Of a stretch of DNA of 64,000 nt, positions 1 through 64,000 are shown piece after piece. Every line of letters begins with the position of its first letter. Position 1 is the stretch's first letter. The notes beneath the pieces were generated by a model that did not search any database, had not been told where the DNA came from, and worked only from the letters and a program-made list of their open reading frames with translations. The DNA lies in NCBI RefSeq assembly GCF_028532485.1, contig NZ_CP116942.1, positions 2,108,001 to 2,172,000 on the forward strand, written 5' to 3'. This DNA comes from Iamia majanohamensis (GTDB taxonomy: Bacteria; Actinomycetota; Acidimicrobiia; Acidimicrobiales; Iamiaceae). The position numbers were made by a program, and so were the translations under genes.

Positions 1-1
1 G

Positions 2-94
2 GTCGTCCTCGACGCCCCCAAGAGCTCGATCGCCAAGGCCTTCGAGACCCTCGCCGACCGCTACATCCCGGCCAAGACGAAGAAGAAGCGCTGA
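2..94 (+). CDS. C-terminus of a CpaE/MinD-like ATPase (partial, left edge)
   Basis: Only the last 30 codons are present, ending in TGA at 92-94; the frame is open to the left edge. The tail reads VVLDAPKSSIAKAFETLADR followed by a lysine-rich end. A proline, then serine/alanine and a final helix ending in LA is typical of the end of MinD/ParA-type ATPases such as CpaE/TadZ, which position Tad pilus machinery. The call rests mainly on context, since TadA, TadB, TadC and Flp follow on the same strand. Any other P-loop ATPase ending is possible. Confidence 0.5.
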   Translation, partial: VVLDAPKSSIAKAFETLADRYIPAKTKKKR

Positions 95-151
95 CGCCTC
101 TCTCGCTGCGGGGGGTCGTGTGGGTCGCACCTGTGGGCACGGGAGGGCCCT

Positions 152-216
152 CCGTTCGGTGCTCGCCCTGGCCTGCGCTCGCTGGCGCTCGCTCCGGCTG
201 CTCCGCTCCGCTGCGG
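152..216 (+). repeat. Left arm of a 65-bp inverted repeat
   Basis: The arm begins ccgttcggtgctcgcc and ends ctccgctccgctgcgg. Its reverse complement recurs at 606-670 with one mismatch in 65. Internally it is built from short GCTCGCT/GCTCCG repeats, in the style of REP/BIME-like intergenic elements. Confidence 0.9.
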
Positions 217-605
217 AGGCCCCTCCCGTGCCTTCCTCCGCTCGCACCCTCCGCGGGCCGGGCGTCGCTGGGAGGGGAGAGGGGCCCTCGGCCACGTGCG
301 CCCCGTGTGACCGCACCGCGTCTGTGGGTCGTCCGACGGCGGTGTGGCAGGCATCGTGTCCTTGTCGCGCCGTCGCGCTCGTCCCTCCGGGTCCGGCTCG
401 GGTCGCCCGGGGGGTGAGACCAGCCGACGACCCGCACCCACCTCACGCGACGGAGGGGCTCGAGCCGGGGGGCGCACACACAGGGTCGGCAGGGGCGCGC
501 GCCGTGAGGGGCACCGTCCCGGCGTGACCGAGGGCCGAGCGCGCTGAGCCCACCCCGGCGGGTGGCCGGCGGGGATGAGAGCGGAGGGAGGACGGGTGGC
601 GTCCC

Positions 606-670
606 CCGCAGCGGAGCGGAGCAGCCGGAGCGAGCGCCAGCGAGCGCAGGCCAGAGCGAGCACCGAACGG
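606..670 (-). repeat. Right arm of the 65-bp inverted repeat
   Basis: Reverse complement of 152-216 with a single difference (ccagagcgag here against ccagggcgag expected). The arms are separated by 389 bp, so this could be two inverted copies of a dispersed repeat or the ends of a small element. Confidence 0.9.
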
Positions 671-815
671 GGGGCGCCACCCGTCCCCACCCGTGAGCCG
701 CTCCGAGCCACCCATCGAAGACTGCTCAGCGTGCGAGAGATCGCGGGAGCGCCACCCACGGTGAACCTCACGGCGCGTGCTCACAAACCGGGACCTGCGG
801 ACCGATGGAGGCTCG

Positions 816-2192
816 ATGTCCCTCTACAAGCGCCTCCACGAAGCCAACCCGCAGGCCGCCGGCTTCAACGCGGCTACGGCCGTCAAGCGCCGTGACCCGG
901 TCATCGACGAGCTGCGGCAGAAGATCCACCACCACCTCATCGACGAGCTGGGCCCGATCCTCTACGACAAGCGCCTGAGCGAGGACGACCTCCGTCGCCG
1001 GGTGCACGAGCAGCTCCACGCCGCCCTGGCCCAGGAGCGGGCGCCCCTGTCGGCGGCCGACAAGGCGCAGCTCATCCAGGACGTCTCCGACGACATCCTC
1101 GGCTACGGCCCCATCGACCGGCTGCTCCGCACCGACGACATCACCGAGGTCATGGTCAACGGGCCCGACATGGTCTTCGTGGAGAAGGCGGGCAAGGTCG
1201 AGAAGACCAACGCCACCTTCGTCGACGACCAGCACCTGCGGCGCATCATCGACAAGATCGTGGCCCAGGTCGGCCGGCGCATCGACGAGGCCTCGCCCCT
1301 GTGCGACGCCCGCCTGCCCGACGGCTCTCGCGTCAACGCGGTGATCCACCCCCTCGCCATCGGCGGTCCCTTCCTCACCATCCGGAAGTTCTCCAAGGAC
1401 CCGTTCCAGATCGACGACCTGATCCGCTTCGGGACGCTGAACGCGGCGTCGGCCCGGTTCCTCCAGGCCATGGTCCTGGGCAAGCTCAACGTCATCGTCT
1501 CCGGCGGCACCGGCACCGGCAAGACGACGATGCTCAACGTCCTGTCGTCGTTCATCCCCGGCGACGAGCGCATCGTGACCGTCGAGGACGCCAAGGAGCT
1601 CCAGCTCCACCAGGAGCACGTGCTCTCGCTGGAGGCCCGCCCGCCCAACATCGAGGGCAAGGGCGCCATCGCCATCCGCGACCTGGTGAAGAACACCCTC
1701 CGCATGCGCCCCGACCGCATCGTCGTCGGCGAGTGCCGTGGCGGCGAGGCCCTGGACATGCTCCAGGCCATGAACACGGGCCACGACGGCTCGCTCACCA
1801 CGATCCACGCCAACACGGCCCGGGACTGCATGGCCCGCCTCGAGACCCTGGTGCTGATGGCCGGCTACGACCTGCCCATCCCGGCCATCCGCCACCAGGT
1901 CTCCTCCGCCGTCGACTGCGTCGTGCAGATCGGCCGCCTCCGGGACGGCTCCCGCCGGGTGGTCTCCATCACCGAGGTCCAGGGCATGGAGGGCGACACC
2001 ATCACGATGCAGGACATCTTCATGTTCGACTACGGCATGGGCGTCGACGAGCACGGGCGCTTCAAGGGCCACCTGAAGGCGACCGGCACGCGACCCAAGT
2101 TCGCCGAGAAGCTCCAGGACCTCGGCATCCGCCTCGGCCCCGAGGTGTTCCAGCCCGAGCAGTTCGCCCGCCGCGCCGGCGGCGTCCGGTGA
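816..2192 (+). CDS. tadA: Tad pilus secretion ATPase TadA/CpaF
   Basis: A cytoplasmic ATPase of 458 residues that powers assembly of Flp/Tad pili. The Walker A motif GGTGTGKTT is at residues 230-238, followed by the Asp-box region (IVTVEDAKELQL), a Walker-B-type segment (RMRPDRIVVGECRGGEA) and the His box (GHDGSLTTIHANTA), all in the CpaF order. The N-terminal ~190 residues match the CpaF helical domain. ATG 816 is chosen because GGAGG ends 5 nt before it; an upstream in-frame GTG at 777 has no such site. The stop overlaps the next gene's GTG by 4 bp (GTGA), implying translational coupling. Confidence 0.95.
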   Translation: MSLYKRLHEANPQAAGFNAATAVKRRDPVIDELRQKIHHHLIDELGPILYDKRLSEDDLRRRVHEQLHAALAQERAPLSAADKAQLIQDVSDDILGYGPIDRLLRTDDITEVMVNGPDMVFVEKAGKVEKTNATFVDDQHLRRIIDKIVAQVGRRIDEASPLCDARLPDGSRVNAVIHPLAIGGPFLTIRKFSKDPFQIDDLIRFGTLNAASARFLQAMVLGKLNVIVSGGTGTGKTTMLNVLSSFIPGDERIVTVEDAKELQLHQEHVLSLEARPPNIEGKGAIAIRDLVKNTLRMRPDRIVVGECRGGEALDMLQAMNTGHDGSLTTIHANTARDCMARLETLVLMAGYDLPIPAIRHQVSSAVDCVVQIGRLRDGSRRVVSITEVQGMEGDTITMQDIFMFDYGMGVDEHGRFKGHLKATGTRPKFAEKLQDLGIRLGPEVFQPEQFARRAGGVR

Positions 2193-4153
2193 CCGGCCGC
2201 CGCACCCCGCGGGGTGCCACCCGGGGGACCCGACGGCTGGCCCGCCTGTCGGCCGCGTTCGTGGCCTGCCTCGTGGTCGTGGCCGGGCCCGCCGTGCTGG
2301 CCCAGGACGCGGAGCCGTCCCCGCTGGTCATCCGCGAGGTCGACGCCACCGACCCCGCCGCCGTCGACGTCGGCCTCATCTGGAACGGCGAGCGCGCCGC
2401 CCTCGACGAGCTGACCGTCCGCGAGGACGGCCAGGAGCGCGACCACGAGCCCGTGGTCCCGCTGTCGAAGACCGGCGTGGAGACCGCCCTGGTGGTCGCG
2501 GTCGACACCTCGCAGTCGATGGCGAGCAACGGGGGGGTGGCCGAGACCCAGGCCACGCTGCTCGAGATGGTCGACGAGCTCGAGGGCGGCGAGGCCATGG
2601 GCCTGGTCACCTTCGGGACCACGGTGAAGGAGCTCAGCCCCGTCACCTCCGACAAGGACGAGCTGCGCGACGCCATCGACGAGATCGTGGCCCCCTCCAA
2701 CGCCGGCACCGCCCTGTGGGACGGCGTGGTCAAGGCCGCCTCGATGTTCCCGGAGTCGAGCGAGCTCCAGCCCAACATCGTCCTCATCACCGACGGCTAC
2801 GACGACCAGTCGACCGCCTCGGCCGAGCGGGCCCGCTCCGAGGTGAACCGGGCCGAGGCCGCCGTGTTCGCCCTCGCCTACGACGAGCGCGACCACGTCG
2901 ACTCCGCCTCGATCGACGCCCTCGTGGCCTCCGCCGGCGGGGCCGTCATCCCCGCCCCCACCCAGGCCGACCTGGCCCCCGCCCTCGACGAGGTGAGCAC
3001 CTCGCTCGCCAACCAGTTCGTGGTGACCTTCGCCAGCTCCGGCGACCAGGGCGCCAACGACCTCGAGATCGGGGTGGGCGGCGAGACCGCCTCCAGCGTG
3101 ATGGTGACCGGCGCCCGCTCCGGCGGCGCCGCCAACCTGGCCCCGCCCGTCTCGTCGGACTCCCTCGTCCCTGCGTTCGTCCGGGGGCGGGTCGGCATGC
3201 TCGTGGCCGTCGCCGCCGGGGGCCTGGCCGTGGCCCTCGCCGTGGTGGCCGTGGCCATGATGGCCTCGAAGGACGAGACCAGCCTCGACACCATGCTGCA
3301 GACCTACACCGAGCCCGGCGGGCCGGTGCCCGACGACGACCAGGGCCTGGCCCAGACCGCGTTCATCCAGCGGGCGGTGGAGGTCACCGAGGACATCGCG
3401 ACCAAGCAGGGCGTGCTGGTCAAGATCGAGCGCAAGCTGGAGCAGGCGGACCTGCCCCTGCGGGCGGCCGAGGCGCTCTTCTTCTACATCGCCGGTGCCC
3501 TCATCGTCACCGCCCTCGGGACGGCCCTCATGGGGGTCCTGGGCGTGCTCGTCTTCGGGGCGCTCGGCTTCGTGCTCCCCATGGCGGTCCTGAACTTCCT
3601 CGGCCGCCGCCGCCAGAAGCAGTTCGACGCGGCGTTGCCCGACATGCTCCAGCTCCTCTCCGGCTCCCTGCGGGCCGGCTACTCCCTCGTGCAGGGCGTG
3701 GACGCGGTGTCCAAGGAGGTCGACGGCCCCATGGGCCGGGAGCTCCGCCGGATCATGACCGAGGCCCAGCTGGGCCGCGAGCTGGAGGACGCCTTCGAGG
3801 CGGCTGCGGCCCGGGTCCAGAGCAAGGACTTCGAGTGGGCGATCATGGCCATCCGCATCCAGCGCGAGGTCGGCGGCAACCTCTCCGAGCTGCTCATGAC
3901 CGTGTCCGACACCATGGTGGAGCGCGAGCGCCTGCGCCGGGACGTCTCCACGCTGACGGCCGAGGGCAAGATGAGCGCCATCATCCTCGGGCTCATGCCC
4001 CTGGTCCTCGGCGGGATGATGTACGTGATGAACCCGGGCTACATGGAGCCCCTGTTCCAGCCGGGTCTCGGCTACGCCCTCATCGGGGCGGCCTGCGTGA
4101 CGATGGGCATCGGCTTCGCGTGGATGAAGAAGTGCATCACCATCGAGATCTGA
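2189..4153 (+). CDS. tadB: TadB-type pilus platform protein fused to a VWA domain
   Basis: A 654-residue protein starting at the GTG that overlaps the tadA stop. Residues ~1-36 are an Arg-rich signal peptide (core LSAAFVACLVVVAGPAVLAQ). Residues ~95-300 form a von Willebrand A domain with MIDAS residues D106, S108 and S110 (VDTSQS) and a later ITDGYDD. A membrane segment lies at about 334-358. The C-terminal ~225 residues are a T2SSF/TadB inner-membrane platform domain with further membrane segments around 430-465 and near the C-terminus. TadB proteins are usually only the last part (~300 residues). The VWA part should lie outside the membrane, coupling a metal-dependent adhesion or assembly domain to the pilus base. 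Confidence 0.9.
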   Translation: MTGRRTPRGATRGTRRLARLSAAFVACLVVVAGPAVLAQDAEPSPLVIREVDATDPAAVDVGLIWNGERAALDELTVREDGQERDHEPVVPLSKTGVETALVVAVDTSQSMASNGGVAETQATLLEMVDELEGGEAMGLVTFGTTVKELSPVTSDKDELRDAIDEIVAPSNAGTALWDGVVKAASMFPESSELQPNIVLITDGYDDQSTASAERARSEVNRAEAAVFALAYDERDHVDSASIDALVASAGGAVIPAPTQADLAPALDEVSTSLANQFVVTFASSGDQGANDLEIGVGGETASSVMVTGARSGGAANLAPPVSSDSLVPAFVRGRVGMLVAVAAGGLAVALAVVAVAMMASKDETSLDTMLQTYTEPGGPVPDDDQGLAQTAFIQRAVEVTEDIATKQGVLVKIERKLEQADLPLRAAEALFFYIAGALIVTALGTALMGVLGVLVFGALGFVLPMAVLNFLGRRRQKQFDAALPDMLQLLSGSLRAGYSLVQGVDAVSKEVDGPMGRELRRIMTEAQLGRELEDAFEAAAARVQSKDFEWAIMAIRIQREVGGNLSELLMTVSDTMVERERLRRDVSTLTAEGKMSAIILGLMPLVLGGMMYVMNPGYMEPLFQPGLGYALIGAACVTMGIGFAWMKKCITIEI

Positions 4154-4209
4154 TCGCCGTGCCCCCGTCCGTCCCGTCCCCCCTCCCGCCCGAGAGCTGA
4201 GGAACCCGC

Positions 4210-5124
4210 ATGCTCACCATCGGACTCGCCCTGGTGTTCGTCGCCATCGCCCTGGGTCTCTTCAACGTGCTCACCCAGGCCGACGAGAAGGCCACGGTCC
4301 GGGCGTCGCTGCGCCAGCTCGACGGCTACGAGGTCAACGACGTCCGCGACCAGGAGCTGCTCAAGCCGGTGCGGGAGCGGGCCGTCGAGCCCGTCTTCAA
4401 CGCCCTCCTGTCACTGGGCAAGAAGTTCACCCCGGTCGGCTACATCGACAAGACCAAGCGCCAGTTCATCGCCCTCGGCCACACCGGCACCGCCTCGTGG
4501 GACCGCTTCATGGCCCTGCGGGTGGTGCTGCAGATCCTGGTCCTGCCCTGGCTGATCTTCGTGTTCCTGGTGTGGGCGCCGGGCGGGATCCTCCAGCTGG
4601 CCGCGGCCGGCATGGGCGCCTTCGCCCTGGCCAAGGGCCCGGACGCCGTGCTGAACCGCAAGGTCGAGGAGCGGAAGCAGGCGATCAGGGTCAAGCTGCC
4701 CGACGTCCTCGACCTCCTCGTCATCTCGGTGGAGGCGGGCCTCGGCTTCGAGCAGGCCCTCGACCGGACCGTGTCCGCCGTCCCCGGCCCCCTCACCGAC
4801 GAGTTCGCCCGCATGCTGGGCGAGGTGCGCGCCGGCGCCTCCCGGGCCGAGGCCATGCGCAGCATGGAGCAGCGGGCCGACGTCCCCGAGCTGCGCTCCT
4901 TCGTGCTCGCCATCATCCAGGCCGACACCTTCGGCGTCTCCATCGGCCGGGTGCTGCGGGCCCAGGCCGAGGAGATGCGCATCAAGCGCAAGCAGCTGGC
5001 CCAGGAGAAGGCCCAGAAGGCCCCGGTCAAGATGCTCATCCCCATGGTGTTCTGCGTCTTCCCGGCCCTCTTCATCGTGGTCCTGGGCCCCGCCATCCTC
5101 AGCATCATGGAGAACCTGGGGTGA
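4210..5124 (+). CDS. tadC: Tad pilus platform protein TadC (T2SSF domain)
   Basis: 304 residues, the usual TadC length. It has an N-terminal membrane anchor (LTIGLALVFVAIALGLFNVL), a hydrophobic pair at about residues 108-140, a T2SSF domain from about residue 164 (DVLDLLVISVEAGLGFEQAL) and a C-terminal membrane helix ending AILSIMENLG. TadC pairs with TadB to form the inner-membrane platform that the TadA ATPase drives. ATG 4210 follows gagctgagga. The 56-bp gap from tadB and the GTGA overlap with the next gene place it in one operon. Confidence 0.92.
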   Translation: MLTIGLALVFVAIALGLFNVLTQADEKATVRASLRQLDGYEVNDVRDQELLKPVRERAVEPVFNALLSLGKKFTPVGYIDKTKRQFIALGHTGTASWDRFMALRVVLQILVLPWLIFVFLVWAPGGILQLAAAGMGAFALAKGPDAVLNRKVEERKQAIRVKLPDVLDLLVISVEAGLGFEQALDRTVSAVPGPLTDEFARMLGEVRAGASRAEAMRSMEQRADVPELRSFVLAIIQADTFGVSIGRVLRAQAEEMRIKRKQLAQEKAQKAPVKMLIPMVFCVFPALFIVVLGPAILSIMENLG

Positions 5125-6632
5125 CGGCCCCGACCGTCGCCCGGCGCGGGGGTCACGGGCCCGACGAGTCGGCTCCGCTACCGTCCCCGCCCATCGGCGC
5201 GGCGGACGAGGAGACCCCGACCGACGCCCCCGCGGCGCCGGAGCCCGCCGGAGGGGTCGGCCTGGGCACGGTCCTCGGCGCGCTGGCGGGCCTGTGGGGC
5301 CTGATGATCGGGCTCTCGGCCCTGTCGGACAACAGCTTCCTCACCCACCTGGCCACGGGCCGGCTCATCCTCGACGGCGGTTCGGTGCCGACGGCCGACC
5401 CCTACTCCTTCACCGCCGGCGGCGACCCGTGGACCGTGCAGAGCTGGTTCGCCTCGGTCCTCTACGCCGGGGCCGAGGAGATCGGCGGCCTCGGCGGCGT
5501 CCGCCTGCTGAACGGCCTGCTCTGCACCCTGCTCGGGGTGGCGGTCTGGCTGCTCACCGCCCGGTCCCGTTCGTTCCTCGTGCGCCTGGCCGCGACCGCG
5601 GCGGTCCTGGTCCCCGCGACCGCGCTGTGGACGGGGCGCCCCCTGCTGTTCGGCCTCCTGGGCCTGGCCGCGGTCCTTCTCGTGGCCGACGAGCAGCTCG
5701 ACCCCCGGTGGCTCGTGCCCATCGGCTGGGTGTGGGTCAACACCCACGGCTCGTTCCCCCTCGGGGTGGTGCTGCTCGTCCTGCTGGCCATCGGCCGGCG
5801 CCTCGACGAGGGCCGCTGGGACGTCGAGCGGCGGGCCGGGCTCTGGCTGCTCGGCGGGTTCCTGCTCGCCGCCGTCAACCCCATCGGTCCCCGCCTCCTG
5901 CTCTTCCCGGCCCTCCTGCTCCGCCGGTCCGAGGCCTTCCAGGCCATCGCCGAGTGGCAGGCCCCCCGCTACCAGATGTTGGTGGAGTGGTGGGTGCTCG
6001 GCCTGGTGCTGGTGGCCGTCATCGGGGTGGTCCGGCGCCCGAGCTGGCGGGCCACGCTTCCCCTCGTCGGCTTCGCCGCCCTGGCCATCACCTCGGCCCG
6101 CAACGCGGCGCCGCTCTGCCTCGTCGTGGCCCCGATCCTCGCCGGCGCGGTGCCGACCTACGGCATCGAGGTGGGAGCGATCCGCCGCCGCAGCCTGCGG
6201 CTGGCCACCGCCGGGGTCGTCCTCGTCGGCGTGCTCTTCGCCGCGGTGTCGCTGCGAGGACCCGACTCCGCCCTCGACGCCTACCCGACCGAGACCCTGG
6301 CCTGGATGGAGGAGCGGGGGATGTGGGCGCCGGGGGAGCGGGTCGTGGCCCCCGACTTCGTCGGCAACTTCCGCGAGGCCTCGGCCGGGGCCGACGCCAA
6401 CGTCTTCATCGACGACCGGGTCGACATGTACCCGCTCGAGGTGGTGGAGGACTACCAGGTCCTGCTGAAGGCCGACCCCGAGTGGCCGGAGGTCCTCGAC
6501 CGGCGCGGGGCCACCTCGATCCTGTGGAAGGCCGACACCCCCCTGGGCGGCGCGCTGCTGGCCTCCGACGACTGGGAGGTCGTCCACCGCGACGCGCCGT
6601 GGGTGGTGCTGGAGCCCGTCACTGCACCCTGA
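5121..6632 (+). CDS. Polytopic membrane protein, GT-C-like, in the tad operon
   Basis: 503 residues from a GTG overlapping the tadC stop by 4 bp. The first ~50 residues are Pro/Ala-rich and probably cytoplasmic. About ten hydrophobic segments follow (for example LGTVLGALAGLWGLMIGLSA), with an early extracytoplasmic loop ADPYSFTAGGDPWTVQSWFA. The last ~120 residues are soluble and hydrophilic. This plan resembles GT-C-fold glycosyltransferases that use polyprenyl-phosphate sugars, but no catalytic motif is clear. Being coupled to tadC it may modify pilin or sit with the pilus machinery; this is inference. A general membrane protein of unknown function is the alternative. Confidence 0.75.
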   Translation: MTAPTVARRGGHGPDESAPLPSPPIGAADEETPTDAPAAPEPAGGVGLGTVLGALAGLWGLMIGLSALSDNSFLTHLATGRLILDGGSVPTADPYSFTAGGDPWTVQSWFASVLYAGAEEIGGLGGVRLLNGLLCTLLGVAVWLLTARSRSFLVRLAATAAVLVPATALWTGRPLLFGLLGLAAVLLVADEQLDPRWLVPIGWVWVNTHGSFPLGVVLLVLLAIGRRLDEGRWDVERRAGLWLLGGFLLAAVNPIGPRLLLFPALLLRRSEAFQAIAEWQAPRYQMLVEWWVLGLVLVAVIGVVRRPSWRATLPLVGFAALAITSARNAAPLCLVVAPILAGAVPTYGIEVGAIRRRSLRLATAGVVLVGVLFAAVSLRGPDSALDAYPTETLAWMEERGMWAPGERVVAPDFVGNFREASAGADANVFIDDRVDMYPLEVVEDYQVLLKADPEWPEVLDRRGATSILWKADTPLGGALLASDDWEVVHRDAPWVVLEPVTAP

Positions 6633-6717
6633 GTGGCATTTGGGCCGTCCGGCCCATCCAGGCCCGGGTCCGCCGTGCCGATGGAGGGACCACAGCCGAC
6701 CGGGGAAGGACCCAGCC

Positions 6718-6933
6718 ATGCTCCAGACTCTCCACCGCCTGCAGGCTCGATCCGGCGATGGCGAGCGGGGTGCCTCGCTGGTCGAGTACGCGCTCCTCCT
6801 GGCCCTCGTGGTCTTCGTCTGCGTCGGCGCCCTCACCTACTTCGGGACCGAGAACAGCACCAGCACGGACTCCTCCGGGAGCTGCATCAAGGCCGCCTAC
6901 GCCGGCGAGGCCCTCCCCGCGGGCTGCGACTAG
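6718..6933 (+). CDS. flp: Flp-type pilin
   Basis: 71 residues. The prepilin site is RG/ASLVEYALL, with cleavage expected after G18 and Glu and Tyr at +5 and +6 of the mature protein, the Flp hallmark. A single hydrophobic helix (VEYALLLALVVFVCVGALTY) follows, then a short Ser/Thr-rich tail with two cysteines (C47, C70) that may form a disulfide. ATG 6718 follows ggggaagga at 7 nt spacing. It is the major Tad pilus subunit candidate, last in the operon, 85 bp after the membrane protein. No prepilin peptidase is encoded in the window. Confidence 0.92.
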   Translation: MLQTLHRLQARSGDGERGASLVEYALLLALVVFVCVGALTYFGTENSTSTDSSGSCIKAAYAGEALPAGCD

Positions 6934-6969
6934 CCGGCGCTCTTCGCCCCGTGCGGGACCAGCAGAGGC

Positions 6970-7614
6970 TCAGGCCAGGCGGACGATGCCCATCCGCACC
7001 GCCTGGAGCACGGCCTGGGTGCGGTCCCGGGCGTCGAGCTTCTGGTAGATCGACGCCAGGTGGTTCTTCACCGTCTTCTGGCTGATGTAGAGCCGCTCGG
7101 CGACCTCGCCGGTGCTGCACCCGTCGGCGATGAGCTGGAGCACCTCCACCTCCCGGGGCGTGACCACCTGGTCCGGCGCGTCGTCGGGGACGTCGAGGCG
7201 ACGGACCTCGTCGAGCATGGAGGCGGCCAGGTCGGGGGAGAGGGCGCTGCTGTCGTCGGCGGCCTGGCGGATGGTGTCGGCGATCTCGTCGATGGAGCAG
7301 TCCTTCACCAGGTACCCGCTGGCGCCGGCCTCGAGCGCGGCGCGCAGCACGTCCTGGTCGGCGTGCATGGTGAGCATCACCACCCGGACGTCGGGCTGGG
7401 CGGCGTGGATCCGTCGGGTGGCCTCCACGCCGTCGCAGTCGGGCATGGTGACGTCCATCAGCACGACGTCGGGCACCAGCTCGGCCGCCCGGGCGACGGC
7501 CTCGTGGCCGTCGCCGGCCTCGCCCACGACCTCGAAGCCCTCGTCGGAGAGCGAGCGCCGCAGCCCGTCGCGGAGCATGGGGTGGTCGTCGGCGAGGAGC
7601 AGGCGGATGGCCAT
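6970..7614 (-). CDS. NarL/FixJ-family response regulator
   Basis: 214 residues. The receiver domain has acidic D9/D10, phospho-acceptor D54 (VVLMDVTMP), T82 and K104 (YLVKD). The C-terminal LuxR-type helix-turn-helix begins TPREVEVLQLIADG and contains ISQKTVKNHL. It is a DNA-binding transcription regulator activated by a HisKA_3-type kinase, almost certainly the one encoded 50 bp upstream on the same strand. It converges on the flp gene (36 bp between stops). Targets are not visible. A TACCCT hexamer ends 6 nt before the ATG, suggesting its own leaderless promoter. Confidence 0.93.
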   Translation of the reverse strand: MAIRLLLADDHPMLRDGLRRSLSDEGFEVVGEAGDGHEAVARAAELVPDVVLMDVTMPDCDGVEATRRIHAAQPDVRVVMLTMHADQDVLRAALEAGASGYLVKDCSIDEIADTIRQAADDSSALSPDLAASMLDEVRRLDVPDDAPDQVVTPREVEVLQLIADGCSTGEVAERLYISQKTVKNHLASIYQKLDARDRTQAVLQAVRMGIVRLA

Positions 7615-7620
7615 CGCCCG

Positions 7621-7626
7621 AGGGTA
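7621..7626 (-). promoter_or_regulatory. Leaderless-type -10 hexamer of the response regulator
   Basis: TACCCT on the minus strand, 6 nt before the ATG at 7614; spacing fits transcription beginning at the start codon. Confidence 0.5.
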
Positions 7627-7664
7627 CTGCGACCGCACCGACCAGGGCCGGAGCACGGCGCCGG

Positions 7665-9374
7665 TCAGGCGGGCGCGGCCTCGGTGACGTGGCAGCGGAT
7701 GGTGGTGCCCACGCCCTCGACCGTGTCGACGTCGAGGGTCGCGCCGATGCTGGCCGCCCGCTCCCGCATCCCCAGCAGCCCGTAGCTGTCGAGGCGGCCG
7801 TCCTTGCCGGCGGCGAACCCCCGCCCGTCGTCGCGGACCTCGAGCAGGGCGCCGCTCTCCTCGCACCACCAGCGGACCAGGCAGCGCTCCGCGCCGCTGT
7901 GGCGCTCGACGTTGGTCAGGGCCTCCTGGGCGATCCGGAACACCTCCCGCTCCTGGCGGAGGGGGAGGCGGGCCTCGACCTTCAGGTCGAGGCGCAGGTC
8001 GAGGCGGCTGCGCCCCTCGACCCGCTCCACGTAGTCCCGGAGGGTGGTGGGCAGGTCGGACTGCTCGGAGACGTCGGTGCGGAGGTCGTAGAGGGTGTCG
8101 CGCACCTCGCCGATGACCCCGCGCACATCCGCGCGGAGCCGCTCCAGGGCCGGTCCGACCGGGTCGCCCCGGCCGTCGGCCTTCACGATGCGGTCGAGCT
8201 CGAAGGCCAGGTAGGCGAGGGACTGGCCGATGCGGTCATGGAGGTCGCGGGCGATGCGGGTGCGCTCCTCGTCGGCCCCCACCGTGCGCAGGCGGCTGAA
8301 CCAGAGGGCGTTGTCGATGGCGAGGGCGGCGGGGGCCACGAAGCCGTCGAGCAGGTCGCTGTCGCGGCCGCTGAAGTGGTCGGCGTCGGTGTGCTCCACC
8401 GCGACCAGGCCGATGACCCGCTCGCGGCCCACCAGCGGGGCGTAGAGCCCGCACCGGCTCTCCACCCCGAGGCCGGTGCCGGGGGCCCGGGCCAGGTCGG
8501 GCTCGTGGACCAGGCGCCCGGTGCGGGCGGCCTGGGCGGCGGGGGCGGGGAGGGACCGGTCCACCCAGGTGGACGGGATGCGGCTGCCCTCGGAGCGCAC
8601 GGTGCGCCACCCGCCCCCCGTCTCGTCGAGGAGGAGGACGGCGGCCACGTCGTAGGTGAAGAGGTCCTCCACCCGGCGGATGGTGGAGTCGAGCACGTCG
8701 TCGAGGTCGAGCGAGCTGGGGAGGCTCTGGGCCACCCGGTGCAGGGCGAAGAGCAGGGTGTTGGCGTCGGAGAGGCGGCCCAGGCGGTCGAGGGCGAGGG
8801 AGTGCTGGCGGTCGGCCTCCACGTTGATGTGGCGGGCGTAGCCGGCGACGGCGGCCACGAGGAGGAGCAGGGTCGTCCACTGGAGGCTGGTGCGGAGGGC
8901 CTCGGTCGTGGCCCCCTCGGTGAGCAGGTAGGGGAGGGCGACGGCGATCACCGACCCCGCCCCCACCCGCACCGCGAACCCGAACCCCCGGGCGAAGCCG
9001 GCGACCATGATGGCCGTGAGCAGGGAGAAGACGAACGGGGAGCTCCAGTAGCCGGTGGCGGCCACGGCCAGGACGTGGATGGCGACCTCGCCCAGCACCC
9101 GCAGCAGGCTGGCCGTGTCGTCCTGGATGCGGACGGGCTGGAGGATCCGCACGATGTTGTAGGTGAGGACCACGACGGCCCACGCGATGACGCCCCAGTC
9201 GGCGTCGGCGAAGGCGCCGCTGCACAGCACGACGGTGACGGCGGTGGTGGCCCCGCGGACGCCGAGGATGGCGGGGCGGAAGGCCGCGGTCTCGTCCACC
9301 ACGGCGGCGCCCGGGAGGGTCACGACGGTGCCGTCGACGGGATCGAGCACCGGGGCCGGGATCCGCTCGTCCAT
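7665..9374 (-). CDS. Membrane sensor histidine kinase with GAF domain (NarX/DesK type)
   Basis: 569 residues. Five to six membrane helices lie at about residues 38-180, a GAF domain at about 210-358 (DDVLDSTIRRVEDLF to LAIDNALWF), a HisKA_3 dimerisation domain with phospho-acceptor H379 in RTRIARDLHDRIGQSL, and a C-terminal HATPase_c domain (N box EALTNVERHS, G1 box DDGRGF, G2 box GLLGMRERA). It autophosphorylates on H379 and passes phosphate to the adjacent regulator. The GAF pocket or membrane part would sense the signal, which is unknown. The start is supported by TAGCCT 6 nt upstream. Confidence 0.93.
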   Translation of the reverse strand: MDERIPAPVLDPVDGTVVTLPGAAVVDETAAFRPAILGVRGATTAVTVVLCSGAFADADWGVIAWAVVVLTYNIVRILQPVRIQDDTASLLRVLGEVAIHVLAVAATGYWSSPFVFSLLTAIMVAGFARGFGFAVRVGAGSVIAVALPYLLTEGATTEALRTSLQWTTLLLLVAAVAGYARHINVEADRQHSLALDRLGRLSDANTLLFALHRVAQSLPSSLDLDDVLDSTIRRVEDLFTYDVAAVLLLDETGGGWRTVRSEGSRIPSTWVDRSLPAPAAQAARTGRLVHEPDLARAPGTGLGVESRCGLYAPLVGRERVIGLVAVEHTDADHFSGRDSDLLDGFVAPAALAIDNALWFSRLRTVGADEERTRIARDLHDRIGQSLAYLAFELDRIVKADGRGDPVGPALERLRADVRGVIGEVRDTLYDLRTDVSEQSDLPTTLRDYVERVEGRSRLDLRLDLKVEARLPLRQEREVFRIAQEALTNVERHSGAERCLVRWWCEESGALLEVRDDGRGFAAGKDGRLDSYGLLGMRERAASIGATLDVDTVEGVGTTIRCHVTEAAPA

Positions 9375-9380
9375 CCGCTC

Positions 9381-9386
9381 AGGCTA
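9381..9386 (-). promoter_or_regulatory. Leaderless-type -10 hexamer of the histidine kinase
   Basis: TAGCCT on the minus strand, 6 nt from the ATG at 9374. Confidence 0.5.
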
Positions 9387-9441
9387 CGTCGCCCACCCCC
9401 CGTGGCGGGGGTGCCCCGGACCGCGGCCCTCCCCGCCCTGG

Positions 9442-9447
9442 TACCGT
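9442..9447 (+). promoter_or_regulatory. -10 hexamer of coaE
   Basis: TACCGT, 9 nt before the coaE GTG. There is no Shine-Dalgarno sequence between them. Confidence 0.45.
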
Positions 9448-9456
9448 CCCCCGCCC

Positions 9457-10065
9457 GTGATCCTCGTGGGCCTCACCGGTGGCATCGGCAGCGGCAAGTC
9501 GACGGTGTCGGCCCTGCTCGCGGCCCGGGGCGCGGTGGTCGTCGACGCCGACGCCATCGTCCGCGAGGTCCAGTCCCCGGGGCACCCGGTGTTCGCCGCC
9601 ATCGTCGAGCGCTTCGGCGAGGAGGTGCGGGGCCCCGACGGCGGCCTCGACCGCCAGGCCCTGGCCGACCGGGTCTTCGGCGACGACGAGGCCCTGGCCG
9701 CCCTCAACGCCCTGGTCCACCCGGCGGTGGGTGAGGAGATCGCCCGCCGGCTGGAGGCCGAGGCCGCGACCGACCACGTCGTCGTGCTCGACGTCCCCCT
9801 GCTGGTGGAGTCCGGGCGCGACGACATGGCCGCCCTGGTCGTGGTGGACGTCGACCCCGAGGTGGCGGTCGAGCGCCTCGTGGCCCACCGGGGGATGCGG
9901 GCCGACGACGTCCGGGCCCGGATGGCCCGCCAGGCGTCGCGGGAGGACCGCCTGGCCCGGGCCGACGTGGTGCTCGACAACTCCGGGGACCGGGCCGCCC
10001 TCGAGGCCCAGGTCGACGCCCTGTGGCCCCGCCTGGAGGCCCTCCCCCCGGCCGACCGGGGCTGA
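9457..10065 (+). CDS. coaE: Dephospho-CoA kinase
   Basis: 202 residues, the standard length of the short form. It phosphorylates the 3'-OH of dephospho-CoA, the last step of CoA synthesis. The P-loop GGIGSGKST is at residues 8-16. Other family marks are VVDADAIVREV (substrate Asp), HPAVGEEI, VVLDVPLLVESG and the lid-like RMARQASREDRLARAD near the C-terminus. GTG 9457 places the P-loop at the usual distance from the N-terminus. It stands just upstream of uvrB, as in many actinobacteria. Confidence 0.95.
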   Translation: MILVGLTGGIGSGKSTVSALLAARGAVVVDADAIVREVQSPGHPVFAAIVERFGEEVRGPDGGLDRQALADRVFGDDEALAALNALVHPAVGEEIARRLEAEAATDHVVVLDVPLLVESGRDDMAALVVVDVDPEVAVERLVAHRGMRADDVRARMARQASREDRLARADVVLDNSGDRAALEAQVDALWPRLEALPPADRG

Positions 10066-10096
10066 CCCGGCCCACCTCGCTGTCACAGGCCCTCGG

Positions 10097-10102
10097 TAGC
10101 CT
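10097..10102 (+). promoter_or_regulatory. Leaderless-type -10 hexamer of uvrB
   Basis: TAGCCT, 6 nt before the uvrB ATG. No LexA-like palindrome was seen in the 43-bp gap upstream. Confidence 0.5.
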
Positions 10103-10108
10103 GCGGGG

Positions 10109-12166
<2,058 letters not shown>

Positions 12167-12168
12167 CC

Positions 12169-12393
12169 CTCCACCTCGTCACCGACGAGGCCGAGACGCT
12201 GGCCGAGCAGTGGCTCAGCGGCTACCCGAACGTCCAGACCCGCCGCTTCAACGCAGGCAGGCTCAGGACCCTCGTGAGCCACGCAGGCATCGATGAGCCC
12301 GAGCAGGCCACGGAGGCGCAGGTGATCGCCTGGGCCACCGACGAAGGATCGAACAACACCGTCCGAGGACGCACCTCCGTGGCCCTCACGTTC
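12169..12393 (+). pseudogene. Truncated tyrosine recombinase (N-terminal core-binding domain only)
   Basis: Reading the frame at 12169 gives 75 residues with no stop: a stretch with AEQWLSGYPNVQTRRFNAGR, then TLVSHAGIDEPEQATEAQVI and NNTVRGRTSVALTFLG. This matches the SAM-like DNA-binding domain at the start of phage/ICE integrases (a WL-x-TR start, a helix, then a nnTvr-r-s-a-tFl pattern). The catalytic domain with the R-H-R-Y residues is absent: resemblance ends at about 12393, exactly where the opposing gene's stop lies. No start codon is obvious; a GTG at 12274 is internal. Codon use is less GC3-biased than in uvrB. Confidence 0.65.
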
Positions 12394-12840
12394 CTAGGCA
12401 AGGCGGTCGCCGTCGAGGCGAGCGACCGCCTCGCGCCCTTCGACCACGGCTCGCAGCTGGTGGGAGAACCGCCCGAGAGCCTCGTACGCGGTGTGCAGCT
12501 CCAGGCGAACCTCGAAGCGCAGTGCTCCACCTCGTACCTCCGAACCGCGCCCCAGCTCAACGCGGACGCCGATCTGACCCCTCTGCCCGACGGGGAGCAC
12601 CTCGGTGCGAAGCAGCGTCACGCGATGGCCGGTCGGCTCGAGGTAGCCGCCATGGATGCACGGGGGGTCAGCCGGAAGGGGAAATCGCCCGATCTCATCG
12701 GCGAACTCGACAACCTGCCTGCGATCAACCCAGGCCACACCGACGCCGGCGAACGACTGCGCCTGAGCCCGTAGCGTGAGCTCCCCGAGACCGTCGCCGT
12801 CGTCGCGTCCCCATCTCGCTTCGAGGAACTCGTCAACCAC
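12394..12840 (-). CDS. Hypothetical protein, 148 residues, in the uvrB-associated insertion
   Basis: Starts at GTG 12840 with TATGGT 6 nt upstream and ends with TAG. No membrane segments or signal peptide. The sequence has an alternating hydrophobic pattern typical of a beta-rich soluble fold, with motifs SFAGVGVAWVDRRQVVEFAD and a later FEVRLELHTAYEALGRFSHQ. The layout recalls short uncharacterised proteins with a [FS]xGxxxxWV...FAxxL...Tx[YE]xLxxFS pattern found in many bacteria, but no function is known to me. It is the only intact gene of the element relic and may be its cargo. Confidence 0.65.
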   Translation of the reverse strand: MVDEFLEARWGRDDGDGLGELTLRAQAQSFAGVGVAWVDRRQVVEFADEIGRFPLPADPPCIHGGYLEPTGHRVTLLRTEVLPVGQRGQIGVRVELGRGSEVRGGALRFEVRLELHTAYEALGRFSHQLRAVVEGREAVARLDGDRLA

Positions 12841-12846
12841 GGGTGG

Positions 12847-12852
12847 ACCATA
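12847..12852 (-). promoter_or_regulatory. Leaderless-type -10 hexamer of the inserted hypothetical gene
   Basis: TATGGT on the minus strand, 6 nt from GTG 12840; it supports that start. Confidence 0.45.
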
Positions 12853-13006
12853 CCGAGCACCTCGGCCGCTACGCCGGAGGGTTGGCGCTCGTGTTCCCGT
12901 CCGGCTGGTCGCCGATCTCGACCGAGCAGGCGGTCCGCCGTCGCCCCCCTACGAGCAAGGAGGGGAGCGACCGGCGTGGAGGTACAGCACAGACACTCGC
13001 ATCCGC

Positions 13007-13045
13007 ATCAAGGACCTGCGTCGCGAGCTGAAGCAGGTGGGCTGA
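13007..13045 (+). repeat. Displaced uvrB 3' end, attR-like copy
   Basis: Encodes the same [12 protein letters not shown] tail and a TGA stop. It differs from the functional uvrB end only at synonymous third bases (cgt/cgc, cgc/cgg, ctg/ctc, ggc/ggg). Upstream of 13007 similarity to uvrB stops at once, so the boundary is sharp. Confidence 0.75.
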
Positions 13046-13094
13046 CCAGCGGTCCCCGGTCTCACGATCGGGGTCCCGGCGCCGATGGGACCGG

Positions 13095-14519
13095 GTGCTG
13101 CGCCGCCTGATCGCCTCCGACGCCGCGCCGGCGTGGGCGCTGGCGCTCCTCCTGCTGGCGGTGGTCGGACCGCTCGTCCCCATCAACAGCGCCCAGCCGG
13201 CGGTGCGCGCCGCCCAGACGGGCGCCCTGGTCGAGCAGGGCTCGGTGCGCCTCGACGCCTTCCGGGACGCGGTGCTGATCGACCGGGTGGAGCTCGACGG
13301 CCACCTGTACTCGGACAAGGCGCCCCTCCAGCCGCTGCTCGCCGCCCCCGTCTACGCCGCCGGGCAGTTGGTGGGCATGGAGTCGGCCGCCGTGCCGCGC
13401 GACCGGATGAACCTGACGCAGTGGTGGCTCCGCCTGGCCACGTCGGTGCTGCCGGCGGCCGGGCTGGTGCTGCTGATGCACCGGACGGCCCGGCGGGTGG
13501 CCCCCGCCGGCGCCACCCTGGCCACCGCGGCGTGCGCCTTCGGCACCCTCCTGCTGCCGTTCGCCAGCGAGCTCTACGCGCACGTGCTGTGCACCTTCTT
13601 CGGCTTCGCCGCGTGGGTCGTGCTGTCCGAGGGGCGGGCCGGCGGACGCCTGGGCCTGCGGCGGGCCGCCATGGCCGGCGCCCTGGCCGGCGCGGCCGTG
13701 GCGACCGAGTACCCCATGGCCCTGGTGGTCCTGGTGCTGGCCGGGACCTTCGTCGTCGCCCGGGAGTGGCGTCCGCTGGTGGCCTTCGCCGCCGGGGGCA
13801 TCCCCTTCGCCGCCCTCCTCGGCATCTACCAGCAGCTGGCCTTCGGCGACCCCTTCGCCACGTCGTACTCGCTGAAGCCGGTGCACGCCGCCGCCTCGCC
13901 CGCGGTCACCGGCGTGCCCCGGCCGACCCAGCTGCTCGAGGTGCTGATGGGCAGCCGCGGCCTGGTCCTCTTCAGCCCCGTGGTCGCGGTGGGGCTGGTC
14001 GGCCTGGTGCGCCTGGCCCGACGGGCCGGCCCCCACCGGGCCCACGGTGCGGTCGGCCTGCTCGTGTTCACGGCCTTCTGGATGCTCCAGGGCGGGTGGC
14101 CCAACCCGTGGGGCGGCGAGACCCCGGGGCCCCGCTACATGATCACCGCGCTGCCCTTCCTGGCGGTGGGCATCGCCCAGGTCATCACCCTCCTGTCGGT
14201 CCGCCTGCGCGCTGTCGTGGTGGGCTGGTCCGTCCTGTTCATGCTGGGCCCGCTCCTGGCCTTCCACATGGTCCCCGACGGCGGTGCGGTGGGGCTCAGC
14301 CACCTCGACAACGTGCGCCGCTTCGGGGTGACCCCGACGGCCTGGAACGCCGTGCTCGGTCCCTGGGGGTGGGGGGTCTGGCTCCTGGGGATCGCCGCCG
14401 CGGGCCTGGTCCTGGCCCGCGTGGTCGCCTCCCGGCCCGCCGTCGCGGAGGACGCACCGACGTCGGCGACGGCAGCGGCCCCGGCGCCGCGGCCGACCGC
14501 CGCCCTCTCCCGGCCATGA
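13095..14519 (+). CDS. Polytopic membrane protein, GT-C-like glycosyltransferase candidate
   Basis: 474 residues with about ten membrane helices and a Pro/Ala-rich cytoplasmic tail. After the first helix (APAWALALLLLAVVGPLVP) a loop carries RLDAFRDAVLIDRVELDGHL and LYSDKAPLQPLLAAPVY, resembling the DK-containing first loop of GT39-like and related GT-C proteins. A second loop holds NPWGGETPGPRYM. It probably transfers sugars from a polyprenyl-phosphate donor on the outer face of the membrane, but this is inferred from topology. GTG 13095 is the start. It overlaps the next gene by 4 bp (ATGA), so the two are co-translated. Confidence 0.75.
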   Translation: MLRRLIASDAAPAWALALLLLAVVGPLVPINSAQPAVRAAQTGALVEQGSVRLDAFRDAVLIDRVELDGHLYSDKAPLQPLLAAPVYAAGQLVGMESAAVPRDRMNLTQWWLRLATSVLPAAGLVLLMHRTARRVAPAGATLATAACAFGTLLLPFASELYAHVLCTFFGFAAWVVLSEGRAGGRLGLRRAAMAGALAGAAVATEYPMALVVLVLAGTFVVAREWRPLVAFAAGGIPFAALLGIYQQLAFGDPFATSYSLKPVHAAASPAVTGVPRPTQLLEVLMGSRGLVLFSPVVAVGLVGLVRLARRAGPHRAHGAVGLLVFTAFWMLQGGWPNPWGGETPGPRYMITALPFLAVGIAQVITLLSVRLRAVVVGWSVLFMLGPLLAFHMVPDGGAVGLSHLDNVRRFGVTPTAWNAVLGPWGWGVWLLGIAAAGLVLARVVASRPAVAEDAPTSATAAAPAPRPTAALSRP

Positions 14520-16063
14520 CCTCGGTGGCCCGGCCGCGCTCCGCGGCCGGGACCGCAGCCCCGACCCGTCGGACCCGGCCCGCCCGCTCCTGGGCCCCGG
14601 CGCTGGGCGCCGGCGCCCTCGCCGCCCTCCTCGGCGCGTGGGGCCTCGGCCGCTCGCCGCTGTGGATGGACGAGACGTTCTCCCTCGGGGCCACGGCCCA
14701 GCTGGCGCCGACCATCCGGGGCACCGGCGGCACCATGGCCCTGTACTACGTGCTGCTCGACGGGTGGGTGGCGGTGGTGGGCACCAGCGCGCCGGCGCTC
14801 CGCGCCCTCTCGGTCGTGTGCGTGGCCGCGTGCGTGGTCGTCACCGCCCGCCTGGCGCGGCACCTCCTGACGCCGACCGAGGGCCTGGTCGCCACCGCCG
14901 TGGTGGCCGCCATGCCCGGCCTGGCCCGCTACGCCCAGGAGGCCCGCTCCTACGCGCTGGTGGCCCTCCTCACCGCCGGCCTCTGGGCGGCCCTGGTGGC
15001 GGCGGTGAGGGCCGACGGCACCGACGGCCCACCGCCCGGGTCGGCGCGGTCGCCCTGGTGGGTCGCGCTCGCCGCGCTGGCGACCCTCGGGGTCGCCGCC
15101 CACGGCCTCTTCCTGCTGCAGCTGGCCGCGGCCCTCGGGTCGCTGCTGGCCCTGCCGGGCCGGGCGCGGCTGCTGCGGGCCGCCGCCGGCGCGGTGGTGG
15201 CTCCCCTCGCCCTCTTCGCGGCCATGGCCGTCGCCGGCCTCGACGGGGTGGCCACGTGGGTGGCGCCGCTCGACGCCGGCCAGGTCGCGGACGTGGGCCG
15301 CCTCCTCCTCGCCCCGGCGGCGCTGCCGGCGCTGGTCCTCCTGGCGCTGGCGGGCGTCGGGGCCGTGCACCTCCTGCGCCGCCCCGGTGACGCCTGGACC
15401 CGGTGGTGCGCACTGGTCCCGGTCGCCTGGGCGGTGGCCCCCAGCGTCCTGCTGATCGCCCTGTCGGCGGTCCGCCCGTCGCTCGTCGACCGCTACGTGG
15501 TCGCCTCCGTGCCGGGCGTGGCCCTGCTCGTCGCGGTGGGGGCGGTGGCGACGGCGCGGGCCTGCGGCGTCGGGGGCGGCGACCGTCGCCGCACCGTGGC
15601 GACGGTCGCGGTCGGCGTCGTGCTGGTGGGCGCCCTCGGTGCCGGCCAGCTCGCGGTGCACGCCCGGTCGGGCTACGGGTGGGACGCGGCGGCGGCCACC
15701 GTCGCGGCGCGCGCCGAGGCGGGGGACGCGGTCGTCTTCCCGTCGTCGCCGGTGCGGCACCCCTTCGAGGCCGCGTGGCGGGAGGTGCCGGCCGGCACGC
15801 CCGCACCCCGGCCCCTCGGCTCCTCCGACCCCCTGGGCCCGGTCCGCCGCTACCACGATCGGGTGACGGCGGAGGCCGCCGAGGCCGACCTGGCGAGCCA
15901 GGACCGGGTCTGGGTCGTGCACCGCACCCTCGAGGGCGGGGGCGATGCCCCGCTGGACGACCTGCTGGCATCACCCCTGGTCAGGTCCACCTTCACCGTG
16001 GCCGACAGGTGGTCGTCGGCCGGCGGGGTCCAGGTCGTGCTCCTGGAGCGCCGCCGCCCCTGA
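14516..16063 (+). CDS. GT39-like membrane glycosyltransferase
   Basis: 515 residues, starting at the ATG inside the ATGA overlap. The first extracytoplasmic loop has [17 protein letters not shown], the W-x-DE signature of PMT/ArnT-like GT-C enzymes, and a downstream helix carries [15 protein letters not shown]. About eleven helices are followed by a soluble C-terminal domain of ~110 residues. It is clearly paralogous to the minus-strand gene at 19059-20555 (shared MALYYV and [15 protein letters not shown]). The donor is probably a polyprenyl-phospho-sugar; the acceptor is unknown. Confidence 0.82.
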
Positions 16064-16097
16064 GCGCCCCACCTCCGGCGGAGGCGACGGCGTCGGG

Positions 16098-16109
16098 GTA
16101 CAGGCGTTC
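16098..16109 (+). promoter_or_regulatory. Possible LexA (SOS) box upstream of uvrA
   Basis: GTAC-aggc-GTTC matches the actinobacterial/Gram-positive SOS core GAAC-N4-GTTC at 7 of 8 positions. It lies just upstream of and reaches the -35 region of the TAGCCT promoter, a sensible place for a repressor. Confidence 0.35.
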
Positions 16110-16128
16110 GCCGGGTTGGCGCGCCCGG

Positions 16129-16134
16129 TAGCCT
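16129..16134 (+). promoter_or_regulatory. Leaderless-type -10 hexamer of uvrA
   Basis: TAGCCT, 8 nt before GTG 16143. Confidence 0.5.
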
Positions 16135-16142
16135 GGGCGATC

Positions 16143-18992
<2,850 letters not shown>

Positions 18993-19058
18993 CCCCGTCT
19001 GGGTGGGCGCGGACGCCCGGGCCGGCCCGCCACCGTCGGCAGCGTCCCCGGCTGTCGG

Positions 19059-20555
19059 CTACCGGAGGACGAGGAGCTCGACGGTGATGCCGTCGCCCAG
19101 GTCCCAGGTCTGCTCCGACCGGTAGGCGGCGCGGACCTCGGGCCGGGCGACGAGGTCGGGGTTGGTGACGTGCATGTAGGGCTGGACGACCACCCAGAGC
19201 CGAGGGGCGGTGCCCACCTCGGAGGCGAGGACGTCCACCGGGGCGGGCTCGACCTCCCGGCGGACCGAGCCGAGCTCGGTCGGCACCCCGACGACGCCGG
19301 GTGCGGTCGGGGCGTCGAGCTCCCGCCACGCGGCGTCGAAGGGCAGGCGGGCGTCCGCGGTCGGGAAGGCGATGACATCGCCGGGGCGGGCGCCCTCGGC
19401 GACGACCCGTGCCGCCTCGGGCCACGGCTCGCCGGCGTCGGTCGTGGCCGCGAGTCCGCCCAGCCCGAGCACCACCACCATGGCCAGCGACGCGATCGGG
19501 AGGGTGGCGTCTGCGGCCTGGGCGCGGCGCCGGTCGACGGCCGTGGTCGCCAGCGCCAGCACCAGGACGAGGCCGAAGATGCTCGGGAGGGCGTAGCGGG
19601 ACAGCTGCGACGGTCGGACGGTGCTGACCGCGAGGAGGAGGGCGAGTGAGAGCGGGCCCCACGCCAGGGGCACGACCAGCCGGAACCGATCGAGACCGCG
19701 CCCCGCCCGCGCGACCCTGCGGGCCAGCGCCCACGACGCCACGAGCGTGGTCAGCAGCACCGCGGCCCCCAGCGCCGGGAAGGGCACGATGAACGTCGAG
19801 AGCAGGGCCCACGCTCGGTCGGGCGTGAGCGGGGGCAACCAGTCGCCGGAGCCGTTGGCCCCCATCGCCAGGACGGCGACCGTGCTGACCAGGCCGGCGC
19901 CGATGTCCAGGAGCCCCCTCCGGAGCGCCGGGCCGCGGACCCCGCCCACGAGCAGGGCCAGGGCCTGCATCGGCAGCTGGAGCGCAGCCATGCCGTGGGC
20001 GAGCGGGAGGAGGGCGCAGCAGAGCAGGTGCAGCCGCCAGGGCGTCTGGCCCGCGGGGTCCTCCACGCCTCGGTCGAGGGCCGCCCACGCGCCGACCACC
20101 AGCAGGGCCACCAGGGCGTAGGAGCGGGCTTCCTGGGCGTAGCGGACCACGAGGTACGACACGGCGACGCCGAGGCCGGCCCACCGGGCGACGGCCTCGC
20201 CCGCCTGGCGTCGCACGGCCACGGTGAAGATGCCCACGGCGGCGGCGCCGGCGAGCACCGAGGGTGCCCGGAGCCAGAGCAACGAGTCGACCACCTGGCC
20301 CCACGCCGCGGCGAACACGTAGTAGAGCGCCATCGACCCCCGGGCGGCGGCGAAGGCCATGCCCACGTCGTGCGTGGCGGCGACGGTGTAGGCCTCGTCG
20401 AGCCAGACCGGGCGGCGGAGGGCGCCGACGACCGAGGCGGCGACGACGAGCACCACCGGGGGGAGGGCGATGCGCAGGTCGCTCCTCGCGGCGGCGCGGT
20501 CCCGGGGGTCGGCCGGCGCGGGTCGGGTTGGGGGAGCGATCGCGGCGTCGACCAC
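19059..20555 (-). CDS. GT39-like membrane glycosyltransferase (paralogue of 14516-16063)
   Basis: About 498 residues if it begins at GTG 20555 (VVDAAIAPPTRPAP); the frame is open further upstream but that part is Arg-rich and unlikely to be translated. The first loop has RPVWLDEAYTVAATHDV, again the W-x-DE GT-C signature, followed by SMALYYVFAAAWG and [17 protein letters not shown]. About eleven helices and a soluble C-terminal domain follow. It converges with uvrA (66 bp between stops) and diverges from the next gene. Donor and acceptor are unknown. Confidence 0.8.
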   Translation of the reverse strand: MVDAAIAPPTRPAPADPRDRAAARSDLRIALPPVVLVVAASVVGALRRPVWLDEAYTVAATHDVGMAFAAARGSMALYYVFAAAWGQVVDSLLWLRAPSVLAGAAAVGIFTVAVRRQAGEAVARWAGLGVAVSYLVVRYAQEARSYALVALLVVGAWAALDRGVEDPAGQTPWRLHLLCCALLPLAHGMAALQLPMQALALLVGGVRGPALRRGLLDIGAGLVSTVAVLAMGANGSGDWLPPLTPDRAWALLSTFIVPFPALGAAVLLTTLVASWALARRVARAGRGLDRFRLVVPLAWGPLSLALLLAVSTVRPSQLSRYALPSIFGLVLVLALATTAVDRRRAQAADATLPIASLAMVVVLGLGGLAATTDAGEPWPEAARVVAEGARPGDVIAFPTADARLPFDAAWRELDAPTAPGVVGVPTELGSVRREVEPAPVDVLASEVGTAPRLWVVVQPYMHVTNPDLVARPEVRAAYRSEQTWDLGDGITVELLVLR

Positions 20556-20701
20556 GGGTGTCCTGTCGGCGGGAGCGGCGGGGAGGTGAGCGCGGTGCCC
20601 CTCTCGGTGGCCGCGGGGGCGGGCGCGGCGGCGGCTCAGGATCCCGGGCCCGCGGTCGATGGCCCCTCGTGCGCACCGGTCCCCCCCCGCCCGCCCCGGC
20701 C

Positions 20702-22024
20702 GTGGGTGCCCCGACCGGCCGGTCGGGCACCACCGCTGCGCACGCGTCTCTCGCTGCGGCGAGGCCACGGGCCCAGGCCCGTCAGGTCGCGCTGGCCGTC
20801 GGCGGCGCCGCGGTCCTGCTAGGCGTGGTCCTGCTCGCAGGGGCCGGGTCGGTCCTGGCCCGGACGACCGCCACCTGGGTGATCACCGGCGTGGGCGTCC
20901 CGGTCCTGCTGTGGGCCTACCGGCCCCGCAGCCTGCTCGTGGTGGCACTGGCCCTGGCCGCGGTGATCGCCCCGCAGGTGCCCCGCTCGCTGGCCCTGGC
21001 CGGCGACGCCGGCTCCCAGCGCGCCGCCCACGACGGGGGCGTCCACGTGACCGGTGCGGCCGCCGAGGCCCTGCTCGAGGGGCAGAACCCCTACGAGGTC
21101 TCCTACCGCGGGGCGCTGCCCGACGCCTGGACCTCCCTGGAGGTGGGGGAGGACAGCTTCCCGAACCCGGTCGTCGACCACATGCCCTACCTCCCGGCCG
21201 CGTTCCTCGTCGCTGTCCCGGGCGTGGCCCTCGAGGGCCTCACCGGCGTCGGCGGCGACACCCGCTGGACCATGGGGCTGCTCGTGCTCGCGGCCCTCGT
21301 GGTCGTGGCCCGTCGGCCCGAGCGGCCCTGGGCGCGCGCCGCGACGATCGTGGCGTTCGGGTCGTCCTTCGCCGCCATCTACGCCGCCTGGGGCACCAAC
21401 GACGTCGCCGCCGCGGCGTTGGTCGGGCTGGCTGCGCTCGGCGCGGCCCGCCACCCCGCCTGGGCCGCCGCCGCGCTGGTGCTCGCCGTCTCCTACAAGG
21501 CGCCGCTCGTGGTGGGCCTGGTCCCGTGGTCGGTCTGGGTCGTGCAGCGCGAGGGGTGGCGGGGCCTCGCCCGGTGGTGGCCTCTCCCGGTGGGCCTGGC
21601 CCTCACCATGGTGCCGTTCCTGCTGTGGTCCCCGGGGCCCTTCGTCGACGACACCGTCGGCTTCTGGTCCGGGACGACCGCCGGCTCCTTCCCGGCGTCG
21701 GGCCTCGGCCTGGGCTTCCGCGCCCCGGGGCTGATGACCGGAGCCCCGGGCGCAGCCATCACCCTGGGTGCCGCCGCCGTCGGCCTCGTCGCCGCGGTGG
21801 CGCTGGTGCGCCGGGCGCCCCACCCGGCGGTCCTCGCCGTGGCCGCCGCGGTCGCGCTCCTCGGCGTGCTCGTCCCCGCCCGCACCTTCCAGCCCAACTA
21901 CCTCGCCCTCGTGACCGGGCTGCTGGCGTTCGGGTGGCTCGCCGTGGACGCTCCGGGCCGGGACCGGGGACCTCGCCCCTCGCCATCGGACGCCGGGTCG
22001 GGCGACCTCCTGTCGACGGGGTGA
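20702..22024 (+). CDS. Polytopic membrane protein, GT-C-like (paralogue of 23395-24735)
   Basis: About 440 residues if started at GTG 20702; GTG 20669 is an alternative. Roughly ten helices. The first large loop carries AHDGGVHVTGAAAEALLEGQ then NPYEVSY and a PNPVVDHMPYLP segment; a later loop has FVDDTVGFWSGT, and the last part has VLVPARTFQPNYLALV. The same motifs in the same order occur in the gene at 23395-24735, so these are paralogues on either side of nadA. The DGG/NPY loop suggests a DUF2029-type polyprenyl-phosphate mannosyltransferase-like enzyme, but this assignment is tentative. Confidence 0.7.
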   Translation: MGAPTGRSGTTAAHASLAAARPRAQARQVALAVGGAAVLLGVVLLAGAGSVLARTTATWVITGVGVPVLLWAYRPRSLLVVALALAAVIAPQVPRSLALAGDAGSQRAAHDGGVHVTGAAAEALLEGQNPYEVSYRGALPDAWTSLEVGEDSFPNPVVDHMPYLPAAFLVAVPGVALEGLTGVGGDTRWTMGLLVLAALVVVARRPERPWARAATIVAFGSSFAAIYAAWGTNDVAAAALVGLAALGAARHPAWAAAALVLAVSYKAPLVVGLVPWSVWVVQREGWRGLARWWPLPVGLALTMVPFLLWSPGPFVDDTVGFWSGTTAGSFPASGLGLGFRAPGLMTGAPGAAITLGAAAVGLVAAVALVRRAPHPAVLAVAAAVALLGVLVPARTFQPNYLALVTGLLAFGWLAVDAPGRDRGPRPSPSDAGSGDLLSTG

Positions 22025-22057
22025 CGGACGGCCCGGTCGGGCCGCCCGGTGCCCCCG

Positions 22058-23170
22058 TCAGCCGACGGGAGCGGCCTCGGTGATGTCGAGCATCCGCTGG
22101 AGGGCGACGCGGGCCTGGGCCGCCGTCTCGGGGTCGACGCTGATCTGGTTGACGACCCGGCCCTCGACCAGGTTCTCCAGCACCCAGCAGAGGTGGGCTG
22201 CGTCGATGCGGAACATCGTCGAGCAGGGGCAGACGAGGGGGTCGAGCGAGACGATGGTCTTGTCCGGGGTCTCGTCGGCCAGGCGCTGCACGAGGTGGAT
22301 CTCGGTGCCGATGGCGATGGTGCTCCCGGGGGGAGCGGCGGCGACGGCCTTGATGATGAAGTCGGTCGAGCCCACCTGGTCGGCCTCCCGGCACAGCTCG
22401 TGGGCGCACTCGGGGTGGGCGATCACGATGCCGTCGGGGTGCTCGGCCCGGAAGGCGGCGACGTGCTCGGGGCGGAAGCGCTGGTGCACCGAGCAGTGCC
22501 CCTTCCACAGGAGGAATGTGGCCTCCTTGCAGTCGGCCTCGGTCAGCCCGCCCCGCTCGTGGCGGGGGTCCCAGACCCGCATGTCGGCCTCGGTGAAGCC
22601 CATGTCGAGCCCGGTGTTGCGCCCCAGGTGCTGGTCCGGGAAGAAGAGGACCTTGTCGCCCCGGGCCAGGGCCCAGTCGAGGATCGAGCGGGCGTTGGTG
22701 GACGTGCACACGGCCCCGCCGTGCTCGCCGACGAACGCCTTCAGCGCCGCCGAGCTGTTCATGTAGGTGATGGGGACGACGCGATCGACGTCGGTGACCT
22801 CGGCCAGGGCCTCCCAGGCCTCCTCGACCTCGTCGAGGTCGGCCATGTCGGCCATCGAGCACCCGGCGTTCAGGTCGGGCAGGACCACCTGCTGGTGGTC
22901 GCCGGTCAGCACGTCGGCCGACTCGGCCATGAAGTGGACCCCGCAGAAGACGATGAACTCGGCCTCGGGGCGCTGCTGGGCCAGCACCGACAGCCGGTAG
23001 GAGTCGCCCCGGGCGTCGGCCCAGCGCATGACCTCGTCGCGCTGGTAGTGGTGGCCGAGGACGAACAGCCGGTCGCCGAGGGCCTCCTTGGCGGCCGCGA
23101 TGCGGCCTTCGAGGTCGTCGGGGTCTGCTGCGGTGTACCGCTCGGCGAGCGGGGGCTGGAGCCGGATCAT
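22058..23170 (-). CDS. nadA: Quinolinate synthase
   Basis: 370 residues from ATG 23170, preceded by ggaggt. NadA condenses iminoaspartate with dihydroxyacetone phosphate to quinolinate in de novo NAD synthesis and holds a 4Fe-4S cluster. Marks are VLGHHYQRDEV, FCGVHFMAESADVL (first cluster Cys), the loop NAGCSMADM, TYMNSSAALKAFVGEHGG, VCTSTNA, FFPDQHLGRNTG, IAHPECAHELC and VCPCSTM (last cluster Cys). The partners nadB and nadC are not next to it, unlike many genomes; it stands alone between two paralogous membrane proteins. Confidence 0.97.
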   Translation of the reverse strand: MIRLQPPLAERYTAADPDDLEGRIAAAKEALGDRLFVLGHHYQRDEVMRWADARGDSYRLSVLAQQRPEAEFIVFCGVHFMAESADVLTGDHQQVVLPDLNAGCSMADMADLDEVEEAWEALAEVTDVDRVVPITYMNSSAALKAFVGEHGGAVCTSTNARSILDWALARGDKVLFFPDQHLGRNTGLDMGFTEADMRVWDPRHERGGLTEADCKEATFLLWKGHCSVHQRFRPEHVAAFRAEHPDGIVIAHPECAHELCREADQVGSTDFIIKAVAAAPPGSTIAIGTEIHLVQRLADETPDKTIVSLDPLVCPCSTMFRIDAAHLCWVLENLVEGRVVNQISVDPETAAQARVALQRMLDITEAAPVG

Positions 23171-23394
23171 GGTGGGAGGGGACCTCCGTGGAGGGGCACC
23201 GATGTGACCGGTGGGGGCAGCCTGGTCGCCTCGCCACGGGGATGTCGGTCTCGGAGCCGATATGGAGCCGGGGACCAGGCCGGCCTGTTGGGCGGGAGTG
23301 TAGGCCGCTCCGCCGGTGCAACCTCGGCGGCGGCCCTCCTGTTCCGCCCGGCCCATGGCCTCAACCTGGGCGGGCGGCCGCCGATCGTCGGAGG

Positions 23395-24735
23395 GTGCAG
23401 GTCATCGAACCGCTCGATCGCGCCCACGAGGGAGGCGTGCCCGAGCCGGCGCGCCCGGTCGGCGGTGTGGCCCCGGCCACCTGGGTCGCGGCCGCCGGGC
23501 TGCTGGTCGCGCTGGCGGGCTTCGTCCTGGCCCAGCGGGCCTCGGGCGCCATCAGCGGCCTCACCGCCCTCTGGCTGGTGCACGCGGTCGGCCTCCCGCT
23601 GGTGCTCGCCGCCCTCCGACCGCGGTTGCCGCGCCTGCTGATCGCCGCCACCCTCGTGGTCGCCGTGGCCTGGCCCGGCTACCTCGTCGTCCAGCGCATC
23701 GTCGACCCGCCGGCCTCGCAGCTGGCCGGCCACGACGGCGGCGTCTGGGTCACGCGGGCGGCGGCCGAGGACGTGCTCCACGGGCGCAACCCCTACGCCC
23801 AGACCTTCGACGACGACCTCCCGGCCGAGTGGCTGCGCATCTCGACCGGCGGGGAGCCCTTCGCCAACCCCATCACCACGATCTACCCCTACCTCCCCGG
23901 GGCGTTCCTGGCCGTGGCCCCGCTGGCGGCCCTCCCCGGGGGGACCGACCTGGGCGACCCCCGGGTGCTGATGCTGGCGACCTTCGCCCTGGCCATGCTG
24001 CTGGTCGCCCGGGACCGCAGCCCGGGGTGGGCGCGCGTCGCCACGCTGGCGGCGTCGACCGGGCCCCTGGTCGCGATCCACCTCGCCTACGGCACCAACG
24101 ACACCTGGTCGGCGGCGCTCGTCGTGGTGGCCGCCCTGCTGGCGACCCGCTGGCCCCGGACCGCGGCGCTGGCCCTCGGGCTGGCCATCTCGGTCAAGTT
24201 CCTCGTGGTGCTGGCCGTCCTCCCCTTCGGGCTGTGGCTGTGGGACAGGGGAGGGTGGGCCGCCCTCCGCCGGTGGTGGCCGACGCCGGCCTTCCTGCTG
24301 GCCACGTGCCTGCCGTTCCTGGTCGCCGGCCCCCGGGCCTTCCTCGACGACACGCTCCTGTTCTGGGCCGGGGCCAACGACCGGCCGTTCCCGACGTCGG
24401 GCTTCGGGTTGCCCGCAGTCGCCCCCGACGTGTTCCAGGGTCCGCTCCTCGGCCTGACCACGCTGCTCCTGGCCCTGGCAGGGCTGGCCGGTGCGGTCCT
24501 CCTGGTGCGGCGCCTCCCCGGCCACCCGGGGATCCTGCCCGTGGCCACCGCCGTCGCCATGGTCGGCGTCCTCGTCCCGGCCCGCACCTTCCAGGGCAAC
24601 TACCTGGTGGCCGTGGCCGGGCTCCTGGCCACCGGGTGGCTGGTGGTGGGTGACCGACGGGGCGGAGCCGAGCCCGAGGGCGCCGACCGGCCGGACGACG
24701 CGGCGGCCGACCGAGAGGTCCCGGCCGCCACCTGA
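23395..24735 (+). CDS. Polytopic membrane protein, GT-C-like (paralogue of 20702-22024)
   Basis: About 446 residues from GTG 23395; the start is uncertain because the GGAGG lies directly against it, and GTG 23437 has the same problem. The loop motifs GHDGGVWVTRAAAEDVLHGR, NPYAQTF, NPITTIYPYLPGAFLA, FLDDTLLFWAGAN and VLVPARTFQGNYLVAV match the gene at 20702 closely. About ten membrane helices and a short acidic tail. A lipid-linked sugar mannosyltransferase-like role is possible, but no substrate can be read. Confidence 0.7.
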   Translation: MQVIEPLDRAHEGGVPEPARPVGGVAPATWVAAAGLLVALAGFVLAQRASGAISGLTALWLVHAVGLPLVLAALRPRLPRLLIAATLVVAVAWPGYLVVQRIVDPPASQLAGHDGGVWVTRAAAEDVLHGRNPYAQTFDDDLPAEWLRISTGGEPFANPITTIYPYLPGAFLAVAPLAALPGGTDLGDPRVLMLATFALAMLLVARDRSPGWARVATLAASTGPLVAIHLAYGTNDTWSAALVVVAALLATRWPRTAALALGLAISVKFLVVLAVLPFGLWLWDRGGWAALRRWWPTPAFLLATCLPFLVAGPRAFLDDTLLFWAGANDRPFPTSGFGLPAVAPDVFQGPLLGLTTLLLALAGLAGAVLLVRRLPGHPGILPVATAVAMVGVLVPARTFQGNYLVAVAGLLATGWLVVGDRRGGAEPEGADRPDDAAADREVPAAT

Positions 24736-24786
24736 CGGCGGGCGCCGATCAGCCGCGTCGCCGGCCCGATCGGGCACCCTGGGGAC

Positions 24787-26646
24787 GTGGTCGAACGTCC
24801 CCCCGCCGGCACCATCCCGGACGCCCCCGGCAGCTACCAGTTCAAGGACGCCCACGGGCGCGTGATCTACGTGGGCAAGGCCAAGTCGCTGCGCCAGCGC
24901 CTCTCCAACTACTTCCAGAACCCCCGGAACATGCCGCCCCGGACGGCGCAGATGGTGGCGACCGCCGAGACCGTCGAGTGGATCCAGGTCCGCAACGACG
25001 TCGAGGCGTTCATGCTCGAGTACTCGCTGATCAAGCAGCACCGGCCCCGGTTCAACATCCGCCTGGTCGATGACAAGAGCTACCCGTTCCTCGCCGTCAC
25101 CGTGGGCGACGAGTGGCCCCGCCCCATGGTCATGCGGGGCAAGCGCCGGAAGGGCGTCCGCTACTTCGGGCCCTACGCCCACGCCTACGCCATCCGCGAC
25201 ACCCTCGACCTGCTGCTGCGCACCTTCCCCCTGCGCTCGTGCTCGGACAACAAGCTCGAGCGCCACCGGAAGCTGGGCAAGCCCTGCCTGCTGTTCCACA
25301 TCGAGAAGTGCTCGGGCCCGTGCGTCGGCGAGGTGGAGCGCGAGCACTACGACCGGCTGGTGGAGGACCTGCTCCGCTTCCTGGAGGGCGACACCGACGA
25401 GATCGTCCGCCGCCTGGAGGGCGAGATGGCGACCGCGGCCTCGGACCTCGAGTTCGAGCGGGCGGCCCGGATCCGCGACCGGCTCACGGCGGTGCGCAAG
25501 GCCATCGAGCGCCAGCAGATGGTGGTCGAGAAGGGCGAGGACCTCGACGTCATCGGCATCGCCGAGGACGAGCTGGAGGCCGCCGTCCAGGTGTTCTTCG
25601 TGCGCCGGGGACGGGTGCTGGGCCGCAAGGGCTTCGTCGTCGACAAGGTCGAGGACCTGGCCGAGGGCGAGCTCATCGGGCGCATCCTGGGCGAGCTCTA
25701 CCAGGAGCCGGCGCCGCTCGGCATCCCCCGCACCGTGCTGGTGCCCGAGGACCCCGACGACATCGCCCTCTACGAGGACTTCCTCGAGGCCCAGCGGGGC
25801 ACCCGGGTGTCCATCCGCGTGCCCCAGCGGGGCGACAAGCGGAAGCTGGCCGAGACCGTCACCCGCAACGCCTCCGAGGAGCTGGTGCGCCATCGGCTCA
25901 AGCGGGCCAGCGACCACAACAGCCGCTCCCGGGCCCTCAACGAGCTCCAGGAGGCCCTCGACCTGCCCACCTCGCCGCTGCGGATCGAGTGCTACGACAT
26001 GAGCCACCTCCAGGGCACCGACTACGTGGGGTCGATGGTGGTCCTGGAGGACGCCCTGCCCAAGAAGTCCGAGTACCGGCGGTTCAAGATCAAGACCGTC
26101 GCCGGCAACGACGACTTCGCGGCCATGGAGGAGGTGCTCACCCGGCGCCTGTCGGCCTACAAGGTCGAGCGGGACAAGCCGGTGAGCGAGCGCGAGGGCC
26201 GCTTCTCGTACCCGCCCCAGCTGCTGCTCGTCGACGGCGGCAAGGGCCAGCTGAGCGTGGCCACCCGGGTCCTCGACGAGCTCGACCTGGCCGACGAGAT
26301 CCCGGTGGCGTCCCTGGCCAAGCGCTTCGAGGAGGTCTACCTGCCGGGCCAGGCCGACCCCGTCCGCCTGCCCCGCCAGAGCGACGCCCTGTACCTGCTG
26401 CAGCGCATCCGGGACGAGTCCCACCGCTTCGCCATCACCTACCACCGCCAGCTGCGGGACAAGCGCATGACCCGGTCGGTCCTCGACGACATCCCCGGCC
26501 TGGGCGAGACCCGCAAGAAGCGCCTCACCAAGGAGCTCGGCGGGGTGCGGGCGGTGCAGGCGGCCAGCCTCGAAGACCTCAAGTCTCTGTCGTGGTTGCC
26601 CGACAAGGTGGCAGAGGCCGTGCACGCCAAGACCCACGGCACCTGA
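24787..26646 (+). CDS. uvrC: Excinuclease ABC subunit C
   Basis: 619 residues. UvrC makes both incisions beside a lesion after UvrB binding. The N-terminal GIY-YIG nuclease begins PGSYQFKDAHGRVIYVGKAK, a UVR domain lies at about 205-240, the RNase-H-like 5' nuclease has IECYDMSHLQGTDYVGSMVV and LLLVDGGKGQLSVA, and the C-terminal helix-hairpin-helix is DDIPGLGETRKKRLTKELGG. Start GTG 24787 places the GIY-YIG domain at the very N-terminus as usual. It heads the syntenic block that continues with rapZ, but five other features intervene here. Confidence 0.98.
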   Translation: MVERPPAGTIPDAPGSYQFKDAHGRVIYVGKAKSLRQRLSNYFQNPRNMPPRTAQMVATAETVEWIQVRNDVEAFMLEYSLIKQHRPRFNIRLVDDKSYPFLAVTVGDEWPRPMVMRGKRRKGVRYFGPYAHAYAIRDTLDLLLRTFPLRSCSDNKLERHRKLGKPCLLFHIEKCSGPCVGEVEREHYDRLVEDLLRFLEGDTDEIVRRLEGEMATAASDLEFERAARIRDRLTAVRKAIERQQMVVEKGEDLDVIGIAEDELEAAVQVFFVRRGRVLGRKGFVVDKVEDLAEGELIGRILGELYQEPAPLGIPRTVLVPEDPDDIALYEDFLEAQRGTRVSIRVPQRGDKRKLAETVTRNASEELVRHRLKRASDHNSRSRALNELQEALDLPTSPLRIECYDMSHLQGTDYVGSMVVLEDALPKKSEYRRFKIKTVAGNDDFAAMEEVLTRRLSAYKVERDKPVSEREGRFSYPPQLLLVDGGKGQLSVATRVLDELDLADEIPVASLAKRFEEVYLPGQADPVRLPRQSDALYLLQRIRDESHRFAITYHRQLRDKRMTRSVLDDIPGLGETRKKRLTKELGGVRAVQAASLEDLKSLSWLPDKVAEAVHAKTHGT

Positions 26647-26790
26647 GCGCCGGGCCGCGCCACCGCGCCGACGCCCCGTCCCGGTCCCGACCCCGACGCT
26701 CCGGGCGCCGACACGGCGGACCACTTCGCCCCACGGGGCGCCGGTCGCGAGACTGGGCGCTCGCGCACCACGCACCGACCGGGAGGCACC

Positions 26791-27579
26791 GTGGCCGAGG
26801 GCACCATCGATCGACAGGACGACCTGGACGCAGTGGCGGCGTCGTTCAGGGAGCGGGGCTGGGCCCTGACCCGGACCCTCGGCCCCGACGACACGGCCCG
26901 CCTCCAGGGCTGGGTCGACGAGGTGGCGGCCTGGCCCGACGACGGCGGGGGCTGGATGCACCACCGGGAGATGACCGACCACGGCCCCGCCCTGTGCCGC
27001 AGCGAGAACATCATCCCGTTCCACGACGGGCTGCGGGCGCTGCTCACCGAGGGGTCGATGGTCGAGGTGGCCGGGGCGCTGCTGGGCCAGCCCGCCGTGC
27101 TCTACAAGGAGAAGGTCAACTACAAGCTGCCGGGCGGGGCCGGCTACTCGCCCCACCAGGACGCCCCCGCCTACCCGTTCATCGACCAGCACGTCTCGTG
27201 CATGGTGGCCGTCGACGACGCCACCGAGGAGAACGGCTGCCTGGAGGTGGTCACCGGCGCCCACGCCGAGGTCCTCCCCACCGACCCCACCGGGTGCATC
27301 GCCCCCGAGGTGGTCGAGGCCCTGACCTGGGAGGTCGTCCCGGTGCCCGCCGGCCACACCCTCTGGTTCCACTCCCGCACCCCGCACCGCAGCGGGGCCA
27401 ACCGCTCGGGCCGGTCCCGGCGGGCGCTGTACCCGACCTACAACGCCGCGGCTGAGGGCGACCTCCGCACCGCGTACTACGAGGAGAAGCAGGCCCGCTT
27501 CGCCGCCGGGAGGGAGGGCACCGCCGCCGACCGGGTGCAGGTGTCGCTCATCGGCGACTTCCAGGGGCGGGAGGTGTGA
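26791..27579 (+). CDS. Phytanoyl-CoA dioxygenase-family Fe(II)/2OG oxygenase, PhnY-like
   Basis: 262 residues from GTG 26791 with gggagg upstream. The iron facial triad is H122-x-D124 (YSPHQDAPAYPF) and H199 (TPHRSGAN), with Arg residues shortly after for 2-oxoglutarate. The conserved KEKVNYKLPGGAGYSPHQD and ENGCLEVVTGAH segments match the branch of the PhyH family containing 2-aminoethylphosphonate hydroxylase PhnY*. The next gene, overlapping by 4 bp, encodes a PhnZ-like HD oxygenase, the usual partner. The pair would hydroxylate a phosphonate and then cleave its C-P bond. A different small substrate is possible. Confidence 0.85.
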   Translation: MAEGTIDRQDDLDAVAASFRERGWALTRTLGPDDTARLQGWVDEVAAWPDDGGGWMHHREMTDHGPALCRSENIIPFHDGLRALLTEGSMVEVAGALLGQPAVLYKEKVNYKLPGGAGYSPHQDAPAYPFIDQHVSCMVAVDDATEENGCLEVVTGAHAEVLPTDPTGCIAPEVVEALTWEVVPVPAGHTLWFHSRTPHRSGANRSGRSRRALYPTYNAAAEGDLRTAYYEEKQARFAAGREGTAADRVQVSLIGDFQGREV

Positions 27580-28145
27580 GCCGGGCCGCGGCCTCGTCGG
27601 TGGACGAGGTGCTCGACCTCTACGCCCGCTGGGGCGACGAGCCCTACGACGAGGCCCTGAGCCAGTCGTCCCACGCGGCCCAGGTGGCGGCCTGGGCCGA
27701 GGCCGAGGGCGCGCCCGACCACCTGGTCGCCGCCGCCCTGCTCCACGACGTCGGCCACCTGCTCGCCATGGAGGCCGCGGGCCACGGGCGGCCCGACGCC
27801 GAGGCCGATCGGCGCCACGAGGCCGTCGGCGCCCGCTGGCTGGCCGCGGTGCTGCCCCCCGGGGTCACCGCCCCCATCGCCCTCCACGTGCAGGCCAAGC
27901 GCTACCGCTGCGCGGTCGAGCCTGGCGCCGAGGCGGCGCTGTCGGCCGGGTCCCGGGCCAGCCTGGTCCGCCAGGGCGGCCCCATGGCGCCCGACGCGGC
28001 CGAGCGCTTCGCGGCGCGACCGGGCGCGGCCGACGCCCTCCGGCTGCGCACCTGGGACGACGCCGGCAAGGTCCTCGACGCGGAGCCCGTGCCGGTGGCC
28101 TCGCACCGGGCCCTCCTGGAGCGCCTCGTCCGCCACCCCTCCTGA
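27576..28145 (+). CDS. PhnZ-like HD-domain mixed-valent diiron oxygenase
   Basis: 189 residues, translationally coupled (GTGA) to the dioxygenase. Metal ligands appear as H33, H57-D58 (AALLHDVGH), H81, H104 and D161 (RTWDDAGK), with H61 as an extra second-shell His; spacing and family phrases (LHVQAKRY, LVRQGGPM) match PhnZ, which splits 2-amino-1-hydroxyethylphosphonate to glycine and phosphate. Y24 and E26 occupy the place of the Tyr/Glu pair characteristic of PhnZ-type oxygenases, though one residue closer together than in the marine PhnZ as I recall it. An HD phosphohydrolase is less likely given these phrases and the partner gene. Confidence 0.82.
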   Translation: MSRAAASSVDEVLDLYARWGDEPYDEALSQSSHAAQVAAWAEAEGAPDHLVAAALLHDVGHLLAMEAAGHGRPDAEADRRHEAVGARWLAAVLPPGVTAPIALHVQAKRYRCAVEPGAEAALSAGSRASLVRQGGPMAPDAAERFAARPGAADALRLRTWDDAGKVLDAEPVPVASHRALLERLVRHPS

Positions 28146-28159
28146 CCGCGCACCCCCGC

Positions 28160-28206
28160 AACCTGCGACGTTCGTCGGCCAAGACCGCTGCTCGGCGTCG
28201 CAGGTT
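28160..28206. repeat. Inverted repeat with 11-bp perfect arms
   Basis: aacctgcgacg (28160-28170) pairs with cgtcgcaggtt (28196-28206) across a 25-nt loop, just after the PhnZ-like gene. There is no T-run, so it could be a terminator of non-classical type, an operator, or a copy of a dispersed palindrome. Confidence 0.6.
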
Positions 28207-28255
28207 CCGGCAGTGGCGCGTCGGCCGGGGCGGTCGGGGGCGGGGGAGGGGCCGG

Positions 28256-28261
28256 TAGCGT
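28256..28261 (+). promoter_or_regulatory. Leaderless-type -10 hexamer of the methyltransferase gene
   Basis: TAGCGT, 7 nt before GTG 28269. Confidence 0.45.
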
Positions 28262-28268
28262 CGACCCG

Positions 28269-29066
28269 GTGACCGAGCCCGCCGGCCCCGCCCACCGACC
28301 GCCGCGGTCCGAGCTGGGCGAGATGCCTGCCGAGCTGTGGGAGGAGCAGGCCGGCTGGTGGCAGGAGGGCTTCACCGAGGGGGCCGACGAGGAGTACCGG
28401 GAGCAGATCATGCCCCTGGCCTCCCGGTGGCTGGCCGGGGCCGAGCGCATCCTCGACGTGGGCACGGGGGAGGGCCAGGTGGCCCGCCAGGCCGTGCGCG
28501 ACGGGGCCGCGACGGTCGTGGGCGTCGATCCCACCCGGGCCCAGGTGGTGGAGGCCGCAGCCCGGGCCGGCGGCCCCGCCTACGCCCGGGCCGGCGCCGC
28601 CGCGCTGCCGTTCGGCCCCGCCACGTTCGACGCGGTGGTGGCCTGCCTCGTGTTCGAGCACGTCGTGGCCGTCGACGACGCCCTGGCCGAGGTGGCCCGG
28701 GTGCTCCGCCCCGGGGGCCGCTTCGCCTTCTTCCTCAACCACCCGCTGCTCCAGACGCCCAACAGCGGGTGGATCGACGACCACGTGCTCGACCCGCCCG
28801 AGCAGTACTGGCGGATCGGCCCCTACCTGCAGGAGGACCTGAGCCTGGAGGAGGTGGAGCCGGGCGTGCGCATCCCGTTCGTGCACCGCCCCCTCGGCCG
28901 GTACGTGAACGCCATGGCCGCCAACCGGCTGCTGCTCCGCCACGTCGACGAGCCGGCCCCGCCCACCGGGTTCCTCGACCGCTCGCCCGAGTACCCCCAG
29001 GGGGCCGACTACCCCCGCCTGCTGCTGCTGGTGGCCGAGAAGCACGAGGGCCTGGCCCCGCTGTGA
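28269..29066 (+). CDS. Class I SAM-dependent methyltransferase
   Basis: 265 residues. Motif I is ERILDVGTGEGQVARQA, motif II acid VVGVDPTRAQ, motif IV ATFDAVVACLVFEHV and motif V RVLRPGGRFAFFLNHPLLQ, a Methyltransf_11-type Rossmann fold. The N-terminal ~55 residues (WEEQAGWWQEGFTEGADEEY) resemble the lid region of small-molecule methyltransferases. The acceptor is unknown. Its own promoter and the palindrome upstream separate it from the phosphonate-oxygenase pair, so a shared pathway is not implied. Confidence 0.88.
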   Translation: MTEPAGPAHRPPRSELGEMPAELWEEQAGWWQEGFTEGADEEYREQIMPLASRWLAGAERILDVGTGEGQVARQAVRDGAATVVGVDPTRAQVVEAAARAGGPAYARAGAAALPFGPATFDAVVACLVFEHVVAVDDALAEVARVLRPGGRFAFFLNHPLLQTPNSGWIDDHVLDPPEQYWRIGPYLQEDLSLEEVEPGVRIPFVHRPLGRYVNAMAANRLLLRHVDEPAPPTGFLDRSPEYPQGADYPRLLLLVAEKHEGLAPL

Positions 29067-29139
29067 CCGGCGGGCCCCGCCGCCCCGCGCTCACGGGGGT
29101 GCCCCCGGGGCCGATGGTCCGGGGGTGGAGGCCCCTCCG

Positions 29140-29634
29140 GTGACCCGACCGCCCGTCGAGCCTGACGACCGCGCCGACGCCGACCTCGCGCCCTACGTGC
29201 CGCTGGCGTCGGAGGCCCCCGTGGCCGACACGCCCATGTGGCTCAGCCACCACTGGCCCGACCAGTACGAGCGCTGCGCGGTGGTGGCCGGGCGCCACGT
29301 CTGCCGGCGCTGCCTGTGGATGTACCCCGTCGCCCTGGTCGCCGCGGTCGTCGCCGCCGTGGGCCCGTGGTGGCCCCGCGACCTCGACGCGGTGCTGATC
29401 CCGCTGCTCCCCCTGCCCGCGGTGGTGGACTTCGTGGCCGACAACCTGCACCTGGTCCGCTACTCGGCCCGGCGCCAGGCCGCCCTCAGCGCCCTCGGCG
29501 CGGTGGCCGCCGGCGCCGGCTACCTGCGCTACCTGGAGGACCCCGCCGACCCCGTCGTGTGGGCCACGGTGCTGGCCTACGGGGCTGCGTGCCTGGCCGC
29601 GGTGGTGGTCGGCCACCTCCGCGCCCGCCGCTGA
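29140..29634 (+). CDS. Small membrane protein, DUF2085-like
   Basis: 164 residues from GTG 29140, which has ggag 9 nt upstream; GTG 29125 is an alternative. A hydrophilic N-terminus is followed by HHWPDQYERCAVVAGRHVCR and CRRCLWMYPVALVAAVV, so a Cys, then a CxxC, lies just before the first of about four helices. A second family-like motif is PAVVDFVADNLHLVRYS. The cysteine pair before the first helix and the Asp after the second recall DUF2085 membrane proteins. Function unknown. Confidence 0.7.
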   Translation: MTRPPVEPDDRADADLAPYVPLASEAPVADTPMWLSHHWPDQYERCAVVAGRHVCRRCLWMYPVALVAAVVAAVGPWWPRDLDAVLIPLLPLPAVVDFVADNLHLVRYSARRQAALSALGAVAAGAGYLRYLEDPADPVVWATVLAYGAACLAAVVVGHLRARR

Positions 29635-29663
29635 CGCCGGGCCGGGCCCCTCGGGGCGACTCC

Positions 29664-29669
29664 TACACT
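29664..29669 (+). promoter_or_regulatory. Leaderless-type -10 hexamer of rapZ
   Basis: TACACT, 6 nt before GTG 29676. Confidence 0.5.
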
Positions 29670-29675
29670 CGGGTC

Positions 29676-30521
29676 GTGACCGACTTCGTCGTCATCACCG
29701 GCATGTCCGGCGCGGGGCGCTCCACCGCCGCGGGCGTGCTCGAGGACCGGGGCTGGTTCGTCATCGACAACCTGCCCACCTCGCTCATGGGCAAGGTCGC
29801 CGAGCTGGCCACCGCCCCGGGGTCGACGATCTCCCAGGTCGCCCTGGCCATCGGGCCGGGGGCGATGTTCGAGGAGCCGTCGCGGCTGCTCGAGCCCCTC
29901 CGCGCCGGCGAGGGGTCGCTGCGGGTCGTGTTCCTCGACGCCACCACCGACGCCCTGGTGCAGCGCTACGAGGGGACCAAGCGCCGCCACCCGATCGGGG
30001 GCGACACGCTGGCCACCTCCATCGAGCGGGAGCGGACCATGGCCGACGGCCTCCGCGCCCAGGCCGACCTCGTCATCGACACCTCGGACCTCTCGGTGCA
30101 CGACCTCCGGGCCCGCATCGAGGAGCTGGTGGAGACGGGGACGCCGGACGGGCTCAACCTGTCGCTCACGTCCTTCGGCTACAAGCACGGGCTGCCCCGC
30201 GACGCCGACATCGTCCTCGACGTCCGCTTCCTGCCCAACCCGCACTGGGTCGAGGAGCTGCGGCCCCGGACCGGGCGCGACCCCGAGGTGCGCGACCACG
30301 CCTTCGACCACCCCAGCGCCGGGCCCTTCCTCGACCAGGTGACCTCCCTGCTGGAGCTGCTGCTGCCCGAGTACGAGCGCGAGGGCAAGGCCTACCTGAG
30401 CATCGCCTTCGGCTGCACCGGGGGCCACCACCGCTCGGTCGCCGTGGTGGAGGAGGTGGCGGCGCGCCTGCGCGACGCGGGCTCGGCCGTCACCGTCAGC
30501 CACCGGGACATCGCCACGTGA
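29676..30521 (+). CDS. rapZ: RapZ-family P-loop nucleotide-binding protein (YvcJ)
   Basis: 281 residues. The P-loop is GMSGAGRST (residues 9-17), with Arg in place of the usual Lys as in many actinobacterial members. Further marks are WFVIDNLPTSLM, VVFLDATTDALVQRYEGTKR plus RHPI, and the C-terminal YLSIAFGCTGGHHRSV phosphate-binding loop. In E. coli RapZ is an RNA adaptor controlling glucosamine-6-phosphate synthase; in Gram-positives YvcJ binds and hydrolyses nucleotides. It precedes yvcK as in most Gram-positives. Confidence 0.95.
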   Translation: MTDFVVITGMSGAGRSTAAGVLEDRGWFVIDNLPTSLMGKVAELATAPGSTISQVALAIGPGAMFEEPSRLLEPLRAGEGSLRVVFLDATTDALVQRYEGTKRRHPIGGDTLATSIERERTMADGLRAQADLVIDTSDLSVHDLRARIEELVETGTPDGLNLSLTSFGYKHGLPRDADIVLDVRFLPNPHWVEELRPRTGRDPEVRDHAFDHPSAGPFLDQVTSLLELLLPEYEREGKAYLSIAFGCTGGHHRSVAVVEEVAARLRDAGSAVTVSHRDIAT

Positions 30522-30552
30522 TCGGCCAGCCCTCCCGCCGGCAGGGGGCCCG

Positions 30553-31419
30553 GTGAGCTCGGTCGCCTGCGTCGGTGGGGGCCACGGGCTGGCCGCCACC
30601 CTCCGCGCCGTGCGGCCCTGGGCCGACGACGTCACCGCCATCGTCTCGGTCGCCGACGACGGCGGGTCGAGCGGCCGCCTCCGCGACGACCTCGGCCTGC
30701 TGCCCCCCGGGGACCTGCGGCGGTGCCTGAGCGCGCTCGCCGACCCCACGTCGCCGTTGGGCGCAGCCCTGGAGCACCGCTTCGACGGAGGCGAGCTGAA
30801 GGGCCACCCGCTGGGCAACCTGCTGATCGCCGGGCTGGTCGACCACGGCTTGAGCGTGGAGGACGCCCTCGGCGAGGTGGGCCGGCTGGTGGGGGCCGAG
30901 GGGCGCGTCCTCCCGGCGGCCACGGTGCCGGTCACCCTCTCGGGGGAGAGGGGGTCGCTCCCCTCGGTGCAGGGCCAGGTCCGGGTGCAGGGCGCGTCGG
31001 GACTGCACCGGGTGGCGGTGACGCCCGCCGACGCCCCGACCCCGGGGGCGGTGGGCCGGGCCCTGGCCGCCGCCGACCTGGTGGTGCTGGGTCCGGGCTC
31101 GCTGTTCACGAGCGTCCTCGCCGCCGCGGTGGTGCCCGGGGTGGCCGAGCCGCTGCGGGCCACCGACGCCACCCGGGTGCTGGTGCTCAACCTCGGCGCC
31201 CAGGTGGGCGAGACCGAGGGCCTGGCCCCGGCCGACCACGTCCGCCTGGCCCTGGCCCACGACGTGCCCGTCGACGTGGTCCTGGCCGACCCCCGCTTCG
31301 CCCCCGACGCCACGCCGGAGGGCGTCGCCCTGGTGGTGGCCGAGGTCGGCTCCGACCGGGTCCCGGTCCACGACCCGGACCGCCTCGGCGCCGCCCTGCG
31401 GGACCTGGTCGGGCGGTGA
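30553..31419 (+). CDS. yvcK: Gluconeogenesis factor YvcK (CofD-like fold)
   Basis: 288 residues, slightly shorter than typical (~320). GTG 30553 gives the usual VACVGGGHGLAATLRAVRPW start. Other marks are VSVADDGGSSGRLRDDLG, LPPGDLRRCLSALAD, ELKGHPLGNLLIAGL, DLVVLGPGSLFTSV and VLNLGAQVGETEG. YvcK (MgfK/CuvA) binds UDP-sugars and is needed for growth on gluconeogenic carbon and for envelope integrity. It is 31 bp after rapZ. The next gene in the conserved order should be whiA, which is missing. Confidence 0.95.
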   Translation: MSSVACVGGGHGLAATLRAVRPWADDVTAIVSVADDGGSSGRLRDDLGLLPPGDLRRCLSALADPTSPLGAALEHRFDGGELKGHPLGNLLIAGLVDHGLSVEDALGEVGRLVGAEGRVLPAATVPVTLSGERGSLPSVQGQVRVQGASGLHRVAVTPADAPTPGAVGRALAAADLVVLGPGSLFTSVLAAAVVPGVAEPLRATDATRVLVLNLGAQVGETEGLAPADHVRLALAHDVPVDVVLADPRFAPDATPEGVALVVAEVGSDRVPVHDPDRLGAALRDLVGR

Positions 31420-31555
31420 GCGCCGTCCCCGGCCCCTCCCTCGTGTCCGGGGATCGGGGGTCGTCCCCGCTGGACTACGGTCCGGCGATCAGCCACCTCG
31501 GGGGGCGGGTCGTCCGCGCCACCCCGCTCGACCACAGCGAGAGGTCCATCCCACC

Positions 31556-32566
<1,011 letters not shown>

Positions 32567-32571
32567 GCGCG

Positions 32572-33717
32572 GTGGCCGCCGCCGACGTCCCCCGCCTGGA
32601 AGACCTCGAGTCCGCCCTGGGCGGCCTGGAGGGCAAGCGCATCCTGGTCCGGGCTGACCTCAACGTCCCGCTCCGGGACGGTCGCATCACCGACGACCTG
32701 CGCATCCGCGCCGCCGTCCCCACCCTCCGGTGGCTGGCCGAGCGGGGCGCCACCGTCACCGCCTGCTCCCACCTCGGGCGGCCCAAGGGGGCACCCGACC
32801 CGGCGCTGGCGATGGACCCGGTCCGGGACCGCCTGGCCGAGCTGGTGCCGGGCGTCGAGGTCATGGAGAACCTGCGCTTCGACCCCGGCGAGACGGCCGA
32901 CGACCCCGCCTTCGTCGACCGCCTGGTCGAGGGCCAGGACGGCTACGTCAACGACGCCTTCGGGGCGTCGCACCGGGCCCACGCGTCCATCGTCGGCCCG
33001 CCCCGCCACCTGCCCAGCGCCGCCGGGCGCCTGCTGGCCGAGGAGGTCGACGTCCTCCTCGGCTGCCGCGACCACCCCCGTCGGCCGTTCGTCGGCATCC
33101 TGGGCGGGGCCAAGGTCAGCGACAAGCTGGGCGTGATCACCGCCCTGCTCGACGTGTGCGACAGCCTGATCATCGGCGGGGGGATGTGCTTCACCTTCCT
33201 CGCCGCCCAGGGCCACCGGGTCGGCTCCTCCCTGCTGGAGGAGGACCAGGTCGACCGCTGCCGCGAGCTGCTCGACTCCGGGGCCCCGCTGCACCTGCCC
33301 TCCGACATCACCGCGCTGGGGCCCGGCGGGAAGATCAGCGACCCCGACGCCGGCGGCGACGTCCGCCAGGTGGGCCGCGACGTCCCCGACGGGTGGATGG
33401 GCCTCGACATCGGGCCGGGGACGGCCGCCGAGTTCGCCGACGTCGTGGCCGAGGCCCGCCAGGTCCTCTGGAACGGGCCCATGGGCGTCTTCGAGGACCC
33501 CCGCTTCGCGGCCGGGACCCGCACCGTGGCCGAGGCCGTGGCCGACTGCCGCGGCTTCACCGTCGTGGGCGGCGGCGACAGCGCCGCCGCGGTGGCCGCC
33601 TTCGACCTGGCCGACCGCATCGACCACATCTCCACCGGGGGAGGGGCCAGCCTCGAGCTGATCGAGCAGGGCGACCTCCCCGGGCTGGAGGCCCTGCGCC
33701 AGGCCCGTCCGGCCTGA
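32572..33717 (+). CDS. pgk: Phosphoglycerate kinase
   Basis: 381 residues from GTG 32572, only 5 bp after the gap stop. Family marks are VRADLNVPLRDGRITDDLRI, CSHLGRPKGAPDP, VMENLRFDPGE, DAFGASHRAHAS, FVGILGGAKVSDKLGVI, VLWNGPMGVFED and VVGGGDSAAAV. It transfers phosphate from 1,3-bisphosphoglycerate to ADP. The N-terminus carries about 12 extra residues (VAAADVPRLEDL) compared with many Pgks. A cytoplasmic glycolysis enzyme in the gap-pgk-tpiA operon. Confidence 0.97.
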   Translation: MAAADVPRLEDLESALGGLEGKRILVRADLNVPLRDGRITDDLRIRAAVPTLRWLAERGATVTACSHLGRPKGAPDPALAMDPVRDRLAELVPGVEVMENLRFDPGETADDPAFVDRLVEGQDGYVNDAFGASHRAHASIVGPPRHLPSAAGRLLAEEVDVLLGCRDHPRRPFVGILGGAKVSDKLGVITALLDVCDSLIIGGGMCFTFLAAQGHRVGSSLLEEDQVDRCRELLDSGAPLHLPSDITALGPGGKISDPDAGGDVRQVGRDVPDGWMGLDIGPGTAAEFADVVAEARQVLWNGPMGVFEDPRFAAGTRTVAEAVADCRGFTVVGGGDSAAAVAAFDLADRIDHISTGGGASLELIEQGDLPGLEALRQARPA

Positions 33718-33743
33718 CCACCGACACCGCCCCGGAGGCACCC

Positions 33744-34523
33744 ATGGCCACGCGCACCCCGCTCATGAGCGGCAACTGGAAGATGCACCACAACCACTTC
33801 GAGGCCCTGGCCACGGTGCAGAAGCTGAGCTACCTGCTCGGGGGGCGGGACGAGGACCTGGGCGTCGAGGTCTCCATCCACCCGCCCTTCACCGACCTGC
33901 GCACCCTGCAGACCGCCATCGAGCAGGACGACATGCCCATCGCCCTGGGCGCCCAGCACTGCCACTGGGAGGAGAAGGGGGCCTTCACCGGCGAGGTGGC
34001 GCCGGCCATGCTGGCCAAGCTCAACGTGGCCTACGTGATCTGCGGGCACTCCGAGCGGCGGGAGATCTTCGGCGAGACCGACGAGTGGGTGAACCGCAAG
34101 GTCCTGGCCATCCTGGCCAACGGCATGACGCCCATCATGTGCTGCGGCGAGACCCTCGACGAGCGGGAGGCCGGGGGCACCGACGAGAAGGTGGCGGGCC
34201 AGGTGCGGGCCGGGCTGGCGGGCGTGAGCCCCGAGCAGGTGGGAGGCCTGGTGGTGGCCTACGAGCCGATCTGGGCCATCGGCACCGGGCGCACGGCGAC
34301 GCCCGAGGACGCCCAGGCCACGTGCGCGGTCGTGCGGGCCACCGTCGCCGAGGTGGCGGGGGCCGAGGCCGCCGAGCGGGTGCGCATCCAGTACGGGGGG
34401 TCGGTGAAGCCCGCCAACGCGGCCGAGCTCATGGCCCAGCCCGACATCGACGGGGCGCTGGTGGGCGGGGCCTCGCTCGACGCCGACGACTTCGCCCAGG
34501 TCGTCCGCTTCCGCGACGCCTGA
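33744..34523 (+). CDS. tpiA: Triose-phosphate isomerase
   Basis: 259 residues. ATG 33744 with ggagg upstream. Catalytic residues are K13 (GNWKMH), H102 (ICGHSERREIFGE) and E174 (VAYEPIWAIGTG), with the phosphate loop YGGSVKPANA and GALVGGASL. It interconverts dihydroxyacetone phosphate and glyceraldehyde 3-phosphate. It follows pgk by 26 bp. Confidence 0.98.
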   Translation: MATRTPLMSGNWKMHHNHFEALATVQKLSYLLGGRDEDLGVEVSIHPPFTDLRTLQTAIEQDDMPIALGAQHCHWEEKGAFTGEVAPAMLAKLNVAYVICGHSERREIFGETDEWVNRKVLAILANGMTPIMCCGETLDEREAGGTDEKVAGQVRAGLAGVSPEQVGGLVVAYEPIWAIGTGRTATPEDAQATCAVVRATVAEVAGAEAAERVRIQYGGSVKPANAAELMAQPDIDGALVGGASLDADDFAQVVRFRDA

Positions 34524-34675
34524 CCGCAGGCTGCCCGGCGCCGGTGGTCCCTGCCCGCCCTGTGACCCGTGGCGCCCGAGAGGGGCGACGGGGCCCCACC
34601 CCGGGTGATGGCAGCCCGGTCGAGGTGTCCCGCTAACCTGTCCGCCGGCCTGCGCCGTCGCCGAGGAGCCCCGCC

Positions 34676-34909
34676 GTGCTGTACATCGTGACCCCCCTCC
34701 ACCTGTTGATGTCGGGGCTGCTCATCGTGCTGGTGCTGCTCCACAGCGGCAAGGGCGGCGGCCTCTCGGACATGTTCGGTGGCGGCATGGGCGCCTCCGC
34801 CGCCGGCTCCACGGTGATGGAGAAGAACCTCAACCGCATCACCGTGGTCGCCGCGCTGGTGTGGTCGTTCACGACCATCGCCCTGGGGATGCTCCTCACC
34901 AACACCTGA
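34676..34909 (+). CDS. secG: Preprotein translocase subunit SecG
   Basis: 77 residues with two membrane helices (HLLMSGLLIVLVLLH and ITVVAALVWSFTTIALGMLL) separated by the Gly-rich loop KGGGLSDMFGGGMG that marks SecG. It is the small accessory subunit of the SecYEG channel. GTG 34676 is preceded by cgaggag. The position after tpiA is conserved in Actinomycetota. Confidence 0.93.
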   Translation: MLYIVTPLHLLMSGLLIVLVLLHSGKGGGLSDMFGGGMGASAAGSTVMEKNLNRITVVAALVWSFTTIALGMLLTNT

Positions 34910-34949
34910 GGTCGCCTGCGAGTGGCCCGCCCTCCGTCGCCAGCGCCCG

Positions 34950-35064
34950 TTCTGGGGCTGGTTCCCGGTGCAGGGGCGCCGCCGATCGACCCCGGTACGA
35001 GGGCGGCGGCCTTCTGGGGAAGGTTCCCGGTGTGGGGGCGCCGGCGATCGACCCCCGGTACGAG
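34950..35064. repeat. Tandem pair of ~52-bp intergenic repeats
   Basis: Units 34950-35001 and 35012-35064 share ttctgggg, ggttcccggtg, gggcgccg and gatcgaccc with a final cggtacgag. The pair lies between the converging secG and GH20 genes. In reverse complement the unit contains ccggggtcgatcggcg, identical to 43384-43399, so this is a dispersed family. Confidence 0.8.
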
Positions 35065-35076
35065 TGGGGTCGCCCC

Positions 35077-36864
35077 TCAGGTCGAGGCGGTGGCGCGCCG
35101 GGTGAGGGACGGGTCGAGCCGCGCCAGGCTGTCCGACAGCCCCCCGGGACGGCTGCGGTCCATCCACGAGACGAGGTGGCCCTCGGCCAGCTCGGCCATG
35201 TCCTCGGTGCGGACCGCGGCTGGCGGGCCGGCGTCGCCCAGCAGGTCCCAGGCGCCGTGACGGGCCATCCGGGCCGCCAGGGTCAGCTCGCGGACCACGA
35301 CCTCACCGTCGCTGCACGTGGGCGCGGCCCGGGCCAGCTCGCCGATGGCCCCCTCGATGCGGGCGACGACGTCGGCCACCAGGGCGGGGTCGGGGCGGCC
35401 GAGCACGAGGTGGACCTGGTCGGGGAACAGGGCGGCGGCGAGGGGGCTGGCGTTCACCGCCTCCTGGCCGGTGCGGCCCCACTCGGTGCCGAGCGACGCC
35501 AGGGCTGCGCTGATGCAGCCCGACGGGTCGGCGAACACGTGGCGGTCGAGCACGGCGCCCAGGTCGAGGTCCCGGTTGGCGTCGAGGCCCCAGGCCACGG
35601 CCCCGCCGTAGACGAGGGGGCCGAAGCTCACCGACGGCGGCTGGTGGTGGCCGTTGTCGCCCCAGTCGGTGACGAGGAGGCCGCCGCAGCCGTGGGCCCG
35701 GGCCGTCTCCGCCGCGTCGACGAGGTTGGCCCGGGCGTTGTCGACCCGTCCGACCAGGCTGTTCCACGCCGAGGTGCCGGGGGCGACCCAGAAGTCGACG
35801 TCGTGGTCGGCCAGGCCCGCCACGACGGGGCCGAAGCCGGAGAAGCCGGCCTGGTCCACGCCCATGCGGGCCAGGAGGTCGACCACGGTGTCGGGCAGCG
35901 GGCGGAGGCCGCCGTCGGCGGTGGGGGCCTCGTAGCACCACGCCACCGGGACGATGCCGGTGGGCAGCTCCGCAGCCAGGGCCGGGTGGCGGGCCAGCAC
36001 GTCGGCCCAGACCTGGACCCGGTGGCCGTCGGCCAGGAGCGGGTCGGCCAGGCGGCGGAGGTGCTCGACGTAGACCGGCCCGAGGCCCCGGGCCGCGACG
36101 TCGTCCGCGCTCACGCCGTGGCCGAGGCCGAAGGGCTCGTCGCAGCCGATGTGGACCTGCGGGCTGCGGACGCAGTCGAGCTGGTGGCGCACGAGCTCGA
36201 GGGCGAAGGCGGCGTTGTCCTCGGTGGGGGCGAGGACCGAGGGGGGCAGGTGCATCCCGGGGACCGGGTCCCACCCCTCGGGGCTCTCGGCCCGGTGCCG
36301 GTAGCGCTCGTGGCCGAGCCAGCGCTCCATGTGCCCGAAGGTGTTCTGGTTGACCACCAGCTCGATGCCGTGGTGGGAGCAGTGGAGGTCGAGCCAGCTG
36401 AGGTGGGCCGGGGTCATGGGGGAGGCCAGCTCCCACACGGCCCGGTGCTCGGGGTGGGCGAAGGTGTGCTCGACGTAGAGCTGGAGCTGGTTGATGCGGG
36501 CCAGGGCGCACAGCTCGACGAGGCGCTCGAGCGTGGCCCGGGTGGGCACCCGGTCCCGGCTGATGTCGAGCACGTACCCCCGGACGGCGATGTCGGGGCT
36601 GTCCTCGATGCTGAAGCCGGGCAGGCGGCCCCCCGGGCACTGGTCGACGACCTGGTCCAGCAGGGACCGGGCGTAGCGCAGGCCGGCGGCGTCGCGGTGG
36701 TCGATGTCGACGCCCTCGGCGGAGGACGTGATGCGGAACCCCTGCGGAGGCAGGGACGGTGTCGGGTGGTCGCGGACCCGGAGGTCGGCGACCGGGGCGC
36801 CCTCGCCGGACTCGACGGTGCTCCGGGGGCGGGGGATCAGCACCATCTCGTCGATCGTGGTCAT
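35077..36864 (-). CDS. Glycoside hydrolase family 20-like protein (beta-N-acetylhexosaminidase fold)
   Basis: 595 residues. An N-terminal GH20b-like domain is followed by a TIM barrel: DSPDIAVRGYVLDISRDRVP, the strand INQLQLYVEHTFAH, NTFGHMERWLGHERY, and VHIGCDEPFGLG with the D242-E243 pair that acts in catalysis in GH20. There is no signal peptide or membrane segment, so it should be cytoplasmic, unusual for an enzyme attacking polymers; it probably handles imported or recycled GlcNAc-type sugars. The ATG overlaps the stop of the GNAT gene (ATGA), so both are co-translated. Confidence 0.82.
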   Translation of the reverse strand: MTTIDEMVLIPRPRSTVESGEGAPVADLRVRDHPTPSLPPQGFRITSSAEGVDIDHRDAAGLRYARSLLDQVVDQCPGGRLPGFSIEDSPDIAVRGYVLDISRDRVPTRATLERLVELCALARINQLQLYVEHTFAHPEHRAVWELASPMTPAHLSWLDLHCSHHGIELVVNQNTFGHMERWLGHERYRHRAESPEGWDPVPGMHLPPSVLAPTEDNAAFALELVRHQLDCVRSPQVHIGCDEPFGLGHGVSADDVAARGLGPVYVEHLRRLADPLLADGHRVQVWADVLARHPALAAELPTGIVPVAWCYEAPTADGGLRPLPDTVVDLLARMGVDQAGFSGFGPVVAGLADHDVDFWVAPGTSAWNSLVGRVDNARANLVDAAETARAHGCGGLLVTDWGDNGHHQPPSVSFGPLVYGGAVAWGLDANRDLDLGAVLDRHVFADPSGCISAALASLGTEWGRTGQEAVNASPLAAALFPDQVHLVLGRPDPALVADVVARIEGAIGELARAAPTCSDGEVVVRELTLAARMARHGAWDLLGDAGPPAAVRTEDMAELAEGHLVSWMDRSRPGGLSDSLARLDPSLTRRATAST

Positions 36865-37595
36865 GGGCCCGGGTCGTCGCTCTCGGTCGGAGGACGGGCT
36901 CGGCGACCCGGCGGCGCCCCGCCCGGCGGTGCCGGTCCGTCGCGCAGCGAGCGCACCATGAGCTGGCTGTGGTGGCGGTGGCCCTCGGGGGAGCGGAGAC
37001 CGGGCATCGGCGTCGGTCGGCCCCGAGGAGCGAAGCCCATGTGGCGGAAGAAGGCGATGGCCCCGTCGTTCTCGGCCCAGGTCTCGAGGTGGCAGCCGGC
37101 CACGTCGTCGACGGCCAGGTCGTTCAGCCAGCCGGCCACCAGGGCCTCACCCACCCCCTGGGAGCGTGCCTCGGGCAGCAGGTCGATGTGGAGGTGGGCG
37201 GGCCAGCGGTCGTCGACGAACGCCGCCGGCAGGCCCTCGCCGCGCACGGCCCCCCGGGCGACGTCGCCGAGCGAGCGCCACAGCACCGGGGCGGTGCCGG
37301 GCCGGACCAGCAGGCCTCGGGCCACCAGGTGGCGGGCCACCGTGGCGCCGGGGGAGCGGACCCGGCGGGAGTCGCGGCAGCCGAGCAGGTAGCCGACCAC
37401 CCGGCCGTCGAGCTCGGCGACCCGGGCCGACCCGGGCTCGTGGTCGGTGTACCAGCCGGTGAACAGGTCGGCGAAGCTCTCCCGGTCGGCCCACTGCCAG
37501 GCCACGGGGTCACCCATGTAGCCGGTCTCCCAGCAGATGCGCCGGACCGCGTCGCGGTCGTCGCCCGCGTAGCCCCTCACCACCACCTCGCCCAC
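36861..37595 (-). CDS. GNAT-family N-acetyltransferase
   Basis: 244 residues from GTG 37595, supported by TAGGGT 7 nt upstream; GTG 37640 in the same frame is less likely. The acetyl-CoA-binding motif A appears as HLHIDLLPEARSQGVGEALV, and the C-terminal part ETWAENDGAIAFFRHMGFAP is typical of GNATs. An Arg/Pro-rich tail of about 30 residues follows. It resembles the acetyltransferase domain found alone or fused to glycosidases (OGA-like), which fits its coupling to a GH20-like gene; the acceptor may be an amino sugar. That link is inference. Confidence 0.83.
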   Translation of the reverse strand: MGEVVVRGYAGDDRDAVRRICWETGYMGDPVAWQWADRESFADLFTGWYTDHEPGSARVAELDGRVVGYLLGCRDSRRVRSPGATVARHLVARGLLVRPGTAPVLWRSLGDVARGAVRGEGLPAAFVDDRWPAHLHIDLLPEARSQGVGEALVAGWLNDLAVDDVAGCHLETWAENDGAIAFFRHMGFAPRGRPTPMPGLRSPEGHRHHSQLMVRSLRDGPAPPGGAPPGRRARPPTESDDPGP

Positions 37596-37602
37596 CGGTC
37601 CG

Positions 37603-37608
37603 ACCCTA
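37603..37608 (-). promoter_or_regulatory. Leaderless-type -10 hexamer of the GNAT gene
   Basis: TAGGGT on the minus strand, 7 nt before GTG 37595; it decides between the two possible starts. Confidence 0.45.
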
Positions 37609-37665
37609 GGCGCAGGCGGCAGTCGCTGCCACCGGATCACCTTCGGTCCCGAGCGGGTGGCGTGC

Positions 37666-37671
37666 TACCTT
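37666..37671 (+). promoter_or_regulatory. Probable -10 hexamer of tRNA-Leu
   Basis: TACCTT, 33 bp before the mature tRNA 5' end. Confidence 0.35.
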
Positions 37672-37704
37672 GACGAACCGCCTCGGGCCCGCCCGGGGAG
37701 CCAC

Positions 37705-37789
37705 GTCGGAGTGGCGGAATTGGCAGACGCGCTAGCTTGAGGGGCTAGTGCCCGTTAAGGGCGTGGGGGTTCAAGTCCCCCCTCCGACA
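37705..37789 (+). tRNA. tRNA-Leu (anticodon GAG)
   Basis: Acceptor stem GTCGGAG/CTCCGAC with discriminator A (no CCA encoded), D arm with GCG/CGC, anticodon stem CTAGC/GCTAG around loop TTGAGGG (anticodon 37739-37741), long class-II variable arm with stem GCCC/GGGC, and T arm GGGGG-TTCAAGT-CCCCC. The long variable arm fits leucine. The 3' end serves as an integration site for the element that follows. Confidence 0.96.
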
Positions 37790-37790
37790 C
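37779..37790 (+). repeat. tRNA-Leu 3'-end attachment repeat, proximal copy
   Basis: cccctccgacac covers the end of the tRNA gene and recurs exactly at 42065-42076. Confidence 0.55.
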
Positions 37791-38122
37791 GAACCAAACT
37801 CCACGGTGGAGGGGCCGAGGTCGGCCACGACGGTGGACCGATCCGGGTGGTAGGTGAGGGTCAGACCCACGTCTGCGTAGACCTCTGCCTTCTTCGCCGG
37901 GTCTGCGTCGGCGAGGGCCCCGGAGAGGTCCTTCACGGAAAGCACCATGGCGCGCACCTCGTCGGCCGTGAGTGGTTCGTCCGGGCGGGCGTCGGCCAGC
38001 TCGCGCTCCGCACCGGCCCGCTCGCCCCGGACCTCGGCCATCCACCCGGCGACGACCACGGGGTCGGCGTCGGCCTCGAGAGCGGCCCGGTACTTTCCGG
38101 CAAGGACACCGTCCTCACACGA
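37790..38122 (-). pseudogene. C-terminal remnant of a large serine recombinase
   Basis: On the minus strand the frame bounded upstream by a TGA at 38123-38125 reads LAGKYRAALEADADPVVVAG, then EPLTADEVRAMVLSVKDLSG, ALADADPAKKAEVYADVGLT and LTYHPDRSTVVADL. The phrase LADADPxxKAExYxxxGLxLTYxP is characteristic of the C-terminal region of serine integrases in actinobacteria. The resolvase catalytic domain and the zinc-ribbon region are gone. The frame runs on into the antisense of the tRNA, as expected for a recombinase whose gene ends at its own attachment site. Confidence 0.68.
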
Positions 38123-38524
38123 TCAGTGTCCGAGCAACCGGGGGAAGGTCATCCAGTCCTCTGATGGTCGGTTGCCGCAAACACTCAACGGAGCGCGGAC
38201 CGGCTTCGATCAACGCAAGGACCCCAGGGGTGTGTTGGCCGCGTCGGCGGCGAACAGAGGTCGCTAGCACGTATGGTCACGGCATCGACGGAGGAGGGCC
38301 GATGAGCACGGCGCCGCTGGACAACTGCGCCCTGCGCCGTCGCCGTCCACCGTTTCGAGGTCGCTGTGCGCACCCTCGCAGGGAGCTTCCCATGGCCGTT
38401 GGCAGAGCGAGCCGGTCCTCCGCTCCCGCCTCGATGAGCAGTACTGCCCTCGCACCGCCAGCAAGATGGTCGCTGACACGACGATGATGAAGTCTCGCTA
38501 CAACGCCCCAGCATCGAGGTTCGG
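38123..38524. other. 402-bp stretch without a supported gene
   Basis: Frames on both strands are short or Arg/Ser-rich with stops; no motif was recognised. It lies inside the tRNA-associated element and is probably decayed sequence. Confidence 0.5.
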
Positions 38525-39316
38525 ATGACGACCATCGGCGACGAACCGGCTTGGCCCGAGGATTTCCCCGTCCTCGGAGATGGCAACGTCGAGGAGGGCT
38601 TAGTCGTGCTAAGTCGATCAGGCAACATCGAGGGCCGCACGTCGGGGAGCCGCCGACCCTGCGCGACGAGGTCCTGCGACGGCTGGTCCATCGGTGTCCA
38701 ATGGGAGACCGGTCAAATGATGCACCCGTGCTCCAAGGGGTGGACATTCAATCCGTTGACCAAGTCGGTACGCATCACCCATGGTGAGATCTCCGGGCGA
38801 GATCCAGAGCTGTCGCATGACACTCAACCGGCGCCGCGCAACGAATGGCCGTCCAGAGACGAACTTCTCCGCAGGAGTGGTCGGAAAGACTGTCTCCTCC
38901 GCGAGCCCGTTCAGTCCGAGAACGAGCCCGAGCGGCCAGAGCCACGCTGGAAGAGACGCGCCTACGTCGCTGGGGGCGTGGCTCTCGTCACCGCAGTCGC
39001 TGTGGGCGTCGTCGCGTATCTCAAGCAACTGGCGGAGCAGAGCGACGAGGACGATTTGGACGACGACTACGACTCGGCCTTCGCGGACGAGGACGATGAC
39101 GATGATTGGGTCGTCGATCAGGACTTGGCGGACTACCTAGACGAGCAGGAGGAGATCGTGGCGAGATTGATCGTGGAGGTCGAGACGCTCGACGAAGACG
39201 AGTGGCAGGGGCTCTACGACCAGCTTGACCTGGATCACCAGATGAAGGCGAGCGACGATCTTGCGGAGTGGGCGGACGACGCCGTTGGTCACCCGAGCTG
39301 GCGCTCCGACGAGTGA
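38525..39316 (+). CDS. Hypothetical single-pass membrane protein with a highly acidic tail
   Basis: 263 residues if started at ATG 38525; the start is uncertain and the first ~100 residues look poorly conserved. A membrane helix at about 146-167 (AYVAGGVALVTAVAVGVVAY) is followed by an extremely acidic segment of Asp/Glu runs (about residues 172-200, such as DEDDLDDDYDSAFADEDDDD) and a helical, acidic C-terminus ending VGHPSWRSDE. Base composition is lower in GC than the chromosome around it. It belongs to the integrated element; no family recognised. The acidic tail could bind cations or a basic partner. Confidence 0.5.
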   Translation: MTTIGDEPAWPEDFPVLGDGNVEEGLVVLSRSGNIEGRTSGSRRPCATRSCDGWSIGVQWETGQMMHPCSKGWTFNPLTKSVRITHGEISGRDPELSHDTQPAPRNEWPSRDELLRRSGRKDCLLREPVQSENEPERPEPRWKRRAYVAGGVALVTAVAVGVVAYLKQLAEQSDEDDLDDDYDSAFADEDDDDDWVVDQDLADYLDEQEEIVARLIVEVETLDEDEWQGLYDQLDLDHQMKASDDLAEWADDAVGHPSWRSDE

Positions 39317-40106
39317 CCCAGCGCGTGGCGTTGGTCCGACGGCTCCCGCCCCAGTAAGGCGCAGTGCTAACGCGGGGGCAAGGAGTCGTCGGCCCGTCCC
39401 GAGAGGTGGGGCGCGCAGGCGGAGCCTCCTTCCTCCAGGCTTCCCCCAGAATCCGGCGTCCACGCGAACGGCGCCAGCTACACGCCTTCCAGATCGCATC
39501 GCTACCCCTCGCTGCGATCACAGCACCTCTGGTGCCGGTGACGAGCCCCAAGCCCGCTAAGGCGGCAGGACCAACCATCGACCCGGGGAAGATCGGGTGC
39601 TGTCGTAGCACCGAAGGGGACAGCAGACCTCGCTGCGGAACGGCTCGAAGTGCGGCGGCAGAAGAGGAGGGCGAGGCGGACTCGCAAGCGTGACGCAAGG
39701 CGGGCTAGCGGTGCGGCAGTCCCGGTTGATTCCGAGGTGTCCCACGGGCGTTCGGCTGATTAGCCCGGTCTGATCTGACGCTGCTGTGGCTTTCGTACCC
39801 GTGAAGGGGCGCGCGCGTTGCTCCACCTGGGCCGCCGCACTCACCGTCACGGCCCTCTCACGGGGGCTGTCCCTCTGCGCCGACCTCCCGACCAGGACGG
39901 CCACGTTCGACGAGTTTGCCACCGCCGACCAGGTCGCTGTCGAGAAGCCTGCCAGCGGGTGGCGTGCAGCTTCAGCGCGGACGTGGCCCGCACTCAAGCC
40001 GAGCACGTGACCGATCGGGAGGGACTGCCGCCTGGCACGTCGGCGAAGGCCACTCCGTCAAGGCGAACTCCAGCACGCTGTCTACGAGGCACCTACTCTC
40101 GGCCCA
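39317..40106. other. 790-bp stretch without a supported gene
   Basis: Lower-GC sequence inside the element. Frames of 74-149 codons exist on both strands (for example 39786-40010 plus, 39557-40006 minus) but none has a credible start signal, codon bias or motif. Probably decayed genes. Confidence 0.5.
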
Positions 40107-40790
40107 ATGGGGGCCTACACCACTCGAGTGGAGTTCGACCGGGCTCTGCGCGCAGCCAAGGCCAACACAAGATCGATCCGTACCACGCTGGGCGATCGGA
40201 CGCTCGAAGCGTGGGTGCTCCCGGCCTTCGAGGAGGCCCTCGCCGCGGCCAACGAGGACCGGTTCGGCCTGCTGACGGTGATCGGCCGGCCGAGCCTGTC
40301 CAAGAAGCGGGTGCAGTTCGTCTGCGGACAGGACCTGACCGATGTATGGAGCCGGTTCTTCGGAATGACCCCTAAGGGAACGTCGAGCCCTGTGAGCCGG
40401 CCGGCACGGCCGAAGCGGCAAGTGCGCCGACCGGTCGCCCCCGAGCGGCTGCCAGCGAGGACGCGCCAGGGATCGGTCGTGGTCCGGAAGCCGACGTCGC
40501 AAGCAGTCCCCTTGAGGGACGCAGCCTCGCTCATTGACGACGCACTCGCGCGTCGGGCGGCGGAGAAGGCAACTGCGCAGGCGAAGACAGACAAGAACGC
40601 CAAGGGAGAGCGGAGGGCGGACTCTTACCTCGACGGGGTGGTTGCGTGCCGTGAGTGCCTTCGGTCGCAAAAGCGCAGACAGCTCCCCAACCCTCGCAGT
40701 CGGGTGTGCGAGGACTGCGGGGGACAGCCTCCTTCTAGGAGCGTGCGCACGGTCTCCGGCGGAAGCCCGGGTCTCGGTCGCCGGCGGTGA
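40107..40790 (+). CDS. Hypothetical protein with C-terminal zinc-ribbon-like cysteines
   Basis: 227 residues from ATG 40107. The first ~95 residues look folded (VEFDRALRAAKANTRSIRTT, then LEAWVLPAFEEALAAANEDR). The middle is basic and Pro/Arg-rich. Near the end two CxxC pairs, C181/C184 and C201/C204, could bind zinc (ACRECLRSQKR and RVCEDCGG). No family recognised. The basic linker and zinc ribbon suggest nucleic-acid contact, but that is only inference. Codon use is less biased than in the core genes, in keeping with element cargo. Confidence 0.6.
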   Translation: MGAYTTRVEFDRALRAAKANTRSIRTTLGDRTLEAWVLPAFEEALAAANEDRFGLLTVIGRPSLSKKRVQFVCGQDLTDVWSRFFGMTPKGTSSPVSRPARPKRQVRRPVAPERLPARTRQGSVVVRKPTSQAVPLRDAASLIDDALARRAAEKATAQAKTDKNAKGERRADSYLDGVVACRECLRSQKRRQLPNPRSRVCEDCGGQPPSRSVRTVSGGSPGLGRRR

Positions 40791-41092
40791 CGAGGGCCGG
40801 CGCTTGACGCCGCATCTCCAGGTGTTCTGACCCCACATGGCTTGTATCTGTGTGTGCACCCCAGGCCGGAGCTGACCCCGCCGGCGCAGCTCCGTGACCG
40901 GGCGGCATTCATCAAGGTCACGAGGGTTACCGGGCCTGGAGGGCCGCCCAGGACGCCGTGGTGCCCGCTGCGGCGTGCATGGGTGCGCCACCAGGGGCCC
41001 ATGGGCCCGGGCAGTCAGGGCCGCTGGGCCGGTGCCCGCACGGCCGGTGTACGGGGCGGCGCGGCGGGCTGAGGGTCCACCGTCCTGGGGTG
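40791..41092. other. 302-bp intergenic stretch with two palindromes
   Basis: No gene seen. cggagctg (40867-40874) pairs with cagctccg (40887-40894) across 12 nt, a possible terminator for the preceding gene though without a T-run. gggcccatgggccc (40995-41008) is a perfect 14-bp palindrome. Confidence 0.55.
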
Positions 41093-42016
41093 GTGAGCGA
41101 CGAGACTCCCGACGTGGCCTCCACCGTCAAACTCCCCCTCGTGTCTGGCGTGAAGCTCGGCTTCGACTCGGTCGCCGGCGTGGCCGGCATCAACCCGGTC
41201 AAGATCGCCGGCATCGACAAGATGGTCGAGAAGCTCGCTTCGCTGGGTACCGGCTTCGATTCGGGGATGGCGGCCAAGTTCGCAGACGTGAACACCATGA
41301 ACCTCGCGGCGGGGCGCACCGCGTTCGCCCGGACCCAGGAGTGGGTCGCCGAGCTCTGCAGGGTGGAGGCGAAGCTGTTCGGCCCGATCGTCGATTACGA
41401 GGCGATGGGAACCAGCTCCATTCAGGCGCTGGGTGACCTGGTCTCCAAGCCGTTGGGGTCGAGCGTCGTGGCCACCTGGGCCGAGGAGCTGGGCCCCATG
41501 CCGGGGCCGAAGGCGACGGAGGCGTGGGCGAACTTGGCCGGGCCGACCTCCTCGCATCGCTCCGCCGTCCAGGAGTTGCTGAAGACCATCGGGTTCGACG
41601 CCGTTGCGGGCGTGACACGTGACCTCGGCCTGCAGGCGACGCAGGCCATGAAGGAGGTCGGGATCTTCGACTTCGCCGGCGCGTCCACTGGCTCAGAATC
41701 AGTCGCAGGGGCGTGGGCGGCCCTCTTCGACCAGGCTGCCGCCGAAGTTGCTGACCTACTCGACCCTTTGGCGGACCCTGCCGCCCGGGGCAAGGTGCAG
41801 ATCCGTTGCTTGAACGCCATCGCGGAGTTCAGGCATCTGACTCCCTCCCAGTGGGTCGCCCTGGTCGCCATTCCCGTCGAGGCGTACCTGCTCTATGCGA
41901 TTGAGGTCCCAGACCCACGACTCGCAGCCCTGAGCTGGGCCGTCTTCGCGGCCACCGTCGTCGGCTTGATCATGAGCTTGGACGAAGGTGCACAGCGGCG
42001 GCGGTACGGCGCCTAA
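41093..42016 (+). CDS. Hypothetical protein with C-terminal membrane hairpin
   Basis: 307 residues from GTG 41093. The N-terminal ~240 residues are soluble, Ala/Gly-rich and probably helical, without a known motif. Two hydrophobic segments close to the C-terminus (TPSQWVALVAIPVEAYLLYA and LAALSWAVFAATVVGLIMSL) form a probable membrane hairpin, after which only ~12 residues remain. The gene ends about 50 bp before the distal attachment repeat, so it is the last gene of the element. Earlier in-frame starts exist, but the upstream sequence is palindrome-rich and unlikely to be coding. Confidence 0.6.
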   Translation: MSDETPDVASTVKLPLVSGVKLGFDSVAGVAGINPVKIAGIDKMVEKLASLGTGFDSGMAAKFADVNTMNLAAGRTAFARTQEWVAELCRVEAKLFGPIVDYEAMGTSSIQALGDLVSKPLGSSVVATWAEELGPMPGPKATEAWANLAGPTSSHRSAVQELLKTIGFDAVAGVTRDLGLQATQAMKEVGIFDFAGASTGSESVAGAWAALFDQAAAEVADLLDPLADPAARGKVQIRCLNAIAEFRHLTPSQWVALVAIPVEAYLLYAIEVPDPRLAALSWAVFAATVVGLIMSLDEGAQRRRYGA

Positions 42017-42064
42017 CCCACCAACGGCAGCTCCGTTGTCCATGTGGGGTTGGGGTGTTGCTCG

Positions 42065-42076
42065 CCCCTCCGACAC
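42065..42076 (+). repeat. tRNA-Leu 3'-end attachment repeat, distal copy
   Basis: cccctccgacac, identical to 37779-37790. The bases before it (ggggtgttgctcgcccc) can fold like a degenerate T arm, as if more of the tRNA end was once present. Confidence 0.55.
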
Positions 42077-42241
42077 CACCACGACCAGGGCTCGGCGCCC
42101 TGGTCGTTGCGCGTCAGGCGACGTGCGGCGTCGCCCGACGGACCGGTGCGGGGGCCCGCGCCGGAGGGTGCCGCCGGTCCCCGGCCCGCCTGCGCCCGGC
42201 GGTCCAGCGAGGGAAGGCTGGCGCCTGCCAGGCTGCCGGCC

Positions 42242-43303
42242 GTGATCGACCTCGGACATCGGCGCGCCACCTGCCGGACACCTGTGGGCCACCGGCCCCG
42301 CCCGGCCGGTCGGGCGGCGGTGGCGCTCCTGGCAGGGGCGCTCCTCGCGGCGGCCACGGCGGCGGGCTGCGGGGGCGACGCCGACGGGGATGCAGTGAGC
42401 GATGCGACCACGTCGCCGTCGACCGAGGCCACCCCGACCTCCACCGAGGCGGCGGGACCCGACGATCCCGACGCTCCGGTGGTCATCGGCCACCGCGGTG
42501 CCTCGGCCGACGCCCCCGAGCACACCTTCCCGTCCTACGACCTGGCCCTCGAGCAGGGCGCCGACTACATCGAGCAGGACCTCCAGATGACCGCCGACGG
42601 GGTGCTGGTGGTGCTCCACGACGACGTGCTCCGGCGCACCGCCAGGGGCCCCGAGGGGTCGTGCACCGGGCCGGTGGCCGAGAAGACCCTCGACCAGCTG
42701 CGCTACTGCGAAGTCGGCTCCTGGTTCGAGGAGGCCGACCCCGACCAGGTCGACGCCGCCTTCGCCGACCTCGCCATCCCGACCATGGAGGAGGTGCTCG
42801 ACCGCTACGGCCCCGACGTGCGCTACTACATCGAGATCAAGGCGCCCGACCCCGACGCCGACATGGAGGAGGCCCTCCTCGCCCTGCTCGAGGACGCCGG
42901 ACTGGGCTCGCCCGAGGACGGATCCCGCCAGGTGCTGGTGCAGTCCTTCAGCGCCGACAGCCTGCGCCGCCTCCGGTCGCTGCGCCCCGAGCTCCCCCTC
43001 GTCCAGCTGACCCGAGCCGGGGAGCCGCTGGACGCGGCCGCTCTCGACCAGATCGCCGAGTACGCGGTCGGCGTCGGCCCCGCCGCGGCCGACGTGGACG
43101 CCGAGCTGGTGGAGGCGGGCCACGCCCGCTGCCTGGTGGTCCACCCGTACACCGTCGACGACCCGGCGGAGATGACCGCCCTCCTCGACCTCGGCGTGGA
43201 CGGCATGTTCACCAACACCCCCGACACGCTCGTCGACGCGAGGGAGGACCACCCCGCCCCCCTCGACCCCGAGGGCTGCGCCGAGGCCGACGGCTCCTCC
43301 TGA
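42242..43303 (+). CDS. Glycerophosphodiester phosphodiesterase lipoprotein
   Basis: 353 residues from GTG 42242. The N-terminus is Arg-rich, then VALLAGALLAAATAAGC, a lipobox-like end (AAG-C) with a Thr/Ser/Pro-rich linker after the Cys. The GDPD TIM barrel begins VVIGHRGASADAPEHTFPSY, with the metal/catalytic residues in HRG, the EQD of ADYIEQDLQMT and the His of VVLHDDVLRRT. Later strands include YYIEIKAPDP and VQSFSADSLRRLR. It would hydrolyse glycerophosphodiesters from lipid or teichoic-acid-type polymers at the cell surface. It lies just outside the element's distal repeat. Confidence 0.9.
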   Translation: MIDLGHRRATCRTPVGHRPRPAGRAAVALLAGALLAAATAAGCGGDADGDAVSDATTSPSTEATPTSTEAAGPDDPDAPVVIGHRGASADAPEHTFPSYDLALEQGADYIEQDLQMTADGVLVVLHDDVLRRTARGPEGSCTGPVAEKTLDQLRYCEVGSWFEEADPDQVDAAFADLAIPTMEEVLDRYGPDVRYYIEIKAPDPDADMEEALLALLEDAGLGSPEDGSRQVLVQSFSADSLRRLRSLRPELPLVQLTRAGEPLDAAALDQIAEYAVGVGPAAADVDAELVEAGHARCLVVHPYTVDDPAEMTALLDLGVDGMFTNTPDTLVDAREDHPAPLDPEGCAEADGSS

Positions 43304-43313
43304 GCGGCAGGGT

Positions 43314-43431
43314 CACGGGTTCTGGGGTGGATCGGCGTCGTGGGGGCGACGGGGATCCGACCCGGTCCGGCACGGGTCGCGTTCCGGGGTCGATCGGCGT
43401 CGTGGGCGCGACGGGGATCTGCCCCGGTCCG
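43314..43431. repeat. Tandem pair of ~57-61-bp intergenic repeats
   Basis: Units 43314-43370 and 43371-43431 both start cacgggt and share ggatcggcgtcgtggg/tcgatcggcgtcgtggg, gcgacggggatc and cccggtccg. They lie between the converging phosphodiesterase and esterase genes. The second unit contains ccggggtcgatcggcg (43384-43399), the reverse complement of 34980-34995. Confidence 0.8.
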
Positions 43432-43448
43432 TCAGGGGCGAGGCCGGG

Positions 43449-44528
43449 TCAGGCGGTGGCCGCGCCGGGCGGGTCGTCGGCCGGGGCCAGGTGGGTGGTG
43501 ACGAAGGCGTCCATGGAGGCGAAGACCCGCTTGGCCGGGCCGGCCCAGGGCATGAGGATCGGGAAGACGTGGAACATGCCCTCCTCCTCGTGGGTCTCGG
43601 TGTTGATGCGGGCGCCGTCGAGGTGCCCGGTGAAGGTGAGGATGCCGTCGCGGAACATCTCGTCGGCCCCGAAGGCCACGAAGGTGGGCGGGAACCACTC
43701 CGGGTCGGCGAAGGCGGCCGACACCCGGGCGTCGTTGGGCTGCACGCCGTGCAGGTAGGAGGTGACCGGGATGTTCCAGGGGAGGATGTCGCGGTCGGCG
43801 TTGTCGGTGACCGACGGCTGGTCGAGGTCGAGGTCGACCTCCGGTGAGAACAGGACCAGGGCGGCGGGGGAGGGGAGGGCCCGCTCCCGCAGCTCGCCCA
43901 TGAGCGAGGTGGCCAGCCCGCCGCCGCCGGAGTCGCCCGCCACGACCAACCTCCCCGGGTCGACCCCGTCGCGGACCAGGGCGGCGTAGACGTCGGCCGC
44001 GTCGTGCAGGCCGGCGGGGTAGGGGAACTCGGGGGCCAGGCGGTAGTCGGCGATGAACACCTCGCAGCCGGTGCCGGCCACCATGGCCCCCACGAAGGCG
44101 GCGTACATGGTGGGCGAGGTGCCGATGTAGCCCCCGCCGTGCAGGTAGAGGATCGTGCCCCGGGACCCACCGGCGCGGGGCCGGGCCCAGATGCCGGGCA
44201 CGCCGGCCACCTCGTCGGTCTCCAGGGAGACGTGGTCCTTGCCCGACACCCACGGGGGCAGCAGCACCTTGCACAGGCTGTCGAGGGTCCGCTCCATGGA
44301 CCGGAACTCCTCGATGGGGAGACCGGTGGAGTAGCCCATGAACGACCGGATGACCTGGCGGGTGAGGTTGGCCCCGGTGTTCTGCACCGGCCCCGACGGC
44401 CCGCGCCACGGCTGGCGGAACGGGACCCGGGCCAGGGCGTTCACCAGGTTCTCGGCCAGGCCCACGACGGCGACGGCGGCGACGGGGCGCGACGCGGTGC
44501 GCACCTCCGGGCGATCGGCCATGACCAT
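43449..44528 (-). CDS. HSL-family alpha/beta-hydrolase (esterase/lipase)
   Basis: 359 residues from ATG 44528; a second ATG at 44522 is possible, but TACCGT 6 nt before 44528 favours the first. The oxyanion-hole motif HGGGYIG is at 130-136, the nucleophile S200 in GDSGGGG, and D289 (GADEMF) and H320 (EEGMFHVF) complete the triad. The N-terminal ~100 residues form the cap typical of hormone-sensitive-lipase-like enzymes. Cytoplasmic, no signal peptide. It would cleave short- to medium-chain esters; the real substrate is unknown. Confidence 0.92.
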   Translation of the reverse strand: MVMADRPEVRTASRPVAAVAVVGLAENLVNALARVPFRQPWRGPSGPVQNTGANLTRQVIRSFMGYSTGLPIEEFRSMERTLDSLCKVLLPPWVSGKDHVSLETDEVAGVPGIWARPRAGGSRGTILYLHGGGYIGTSPTMYAAFVGAMVAGTGCEVFIADYRLAPEFPYPAGLHDAADVYAALVRDGVDPGRLVVAGDSGGGGLATSLMGELRERALPSPAALVLFSPEVDLDLDQPSVTDNADRDILPWNIPVTSYLHGVQPNDARVSAAFADPEWFPPTFVAFGADEMFRDGILTFTGHLDGARINTETHEEEGMFHVFPILMPWAGPAKRVFASMDAFVTTHLAPADDPPGAATA

Positions 44529-44534
44529 GCGGTG

Positions 44535-44540
44535 ACGGTA
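44535..44540 (-). promoter_or_regulatory. Leaderless-type -10 hexamer of the esterase gene
   Basis: TACCGT on the minus strand, 6 nt before the ATG at 44528. Confidence 0.5.
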
Positions 44541-44706
44541 GACGCTGGCCGCGCCAGGTCCCGGCGATGACCGAGGGTGGAGGGGATCCCGCACCGACGG
44601 GGTCGTCGACCAGCGACCGAAGCCGACCGCGGCACGCGGTCGGCCCACCACATGGCGCGGTCGGATGTGGGAGGCTCCCCGCACCCCCGAGGCCAGGGAG
44701 ACACCC

Positions 44707-47700
44707 GTGCGCCATCCCCTCCGGTCCCTCGTCGCCGCCCTGGCGGCGGCAGCCATCGTGGTCCCCGCCCCCGTGGCGAGAGTGGGCGCGGCCCCGCCGA
44801 CCCCGACGCCGCGTGCCGTGGCACCCCTCGACAACCCGACGGTCGACGACTCCTGCGGGATCGACGTCACCCTCCTGCTCGACGCCTCCGGCTCCATCGG
44901 CTCCTCGGAGGACGAGGTGCGGGGGGCCGGCGAGGCCTTCCTCGACGCCCTCGCCGACACCAGCTCCACCGCCCGCGTGCTCGACTTCGGCACCGTCGCA
45001 CGCGAGACCGCGCCGGCGACGCTGGTCACCAGCGAGAGCGTCGCCCCCGGAGGGGTGCACCGCCAGGCCCTCGACGCCTACTACCACCCGAAGCCGCCGC
45101 TGCAGCCCGGGGTGACGGGCCACCGCTACTCGGGCGGCGACCCGCAGTCGGAGTCCAGCTACCGCACGGGCTCGGACCCGCAGTACACGAACTGGGACCA
45201 GGCCCTCGACCTGGCCGGCGACGAGCCCGACGAGCTGGTCGTCTTCCTCACCGACGGGGAGCCGACGGCCCTCGACTCCGACCAGCCCGGCGACCCCTTC
45301 CACTCCGCCGGCCAGGACCCGCCCGACGTCCGCTACGGCACCGACGGGAGCAGCGCCGCCCGCGACCTGACCCTCGACCGGGCGGTGGAGGAGGCCAACG
45401 CAGCCAAGCTGGGTGGCGCCCGGGTCCTCGCGGTGGGCGCCGGCAGTGCGTTCACGTCGAGCGATGCGGTCACCCGCCTGAAGGCCGTCTCGGGCCCCCA
45501 GGTCGCCTACGACGCCCAGGACATCACCGACCTGAACAGCGTCGACGTGGCCCTCATCGAGGACTTCGACGAGCTGGCGGTGGCGCTGCGCCGGGTGGTC
45601 ACCCAGCTGTGCTCGCCCTCGCTCACCATCCGCAAGCTGGCCCAGACCCCCGACGACCCCGCCTACCAGCCGGCCGAGGGGTGGGACATGACCGTCGAGC
45701 CCGTCGTCAGCACCGCCGAGGACCCGCCCTACCGCTGGATCCTGCCGACGGCCGGTGCCCCCGTGGGCCCGCAGTCGGCGACCACCGACGATGATGGCTT
45801 CGCCGGGTTCCAGTGGGAGCCGGACCCGGCCACGTCCTCGTCGGTGGCCACGGTGACCGAGGCGGTGGAGCCGGGGTACGTCCCGCGCGACTACTCGTGC
45901 CAGTCCAAGCAGGGCGACGGCACGGTGACCACCACGGAGGGGCCGCTCGACCCCGACGACCCGACGTTCGCGCTCCCGGTCGGTCCGGAGTCCATCGTGA
46001 CCTGCACCCTCCGCAACGACTTCACCTACGAGCCCGGCATCGCCATCACCAAGGTCAACGACCCCCCGTTGGTCCGCGGTGACGGGGGTGGTGAGACCGT
46101 GACCTCCACCTACGAGGTCAGCAACACCGGCAACGCCCCCATGGCCCTCACCACGCCCGTCGACGACCGGTGCGCGGGGGTCACCTACGTCTCCGGCGAC
46201 GTCCCGCCGACCAACTCGTTGCTCGACGTGGACGAGACCTGGACCTACACCTGCGACCGGGTGGTGCAGTCGGCCCTCACCGACCAGCCCGTGAACGTGG
46301 TCAACACCGTGACCGTGGCGGGGCGCGACCCGGAGGGCACCCTCCGCACCGCCACCGCCCAGGACGACGTGGACGTCATCACCCCCGACATCGTGATCGA
46401 CAAGTCCGTCGACCAGACGGTGGTCCTGCCGGGCACGCCGGTGACCTACACCTACGCCGTCCGCACCGACGGGAACGTGGGGCTGACCGGGGTGGCGCCG
46501 ACCGACGACACCTGCGCCCCGCTGACCTACCAGGCCGGCGACGGGGGGACGGTCGGCTCGCTCGAGCCGGGCGAGGTGTGGACCTACACCTGTGGCGCCA
46601 CCATCGACGTGGAGACGCTGAACACGGTGACCGTCGAGGGCACGCCGCCACGCGGAGCGGTGGTGCAGGACTCCGACACCGCCCTCGTGCGCGTCGACGA
46701 CCCCGACCTGCGCCTCACCAAGGACGTCAGCGACGACCAGGTCTTCCCGGGCACGCCCGTCGACTACACCTTCGTGGTCACCAACCCGAGCCAGTCGATC
46801 CTCGAGCCGGTGCCGGACCGGGCCGGCTTCGTCCAGGACGACCGGTGCCCACCCGTGTACGACTCCGGCGACGTCGGTGACGACGAGATCCTCGGCCCCG
46901 GTGAGTCGTGGACGTACCGGTGCGACGGCGTGGCCATCGGCGACGACACGCTGAACATCGCCCGGGTCGACGCCTACGACGCCGAGGTGGATGTGACCCT
47001 CACCCGGCGGGCGGCGGCCCTCGTCGAGGTCCTCACCCCGCAGATCGCCATCCAGAAGGTGGTCTCGGATCCTGTGATCTACAGCGGGGACGACGTCACC
47101 TACACCTACGAGGTGACCAACCCGGGCGCCACGGACATCGACGGCACCTTCGTCACTGACGACCGGTGCGCCCCGGTCACCTACACCGGAGGCGACGACG
47201 GCGACGGGCTCCTCCAGCCCGGTGAGCTGTGGACCTACGAGTGCACCGCGACGCTGACCAAGGGCGACCCCAGCGGACCGCCCGAGACGGTGGTGAACAC
47301 CGCCGACGTGGTGGGCACGGCCACCCTCGACGGGGTCACCGGACGCCAGGTCACCGACCGCGACACCGCCGAGGTGCTGCTGATCGAACCTGTGCTGACC
47401 CTGGTCAAGGAGGCCGACGCCACCGAGGTGCGGGTCGGTCGGCCCGTGACCTGGACCGTCACCATCACCAACACCGGTGACTCGCCCCTCGTCTACCTGG
47501 CCGAGGCCGACACCGACTGCAACCCCTTGACGTACCAGTCCGGTGACGTGGGGGACGACGGCGTGGCCGACGTCGGCGAGGCCTGGGTCTACACCTGCAC
47601 CGAGCCCCTCTTCGAAGACCGCACCAACACCGCGGGTGTCATCGGCCTCGACGTCCTCGGCGGGACGCTGGTCGCCAGCGACCCCGCCACCGTGACCGTC

Positions 47701-48696
47701 TACGACGCCGACATCGACCTCGAGAAGAGCGTCGACCCGCAGCTCCTCCCCGAGGGCGAGGTGGCCACCTACACCTTCGTCGTCACCAACCCGGGCACGG
47801 ATCCGCTGACCGACGTGGGGATCGCCGACACCGACTGCGACCCGCTGACGTTCCAGTCAGGCGATGACGGCGGCGACGGGGTGCTGACACCAGGGGAGGT
47901 GTGGACCTACACGTGCACGGCGACCATCGACACCGCAGGGGTCAACGTGGCCGTCGTGCTCGGCCGGGACCACCTGGGCCTGCCGGTGGTCGCCGGGTCC
48001 GCAGCCGCCGTCGTGCCCTACCGGGCCGGCATCGCGGTGCAGAAGTCGGCCGAGCCCACTGCGCTGGTCGGTTCCGGCGAGGTCACCTACTCCTACGCGG
48101 TCACCAACACCGGCGACGTCCCCCTGGCCGACGTGGTCGACCAGATCACCGACGACACCTGCGCACCGGTCACCTACGTCGGCGGCGACGACGACGGCAA
48201 CGGCCTGCTGACCGGGGAGGGCGACCTGTTCGAGACGGGACCGCCGGAGACGTGGACCTTCACGTGCGCCACGACCGTCGACCGGGACACCACCAACACC
48301 GTCACGGTGACCGGCGACCCGGTCCGACCCGAGGCCGGGGGCCTGACGCCCCTCGGGCCGGCGGTGACCGCCTCCGACACCGCCACGGTGGTGGTCACGG
48401 TGCCCCCGACGACCCCGCCGACCGACCCGACCGATCCGACCGACCCCGACGGCCCGCGGCCCCCGGCGGTCGATCCGGCCGGCGGTGACCGCCCGGTCGG
48501 GCCCGCAGCGGTCGGCCTCACCGACCTCCGCGGGGACGGCCCCGGCGACGTCGGGTCGGACACCTCGCCGTCGGGGTCGCCCGGCGCGCTGGCCCTGACG
48601 GGCGCGGGCCTCGCTCGCCTGCTGGCCCTGGCCCTGGCGCTGGGCCTGGGGGGCCTGGTCGCCCTGCGGGCGCGCCGCCGCCTGGCCGGCGGGTAG
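44707..48696 (+). CDS. Sortase-anchored surface protein with VWA domain and seven DUF11-like repeats
   Basis: 1329 residues. A signal peptide covers about 1-29 (LVAALAAAAIVVPAPVARVG). A VWA domain spans about 50-310 with MIDAS D59, S61, S63 (LLDASGSIGSS) and VVFLTDGEPT. An Ig-like SpaA/prealbumin-type segment (~310-440) follows, then seven repeats of ~95-115 residues, each starting like ITPDIVIDKSVD and carrying a Cys in (D)DxCxPxTY and a second in WTYTC. A TPPTDPTDPTDPDGP linker leads to LALTG at 1295-1299, a hydrophobic helix and RARRRLAGG, a class-E sortase signal. GTG 44707 follows gggaga. It is an adhesin-like stalk on the cell wall. No sortase is encoded nearby. Confidence 0.9.
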   Translation: MRHPLRSLVAALAAAAIVVPAPVARVGAAPPTPTPRAVAPLDNPTVDDSCGIDVTLLLDASGSIGSSEDEVRGAGEAFLDALADTSSTARVLDFGTVARETAPATLVTSESVAPGGVHRQALDAYYHPKPPLQPGVTGHRYSGGDPQSESSYRTGSDPQYTNWDQALDLAGDEPDELVVFLTDGEPTALDSDQPGDPFHSAGQDPPDVRYGTDGSSAARDLTLDRAVEEANAAKLGGARVLAVGAGSAFTSSDAVTRLKAVSGPQVAYDAQDITDLNSVDVALIEDFDELAVALRRVVTQLCSPSLTIRKLAQTPDDPAYQPAEGWDMTVEPVVSTAEDPPYRWILPTAGAPVGPQSATTDDDGFAGFQWEPDPATSSSVATVTEAVEPGYVPRDYSCQSKQGDGTVTTTEGPLDPDDPTFALPVGPESIVTCTLRNDFTYEPGIAITKVNDPPLVRGDGGGETVTSTYEVSNTGNAPMALTTPVDDRCAGVTYVSGDVPPTNSLLDVDETWTYTCDRVVQSALTDQPVNVVNTVTVAGRDPEGTLRTATAQDDVDVITPDIVIDKSVDQTVVLPGTPVTYTYAVRTDGNVGLTGVAPTDDTCAPLTYQAGDGGTVGSLEPGEVWTYTCGATIDVETLNTVTVEGTPPRGAVVQDSDTALVRVDDPDLRLTKDVSDDQVFPGTPVDYTFVVTNPSQSILEPVPDRAGFVQDDRCPPVYDSGDVGDDEILGPGESWTYRCDGVAIGDDTLNIARVDAYDAEVDVTLTRRAAALVEVLTPQIAIQKVVSDPVIYSGDDVTYTYEVTNPGATDIDGTFVTDDRCAPVTYTGGDDGDGLLQPGELWTYECTATLTKGDPSGPPETVVNTADVVGTATLDGVTGRQVTDRDTAEVLLIEPVLTLVKEADATEVRVGRPVTWTVTITNTGDSPLVYLAEADTDCNPLTYQSGDVGDDGVADVGEAWVYTCTEPLFEDRTNTAGVIGLDVLGGTLVASDPATVTVYDADIDLEKSVDPQLLPEGEVATYTFVVTNPGTDPLTDVGIADTDCDPLTFQSGDDGGDGVLTPGEVWTYTCTATIDTAGVNVAVVLGRDHLGLPVVAGSAAAVVPYRAGIAVQKSAEPTALVGSGEVTYSYAVTNTGDVPLADVVDQITDDTCAPVTYVGGDDDGNGLLTGEGDLFETGPPETWTFTCATTVDRDTTNTVTVTGDPVRPEAGGLTPLGPAVTASDTATVVVTVPPTTPPTDPTDPTDPDGPRPPAVDPAGGDRPVGPAAVGLTDLRGDGPGDVGSDTSPSGSPGALALTGAGLARLLALALALGLGGLVALRARRRLAGG

Positions 48697-48829
48697 CCCT
48701 CGGCTCCCGGCCGGCCCCACGCCCGGCGGGCTCCGGTGACATCGGGTACGAAGGGCGCACCGCCACCCGTCGAGCGGCGTCGCGGCGACGTGGCGTCGCC
48801 GGCGCCACCGCCAGCCGAGGAGCCGCACC

Positions 48830-50440
48830 GTGGACCTGCACCCCGCCACCCTCTGGGAGGCGATCAGCGACGCCGTCCCCGACCGGCTGGCCCTGGTGCA
48901 GGGGCCGACCCGCCGCACCTGGGCCGACCTCGACCGCCGGGCCGCCCGCCTCGCCGGGGCGCTGGCGGCCGAGGGCCTCGGGGCGGGGTCCCGCGTCGGG
49001 ATCCTGCTCCACAACTGCCCGGAGTACCTCGAGGCCTACGTGGCCGCCCTCAAGCTGCGGGCCGTGCCGTTCAACGTGAACCACCGCTACACGGCCGAGG
49101 AGGTCGCCTACCTGCTCGGCAACGCCGACGCCGACGCCCTCGTCCACCACGCCTCGCTCTCGTCGGTCGCGGCCGCCGCCGCGGCCCGGGCCGGGAGGCC
49201 GGGGATGCTGGTCGAGGTCGAGGACGGCGGGCCGCACCACGACGGCAGCGCCCGCTACGAGGAGGTCCTGCTCGCGGCCGACCCCGCGCCCCGCATCCGG
49301 CGGGACCCCGACGACGTCACCATGTCCTACACGGGCGGCACCACCGGGATGCCCAAGGGCGTGGTCTCCCGGGTCGGCCCCCCGCTCACCTACCTCCTGC
49401 AGGCGGTCCCGCCCCTCATGGGCCGCGGCCCGGTGGCCCTCGACGACGCCCCCGCCTTCGCCGCCTCGCTGGAGGGCACGCCGGACCTGATGGTGTCGCT
49501 GCCGGCGCCGCCGCTGATGCACAGCACCGGGATGGGCATCGGCGCCCTCCCCGCCCTGGCCACCGGGGGCACGGTGGTCCTGCTCGAGCACCGCCACCTC
49601 GACGCCCACCACCTGTGGGACACGGTGGAGGCCGAGGGGGTCAACGCCATCACCGTGGTGGGCGACCCCTTCGCCCGCCCCATGCTGGCGGCCCTCGACG
49701 AGCACCCCGGCCGCGACCTCCACCGGGTGCGGACCATCTCCTCGTCGGGGGCCATGTTCTCGGCCGAGGTGAAGGCCGGGCTGCACCGCCACCTGCCCCA
49801 GGTGGTGATCCTCGACCTGATCGCCTCCACCGAGGGCACCATGGGCATGTCGATCGCGACCGCCGACCACCCGGCGGACACAGCCCGGTTCCGACCCGCG
49901 CCCGGCGTCGTGGTCCTCGGTGAGGACGGCCACCCCCTGCCCCCCGGGTCCGACGAGGTCGGACTGGTCGCGCTCCCCGGCGGGGCCGACCGCTACCACA
50001 AGGACGAGGCCCGCACGGCGTCCACCTTCCGGGTCATCGACGGCACCCGGTACACGGTGCCCGGCGACCTGGCCACCATCGACGCCGACGGCACCCTCTC
50101 GCTCCGGGGCCGGGGCCTGTCGTGCATCAACACGGCGGGGGAGAAGGTGTACCCCGAGGAGGTCGAGGAGGCGCTGAAGTCCGTGGGCGGCGTGGCCGAC
50201 GCCCTCGTGTTCGGCGTCGACGACGAGCGCTTCGGCCAGGCCGTGGCCGCGGTGGTCTCGGCCCCGCCGGGCGCGACCGTGGACGTCGACGTCGTCCTGG
50301 CCGCGGCGCGCCAGCACCTCGCCGGCTACAAGCTGCCCCGCACCGTGGTCGTGGTCGACCGCGTGCCCCGGACCGACGTGGGCAAGCCCGACTACCCCAT
50401 GGCCCGGCAGCTGCACGCCGCCGCGGGCCGGTCGGCCTGA
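48830..50440 (+). CDS. Acyl-CoA synthetase (AMP-binding, FadD-like)
   Basis: 536 residues from GTG 48830 with gagga upstream. The adenylate-binding loop MSYTGGTTGMPKG is at 165-177. The A5-like motif reads DLIASTEGTMG (usually YGxTE), A7 YTVPGDLA, A8 LRGRGLSCINTAGEKVYPEE and A10 PRTDVGKPDY with the catalytic Lys. It would activate a carboxylic acid as the acyl-AMP and then the CoA thioester. The missing Tyr in A5 and the wide, Gly/Ala-rich pocket fit actinobacterial FadD enzymes for steroid or branched acids, but the substrate cannot be read. Confidence 0.92.
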   Translation: MDLHPATLWEAISDAVPDRLALVQGPTRRTWADLDRRAARLAGALAAEGLGAGSRVGILLHNCPEYLEAYVAALKLRAVPFNVNHRYTAEEVAYLLGNADADALVHHASLSSVAAAAAARAGRPGMLVEVEDGGPHHDGSARYEEVLLAADPAPRIRRDPDDVTMSYTGGTTGMPKGVVSRVGPPLTYLLQAVPPLMGRGPVALDDAPAFAASLEGTPDLMVSLPAPPLMHSTGMGIGALPALATGGTVVLLEHRHLDAHHLWDTVEAEGVNAITVVGDPFARPMLAALDEHPGRDLHRVRTISSSGAMFSAEVKAGLHRHLPQVVILDLIASTEGTMGMSIATADHPADTARFRPAPGVVVLGEDGHPLPPGSDEVGLVALPGGADRYHKDEARTASTFRVIDGTRYTVPGDLATIDADGTLSLRGRGLSCINTAGEKVYPEEVEEALKSVGGVADALVFGVDDERFGQAVAAVVSAPPGATVDVDVVLAAARQHLAGYKLPRTVVVVDRVPRTDVGKPDYPMARQLHAAAGRSA

Positions 50441-50465
50441 CCTGCGAGGGGGTCGGACCCGGGCG

Positions 50466-50954
50466 TCAGGGCGACGCCAGCTGGGCCTGGGCCCGGGCCA
50501 CCAGCTCGGCGTCGGCGCAGCCCCTGGCGAAGCCGGCCAGGCGCCGCTCGATGTCGCGCCCGAGCAGCCGGCGCCCGATGCGGTCGGCCACCGGGGCCAG
50601 CCACGACGGGCGCACAGTGAAGGTGTAGCGCCAGGTGGCGTCGGTCGCCTCGGGGCCGGCGGCGGCGAAGGACCACCCGCCCCCGAAGGCCGAGAAGAAC
50701 CAGGGCCCCTCGACCATCTTCATCCCCACCTGGGTGGGGGCCCGGAACGAGGTGTACTCGCTCACCATCGTCAGGCCGTGGCGCGACCGGGTGCGCGTGC
50801 GCACGCCGCGGGCGGGGCGGTCGGCCCCGTCGAGCAGGCGCTGCTCCCGCACGAACGGGTCCCACGCGTAGCGGACCTCCCCCTGGCTCTGGGACAGGGC
50901 GAAGGCCTGCTCGACCGGGACCGGGACCCGCCGGGTCACCTCGATGCGTGGCAC
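50466..50954 (-). CDS. SRPBCC-fold (START/polyketide-cyclase-like) protein
   Basis: 162 residues from GTG 50954. The N-terminus IEVTRRVPVPVEQAFAL is the first strand and helix of the SRPBCC fold, followed by a run of beta strands (GVRTRTRSRHGLTMVSEYTS, WRYTFTVRPSW) and a long C-terminal helix. Such proteins bind hydrophobic ligands. The gene converges with the acyl-CoA synthetase (25 bp between stops). Ligand unknown. Confidence 0.8.
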   Translation of the reverse strand: MPRIEVTRRVPVPVEQAFALSQSQGEVRYAWDPFVREQRLLDGADRPARGVRTRTRSRHGLTMVSEYTSFRAPTQVGMKMVEGPWFFSAFGGGWSFAAAGPEATDATWRYTFTVRPSWLAPVADRIGRRLLGRDIERRLAGFARGCADAELVARAQAQLASP

Positions 50955-51045
50955 CGGGCCACGGTGCCACAGCCGACGCGACGGCGTCGCCCCGGCGCGC
51001 CGGCGGGCGCCGCCGGGAGGGCCTGGCGCCGCACCGCGGTGTGCG

Positions 51046-51051
51046 TATGAT
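51046..51051 (+). promoter_or_regulatory. Leaderless-type -10 hexamer of the thioesterase fusion
   Basis: TATGAT, 8 nt before GTG 51060; close to the ideal TATAAT and the strongest match in the window. Confidence 0.55.
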
Positions 51052-51059
51052 CACCCTCC

Positions 51060-53102
51060 GTGACAACAGACGGCGGGGGCGCGGTGGCAACGGTTGCGCC
51101 CGACGACACCTCCACGACGGCCTCCGGCGCGGGTGCCGCCCTCGGGAGCGCAGTGGCCTTCGTCGTCGGCTTCCTGCCCTGGATCGTGTACTGGATCCTG
51201 GTCGGCAACGCCTCGTTCGTGGTGGCCGTGTCGGTGGCCCTCGCGCTCGCCGTGGTCGTCAACCTCGTGGCCCTGGTCCGCCGCCGGCCCCTCATGGTGC
51301 TGGAGGTGGGCTCGGCGATCAGCTTCGCCGTGTTCCTCGTCCTTGCCCTGACCCTGCCCGACGCCACCCTCGAGCGCTGGATCCAACCGCTGGGCAACTT
51401 CGGCCTGTTCGCCGTCGTGGTGGTCTCGGTGCTCATCGGCCGGCCCTTCACCGAGCAGTACGCCCGCCAGTCGACGCCCCCCGAGCTGTGGGACGAGCCC
51501 GGCTTCGTCTACGTCTGCCGCCTGCTGGCCTGGGTGTGGGTCGGGGCCATGGGCTTCATGGCCGCGGTGGCCGCCATCCCGCCCCTCGTCGACGGGGACG
51601 CCACCGTCCGCGACGACGGCGACGCCCTCTCGGTCGTCTGCTACTGGGTGCTGCCCTTCGTGGCCCTCGGGCTGGGAATGCTCTTCACGACCCGCTTCCC
51701 GGACTGGTTCGGCGAGGCCGCGGGCGGGCCTCCCGCGGAGGGGACCCCGGCCGCGCCCCTCCCGCTCGACCACGACCACGACCGGGCCGCGACCAGCGCC
51801 GCGCGCCTCGTGCTCACGCCCGACGACGCCCTCGCCGACTCGGGCGTCGACATCGCCGTCACCGGCCTGGCCCCGGGCGCCCAGGTCGAGGTCGGCGCCG
51901 AGACCGTCGACGTGGCCGGCCACCGCTGGCGGTCGCGGGCGACCTTCACCGCCTCGTCGGCCGGTGCGGTGGACCTGGCCACCGACGCGCCCACCGCCGG
52001 GGACTGGACCGGGGTGGACCCCACTGGGCCGCTGTGGTCCATGCGCTTCGCCACCGACGACGCCACCCCCGACATCTTCCTCCCCTCGACCGAGCCCACC
52101 GCCACCCTCGTCACCGCCACGTCCGGGGCCACCGCCCTGCAGGCCACCCTCGTGCGCCGCACCGCCTCCCCCGACGTGGCCGTGGCCGAGGTCCGGGAGC
52201 CGGGCATCGTCGGGCGGCTCTTCCTGCCCGAGGGGGGCACGGCCCTGCCCGGCGTCGTCCTCTTCCCGGGCTCGGAGGGAGGCCTCGACTCCCAGGGGGC
52301 CAACGCCGCCCTCCTCGCGGCCCACGGGTGCGCCGCCCTGGTGGTCGCCACCTTCGCCGGCGACGGACCCGACCTCGCCGGCCTCGAGCACCAGCTGGCC
52401 CGGATCCCCCTGGAGCGCTTCGCCGACCCGATCCGGTGGCTGGCCGCCCACCCGCAGGTCGACGCCGACCGGGTCACCGCCATGGCCATCTCGCGCGGGG
52501 CCGAGGGGCTCCTGGCCGCGGCCTCCCGCATCCCCGACCTCCCGCTGCGACTGGTCGTCGGCGTCTCGCCGTCGTCGCTCACGTGGGTCGGCCTGGGCGA
52601 CGAGGGCTCGCTCCCGGACACCCCGGCCTGGACCCTGGGCGGCGAGGACCTCCCCGCCCTGGGGACCGACGACACCGCCCTCTTCGCCGAGATGGCCCGC
52701 CAGGCCGTGCGCCGTCGGGGTCGCGCCCGCCGCCACGGCCCGGCGGTGCTGCACATGGCCGTCGCCTACGGCCCCCGCCTCGACCACCCCGACGCCGAGG
52801 GGGCGGCGGCCATCCGGTCCGAGGACATCGCCGCGCCCCTCCTGCTCGTGGCCGGCGGGGCCGACGAGATGTGGCCCTCGGCCACCATGGCCCGCCGCCT
52901 GGCGGCCCGCCGGGGACGCCCCGACGACGTCGTGGTCGAGCACCCCGACGCGGGGCACCTGATCCGACTGGGGTGCTGGCCGACGACGGTGGGCGAGGTC
53001 GGCGGCATCGCCCTCGGCGGCGACGGGCCCGGCCTGGCCCGGGCCCAGGCCGACCTCACGGCGCGGGTCGTCGCCGCCGTCACCGCCCCCGCCGGGGGCT
53101 GA
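51060..53102 (+). CDS. Membrane-anchored BAAT-family acyl-CoA thioesterase (fusion)
   Basis: 680 residues. Residues ~25-220 carry five hydrophobic segments with the motif VLIGRPFTEQYARQSTPPELW, known from small stand-alone membrane proteins. Residues ~245-370 resemble the bile-acid/acyl-CoA thioesterase N-terminal beta domain (VTGLAPGAQVEV, FTASSAGAVDL, PLWSM). The C-terminal alpha/beta-hydrolase (BAAT_C) has S478 in MAISRGAEG, D602 in GGADEMW and H633 in DAGHLIR; Ser rather than Cys favours thioesterase over amino-acid transferase. The catalytic part is probably cytoplasmic, held at the membrane. The joining of the two parts is in one unbroken frame. Confidence 0.82.
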   Translation: MTTDGGGAVATVAPDDTSTTASGAGAALGSAVAFVVGFLPWIVYWILVGNASFVVAVSVALALAVVVNLVALVRRRPLMVLEVGSAISFAVFLVLALTLPDATLERWIQPLGNFGLFAVVVVSVLIGRPFTEQYARQSTPPELWDEPGFVYVCRLLAWVWVGAMGFMAAVAAIPPLVDGDATVRDDGDALSVVCYWVLPFVALGLGMLFTTRFPDWFGEAAGGPPAEGTPAAPLPLDHDHDRAATSAARLVLTPDDALADSGVDIAVTGLAPGAQVEVGAETVDVAGHRWRSRATFTASSAGAVDLATDAPTAGDWTGVDPTGPLWSMRFATDDATPDIFLPSTEPTATLVTATSGATALQATLVRRTASPDVAVAEVREPGIVGRLFLPEGGTALPGVVLFPGSEGGLDSQGANAALLAAHGCAALVVATFAGDGPDLAGLEHQLARIPLERFADPIRWLAAHPQVDADRVTAMAISRGAEGLLAAASRIPDLPLRLVVGVSPSSLTWVGLGDEGSLPDTPAWTLGGEDLPALGTDDTALFAEMARQAVRRRGRARRHGPAVLHMAVAYGPRLDHPDAEGAAAIRSEDIAAPLLLVAGGADEMWPSATMARRLAARRGRPDDVVVEHPDAGHLIRLGCWPTTVGEVGGIALGGDGPGLARAQADLTARVVAAVTAPAGG

Positions 53103-53142
53103 CCGCGGGCGGCCGCCCGGCGGCTCCGGGGCGGGTGTCGCC

Positions 53143-54375
53143 CTAGGTCAGCACCTCGAAGGTCAGCCCGGCGTGGGCCCGCAGCCGGGCCACCAGGTCG
53201 TCGCCGAGGGCGGTGGCCGGGGTGAGGAAGCCGCCACCCACGTCGTCGCGGTCGAGGCCCACCAGGGCGGCGGCGGCCTCGGCCAGCATCCGCGCGGTGG
53301 AGCCGTACCCGGGGTCGCGATCACCGGCGACCCGGGTGCGGATCGTGCGCCCCGTCGCCGTCTCGCCGAAGAACCGGAGGTCGAAGGCGCCCGCCTCCTG
53401 GGCCTCGGGCGACGGCCCGGTGCCCGGGGCGGGCAGCACCCGGCGACCGAGCAGCCGCCGCACCGGCCCGACGGCGAGGGCGCCCATGCCAGCGGCCATC
53501 CCCGCGGCCACGCCGGACGCCTTGGCCACCCCCAGCGGTCCGGTGCCCGTCGCCATGGCCTCGTCGTAGGTGAAGTCCCGGCCCCAGGGGTGGCCCAGCA
53601 GGGCGTGGGAGCGGAGCACCACCTTGGTGTTGATGCCGGCCATGACGAACGGCGCCACCCACTGCCCCGAGGTCGCGTCGTGGCGGGGGAGCCGCACCTC
53701 GGGCTGGGCCACGCCCTCGCGGTCACCTGCCGGGGCCAGGGCGTAGGGATCGGCGAGCAGGGCCCGCAGGTCGCGGTCGGCCGAGGCCTCCTCGACCACG
53801 TTGAGCATGCTGGCCAGGGTCCCCCCGCTCGCCCCGCCCCGCAGCGACCGCACCCGCATGGAGATCCGCGTGCACGGCGCGCCCAGGGCCTCGGAGGCCT
53901 GCTGCTGGGTGAACCACACGCCGAGGTCCGAGGGGATGGAGTCGAACCCGCAGGAGGGCACCAGCCGGGCGCCGCTGGCCTCGGCCGTGCCCTGGTGGGC
54001 GTCGATCATCCGCCGCACCCACTGGGGCTCGCCGGTCAGGTCGCAGTAGTCGGTCCCGGCCTCGGCCGCCGCCGCGACGAGGGGCGAGCCGTGGAGGGCG
54101 TAGGGCCCCACGGTGGAGGCCACCACCCGGGTGCGGGCGACCAGGTCGGCCATGGCCGCGTCGTCGGCCGCATCGGCCACGAGGTGCTCGACGTCGGCCC
54201 CGACGTGGTCGGCCACCTCCCGCAGCCGCTCGGCGCTGCGACCGGCCATCGCCCACCGCAGGTCGCCGTCGGAGCCGTGGCGCTCCACCAGGCGGGCGCA
54301 CAGCAGACGGCCGACGAAGCTGGTGGCTCCGAAGACGACGAGGTCGAGGGGTCGGTCGGCGGGGGAGGGGGCCAC
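53143..54375 (-). CDS. Saccharopine dehydrogenase-like / trans-acting enoyl reductase family protein
   Basis: 410 residues from GTG 54375 with TAGGCT 6 nt upstream. The Rossmann motif GATSFVG is at 16-22; VVASTVGPYALHGSPLVAAA, DYCDLTGEPQWVRRMID and LVPSCGFDSIPSDLG are hallmarks of the family that includes the mycobacterial trans-acting enoyl reductase of phthiocerol/glycolipid synthesis. Gly/Ala-rich segments near 275-300 may touch the membrane. It may act in lipid modification, like neighbouring fatty-acyl genes; the exact reaction is uncertain. Confidence 0.87.
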   Translation of the reverse strand: MAPSPADRPLDLVVFGATSFVGRLLCARLVERHGSDGDLRWAMAGRSAERLREVADHVGADVEHLVADAADDAAMADLVARTRVVASTVGPYALHGSPLVAAAAEAGTDYCDLTGEPQWVRRMIDAHQGTAEASGARLVPSCGFDSIPSDLGVWFTQQQASEALGAPCTRISMRVRSLRGGASGGTLASMLNVVEEASADRDLRALLADPYALAPAGDREGVAQPEVRLPRHDATSGQWVAPFVMAGINTKVVLRSHALLGHPWGRDFTYDEAMATGTGPLGVAKASGVAAGMAAGMGALAVGPVRRLLGRRVLPAPGTGPSPEAQEAGAFDLRFFGETATGRTIRTRVAGDRDPGYGSTARMLAEAAAALVGLDRDDVGGGFLTPATALGDDLVARLRAHAGLTFEVLT

Positions 54376-54381
54376 GGCCCG

Positions 54382-54387
54382 AGCCTA
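54382..54387 (-). promoter_or_regulatory. Leaderless-type -10 hexamer of the reductase gene
   Basis: TAGGCT on the minus strand, 6 nt before GTG 54375, in the 38-bp gap after the PilZ gene. Confidence 0.5.
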
Positions 54388-54413
54388 GGAGCGGCGCCGG
54401 GCGGGGGCCGGGG

Positions 54414-54824
54414 CTACCGCCCGCCGCCCCGGGCGCTCCAGTGCTCGCCGTGCCAGTCGCCGGGCCGGGTGGTCGCGACCCGCGACAGCCGGGCGTGGAG
54501 GTGGGTCGTGAGGGCACGGGCCTCCTGGCACAGCTCGAGGCCGTAGCGGCAGCGGCCCGGGCCGATGGGCTCGATGCGCCGCACCCGGACCGGGCCGATC
54601 ACCTCGTCGACCTGCACGTGCACGATGCTGCCCACCGCCAGGTCCTTGGCCTCGGGCGCCTCCACCAGGAGCCCGCTCACCGACAGGTCGAGCAGCTGGG
54701 CCACCTGGGGCTTGCGGGAGAAGGGGGCGAAGCGCCGCCGGGCCGGGCCCCGGGTGGCGGGGGCGACGCGCCACCCGACCTCCTCGGGCTCCAGCGCGAC
54801 CCGGTGCCCCAACCGCTTCTCCAT
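54414..54824 (-). CDS. PilZ-domain protein (c-di-GMP receptor candidate)
   Basis: 136 residues from ATG 54824, preceded by ggagg at good spacing. A short lead with Arg-rich GPARRRFAPFSRKPQ (the RxxxR side) is followed by LLDLSVSGLLVEAP, the [D/N]xSxxG motif of PilZ, and beta strands VHVQVDEVIGPVRVRRIEP and RYGLELCQ. It probably binds cyclic di-GMP and passes the signal to an unknown partner. It has a Shine-Dalgarno site, unlike many neighbours. Confidence 0.8.
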   Translation of the reverse strand: MEKRLGHRVALEPEEVGWRVAPATRGPARRRFAPFSRKPQVAQLLDLSVSGLLVEAPEAKDLAVGSIVHVQVDEVIGPVRVRRIEPIGPGRCRYGLELCQEARALTTHLHARLSRVATTRPGDWHGEHWSARGGGR

Positions 54825-54940
54825 GCCTGACCTCCCTGCGTCCCCTTGAGGGTCGGCGCCGCCGGGTCGCTCTTGAGCCCTCGTGGCGGGCCCGCCCCCG
54901 CACGCCGGCCGCCGTCGGGTCGGGTGCCGGCGCTCGGTCG

Positions 54941-55258
54941 CTACCGCGCCGTCGCAGCCCGGGTCGGGCGGCGGTGCCGGGGTGCGGGCGGGGCGGTCCT
55001 CGTCGGCGGTGGTGGGGGCCCGCCGGGACGGTCGCCCAGCTCCAGCACCTCGACGGCCGGGGGCGGCGTGCCGCCGGCGTGGCGGACCGCCTCGCCCCAG
55101 GGCCCCAGGGTGGCGCAGATGTCGGGGGCCGAGGGCCAGGGGGTGACCTGGCCGGCCCGCCAGGACCGGTAGGCATCGGTGGTGAGGGGGACGTCCCTGA
55201 GGGCGACGGAGGCCAGGCGCAGCGCGGTGCGGCACTCTCGCTCCTGGGCGGCGGTCAT
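54941..55258 (-). CDS. Small protein resembling a homing-endonuclease-associated repeat
   Basis: 105 residues from ATG 55258 (cggag upstream); GTG 55276 is an alternative. The core PLTTDAYRSWRAGQVTPWPS followed by APDICATLGPWGEAVRHAGG matches the pattern of the short DNA-binding repeat found beside HNH endonucleases (LS...Y..W....PS...I...FG.W..A...AG). The tail is Pro/Arg-rich and disordered. No nuclease is adjacent, so it may be a stand-alone DNA-binding protein. It lies 116 bp upstream of the PilZ gene on the same strand. Confidence 0.6.
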   Translation of the reverse strand: MTAAQERECRTALRLASVALRDVPLTTDAYRSWRAGQVTPWPSAPDICATLGPWGEAVRHAGGTPPPAVEVLELGDRPGGPPPPPTRTAPPAPRHRRPTRAATAR

Positions 55259-55372
55259 GCTCCGTGGTGTACCCAACGCTCAGAGTGGTACACGTCACAC
55301 CGTCCGCGGCCGCCGGCCCGGTCCGTCGCTCGCCAGGCCCGCGCAGGGCACGGGTGCGCCGGGCGGCGGGGC

Positions 55373-55378
55373 TACGGT
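55373..55378 (+). promoter_or_regulatory. Leaderless-type -10 hexamer of the antiporter gene
   Basis: TACGGT, 8 nt before GTG 55387. Confidence 0.5.
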
Positions 55379-55386
55379 CGGCGGCC

Positions 55387-56652
55387 GTGAGCTCGGAGGA
55401 GATCTTCCTGGGGCTCGGGCTCACCGTCCTGCTCGCCGTCGGGTGCCAGCTGGTGTCGGCCCGGTTCCGGGTGCCCGCCATCGTCCTGCTGCTGCCCGTC
55501 GGCTTCGGGGTCGGCCACTTCATCCCCGAGCTCGACCCCACCACCACGATCGGCGACGCCTTCACCCCGCTCGTCACCCTGGCCGTGGCCGTCATCCTCT
55601 TCGAGGGCGGCCTCGAGCTCGACCTCTCCGAGCTGGAGGGCCACACCCAGCGCGTGGTCCGTCGCCTCCTGGTGCTCGGGATCCCGATCACCTGGGCCGG
55701 CGCGGCGTTCCTGGCCGCACCGCTCATCGGGTTGTCCAGCGAGGGCGCCCTGATGCTGGGCGCCATCCTCATCGTGTCGGGTCCCACCGTGGTCGGCCCC
55801 GTGCTCGACATCGCCCGACCGGGACGCCGCGTGTCGCTCATCCTGGGGTGGGAGGGCACCACCATCGACCCCATCGGGGCCCTCATCGGCGCCCTCGTGT
55901 TCCAGGCCATCAGCAACGACGTCGGCCTCGTGCCCGGGGCGGAGGCGCTCGACTTCCTCCACAGCGTCGGCGCCGGCGTCGTCGGTGGGCTGGCGGGGAC
56001 CGCCGTGCTGTGGTTCCTGCTGAGCAAGCTCCGCCTGCACGGCATCCTCGCCACCGAGGCCATCCTCGCCACGGTCGTCGGCGTGGCCGCGCTGTGCGAC
56101 GTCTACCGGGACGACACCGGCCTGCTGGCGGCCATCATCATGGGGGTGGCGGTGGTGAACATCCCCGCCATCCAGATGCCCGAGGACCGGCACTTCTTCA
56201 GCACCGTGGTCCAGCTGGTGATCGGCCTGCTGTTCATCTCCATCTCGGCCACGGTGTCGGCCGGGGCGGTGCGCGAGGTCCTGCTGCCGTCGGTGCTGCT
56301 GCTCGTGGGCCTCGTGGTCGTGGTGCGCCCCCTCGTCGCGGTGGTGGCGACGCTGCGCACCTCGCTCAGGCGGGGCGAGAAGGCCTTCATCGGGTGGATG
56401 GACCCGCGCGGCATCGTCGCCGCCTCGACCGCCGCCACCTTCAGCGTGCCCCTCGCCGAGGCCGGGATCCCGGAGGCCGACCGCCTGCTGCCGGCCACCT
56501 TCCTCGTCATCGTCGGCACCGTGACGCTCTACGGCCTCACCGCGGCACCCGTGGCCCGCCTGCTCCGCCGGGCCGAGCCCGACGAACCCGACGAGGACGC
56601 CGTCGGCCTGTCCGACGAGCCCGACCGCCTCCCCCCGCCGACGGACCTCTGA
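55387..56652 (+). CDS. CPA-family cation/proton antiporter
   Basis: 421 residues with about 12 membrane helices (IFLGLGLTVLLAVGCQLVSA onward). The phrases VAVILFEGGLELDLSEL, GAILIVSGPTVVGPVLD and ILGWEGTTIDPIGALIGALV are typical of NhaP/KefB-like CPA exchangers; E156 and D161 lie where these proteins keep ion-binding acids. A later helix has WMDPRGIVAASTAATFS. There is no C-terminal TrkA-N/RCK domain, only a Pro/Glu/Asp-rich tail. It exchanges Na+ or K+ for protons across the cell membrane; the ion cannot be read. Confidence 0.92.
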   Translation: MSSEEIFLGLGLTVLLAVGCQLVSARFRVPAIVLLLPVGFGVGHFIPELDPTTTIGDAFTPLVTLAVAVILFEGGLELDLSELEGHTQRVVRRLLVLGIPITWAGAAFLAAPLIGLSSEGALMLGAILIVSGPTVVGPVLDIARPGRRVSLILGWEGTTIDPIGALIGALVFQAISNDVGLVPGAEALDFLHSVGAGVVGGLAGTAVLWFLLSKLRLHGILATEAILATVVGVAALCDVYRDDTGLLAAIIMGVAVVNIPAIQMPEDRHFFSTVVQLVIGLLFISISATVSAGAVREVLLPSVLLLVGLVVVVRPLVAVVATLRTSLRRGEKAFIGWMDPRGIVAASTAATFSVPLAEAGIPEADRLLPATFLVIVGTVTLYGLTAAPVARLLRRAEPDEPDEDAVGLSDEPDRLPPPTDL

Positions 56653-56663
56653 GGGGACCGGGC

Positions 56664-56701
56664 CGCTAGGCGAGGACCCGGTCGCTAGGCGAGGGCCCGG
56701 T
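56664..56701. repeat. Tandem 19-bp duplication across the end of the HdeD-like gene
   Basis: cgctaggcgaggacccggt (56664-56682) is followed directly by the same 19 bases with one change (56683-56701). The second copy holds the last codons and TAG stop of the minus-strand gene; the first is a downstream duplicate. Confidence 0.85.
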
Positions 56702-57254
56702 CGGCGGAGCGGAGCCCGAAGCCCAGCACCAGGAACATCAGACCGCGGGAGATGGCCGCGATGCCGACCCACAGGACGAGCAGGACCAGGGACCGCTCCG
56801 GGTAGCGGACGGCCCAGACGGCCACGACGATCTCGAGCAGCCCGATGGCGAGCGGCATCCACCAGGCGGGGTCGCCCAGGGTGCGGGAGTGGAAGGCCCC
56901 GGCCACGCCGACCACGCCCCGGATGAGCAGCAGCCAGGCGACGATCCGGGCGATCACGAGCACGGTGGAGTCCGGCCAGGCGAAGGCCATGACCCCGGCG
57001 GCCAGGGCGACGACGCCGAGGAACAGCGACAGCCAGCGGAGCGCGCCCCGCGACGCGAGGCCCACCGCCAGCTCGCCCAGGCCGGTGAGCAGGAAGGAGC
57101 AGCCGGCGAAGAGGGCGATGGCCCACACCGTGGTGTAGCTGAACGACAGCACCAGGAACCCGAACAGCAGGGACAGGACGCCGGCGGCCACGGGCACCCA
57201 CCAGGTGCCGGTGACGTCGCGGGCGTCGATCTCGTCTATCTCGATGGTGGACAC
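56685..57254 (-). CDS. HdeD-like membrane protein (DUF308)
   Basis: 189 residues from GTG 57254 (gggag upstream). Six membrane helices in three pairs, beginning TWWVPVAAGVLSLLFGFLVL, with internal repeats such as MPLAIGLLEIVVAVWAVRYP. This is the layout of HdeD/DUF308 proteins, linked to acid resistance in enterics and of unknown role here. It converges with the antiporter gene (32 bp between stops). Confidence 0.85.
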   Translation of the reverse strand: MSTIEIDEIDARDVTGTWWVPVAAGVLSLLFGFLVLSFSYTTVWAIALFAGCSFLLTGLGELAVGLASRGALRWLSLFLGVVALAAGVMAFAWPDSTVLVIARIVAWLLLIRGVVGVAGAFHSRTLGDPAWWMPLAIGLLEIVVAVWAVRYPERSLVLLVLWVGIAAISRGLMFLVLGFGLRSADRALA

Positions 57255-57371
57255 GGTCGCTCCCTGGGTCGGGCCGCCCGCCGCAGGCCGGTGGTGGTGT
57301 GACCGGGACGCTACCGATCGGGTCACCCGCCCACCGGGATCCCGCCGCCGGTGCGGGGCGGTGCCCTCGGG

Positions 57372-57377
57372 TACCGT
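57372..57377 (+). promoter_or_regulatory. Leaderless-type -10 hexamer of the sulfatase gene
   Basis: TACCGT, 7 nt before GTG 57385. Confidence 0.5.
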
Positions 57378-57384
57378 CCGCGCC

Positions 57385-58971
57385 GTGGGCGAGCGCACCG
57401 GGCCGAGGAACGTGGCGGTCGTCCTGCTCGACTCGCTCAACCGCCACATGCTCGGCTGCTACGGCGGCGGCGAGTTCGCCACGCCCAACCTCGACCGCTT
57501 CGCCGCCGGCCGGGCCACCCGGTTCACCCGCCACGTCACCGGGTCGCTGCCGTGCATGCCGGCCCGCCACGACATCCTCTGCGGCTCGCTCGACTTCCTC
57601 TGGCGCTGCTGGGGGTCCGTCGAGCTCTGGGAGCGTCCGGTGACCGCCCACCTCGAGGCCGCCGGCGTGGTCACCCAGCTGGTGACCGACCACCCCCACC
57701 TCTTCGAGACGGGCGGCGAGAACTACCACACCGACTTCCGGGGCTGGGACTACCAGCGGGGCCACGAGGGCGACCCGTGGCGCACGTGGGCCGACCCGTC
57801 CTGGGTGGGCACGCCGGCCCGTCCGGCCGCCCCCGCGGGCTGGTTCTACGAGCGCAACCACGGGTTCGCCGGCATCACCAAGGCCTACGACGTGGGCCGC
57901 ACCCACCTGCGGGCCGAGGAGGACTTCCCCGGTCCCCGCACCATGGCCGCGGCGGCGGCCTGGCTCCGCGACGCCACCCCCCACCACCCCGACGGCTGGT
58001 TCCTCTTTGTCGACGAGTTCGACCCCCACGAGCCCTTCGACACGCCGCCTCACTGGGCCGACCGCTACCAGGAGGGTCCTCAGCCCGACGAGGCCCTCAT
58101 CTGGCCGCCCTACGCCGACGGCGCCATCAGCCGGGGCACCCTCACCGAGGCCGAGGGCCGCCACATCCGGGCCGGCTACGGGGGGAAGCTGTCGATGATC
58201 GACGACTGGTTCGGTCGCATCCTCGACGCCTTCGACGAGCGCGGCCTGTGGGACGACACCGCCCTCGTCGTGTGCACGGACCACGGCCACCACCTGGGCG
58301 AGGAGCGGCGGGGCCGCGACATCTGGGGCAAGCCCTCGGTGCCGCAGTTCGAGCCCATCGGCCACACCCCGCTGCTGGTCTCCTGGCCGGGCGTGGGGGG
58401 CGGTGGGACCTGCGACGCCCTCACGACCAACGTCGACCTCTTCGCCACCATCGCCGACGCCTTCTCGGTCGAGGTCGGCCACCGCACCCACGGGCGCTCG
58501 CTCGCCCCGCTGCTCGACGGGAGGGCGACGGCCATCAGGGAGTGGGCCGTCGGGGGCGTGTTCGGTCGCTGGGTGCAGGTGACCGACGGCGACCGCAAGT
58601 ACGCCCGGGCCCCGGAGGGCGACCTCTTCCCCCTGTCGATGTGGTCGAACCGGTGGTCGACGATGCCACTGCACATCGCCGGGATCGAGGCCCTCCCGCC
58701 CCCGGACCACCGAGCCGTGCTCGACACCATGCCCGGCTCGGACATCCCCGTCATCCGCCAGCCCTTCGGCCCCGGCGACCGGCTCCCGATGTGGGTGGCC
58801 GAGCCCCGCAACGTCGACGACCACCACCTCTACGACCTCACGGTCGACCCCGACGAGGCCGAGAACCGGGTGGGGGAGCGGGTGGAGCGGGAGCTGGCCG
58901 ACCTGCTCCGCACCGCCCTCGCCGAGCTCGAGGCCCCCGACGAGCAGCTGGCGCGCCTGGGGCTCTCCTGA
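57385..58971 (+). CDS. Type I sulfatase (formylglycine-dependent)
   Basis: 528 residues. The N-terminal metal site VVLLDSLNRHMLGCYG is followed by the sulfatase signature SLPCMPARHDILCG, with C57-x-P59-x-R61 the CxPxR motif in which Cys becomes formylglycine. Later VDEFDPHEPFD, CTDHGHHLGEE and GKPSVPQFEPIGHTPLLVSW are family marks. No signal peptide is seen, so it appears cytoplasmic, an unusual location shared with some phosphonate hydrolase/arylsulfatase-like members. A formylglycine-generating enzyme is needed but not in the window. Substrate unknown; phosphodiester or phosphonate monoester activity is possible in this superfamily. Confidence 0.9.
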   Translation: MGERTGPRNVAVVLLDSLNRHMLGCYGGGEFATPNLDRFAAGRATRFTRHVTGSLPCMPARHDILCGSLDFLWRCWGSVELWERPVTAHLEAAGVVTQLVTDHPHLFETGGENYHTDFRGWDYQRGHEGDPWRTWADPSWVGTPARPAAPAGWFYERNHGFAGITKAYDVGRTHLRAEEDFPGPRTMAAAAAWLRDATPHHPDGWFLFVDEFDPHEPFDTPPHWADRYQEGPQPDEALIWPPYADGAISRGTLTEAEGRHIRAGYGGKLSMIDDWFGRILDAFDERGLWDDTALVVCTDHGHHLGEERRGRDIWGKPSVPQFEPIGHTPLLVSWPGVGGGGTCDALTTNVDLFATIADAFSVEVGHRTHGRSLAPLLDGRATAIREWAVGGVFGRWVQVTDGDRKYARAPEGDLFPLSMWSNRWSTMPLHIAGIEALPPPDHRAVLDTMPGSDIPVIRQPFGPGDRLPMWVAEPRNVDDHHLYDLTVDPDEAENRVGERVERELADLLRTALAELEAPDEQLARLGLS

Positions 58972-59068
58972 CGGTCCTGAGGCGTCGGCACCGCCACCCC
59001 CCGCGGGTGCGCGACGCTGAGCGCCGCATGGGTGTGCCCACAGGCCCGGGTGCGGGGGAGTCCCGCCG

Positions 59069-61516
59069 GTGAGCGCGGCCACCGACGCGCCCGCCGGCGT
59101 CCCGCCCGGCCCCGCGGTCCCGGCCGAGCTGGGCCCGTCGGACCCGCTGGCCCTGGGCGACGCGCCCTGGGAGCGCCACCCGGCCGACGCCGCCCGCCTG
59201 GTGGCCGCGGTGCTGGGCCTGGCCGCGGCCGTCGGGCTGTTCTGGGCCGCCCCCGGCGCGGTCGCCGGGGTGTCGCGCGACCTCGTCCGCCTGGCGGCCC
59301 GCCTGCCCGACGTGGTCCAGGACGGGCTGGTCGGCCTGGTGCAGGTCGTGGCCGCGGTGGCCCCGGTGGTCCTGGTGGTCGACCTGCTGCGTCGTCGCCT
59401 CCTCCCGCTCCTCGGTGCCCTCGTCGCGGCCGGCGGCGCCGCCGCCCTGGCTGCGACCCTGCTGCAGGGCTGGCTCGACACCACCGCCCCCGTCGTGGTC
59501 GACGAGGGCCTGGGCCCCGTCTCCTGGCTGACCGGGTCGGCCTTCCCGTCGCCGGCCTACCTGGCCGGGCTGGCCGCGGTCACCACCGTCCTCGTCCCGT
59601 CGCTGCCCCGGGCGTGGCGGCGCGCCGCCTGGCTGGCCCTGCTCCTGCTCGCCGTGCTGCGCATCCTCACCGCGGTGGCGGTGCCCCTCCAGGTGGGCAC
59701 GACGCTGCTGATCGGGGTCACGGTCGGCTCCGCGGTGCTCGTCGCCACCGGTGCCCCCCGGCGGCGCACCCGCCGGGTCGACGTGGCCGTGGCCCTGGCC
59801 GGGGTGGGCCACCCCGTGCGGTCCGTCGGCGACGGCGACCTGTCCCGGGACGCGGTGGTCCTGGCCGACGGCACCGCGGGCACGGTGCGCGTGGTCGACA
59901 GGGACGACCGCGACGCCGACCTGCTCTTCCGGGCCCTGCGGGTGCTGCGGCGGCGCGGCGTCGAGGGCGATCGGCCGACCTGGTCACCGACGCGCGTCGC
60001 CCACCACGAGGCGCTGGTGACCTTGCTGGCGGCCCGGGCCGGCGTGCCGGTGCCGGACGTGGTCGACGTGGCCACCACCGACTCCGGCGCGGGCGTGCTG
60101 CTCACCCGGGCCGACGCCTCGGTCCCGCTCGCCGACCTCGACCTCGACGAGGTGACCGACGACCTGCTCCGCGAGGTGTGGGACGCCGTGGTCGCCCTGC
60201 ACCGGGAGCGGATCGCCCACGGACGCCTCCACGCCGGCCACGTCCGCGTCCGCCCGGCCGGGGACGGCCCCCGGGTCGTGCTGGCCGATCTCAGCCGGGC
60301 CACGACCGGCGCCGACGACGCCCGCCTGGTGCTCGACGTGGCCGAGCTGCTCACCTCGTTGGCGATCCGGGTGGGCCCGGAGCGGGCGGTGGCCACCGCC
60401 GGGGCCGTCGACCCGGTGCGGCTGGGCGCCACCCTCCCGCTGCTCCAGCCCCTGGCCCTGTCGGCCACCACGCGGCGGGCGGTGAAGGCGGCCGGGCGCG
60501 ACGACGGGCCCGACGTGCTGGCCGCGCTGCGGGAGCAGGTGCAGGCGGCCACCGACGTGGAGGCCTACGAGCTGGCCGGCCTCGAGCGCATCAGCGTGGG
60601 CCGGGCGGTGAGCCTGGTGGGCACCGCGGTCCTGCTGTACGTCTTCCTCGCCTTCGCCTCCAACTGGTCGGCCATCGCCGAGGCGCTGGGCGAGGCCGAC
60701 TGGACCCTGCTGCCCCTCGTCCTCGCCATGGCGGCGGTCGTGTACCCGACCGGGGCCCTGTCGCTCATGGGCGCCGTCACCACCCGCCTGCCCCTCGGGC
60801 AGACCACCGAGGTGATGCTGGGCCAGGCCTTCCTCAACCGCTTCACCCCGGCCAACGCCGGCGGGATGGCCCTGCGGGCCCGCTACCTGCAGCGCAACGG
60901 CGTCGAGCTCGACGTGGCCGCCGCCAGCATCGGGATCACCAGTGCCGCCAGCGGGGTCGTGCAGGTCGTGCTGGTGGTGGGGTTCCTCCTGTGGTCGGGC
61001 CAGAGCGGGGGCCTCGGCGTCGAGCTGCCCGACGTGAACGTGGTGGCCATCGCCCTGCTCGCCCTCCTCGCGGTGGGGGGCATCGTCTGGTTCACCCCGC
61101 TGCGCCGTCGCCTGTTCGACAGCCGCATCGCGGTGTCCGCCACCCGGGTGTTCCACGAGATCCGCGACCTGGCCAAGGACCCGACCAAGCTGGCCCTCCT
61201 CTTCGGCGGCGCCACCCTCGGGAAGCTGGCCACCATCGTCGCCTTCGTGGCCAGCGCCCGGGCCTTCGGGGTCGACCTCTCCTTCGCCGAGCTGGGCGCC
61301 CTCTACCTGACGGCCAACACGGTGGCCTCGGCCGCGCCCACGCCGGGCGGCGTCGGGGCCGTGGAGGCGGCCCTGGTGGCGGTGCTCACCGGGGCCGGGG
61401 TCCCGTCGGCCGAGGCCCTGTCGATCACCCTGGTGTTCCGGCTGGCCACCTTCTGGATGCCGGTGCCCCCGTCGTACCTGGCCCTCCAGCACCTCCGCCG
61501 CGCCGACGTCGTGTAG
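59069..61516 (+). CDS. Flippase-like membrane protein (LPG_synthase_TM) with internal pseudokinase
   Basis: 815 residues. About six N-terminal helices (residues 50-230) are followed by a cytoplasmic kinase-like domain (~244-490): VAHHEALVTLLAARAGVPVP, then ALHRERIAHGRLHAGHVRV and VVLADLSRAT. The catalytic-loop Asp (HGDLH in kin) is replaced by Arg (HGRLH), and the metal Asp motif is LADLS, so catalysis is doubtful. The C-terminal ~300 residues form an eight-helix YbhN/UPF0104 flippase-like domain with FLNRFTPANAGGMALRARYL and TPGGVGAVEAALVAVL. Probably moves or regulates a lipid-linked substrate. Confidence 0.85.
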   Translation: MSAATDAPAGVPPGPAVPAELGPSDPLALGDAPWERHPADAARLVAAVLGLAAAVGLFWAAPGAVAGVSRDLVRLAARLPDVVQDGLVGLVQVVAAVAPVVLVVDLLRRRLLPLLGALVAAGGAAALAATLLQGWLDTTAPVVVDEGLGPVSWLTGSAFPSPAYLAGLAAVTTVLVPSLPRAWRRAAWLALLLLAVLRILTAVAVPLQVGTTLLIGVTVGSAVLVATGAPRRRTRRVDVAVALAGVGHPVRSVGDGDLSRDAVVLADGTAGTVRVVDRDDRDADLLFRALRVLRRRGVEGDRPTWSPTRVAHHEALVTLLAARAGVPVPDVVDVATTDSGAGVLLTRADASVPLADLDLDEVTDDLLREVWDAVVALHRERIAHGRLHAGHVRVRPAGDGPRVVLADLSRATTGADDARLVLDVAELLTSLAIRVGPERAVATAGAVDPVRLGATLPLLQPLALSATTRRAVKAAGRDDGPDVLAALREQVQAATDVEAYELAGLERISVGRAVSLVGTAVLLYVFLAFASNWSAIAEALGEADWTLLPLVLAMAAVVYPTGALSLMGAVTTRLPLGQTTEVMLGQAFLNRFTPANAGGMALRARYLQRNGVELDVAAASIGITSAASGVVQVVLVVGFLLWSGQSGGLGVELPDVNVVAIALLALLAVGGIVWFTPLRRRLFDSRIAVSATRVFHEIRDLAKDPTKLALLFGGATLGKLATIVAFVASARAFGVDLSFAELGALYLTANTVASAAPTPGGVGAVEAALVAVLTGAGVPSAEALSITLVFRLATFWMPVPPSYLALQHLRRADVV

Positions 61517-61531
61517 CCCGCCCCGCGCCGG

Positions 61532-64000
61532 TCAGAGCGGGGCGACGTCGCCCACCCGGACCACGACCTCGCCCTCCGCGTCCGAGGCGGCCAGGTCGAC
61601 GGTGGCGTGGATTCGCCAGTCGTGGTCCCCCTCCGGGTCGGCGAGGACCTGCTGCACCTCCCAGCGGTCGGGGTGCTCGTCGACCAGCAGCAGCGCCGCC
61701 GACCGGGCGTCGGCGTCGATGCCGACCGTGCCGTGCTCGGCCAGGTAGGGCCCCATGGCCTCGTGCCAGCGCTCGGGGGTCCACCCGTCGTCGCCGTCGA
61801 GGTCGCCCAGCGCCGTCCAGCGCTGCGCGGCGAGCAGCTCGACCCGGCGGAACAGCGCGTTGCGCACCGCCACGGTGAAGGCCCGCCGGTTGGCCGTGAA
61901 CGGGGGCGGCGGCACGTCCACCGGCTCCCGCCCGCCGTCGGTGGCGACCTCGTCGGGGTGGCGCAGCGCCTCCCACTCGTCGAGCAGGCTCGAGTCGGTC
62001 TGGCGGACCAGCTCCCCCAGCCACTCGGTGATGTCGACCAGCTCCTCGGTCTTGGCGTCCTCGGGCACGGTCCGGACCAGGGCCCGGTAGGCGCTGCTCA
62101 GGTACCGCAGCACGATCCCCTCGACCCGGGCCAGCTGGTGGTGGCGGATCAGGTCGCCGAAGCCCATGGCCCGCTCGTACATCTCCCGCACCACCGACTT
62201 GGGCGACAGGGGCGTGTCCGCCACCCACGGGTGGTTCCCCCGGTAGACCTCGAACATGGGCTCGAGCAGGTCGGCCAGCGGTCGGGGGTGGGTGACCTCC
62301 TCCAGCTCGGCCATGCGCTGGTCGTAGTCGAGGCCCTCGGCCTTCATGCGCCCGATGGCCTCGCCCCGGGCCGCCCGGGCCTGGGCCTGGAGCACCGGGC
62401 GGGGATCGTCGAGCACGGCCTCGACCACCGAGACCACGTCGAGGGCGTGGGTCGGGCTCTCGGGGTCGAGCAGGTCGAGGGCGGCGACGGCGAACGGCGA
62501 CAGCGGCTGGTCCAGGGCGAAGCTGGGCTGGAGCTCGACGGTGACCCGGACGGTGCGGCCCTGCTCGTCGGGCTCGTCCAGCTCCTCGATGACCCCTCCG
62601 TCGAGGAGGGCCCGCTCGATCTCGGCCGCCCGGGCCAGGTGGGCGTCCTGGAGCGCCTCGGGCTCGTAGCTGGTCCGGATGAGGTGGCGCAGGGCGGCGC
62701 GGCCGTCACCCGGGCGGTCGAGCACGTTGATGAGCATGGAGTGGGTCACGGCCAGGCTGGAGGTCAGCGGCTCGGGGTCGGCCGCGACCAGGCGGTCGAA
62801 GGTGGGGCGGCCCCAGGAGACGGTGCCCTCCGGCGGCTTCTTCTTGGTGACCTTGCGCCTCTTGCCGTCCTTCTCGGTCCGGGCCGCGGCCTTGGCCTCG
62901 GCCTTGGCGTTCTCGATGGCGTGCTCGGGGGCCATGACCACGACGGTCCCCTGGGTGTCGAACCCGGCCCGCCCGGCCCGGCCCCCGATCTGGTGGAACT
63001 CGCGCGCCGAGAGGAGGCGGGTGGAGGTGCCGTCGTACTTCGACAGGGACGTGAGCAGCACGGTGCGGATGGGCACGTTGATGCCGACCCCCAGCGTGTC
63101 GGTGCCGCAGATGACCTTGAGCAGGCCCGCCTGGGCCAGGCGCTCCACCAGTCGCCGGTAGCGGGGGAGCATCCCCGCGTGGTGGACCCCGACGCCGTGG
63201 CGGACGAACTTGGCCAGGGTGCGGCCGAAGCCGGCGCTGAAGCGGAAGTCGCCGATGGCCTCGGCGATGGCGTCCTTCTCCTCCCGGGTGCAGAGCTTGA
63301 GGCTGGTGAGGGCCTGGGCCCGCTCCGCCGCCCCGGCCTGGGTGAAGTGGACCACGTACACCGGGGCCCCGCCGGTCTCGAGCAGCTCCTGGAGCACCTC
63401 GGTGAGGGGGTCGACCCGGAACTCGTGGACCAGGGGGACCGGGCGGGTGCCCGAGCGGACCACGGCCACCGGCCGCCCCGTGCGCGCCTCGAGGTCCTCC
63501 TCGTAGCGGGTGGTGTCGCCGAGGGTGGCCGACATCAGCACGTGCTGGGCGTCGACCAGCTCGAGCAGGGGGACCTGCCAGGCCCACCCCCGGTCGGGGT
63601 CGGCGATGTAGTGGAACTCGTCCATCACCACCTGGTCCACGGGGGCGTGGCGACCCCACCGCAGGGCCATGTTGGCGAGCACCTCGGCCGTGCAGCAGAT
63701 GAGGGGGGCGTCGGCGTTGACGGCGGCGTCCCCGGTGAGCATCCCGACCCGGTCGCGGCCGAAGGTGGCCGACAGCTCGAAGAACTTCTCCGACACCAGG
63801 GCCTTGATCGGCGCGGTGTAGAAGGTGCGACGGCCCTCGGCCAGGGCGGCGAGGTGGGCCGCCGCGGCCACCAGGCTCTTGCCCGACCCGGTGGGCGTCG
63901 AGAGGATCAGGTGGGCCCCGCCGACCACCTCGAGCAGGGCCTCCTCCTGGGCCGGGTACAGCGCCATCCCCCGGCCCTCGACCCAGGCCACCACCGCGTC
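61532..64000 (-). CDS. Ski2-like DEAD/DEAH helicase with DUF3516 (N-terminus beyond the right edge)
   Basis: At least 822 residues; the frame is still open at base 64000. Helicase motifs are I STPTGSGKS, Ia TAPIKALVSEK, II VMDEFHYIAD, III LMSATLGD, IV-like VYVVHFTQAGAAERA, V DTLGVGINVPIRTVL and VI QIGGRAGRAG. A Lys-rich insert (RRKVTKKKPPEG) and a DUF3516 C-terminal domain follow, as in actinobacterial helicases of the HelY-related group thought to act on RNA or DNA. It converges with the flippase-like gene, 15 bp between stops. Confidence 0.92.
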   Translation of the reverse strand, partial: DAVVAWVEGRGMALYPAQEEALLEVVGGAHLILSTPTGSGKSLVAAAAHLAALAEGRRTFYTAPIKALVSEKFFELSATFGRDRVGMLTGDAAVNADAPLICCTAEVLANMALRWGRHAPVDQVVMDEFHYIADPDRGWAWQVPLLELVDAQHVLMSATLGDTTRYEEDLEARTGRPVAVVRSGTRPVPLVHEFRVDPLTEVLQELLETGGAPVYVVHFTQAGAAERAQALTSLKLCTREEKDAIAEAIGDFRFSAGFGRTLAKFVRHGVGVHHAGMLPRYRRLVERLAQAGLLKVICGTDTLGVGINVPIRTVLLTSLSKYDGTSTRLLSAREFHQIGGRAGRAGFDTQGTVVVMAPEHAIENAKAEAKAAARTEKDGKRRKVTKKKPPEGTVSWGRPTFDRLVAADPEPLTSSLAVTHSMLINVLDRPGDGRAALRHLIRTSYEPEALQDAHLARAAEIERALLDGGVIEELDEPDEQGRTVRVTVELQPSFALDQPLSPFAVAALDLLDPESPTHALDVVSVVEAVLDDPRPVLQAQARAARGEAIGRMKAEGLDYDQRMAELEEVTHPRPLADLLEPMFEVYRGNHPWVADTPLSPKSVVREMYERAMGFGDLIRHHQLARVEGIVLRYLSSAYRALVRTVPEDAKTEELVDITEWLGELVRQTDSSLLDEWEALRHPDEVATDGGREPVDVPPPPFTANRRAFTVAVRNALFRRVELLAAQRWTALGDLDGDDGWTPERWHEAMGPYLAEHGTVGIDADARSAALLLVDEHPDRWEVQQVLADPEGDHDWRIHATVDLAASDAEGEVVVRVGDVAPL

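Follow-up and report, generated by a model that had tools for sequence, protein, structure and literature searches.

The closest described systems are the Mycobacterium AICEs, which combine serine recombinases with integration in a tRNA-Leu gene (Ghinet et al. 2011; PMC3218068). That paper covers eight Mycobacterium tRNA-Leu recombinases, and its passages on these elements treat serine-recombinase integration into tRNA genes as rare, phiRSM1 at tRNA-Ser being the only other case known there. For Mycobacterium prophages and satellites, the tRNA sites named in the relevant sections of PMC10654092 belong to tyrosine integrases, and the serine-integrase satellites described there integrate elsewhere.

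Here, we analyze a 64-kb stretch of the Iamia majanohamensis genome (the window) and find that positions 37791-42064 form a degenerate integrative element, flanked by the 3' end of tRNA-Leu(GAG) on one side and a 12-bp copy of that end on the other. The locus and its kin share with the Mycobacterium AICEs a serine recombinase, a tRNA-Leu target and an actinobacterial host. The passages on those elements mention neither an anticodon nor a reading frame through the core (PMC3218068), whereas the large serine recombinases (LSRs) related to this one are mostly found at tRNA-Leu(GAG), with a frame that crosses the core. No Mycobacterium occurs among the 79 LSR loci listed. Like the Mycobacterium serine-integrase prophages and satellites, these are integrated actinobacterial elements that include defective remnants; unlike the satellites in those sections, which lie elsewhere, the serine recombinase here is at a tRNA (PMC10654092). 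Two other systems place an attachment site within a gene. In phage BPs, as presented in the relevant part of PMC4557955, attP lies inside a coding region and integration alters the protein C-terminus; in that phage the repressor is the protein altered and its viral tail is a degradation tag, whereas here the recombinase is affected and its tails share no conserved sequence. In archaeal suicidal integrases, the attachment site likewise belongs to the integrase gene, but the account in PMC8371274 concerns the tyrosine family and a gene that is split; here everything in the gene ahead of the core is retained, and just the end changes.

Results

The element lies between two copies of a tRNA 3' end. 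tRNA-Leu(GAG) is the sole tRNA that ARAGORN detects in the window, and it has no other full-length match in its own genome. The initial annotation had noticed that the tRNA 3' end recurs downstream, and indeed CCCCTCCGACAC is present exactly twice in the window (Table 1), against 0.10 copies expected and two copies in 0 of 100 shuffles. The 4.58-Mb genome holds five copies, all on the + strand, while a reversed control gives one match; the 3-kb loci of the remaining three copies yielded no tRNA.

Table 1. Features of the tRNA-Leu(GAG) locus, in window coordinates.
Feature	Coordinates	Strand	Remarks
tRNA-Leu(GAG), integration target	37705..37790	+	ARAGORN
LSR C-terminal stub	37748..38122	-	Frame crosses the core; last 15 codons in the tRNA antisense strand
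attL core CCCCTCCGACAC	37779..37790	+	tRNA 3' end
Putative left attP arm	37791..37830	+	Element side of attL; resembles the same place in kin
orfA	38525..39316	+	Paired-cysteine domain common to 196-aa g31 proteins, followed by a hydrophobic segment and an acidic tail
orfB	40107..40790	+	No convincing relatives; two C-terminal CxxC pairs, by eye
orfC	41093..42016	+	No convincing relatives; alternative ORF start at 40958
Putative right attP arm	42030..42064	+	Partial complement of the left arm about the core
attR core CCCCTCCGACAC	42065..42076	+	
Original tRNA hairpin terminator (CACCACGACCAGGGC terminator)	42079..42109	+	Displaced by the insertion

The tRNA terminator has been displaced, which is decisive evidence for insertion. 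The check suggested at the outset, for an empty site in relatives, gave a positive answer: there, a hairpin directly follows the tRNA, and in the window it directly follows the distal repeat. G002, from the same genus, retains the left-hand order GH20-GNAT-tRNA (67% and 64% identity) and has a hairpin terminator immediately 3' of the tRNA; the window counterpart is 4286 bp away, past the distal repeat. Among relatives' loci, 6 of 14 have a hairpin at most 15 nt from the tRNA (L046, L051, L052, L053, L057 and L058). In the window, a net 11-bp stem begins 2 nt past the distal repeat, and 3 of 4000 random window positions match it. We also aligned the 34 nt after the distal repeat with the post-tRNA flanks of three relatives (L051, L053 and G002), using 3000 random window 34-mers for comparison. 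None of the 3000 aligned as well with L051 and L053, and the flank directly after the window's own tRNA was ordinary in the same test. The G002 flank alignment is weak (117 of 3000 score equally high), and only its hairpin agrees.

The right border is defined by other means than gene order. The genes to the right (GDPD, esterase and DUF11-like) occur next to tRNA-Leu(GAG) in none of the relatives examined and so cannot be used as proof. GDPD relatives within the family (51-56% in G019, G021 and G022; 49% in G003) were not seen at this tRNA, and right-flank synteny as a border test neither proves nor refutes the border, which therefore rests on the repeat, the terminator and the arms. The locus combines an intact tRNA, a copy of its 3' end at the far border and an empty site in relatives, as expected of a genomic island at a tRNA 3' end, with the empty site resting on the terminator and left gene order, not on right-hand gene order.

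The recombinase remnant belongs to the LSR family. A recombinase tail had been reported at the left end, and we recover it: about 37799-38119 (-) matches LSR residues ~445-543 at 46-47%, with E 5.8e-22 against residues 445-543 of the G011 recombinase. That protein has Pfam Resolvase, Recombinase and zinc-ribbon domains and ends at the same tRNA. By homology, the tail corresponds to the final ~100 residues of an LSR; the stub itself has no Pfam or PHROGs match and was placed through full-length kin. LSR residues ~1-443 are missing from the window, as is the full domain set (Resolvase, Recombinase, zinc-ribbon), and we class the tail as a remnant rather than a working member. It is the sole LSR-family match in its own genome at E <= 1e-20. 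A 57-bp DNA match had hinted at a second recombinase near G000:2208467 in the same genome, which was unsupported (best E 0.21). Because the catalytic domain is gone and no second family recombinase was found at E <= 1e-20, the element, judged from its sequence, should be unable to move itself and so be fixed in place. In a quick-version tree, no well-supported group contains the window tail; the tree leaves out L160, L190, L194 and L205, which have internal stops in plain translation, and the locus counts include them.

Kin recombinases share one tRNA target. Among the 79 LSR relatives listed, which span many actinobacterial families, 55 run convergently into tRNA-Leu(GAG) and none into another tRNA. 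A further 22 end at the same core only; the control, a stretch taken from within the recombinase gene, gave 0 of 24. Intact kin elements have the same tRNA and the same core, present at both ends; intact recombinases occur, for instance, in G116 and in Micromonospora L202. The right ends of G029, G062, G158, G068, G206, G046 and G144 showed no convincing core copy in the fetched stretch and may lie beyond it. Some loci are composite: past its first element, G011 carries another copy of the core, and in G001 two recombinase tails follow one another. G197 carries an element of 4254 bp, similar in size to that of the window, with its full recombinase kept. TrwC relaxase occurs in G116 and L185, and a terminase-like match in G011 only.

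Kin recombinase frames do not stop before the core. The frame stops there in 0 of 77 loci, against 17.5 expected when the last five codons are shuffled, each locus being counted singly and kinship ignored. The 77 are the 79 listed minus L178, whose contig runs out 33 nt past the match, and L192, in which no core was found. The stop codon falls inside the tRNA in 45 of the 55 listed tRNA-Leu(GAG) loci, and all three frames enter the tRNA (22, 20 and 13 loci). Beyond the core, tails have no conserved sequence; those of the 22 core-only loci vary in sequence and also in length, from 4.7 to 146.3 codons after the core start. When excised in silico, the G011 recombinase becomes 17 aa longer and ends in LAA, and that of G116 becomes 15 aa longer and ends in DIG. 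We rejected a degradation-tag-like end as a general feature because these two ends differ.

The element differs from its surroundings in composition. GC in 500-bp windows is 0.62-0.72 inside and mostly 0.70-0.83 outside, where a few windows also dip to about 0.69. GC3 is 0.779 (38525-39313), 0.797 (40107-40787), 0.870 (41093-42013) and 0.855 (recombinase tail), against 0.962 +/- 0.045 for 32 outside ORFs from a crude caller. The distinct composition proposed initially holds in that GC3 is lower inside, with the qualification that orfC and the tail fall below 29 of these 32 outside ORFs, not all. The gaps without genes are exact between ORFs: 38123-38524 (402 bp), 39317-40106 (790 bp) and 40791-41092 (302 bp). 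These data do not establish the claim that gene density is normal at once outside. The crude caller, which misses genes, left 10 of 30 outside gaps >300 bp, and gap size alone does not discriminate for this reason.

Two of the three supposed orphan genes are without convincing homologues, and orfA is not an orphan. Over residues 9-121, orfA shares 49% identity with proteins from three genomes of a single genus (g31), with conserved residues kept over 112 aa; its hydrophobic and acidic parts were read from the translation. In 198 genomes of the order (own included), orfA has nine matches, three strong (E < 1e-30) and two moderate; no homologue was confirmed in viral contigs and none was found in plasmids. 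In the same genomes, orfB has eight matches, the best other one (E 2.6e-4) in a frame with a stop, and it likewise has no confirmed homologue in viral contigs. orfC has three there, with E ~0.002 for the two outside its own genome; across 396 genomes of the phylum it again has three, one in its own genome and two weak, partial matches. It has none in phages and no pattern match in viral contigs, and its structure model is of no use (mean pLDDT 36.5). The tail and orfA are the only parts of the 4.3 kb that match any of 17,206 ORFs from relatives' loci (at least 70 residues, E <= 1e-7), and no further recombinase relics appeared in that comparison. Window ORFs contain no transfer or replication families (FtsK, relaxase, Rep) and no phage structural or packaging genes, PHROGs giving no match of any kind better than E 0.04, and PADLOC assigns 0 defence families to the three element ORFs.

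The element's two ends are compatible with halves of one attP, and the arm evidence is soft. A first, broader shuffle test of complementarity gave P 0.07 for the window, with only two of eight elements below 0.05; the right end of the window element scored 16 in pairing with the left end of a different element and 13 with its own. In a second test, with offsets picked after the first result, the window fraction was 0.012 and seven of eight elements fell below 0.05.

Discussion

We are highly confident that an LSR element inserted at tRNA-Leu(GAG) and then decayed. The decayed element proposed in the initial annotation is supported by the displaced terminator, the core duplication and the homology and position of the LSR tail. 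The attP of an LSR-bearing element would have recombined with the tRNA 3' end at a putative crossover in the core, leaving the tRNA whole with element DNA directly 3' of it, and pushing the terminator to the far side of the duplicated 12-bp core. DNA loss would then have taken LSR residues ~1-443 and, judging from intact kin, any transfer or replication genes, so that a C-terminal stub and three cargo-type genes would remain.

The displaced terminator, which we judge to refute a chance repeat, bears most directly on whether there was an insertion at all. A fast-changing intergenic zone with odd genes would fit the five genomic copies of the 12-mer and the unconserved right-hand gene order, but two core copies in 64 kb were seen in none of the shuffles and the same core bounds kin elements at both ends, leaving this account with almost no credibility. 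Which enzyme delivered the element is a separate matter. tRNA attB sites are mostly tyrosine-integrase targets in the parts of PMC10654092 and PMC3218068 concerned, and serial elements at tRNA-Leu(GAG) do exist (G011, G001), so a tyrosine integrase might have brought in the element, with the serine-recombinase tail belonging to another element located there. Against this, the sole recombinase trace is of serine type, with its frame entering the attL core as in kin; the ORFs scanned gave no match to tyrosine-integrase families, and the window offers only one internal core-bearing border candidate. We regard this as very improbable.

An element that never decayed is slightly less improbable, and still a poor prospect. 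The element retains the two core copies and the two putative arms, orfA keeps its conserved residues, and G197 has an element of similar size that keeps a full recombinase, as might be the case for a compact cargo cassette maintained and moved in trans by another element's recombinase. But the stub in the window is truncated, and its own genome supplies neither another family recombinase at the threshold used nor a further close copy of the element. Insertion of an LSR element followed by decay remains the best explanation overall.

The kin are built alike, with a recombinase gene that faces the tRNA and a frame that traverses the putative crossover core; the last codons and the stop therefore come from beyond it, most often from the tRNA antisense strand. 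It is conceivable, at long odds, that these LSRs form a clade dedicated to this one tRNA gene across many actinobacterial families, with a frame kept open through the core so that the tRNA supplies a short C-terminus in the integrated state and the element's other end supplies another after excision, and that the change of tail helps to set recombinase activity or stability, sensing whether the element is in or out. The absence of earlier stops could mean either that a C-terminal end is needed, a stop being barred earlier as the tRNA fixes the core, or that the tail reports integration.

On its own, the window element is ordinary decay, one more fossil island; the rule that the recombinase has no stop of its own is the lead. 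Serine integrases are in demand as tools for genome integration; for such enzymes a tRNA is an unusual target. The kin would provide a set of LSRs from many actinobacterial families that share a single fixed target, and 55 loci show the native site.

A 4286-bp insertion separates tRNA-Leu(GAG) from its terminator

The window derives from a genome (G000) of one 4.58-Mb contig, G000:2108001-2172000, in which its tRNA-Leu(GAG) is the sole full-length match. The 12-bp tRNA 3' end, the core, occurs twice in the window, exceeding its count in every one of 100 shuffles. Between the copies, GC is 0.62-0.72, versus mostly 0.70-0.83 outside (500-bp windows), and GC3 is 0.78-0.87, versus 0.962 +/- 0.045 in 32 outside ORFs. 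The distal repeat and distinct composition described in the initial annotation are thus confirmed, and its gene-free gaps of 402, 790 and 302 bp are exact.

The border of this element is real. Among relatives sampled at the same tRNA, six of 14 loci (L046, L051, L052, L053, L057 and L058) carry a strong hairpin at most 15 nt from the tRNA end. No such strong hairpin directly follows the window's own tRNA; one (CCACGACCAGGGC/GCCCTGGTCGTTG) starts two nt beyond the distal repeat, and 3 of 4000 random window positions have one starting at most 15 nt away. When the 34 nt beyond the distal repeat are aligned to the flanks that follow the tRNA in L051 and L053, 0 of 3000 random window 34-mers score as high. 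The flank 3' of the window's own tRNA is unremarkable in the same comparison (1913 and 2156 of 3000 as good), and the alignment of the 34 nt to the flank of G002, from the same genus, is weak (117 of 3000 as good). The hairpin and flank alignments place the terminator after the distal repeat; the insertion has therefore parted it from the tRNA. G002 retains the left gene order GH20-GNAT-tRNA. The window's right-hand genes adjoin this tRNA in none of the relatives examined, so gene order there is evidence neither for nor against. Comparison with empty sites thus bears out the decayed element first proposed, in both observation and interpretation.

Features of the window and cargo of kin elements
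Feature	Genome or locus	Position	Strand	Description
tRNA-Leu(GAG)	window	37705-37790		identified by ARAGORN
Recombinase tail ORF	window	37748-38122	minus	overlaps tRNA-Leu(GAG); homologous to G011 recombinase
orfA	window	38525-39316	plus	
orfB	window	40107-40790	plus	
orfC	window	41093-42016	plus	
Distal core copy	window	42065-42076		CCCCTCCGACAC, last 12 bases of tRNA-Leu(GAG)
Repeat-rich protein	window	44665-48693		1343 aa, secreted-looking; end hydrophobic, arginine-rich, anchor-like (judged by eye)
Kin cargo	G116			TrwC relaxase
Kin cargo	Nocardia araoensis (L185)			TrwC relaxase, upstream of recombinase
Kin cargo	G011			terminase-like domains
Kin cargo	G204			cytosine methylase and HNH protein
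Kin cargo	Streptosporangium carneum (L166)	5066-7582		upstream of recombinase: RapZ-C/NUDIX and NUDIX/Pycsar-effector membrane domains
Kin cargo	G197, 4254-bp element			replication-relaxation domain and NYN domain

A clade of large serine recombinases targets tRNA-Leu(GAG)

The recombinase tail noted beside the tRNA is the stub of a large serine recombinase. A 551-aa protein encoded at the same tRNA in genome G011 matches it over residues 445-543 (46%, E 5.8e-22; 47.5% over 99 aa in a second comparison), and the Pfam Resolvase, Recombinase and zinc-ribbon domains of that protein identify the enzyme type. The remainder of the protein is absent from the window; no further relics were found in the 4.3 kb (against 17,206 ORFs of fetched loci, E <= 1e-7), and the tail is the only match to the family in G000 at E <= 1e-20. 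A quick tree places it in a 14-row group, mostly labelled Acidimicrobiales or Acidimicrobiia, nearest L139, a position not firmly supported because its SH-aLRT of 93 is under the 95 mark.

Scanning 84,980 species genomes (genome_contigs) with a seven-row recombinase alignment yielded 510 relatives, of which we analysed the best 80 (79 loci). In 55 of the 79, ARAGORN finds tRNA-Leu(GAG) at the recombinase 3' end, always convergent, and no locus has another tRNA there; all flanks together hold merely four other tRNAs. The recombinase frame stops within the tRNA in 45 of the 55, runs through it in seven and meets the contig end first in three. Of the 24 loci lacking a full tRNA, 22 carry the core where the recombinase gene ends, versus 0/24 in a control stretch within the gene; two have tRNA-Leu(GAG) ~9.5 kb further along, as expected for elements in series. 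More distant relatives within the order end at tRNA-Arg(CCT) (L089) and tRNA-Glu(TTC) (L099), so tRNA targeting by these enzymes may predate the Leu(GAG) clade. In L083 and L097, which also hold more distant serine recombinases of this order, a tRNA-Met lies nearby.

Ghinet et al. 2011 (PMC3218068) report eight serine recombinases from Mycobacterium, all in the same tRNA-Leu gene, and term it rare for such enzymes to integrate into tRNA genes. In Mycobacterium prophages and satellites, according to PMC10654092, the named tRNA sites are those of tyrosine integrases, and serine-integrase satellites integrate elsewhere.

The recombinase frame is open through the core

None of the 77 core-bearing loci among these best 80 relatives has a stop in the recombinase frame ahead of the core. 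Shuffled sequence predicts a stop in the last five codons in 17.5 loci (log10 P of zero stops = -8.9 under independence, which the 77 loci lack), and the other two frames of the same DNA contain one in 40/154 cases. The frame thus seems to be held open at the level of translation, and not through DNA make-up alone. In 56 of the 79 loci the tblastn alignment extends no further than query residue 545, so for these an open frame past that point was not a product of selection by the search.

The residues added beyond the core are not themselves conserved: the recombinases run into the core in each of the three possible frames (22, 20 and 13 loci), and the tails differ between loci. The window tail obeys the rule, running 15 codons beyond the core start and ending within the tRNA. 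In excised forms joined in silico, the recombinase would be longer by 17 residues in G011 and 15 in G116. The simplest reading, an inference, is that the enzyme would require its residues up to the core, with no space for a stop because the tRNA fixes the core. A bolder, unproven reading is that the tail could act as a switch reporting integration, by analogy with the phage BPs repressor (PMC4557955). Archaeal suicidal integrases have their att site within the integrase gene (PMC8371274). We recognised nothing in open-licence PMC literature on recombinase frames running through the core into a tRNA.

Element ends as possible attachment sites

Eight elements have both cores identified, with core-to-core lengths of 13978, 13809, 13175, 8927, 4286 (window), 4254, 772 and 679 bp. 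We joined their ends by script and measured how complementary the arms are around the core. An initial broad shuffle test yielded a weak result (two of eight below 0.05; window 0.07). With offsets picked after that test, the true pairing fell in the top 5% of locus positions in seven of eight (fraction 0.012 for the window, 0.098 for G001). This gives mild support for attP-type ends. Genome G204 directly displays the attP arrangement at the inner junction of two tandem copies; these recombinase-bearing copies (L120, G204:C232:16000-35900) lie 13,978 bp apart with a core in common, a natural chromosomal attP-type junction. The shortest spacings, at tRNA-Leu(GAG) in L063 (8298-7526, 772 bp, G022) and L134 (2084-2763, 679 bp, G045), indicate that decay or accretion at this tRNA is repeated.

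The recombinase module is common to several kinds of element

The three window genes had been called orphans. This holds for orfB and orfC, for which homologue searches gave no convincing relatives and family searches no match of note; structure prediction gave no usable model of orfC. It does not hold for orfA, since one domain is 49% identical to 196-aa proteins from three genomes of one genus. Those proteins (L113, L114 and L115, genus g31) are uncharacterised and carry CxxC pairs.

The mixed cargo of kin elements, including possible defence genes in L166, shows that the recombinase module belongs to several kinds of element and does not reveal which kind the window element was. Taken alone, the element in the window is an ordinary fossil; it is the enzyme type and the family rule that merit a second look.
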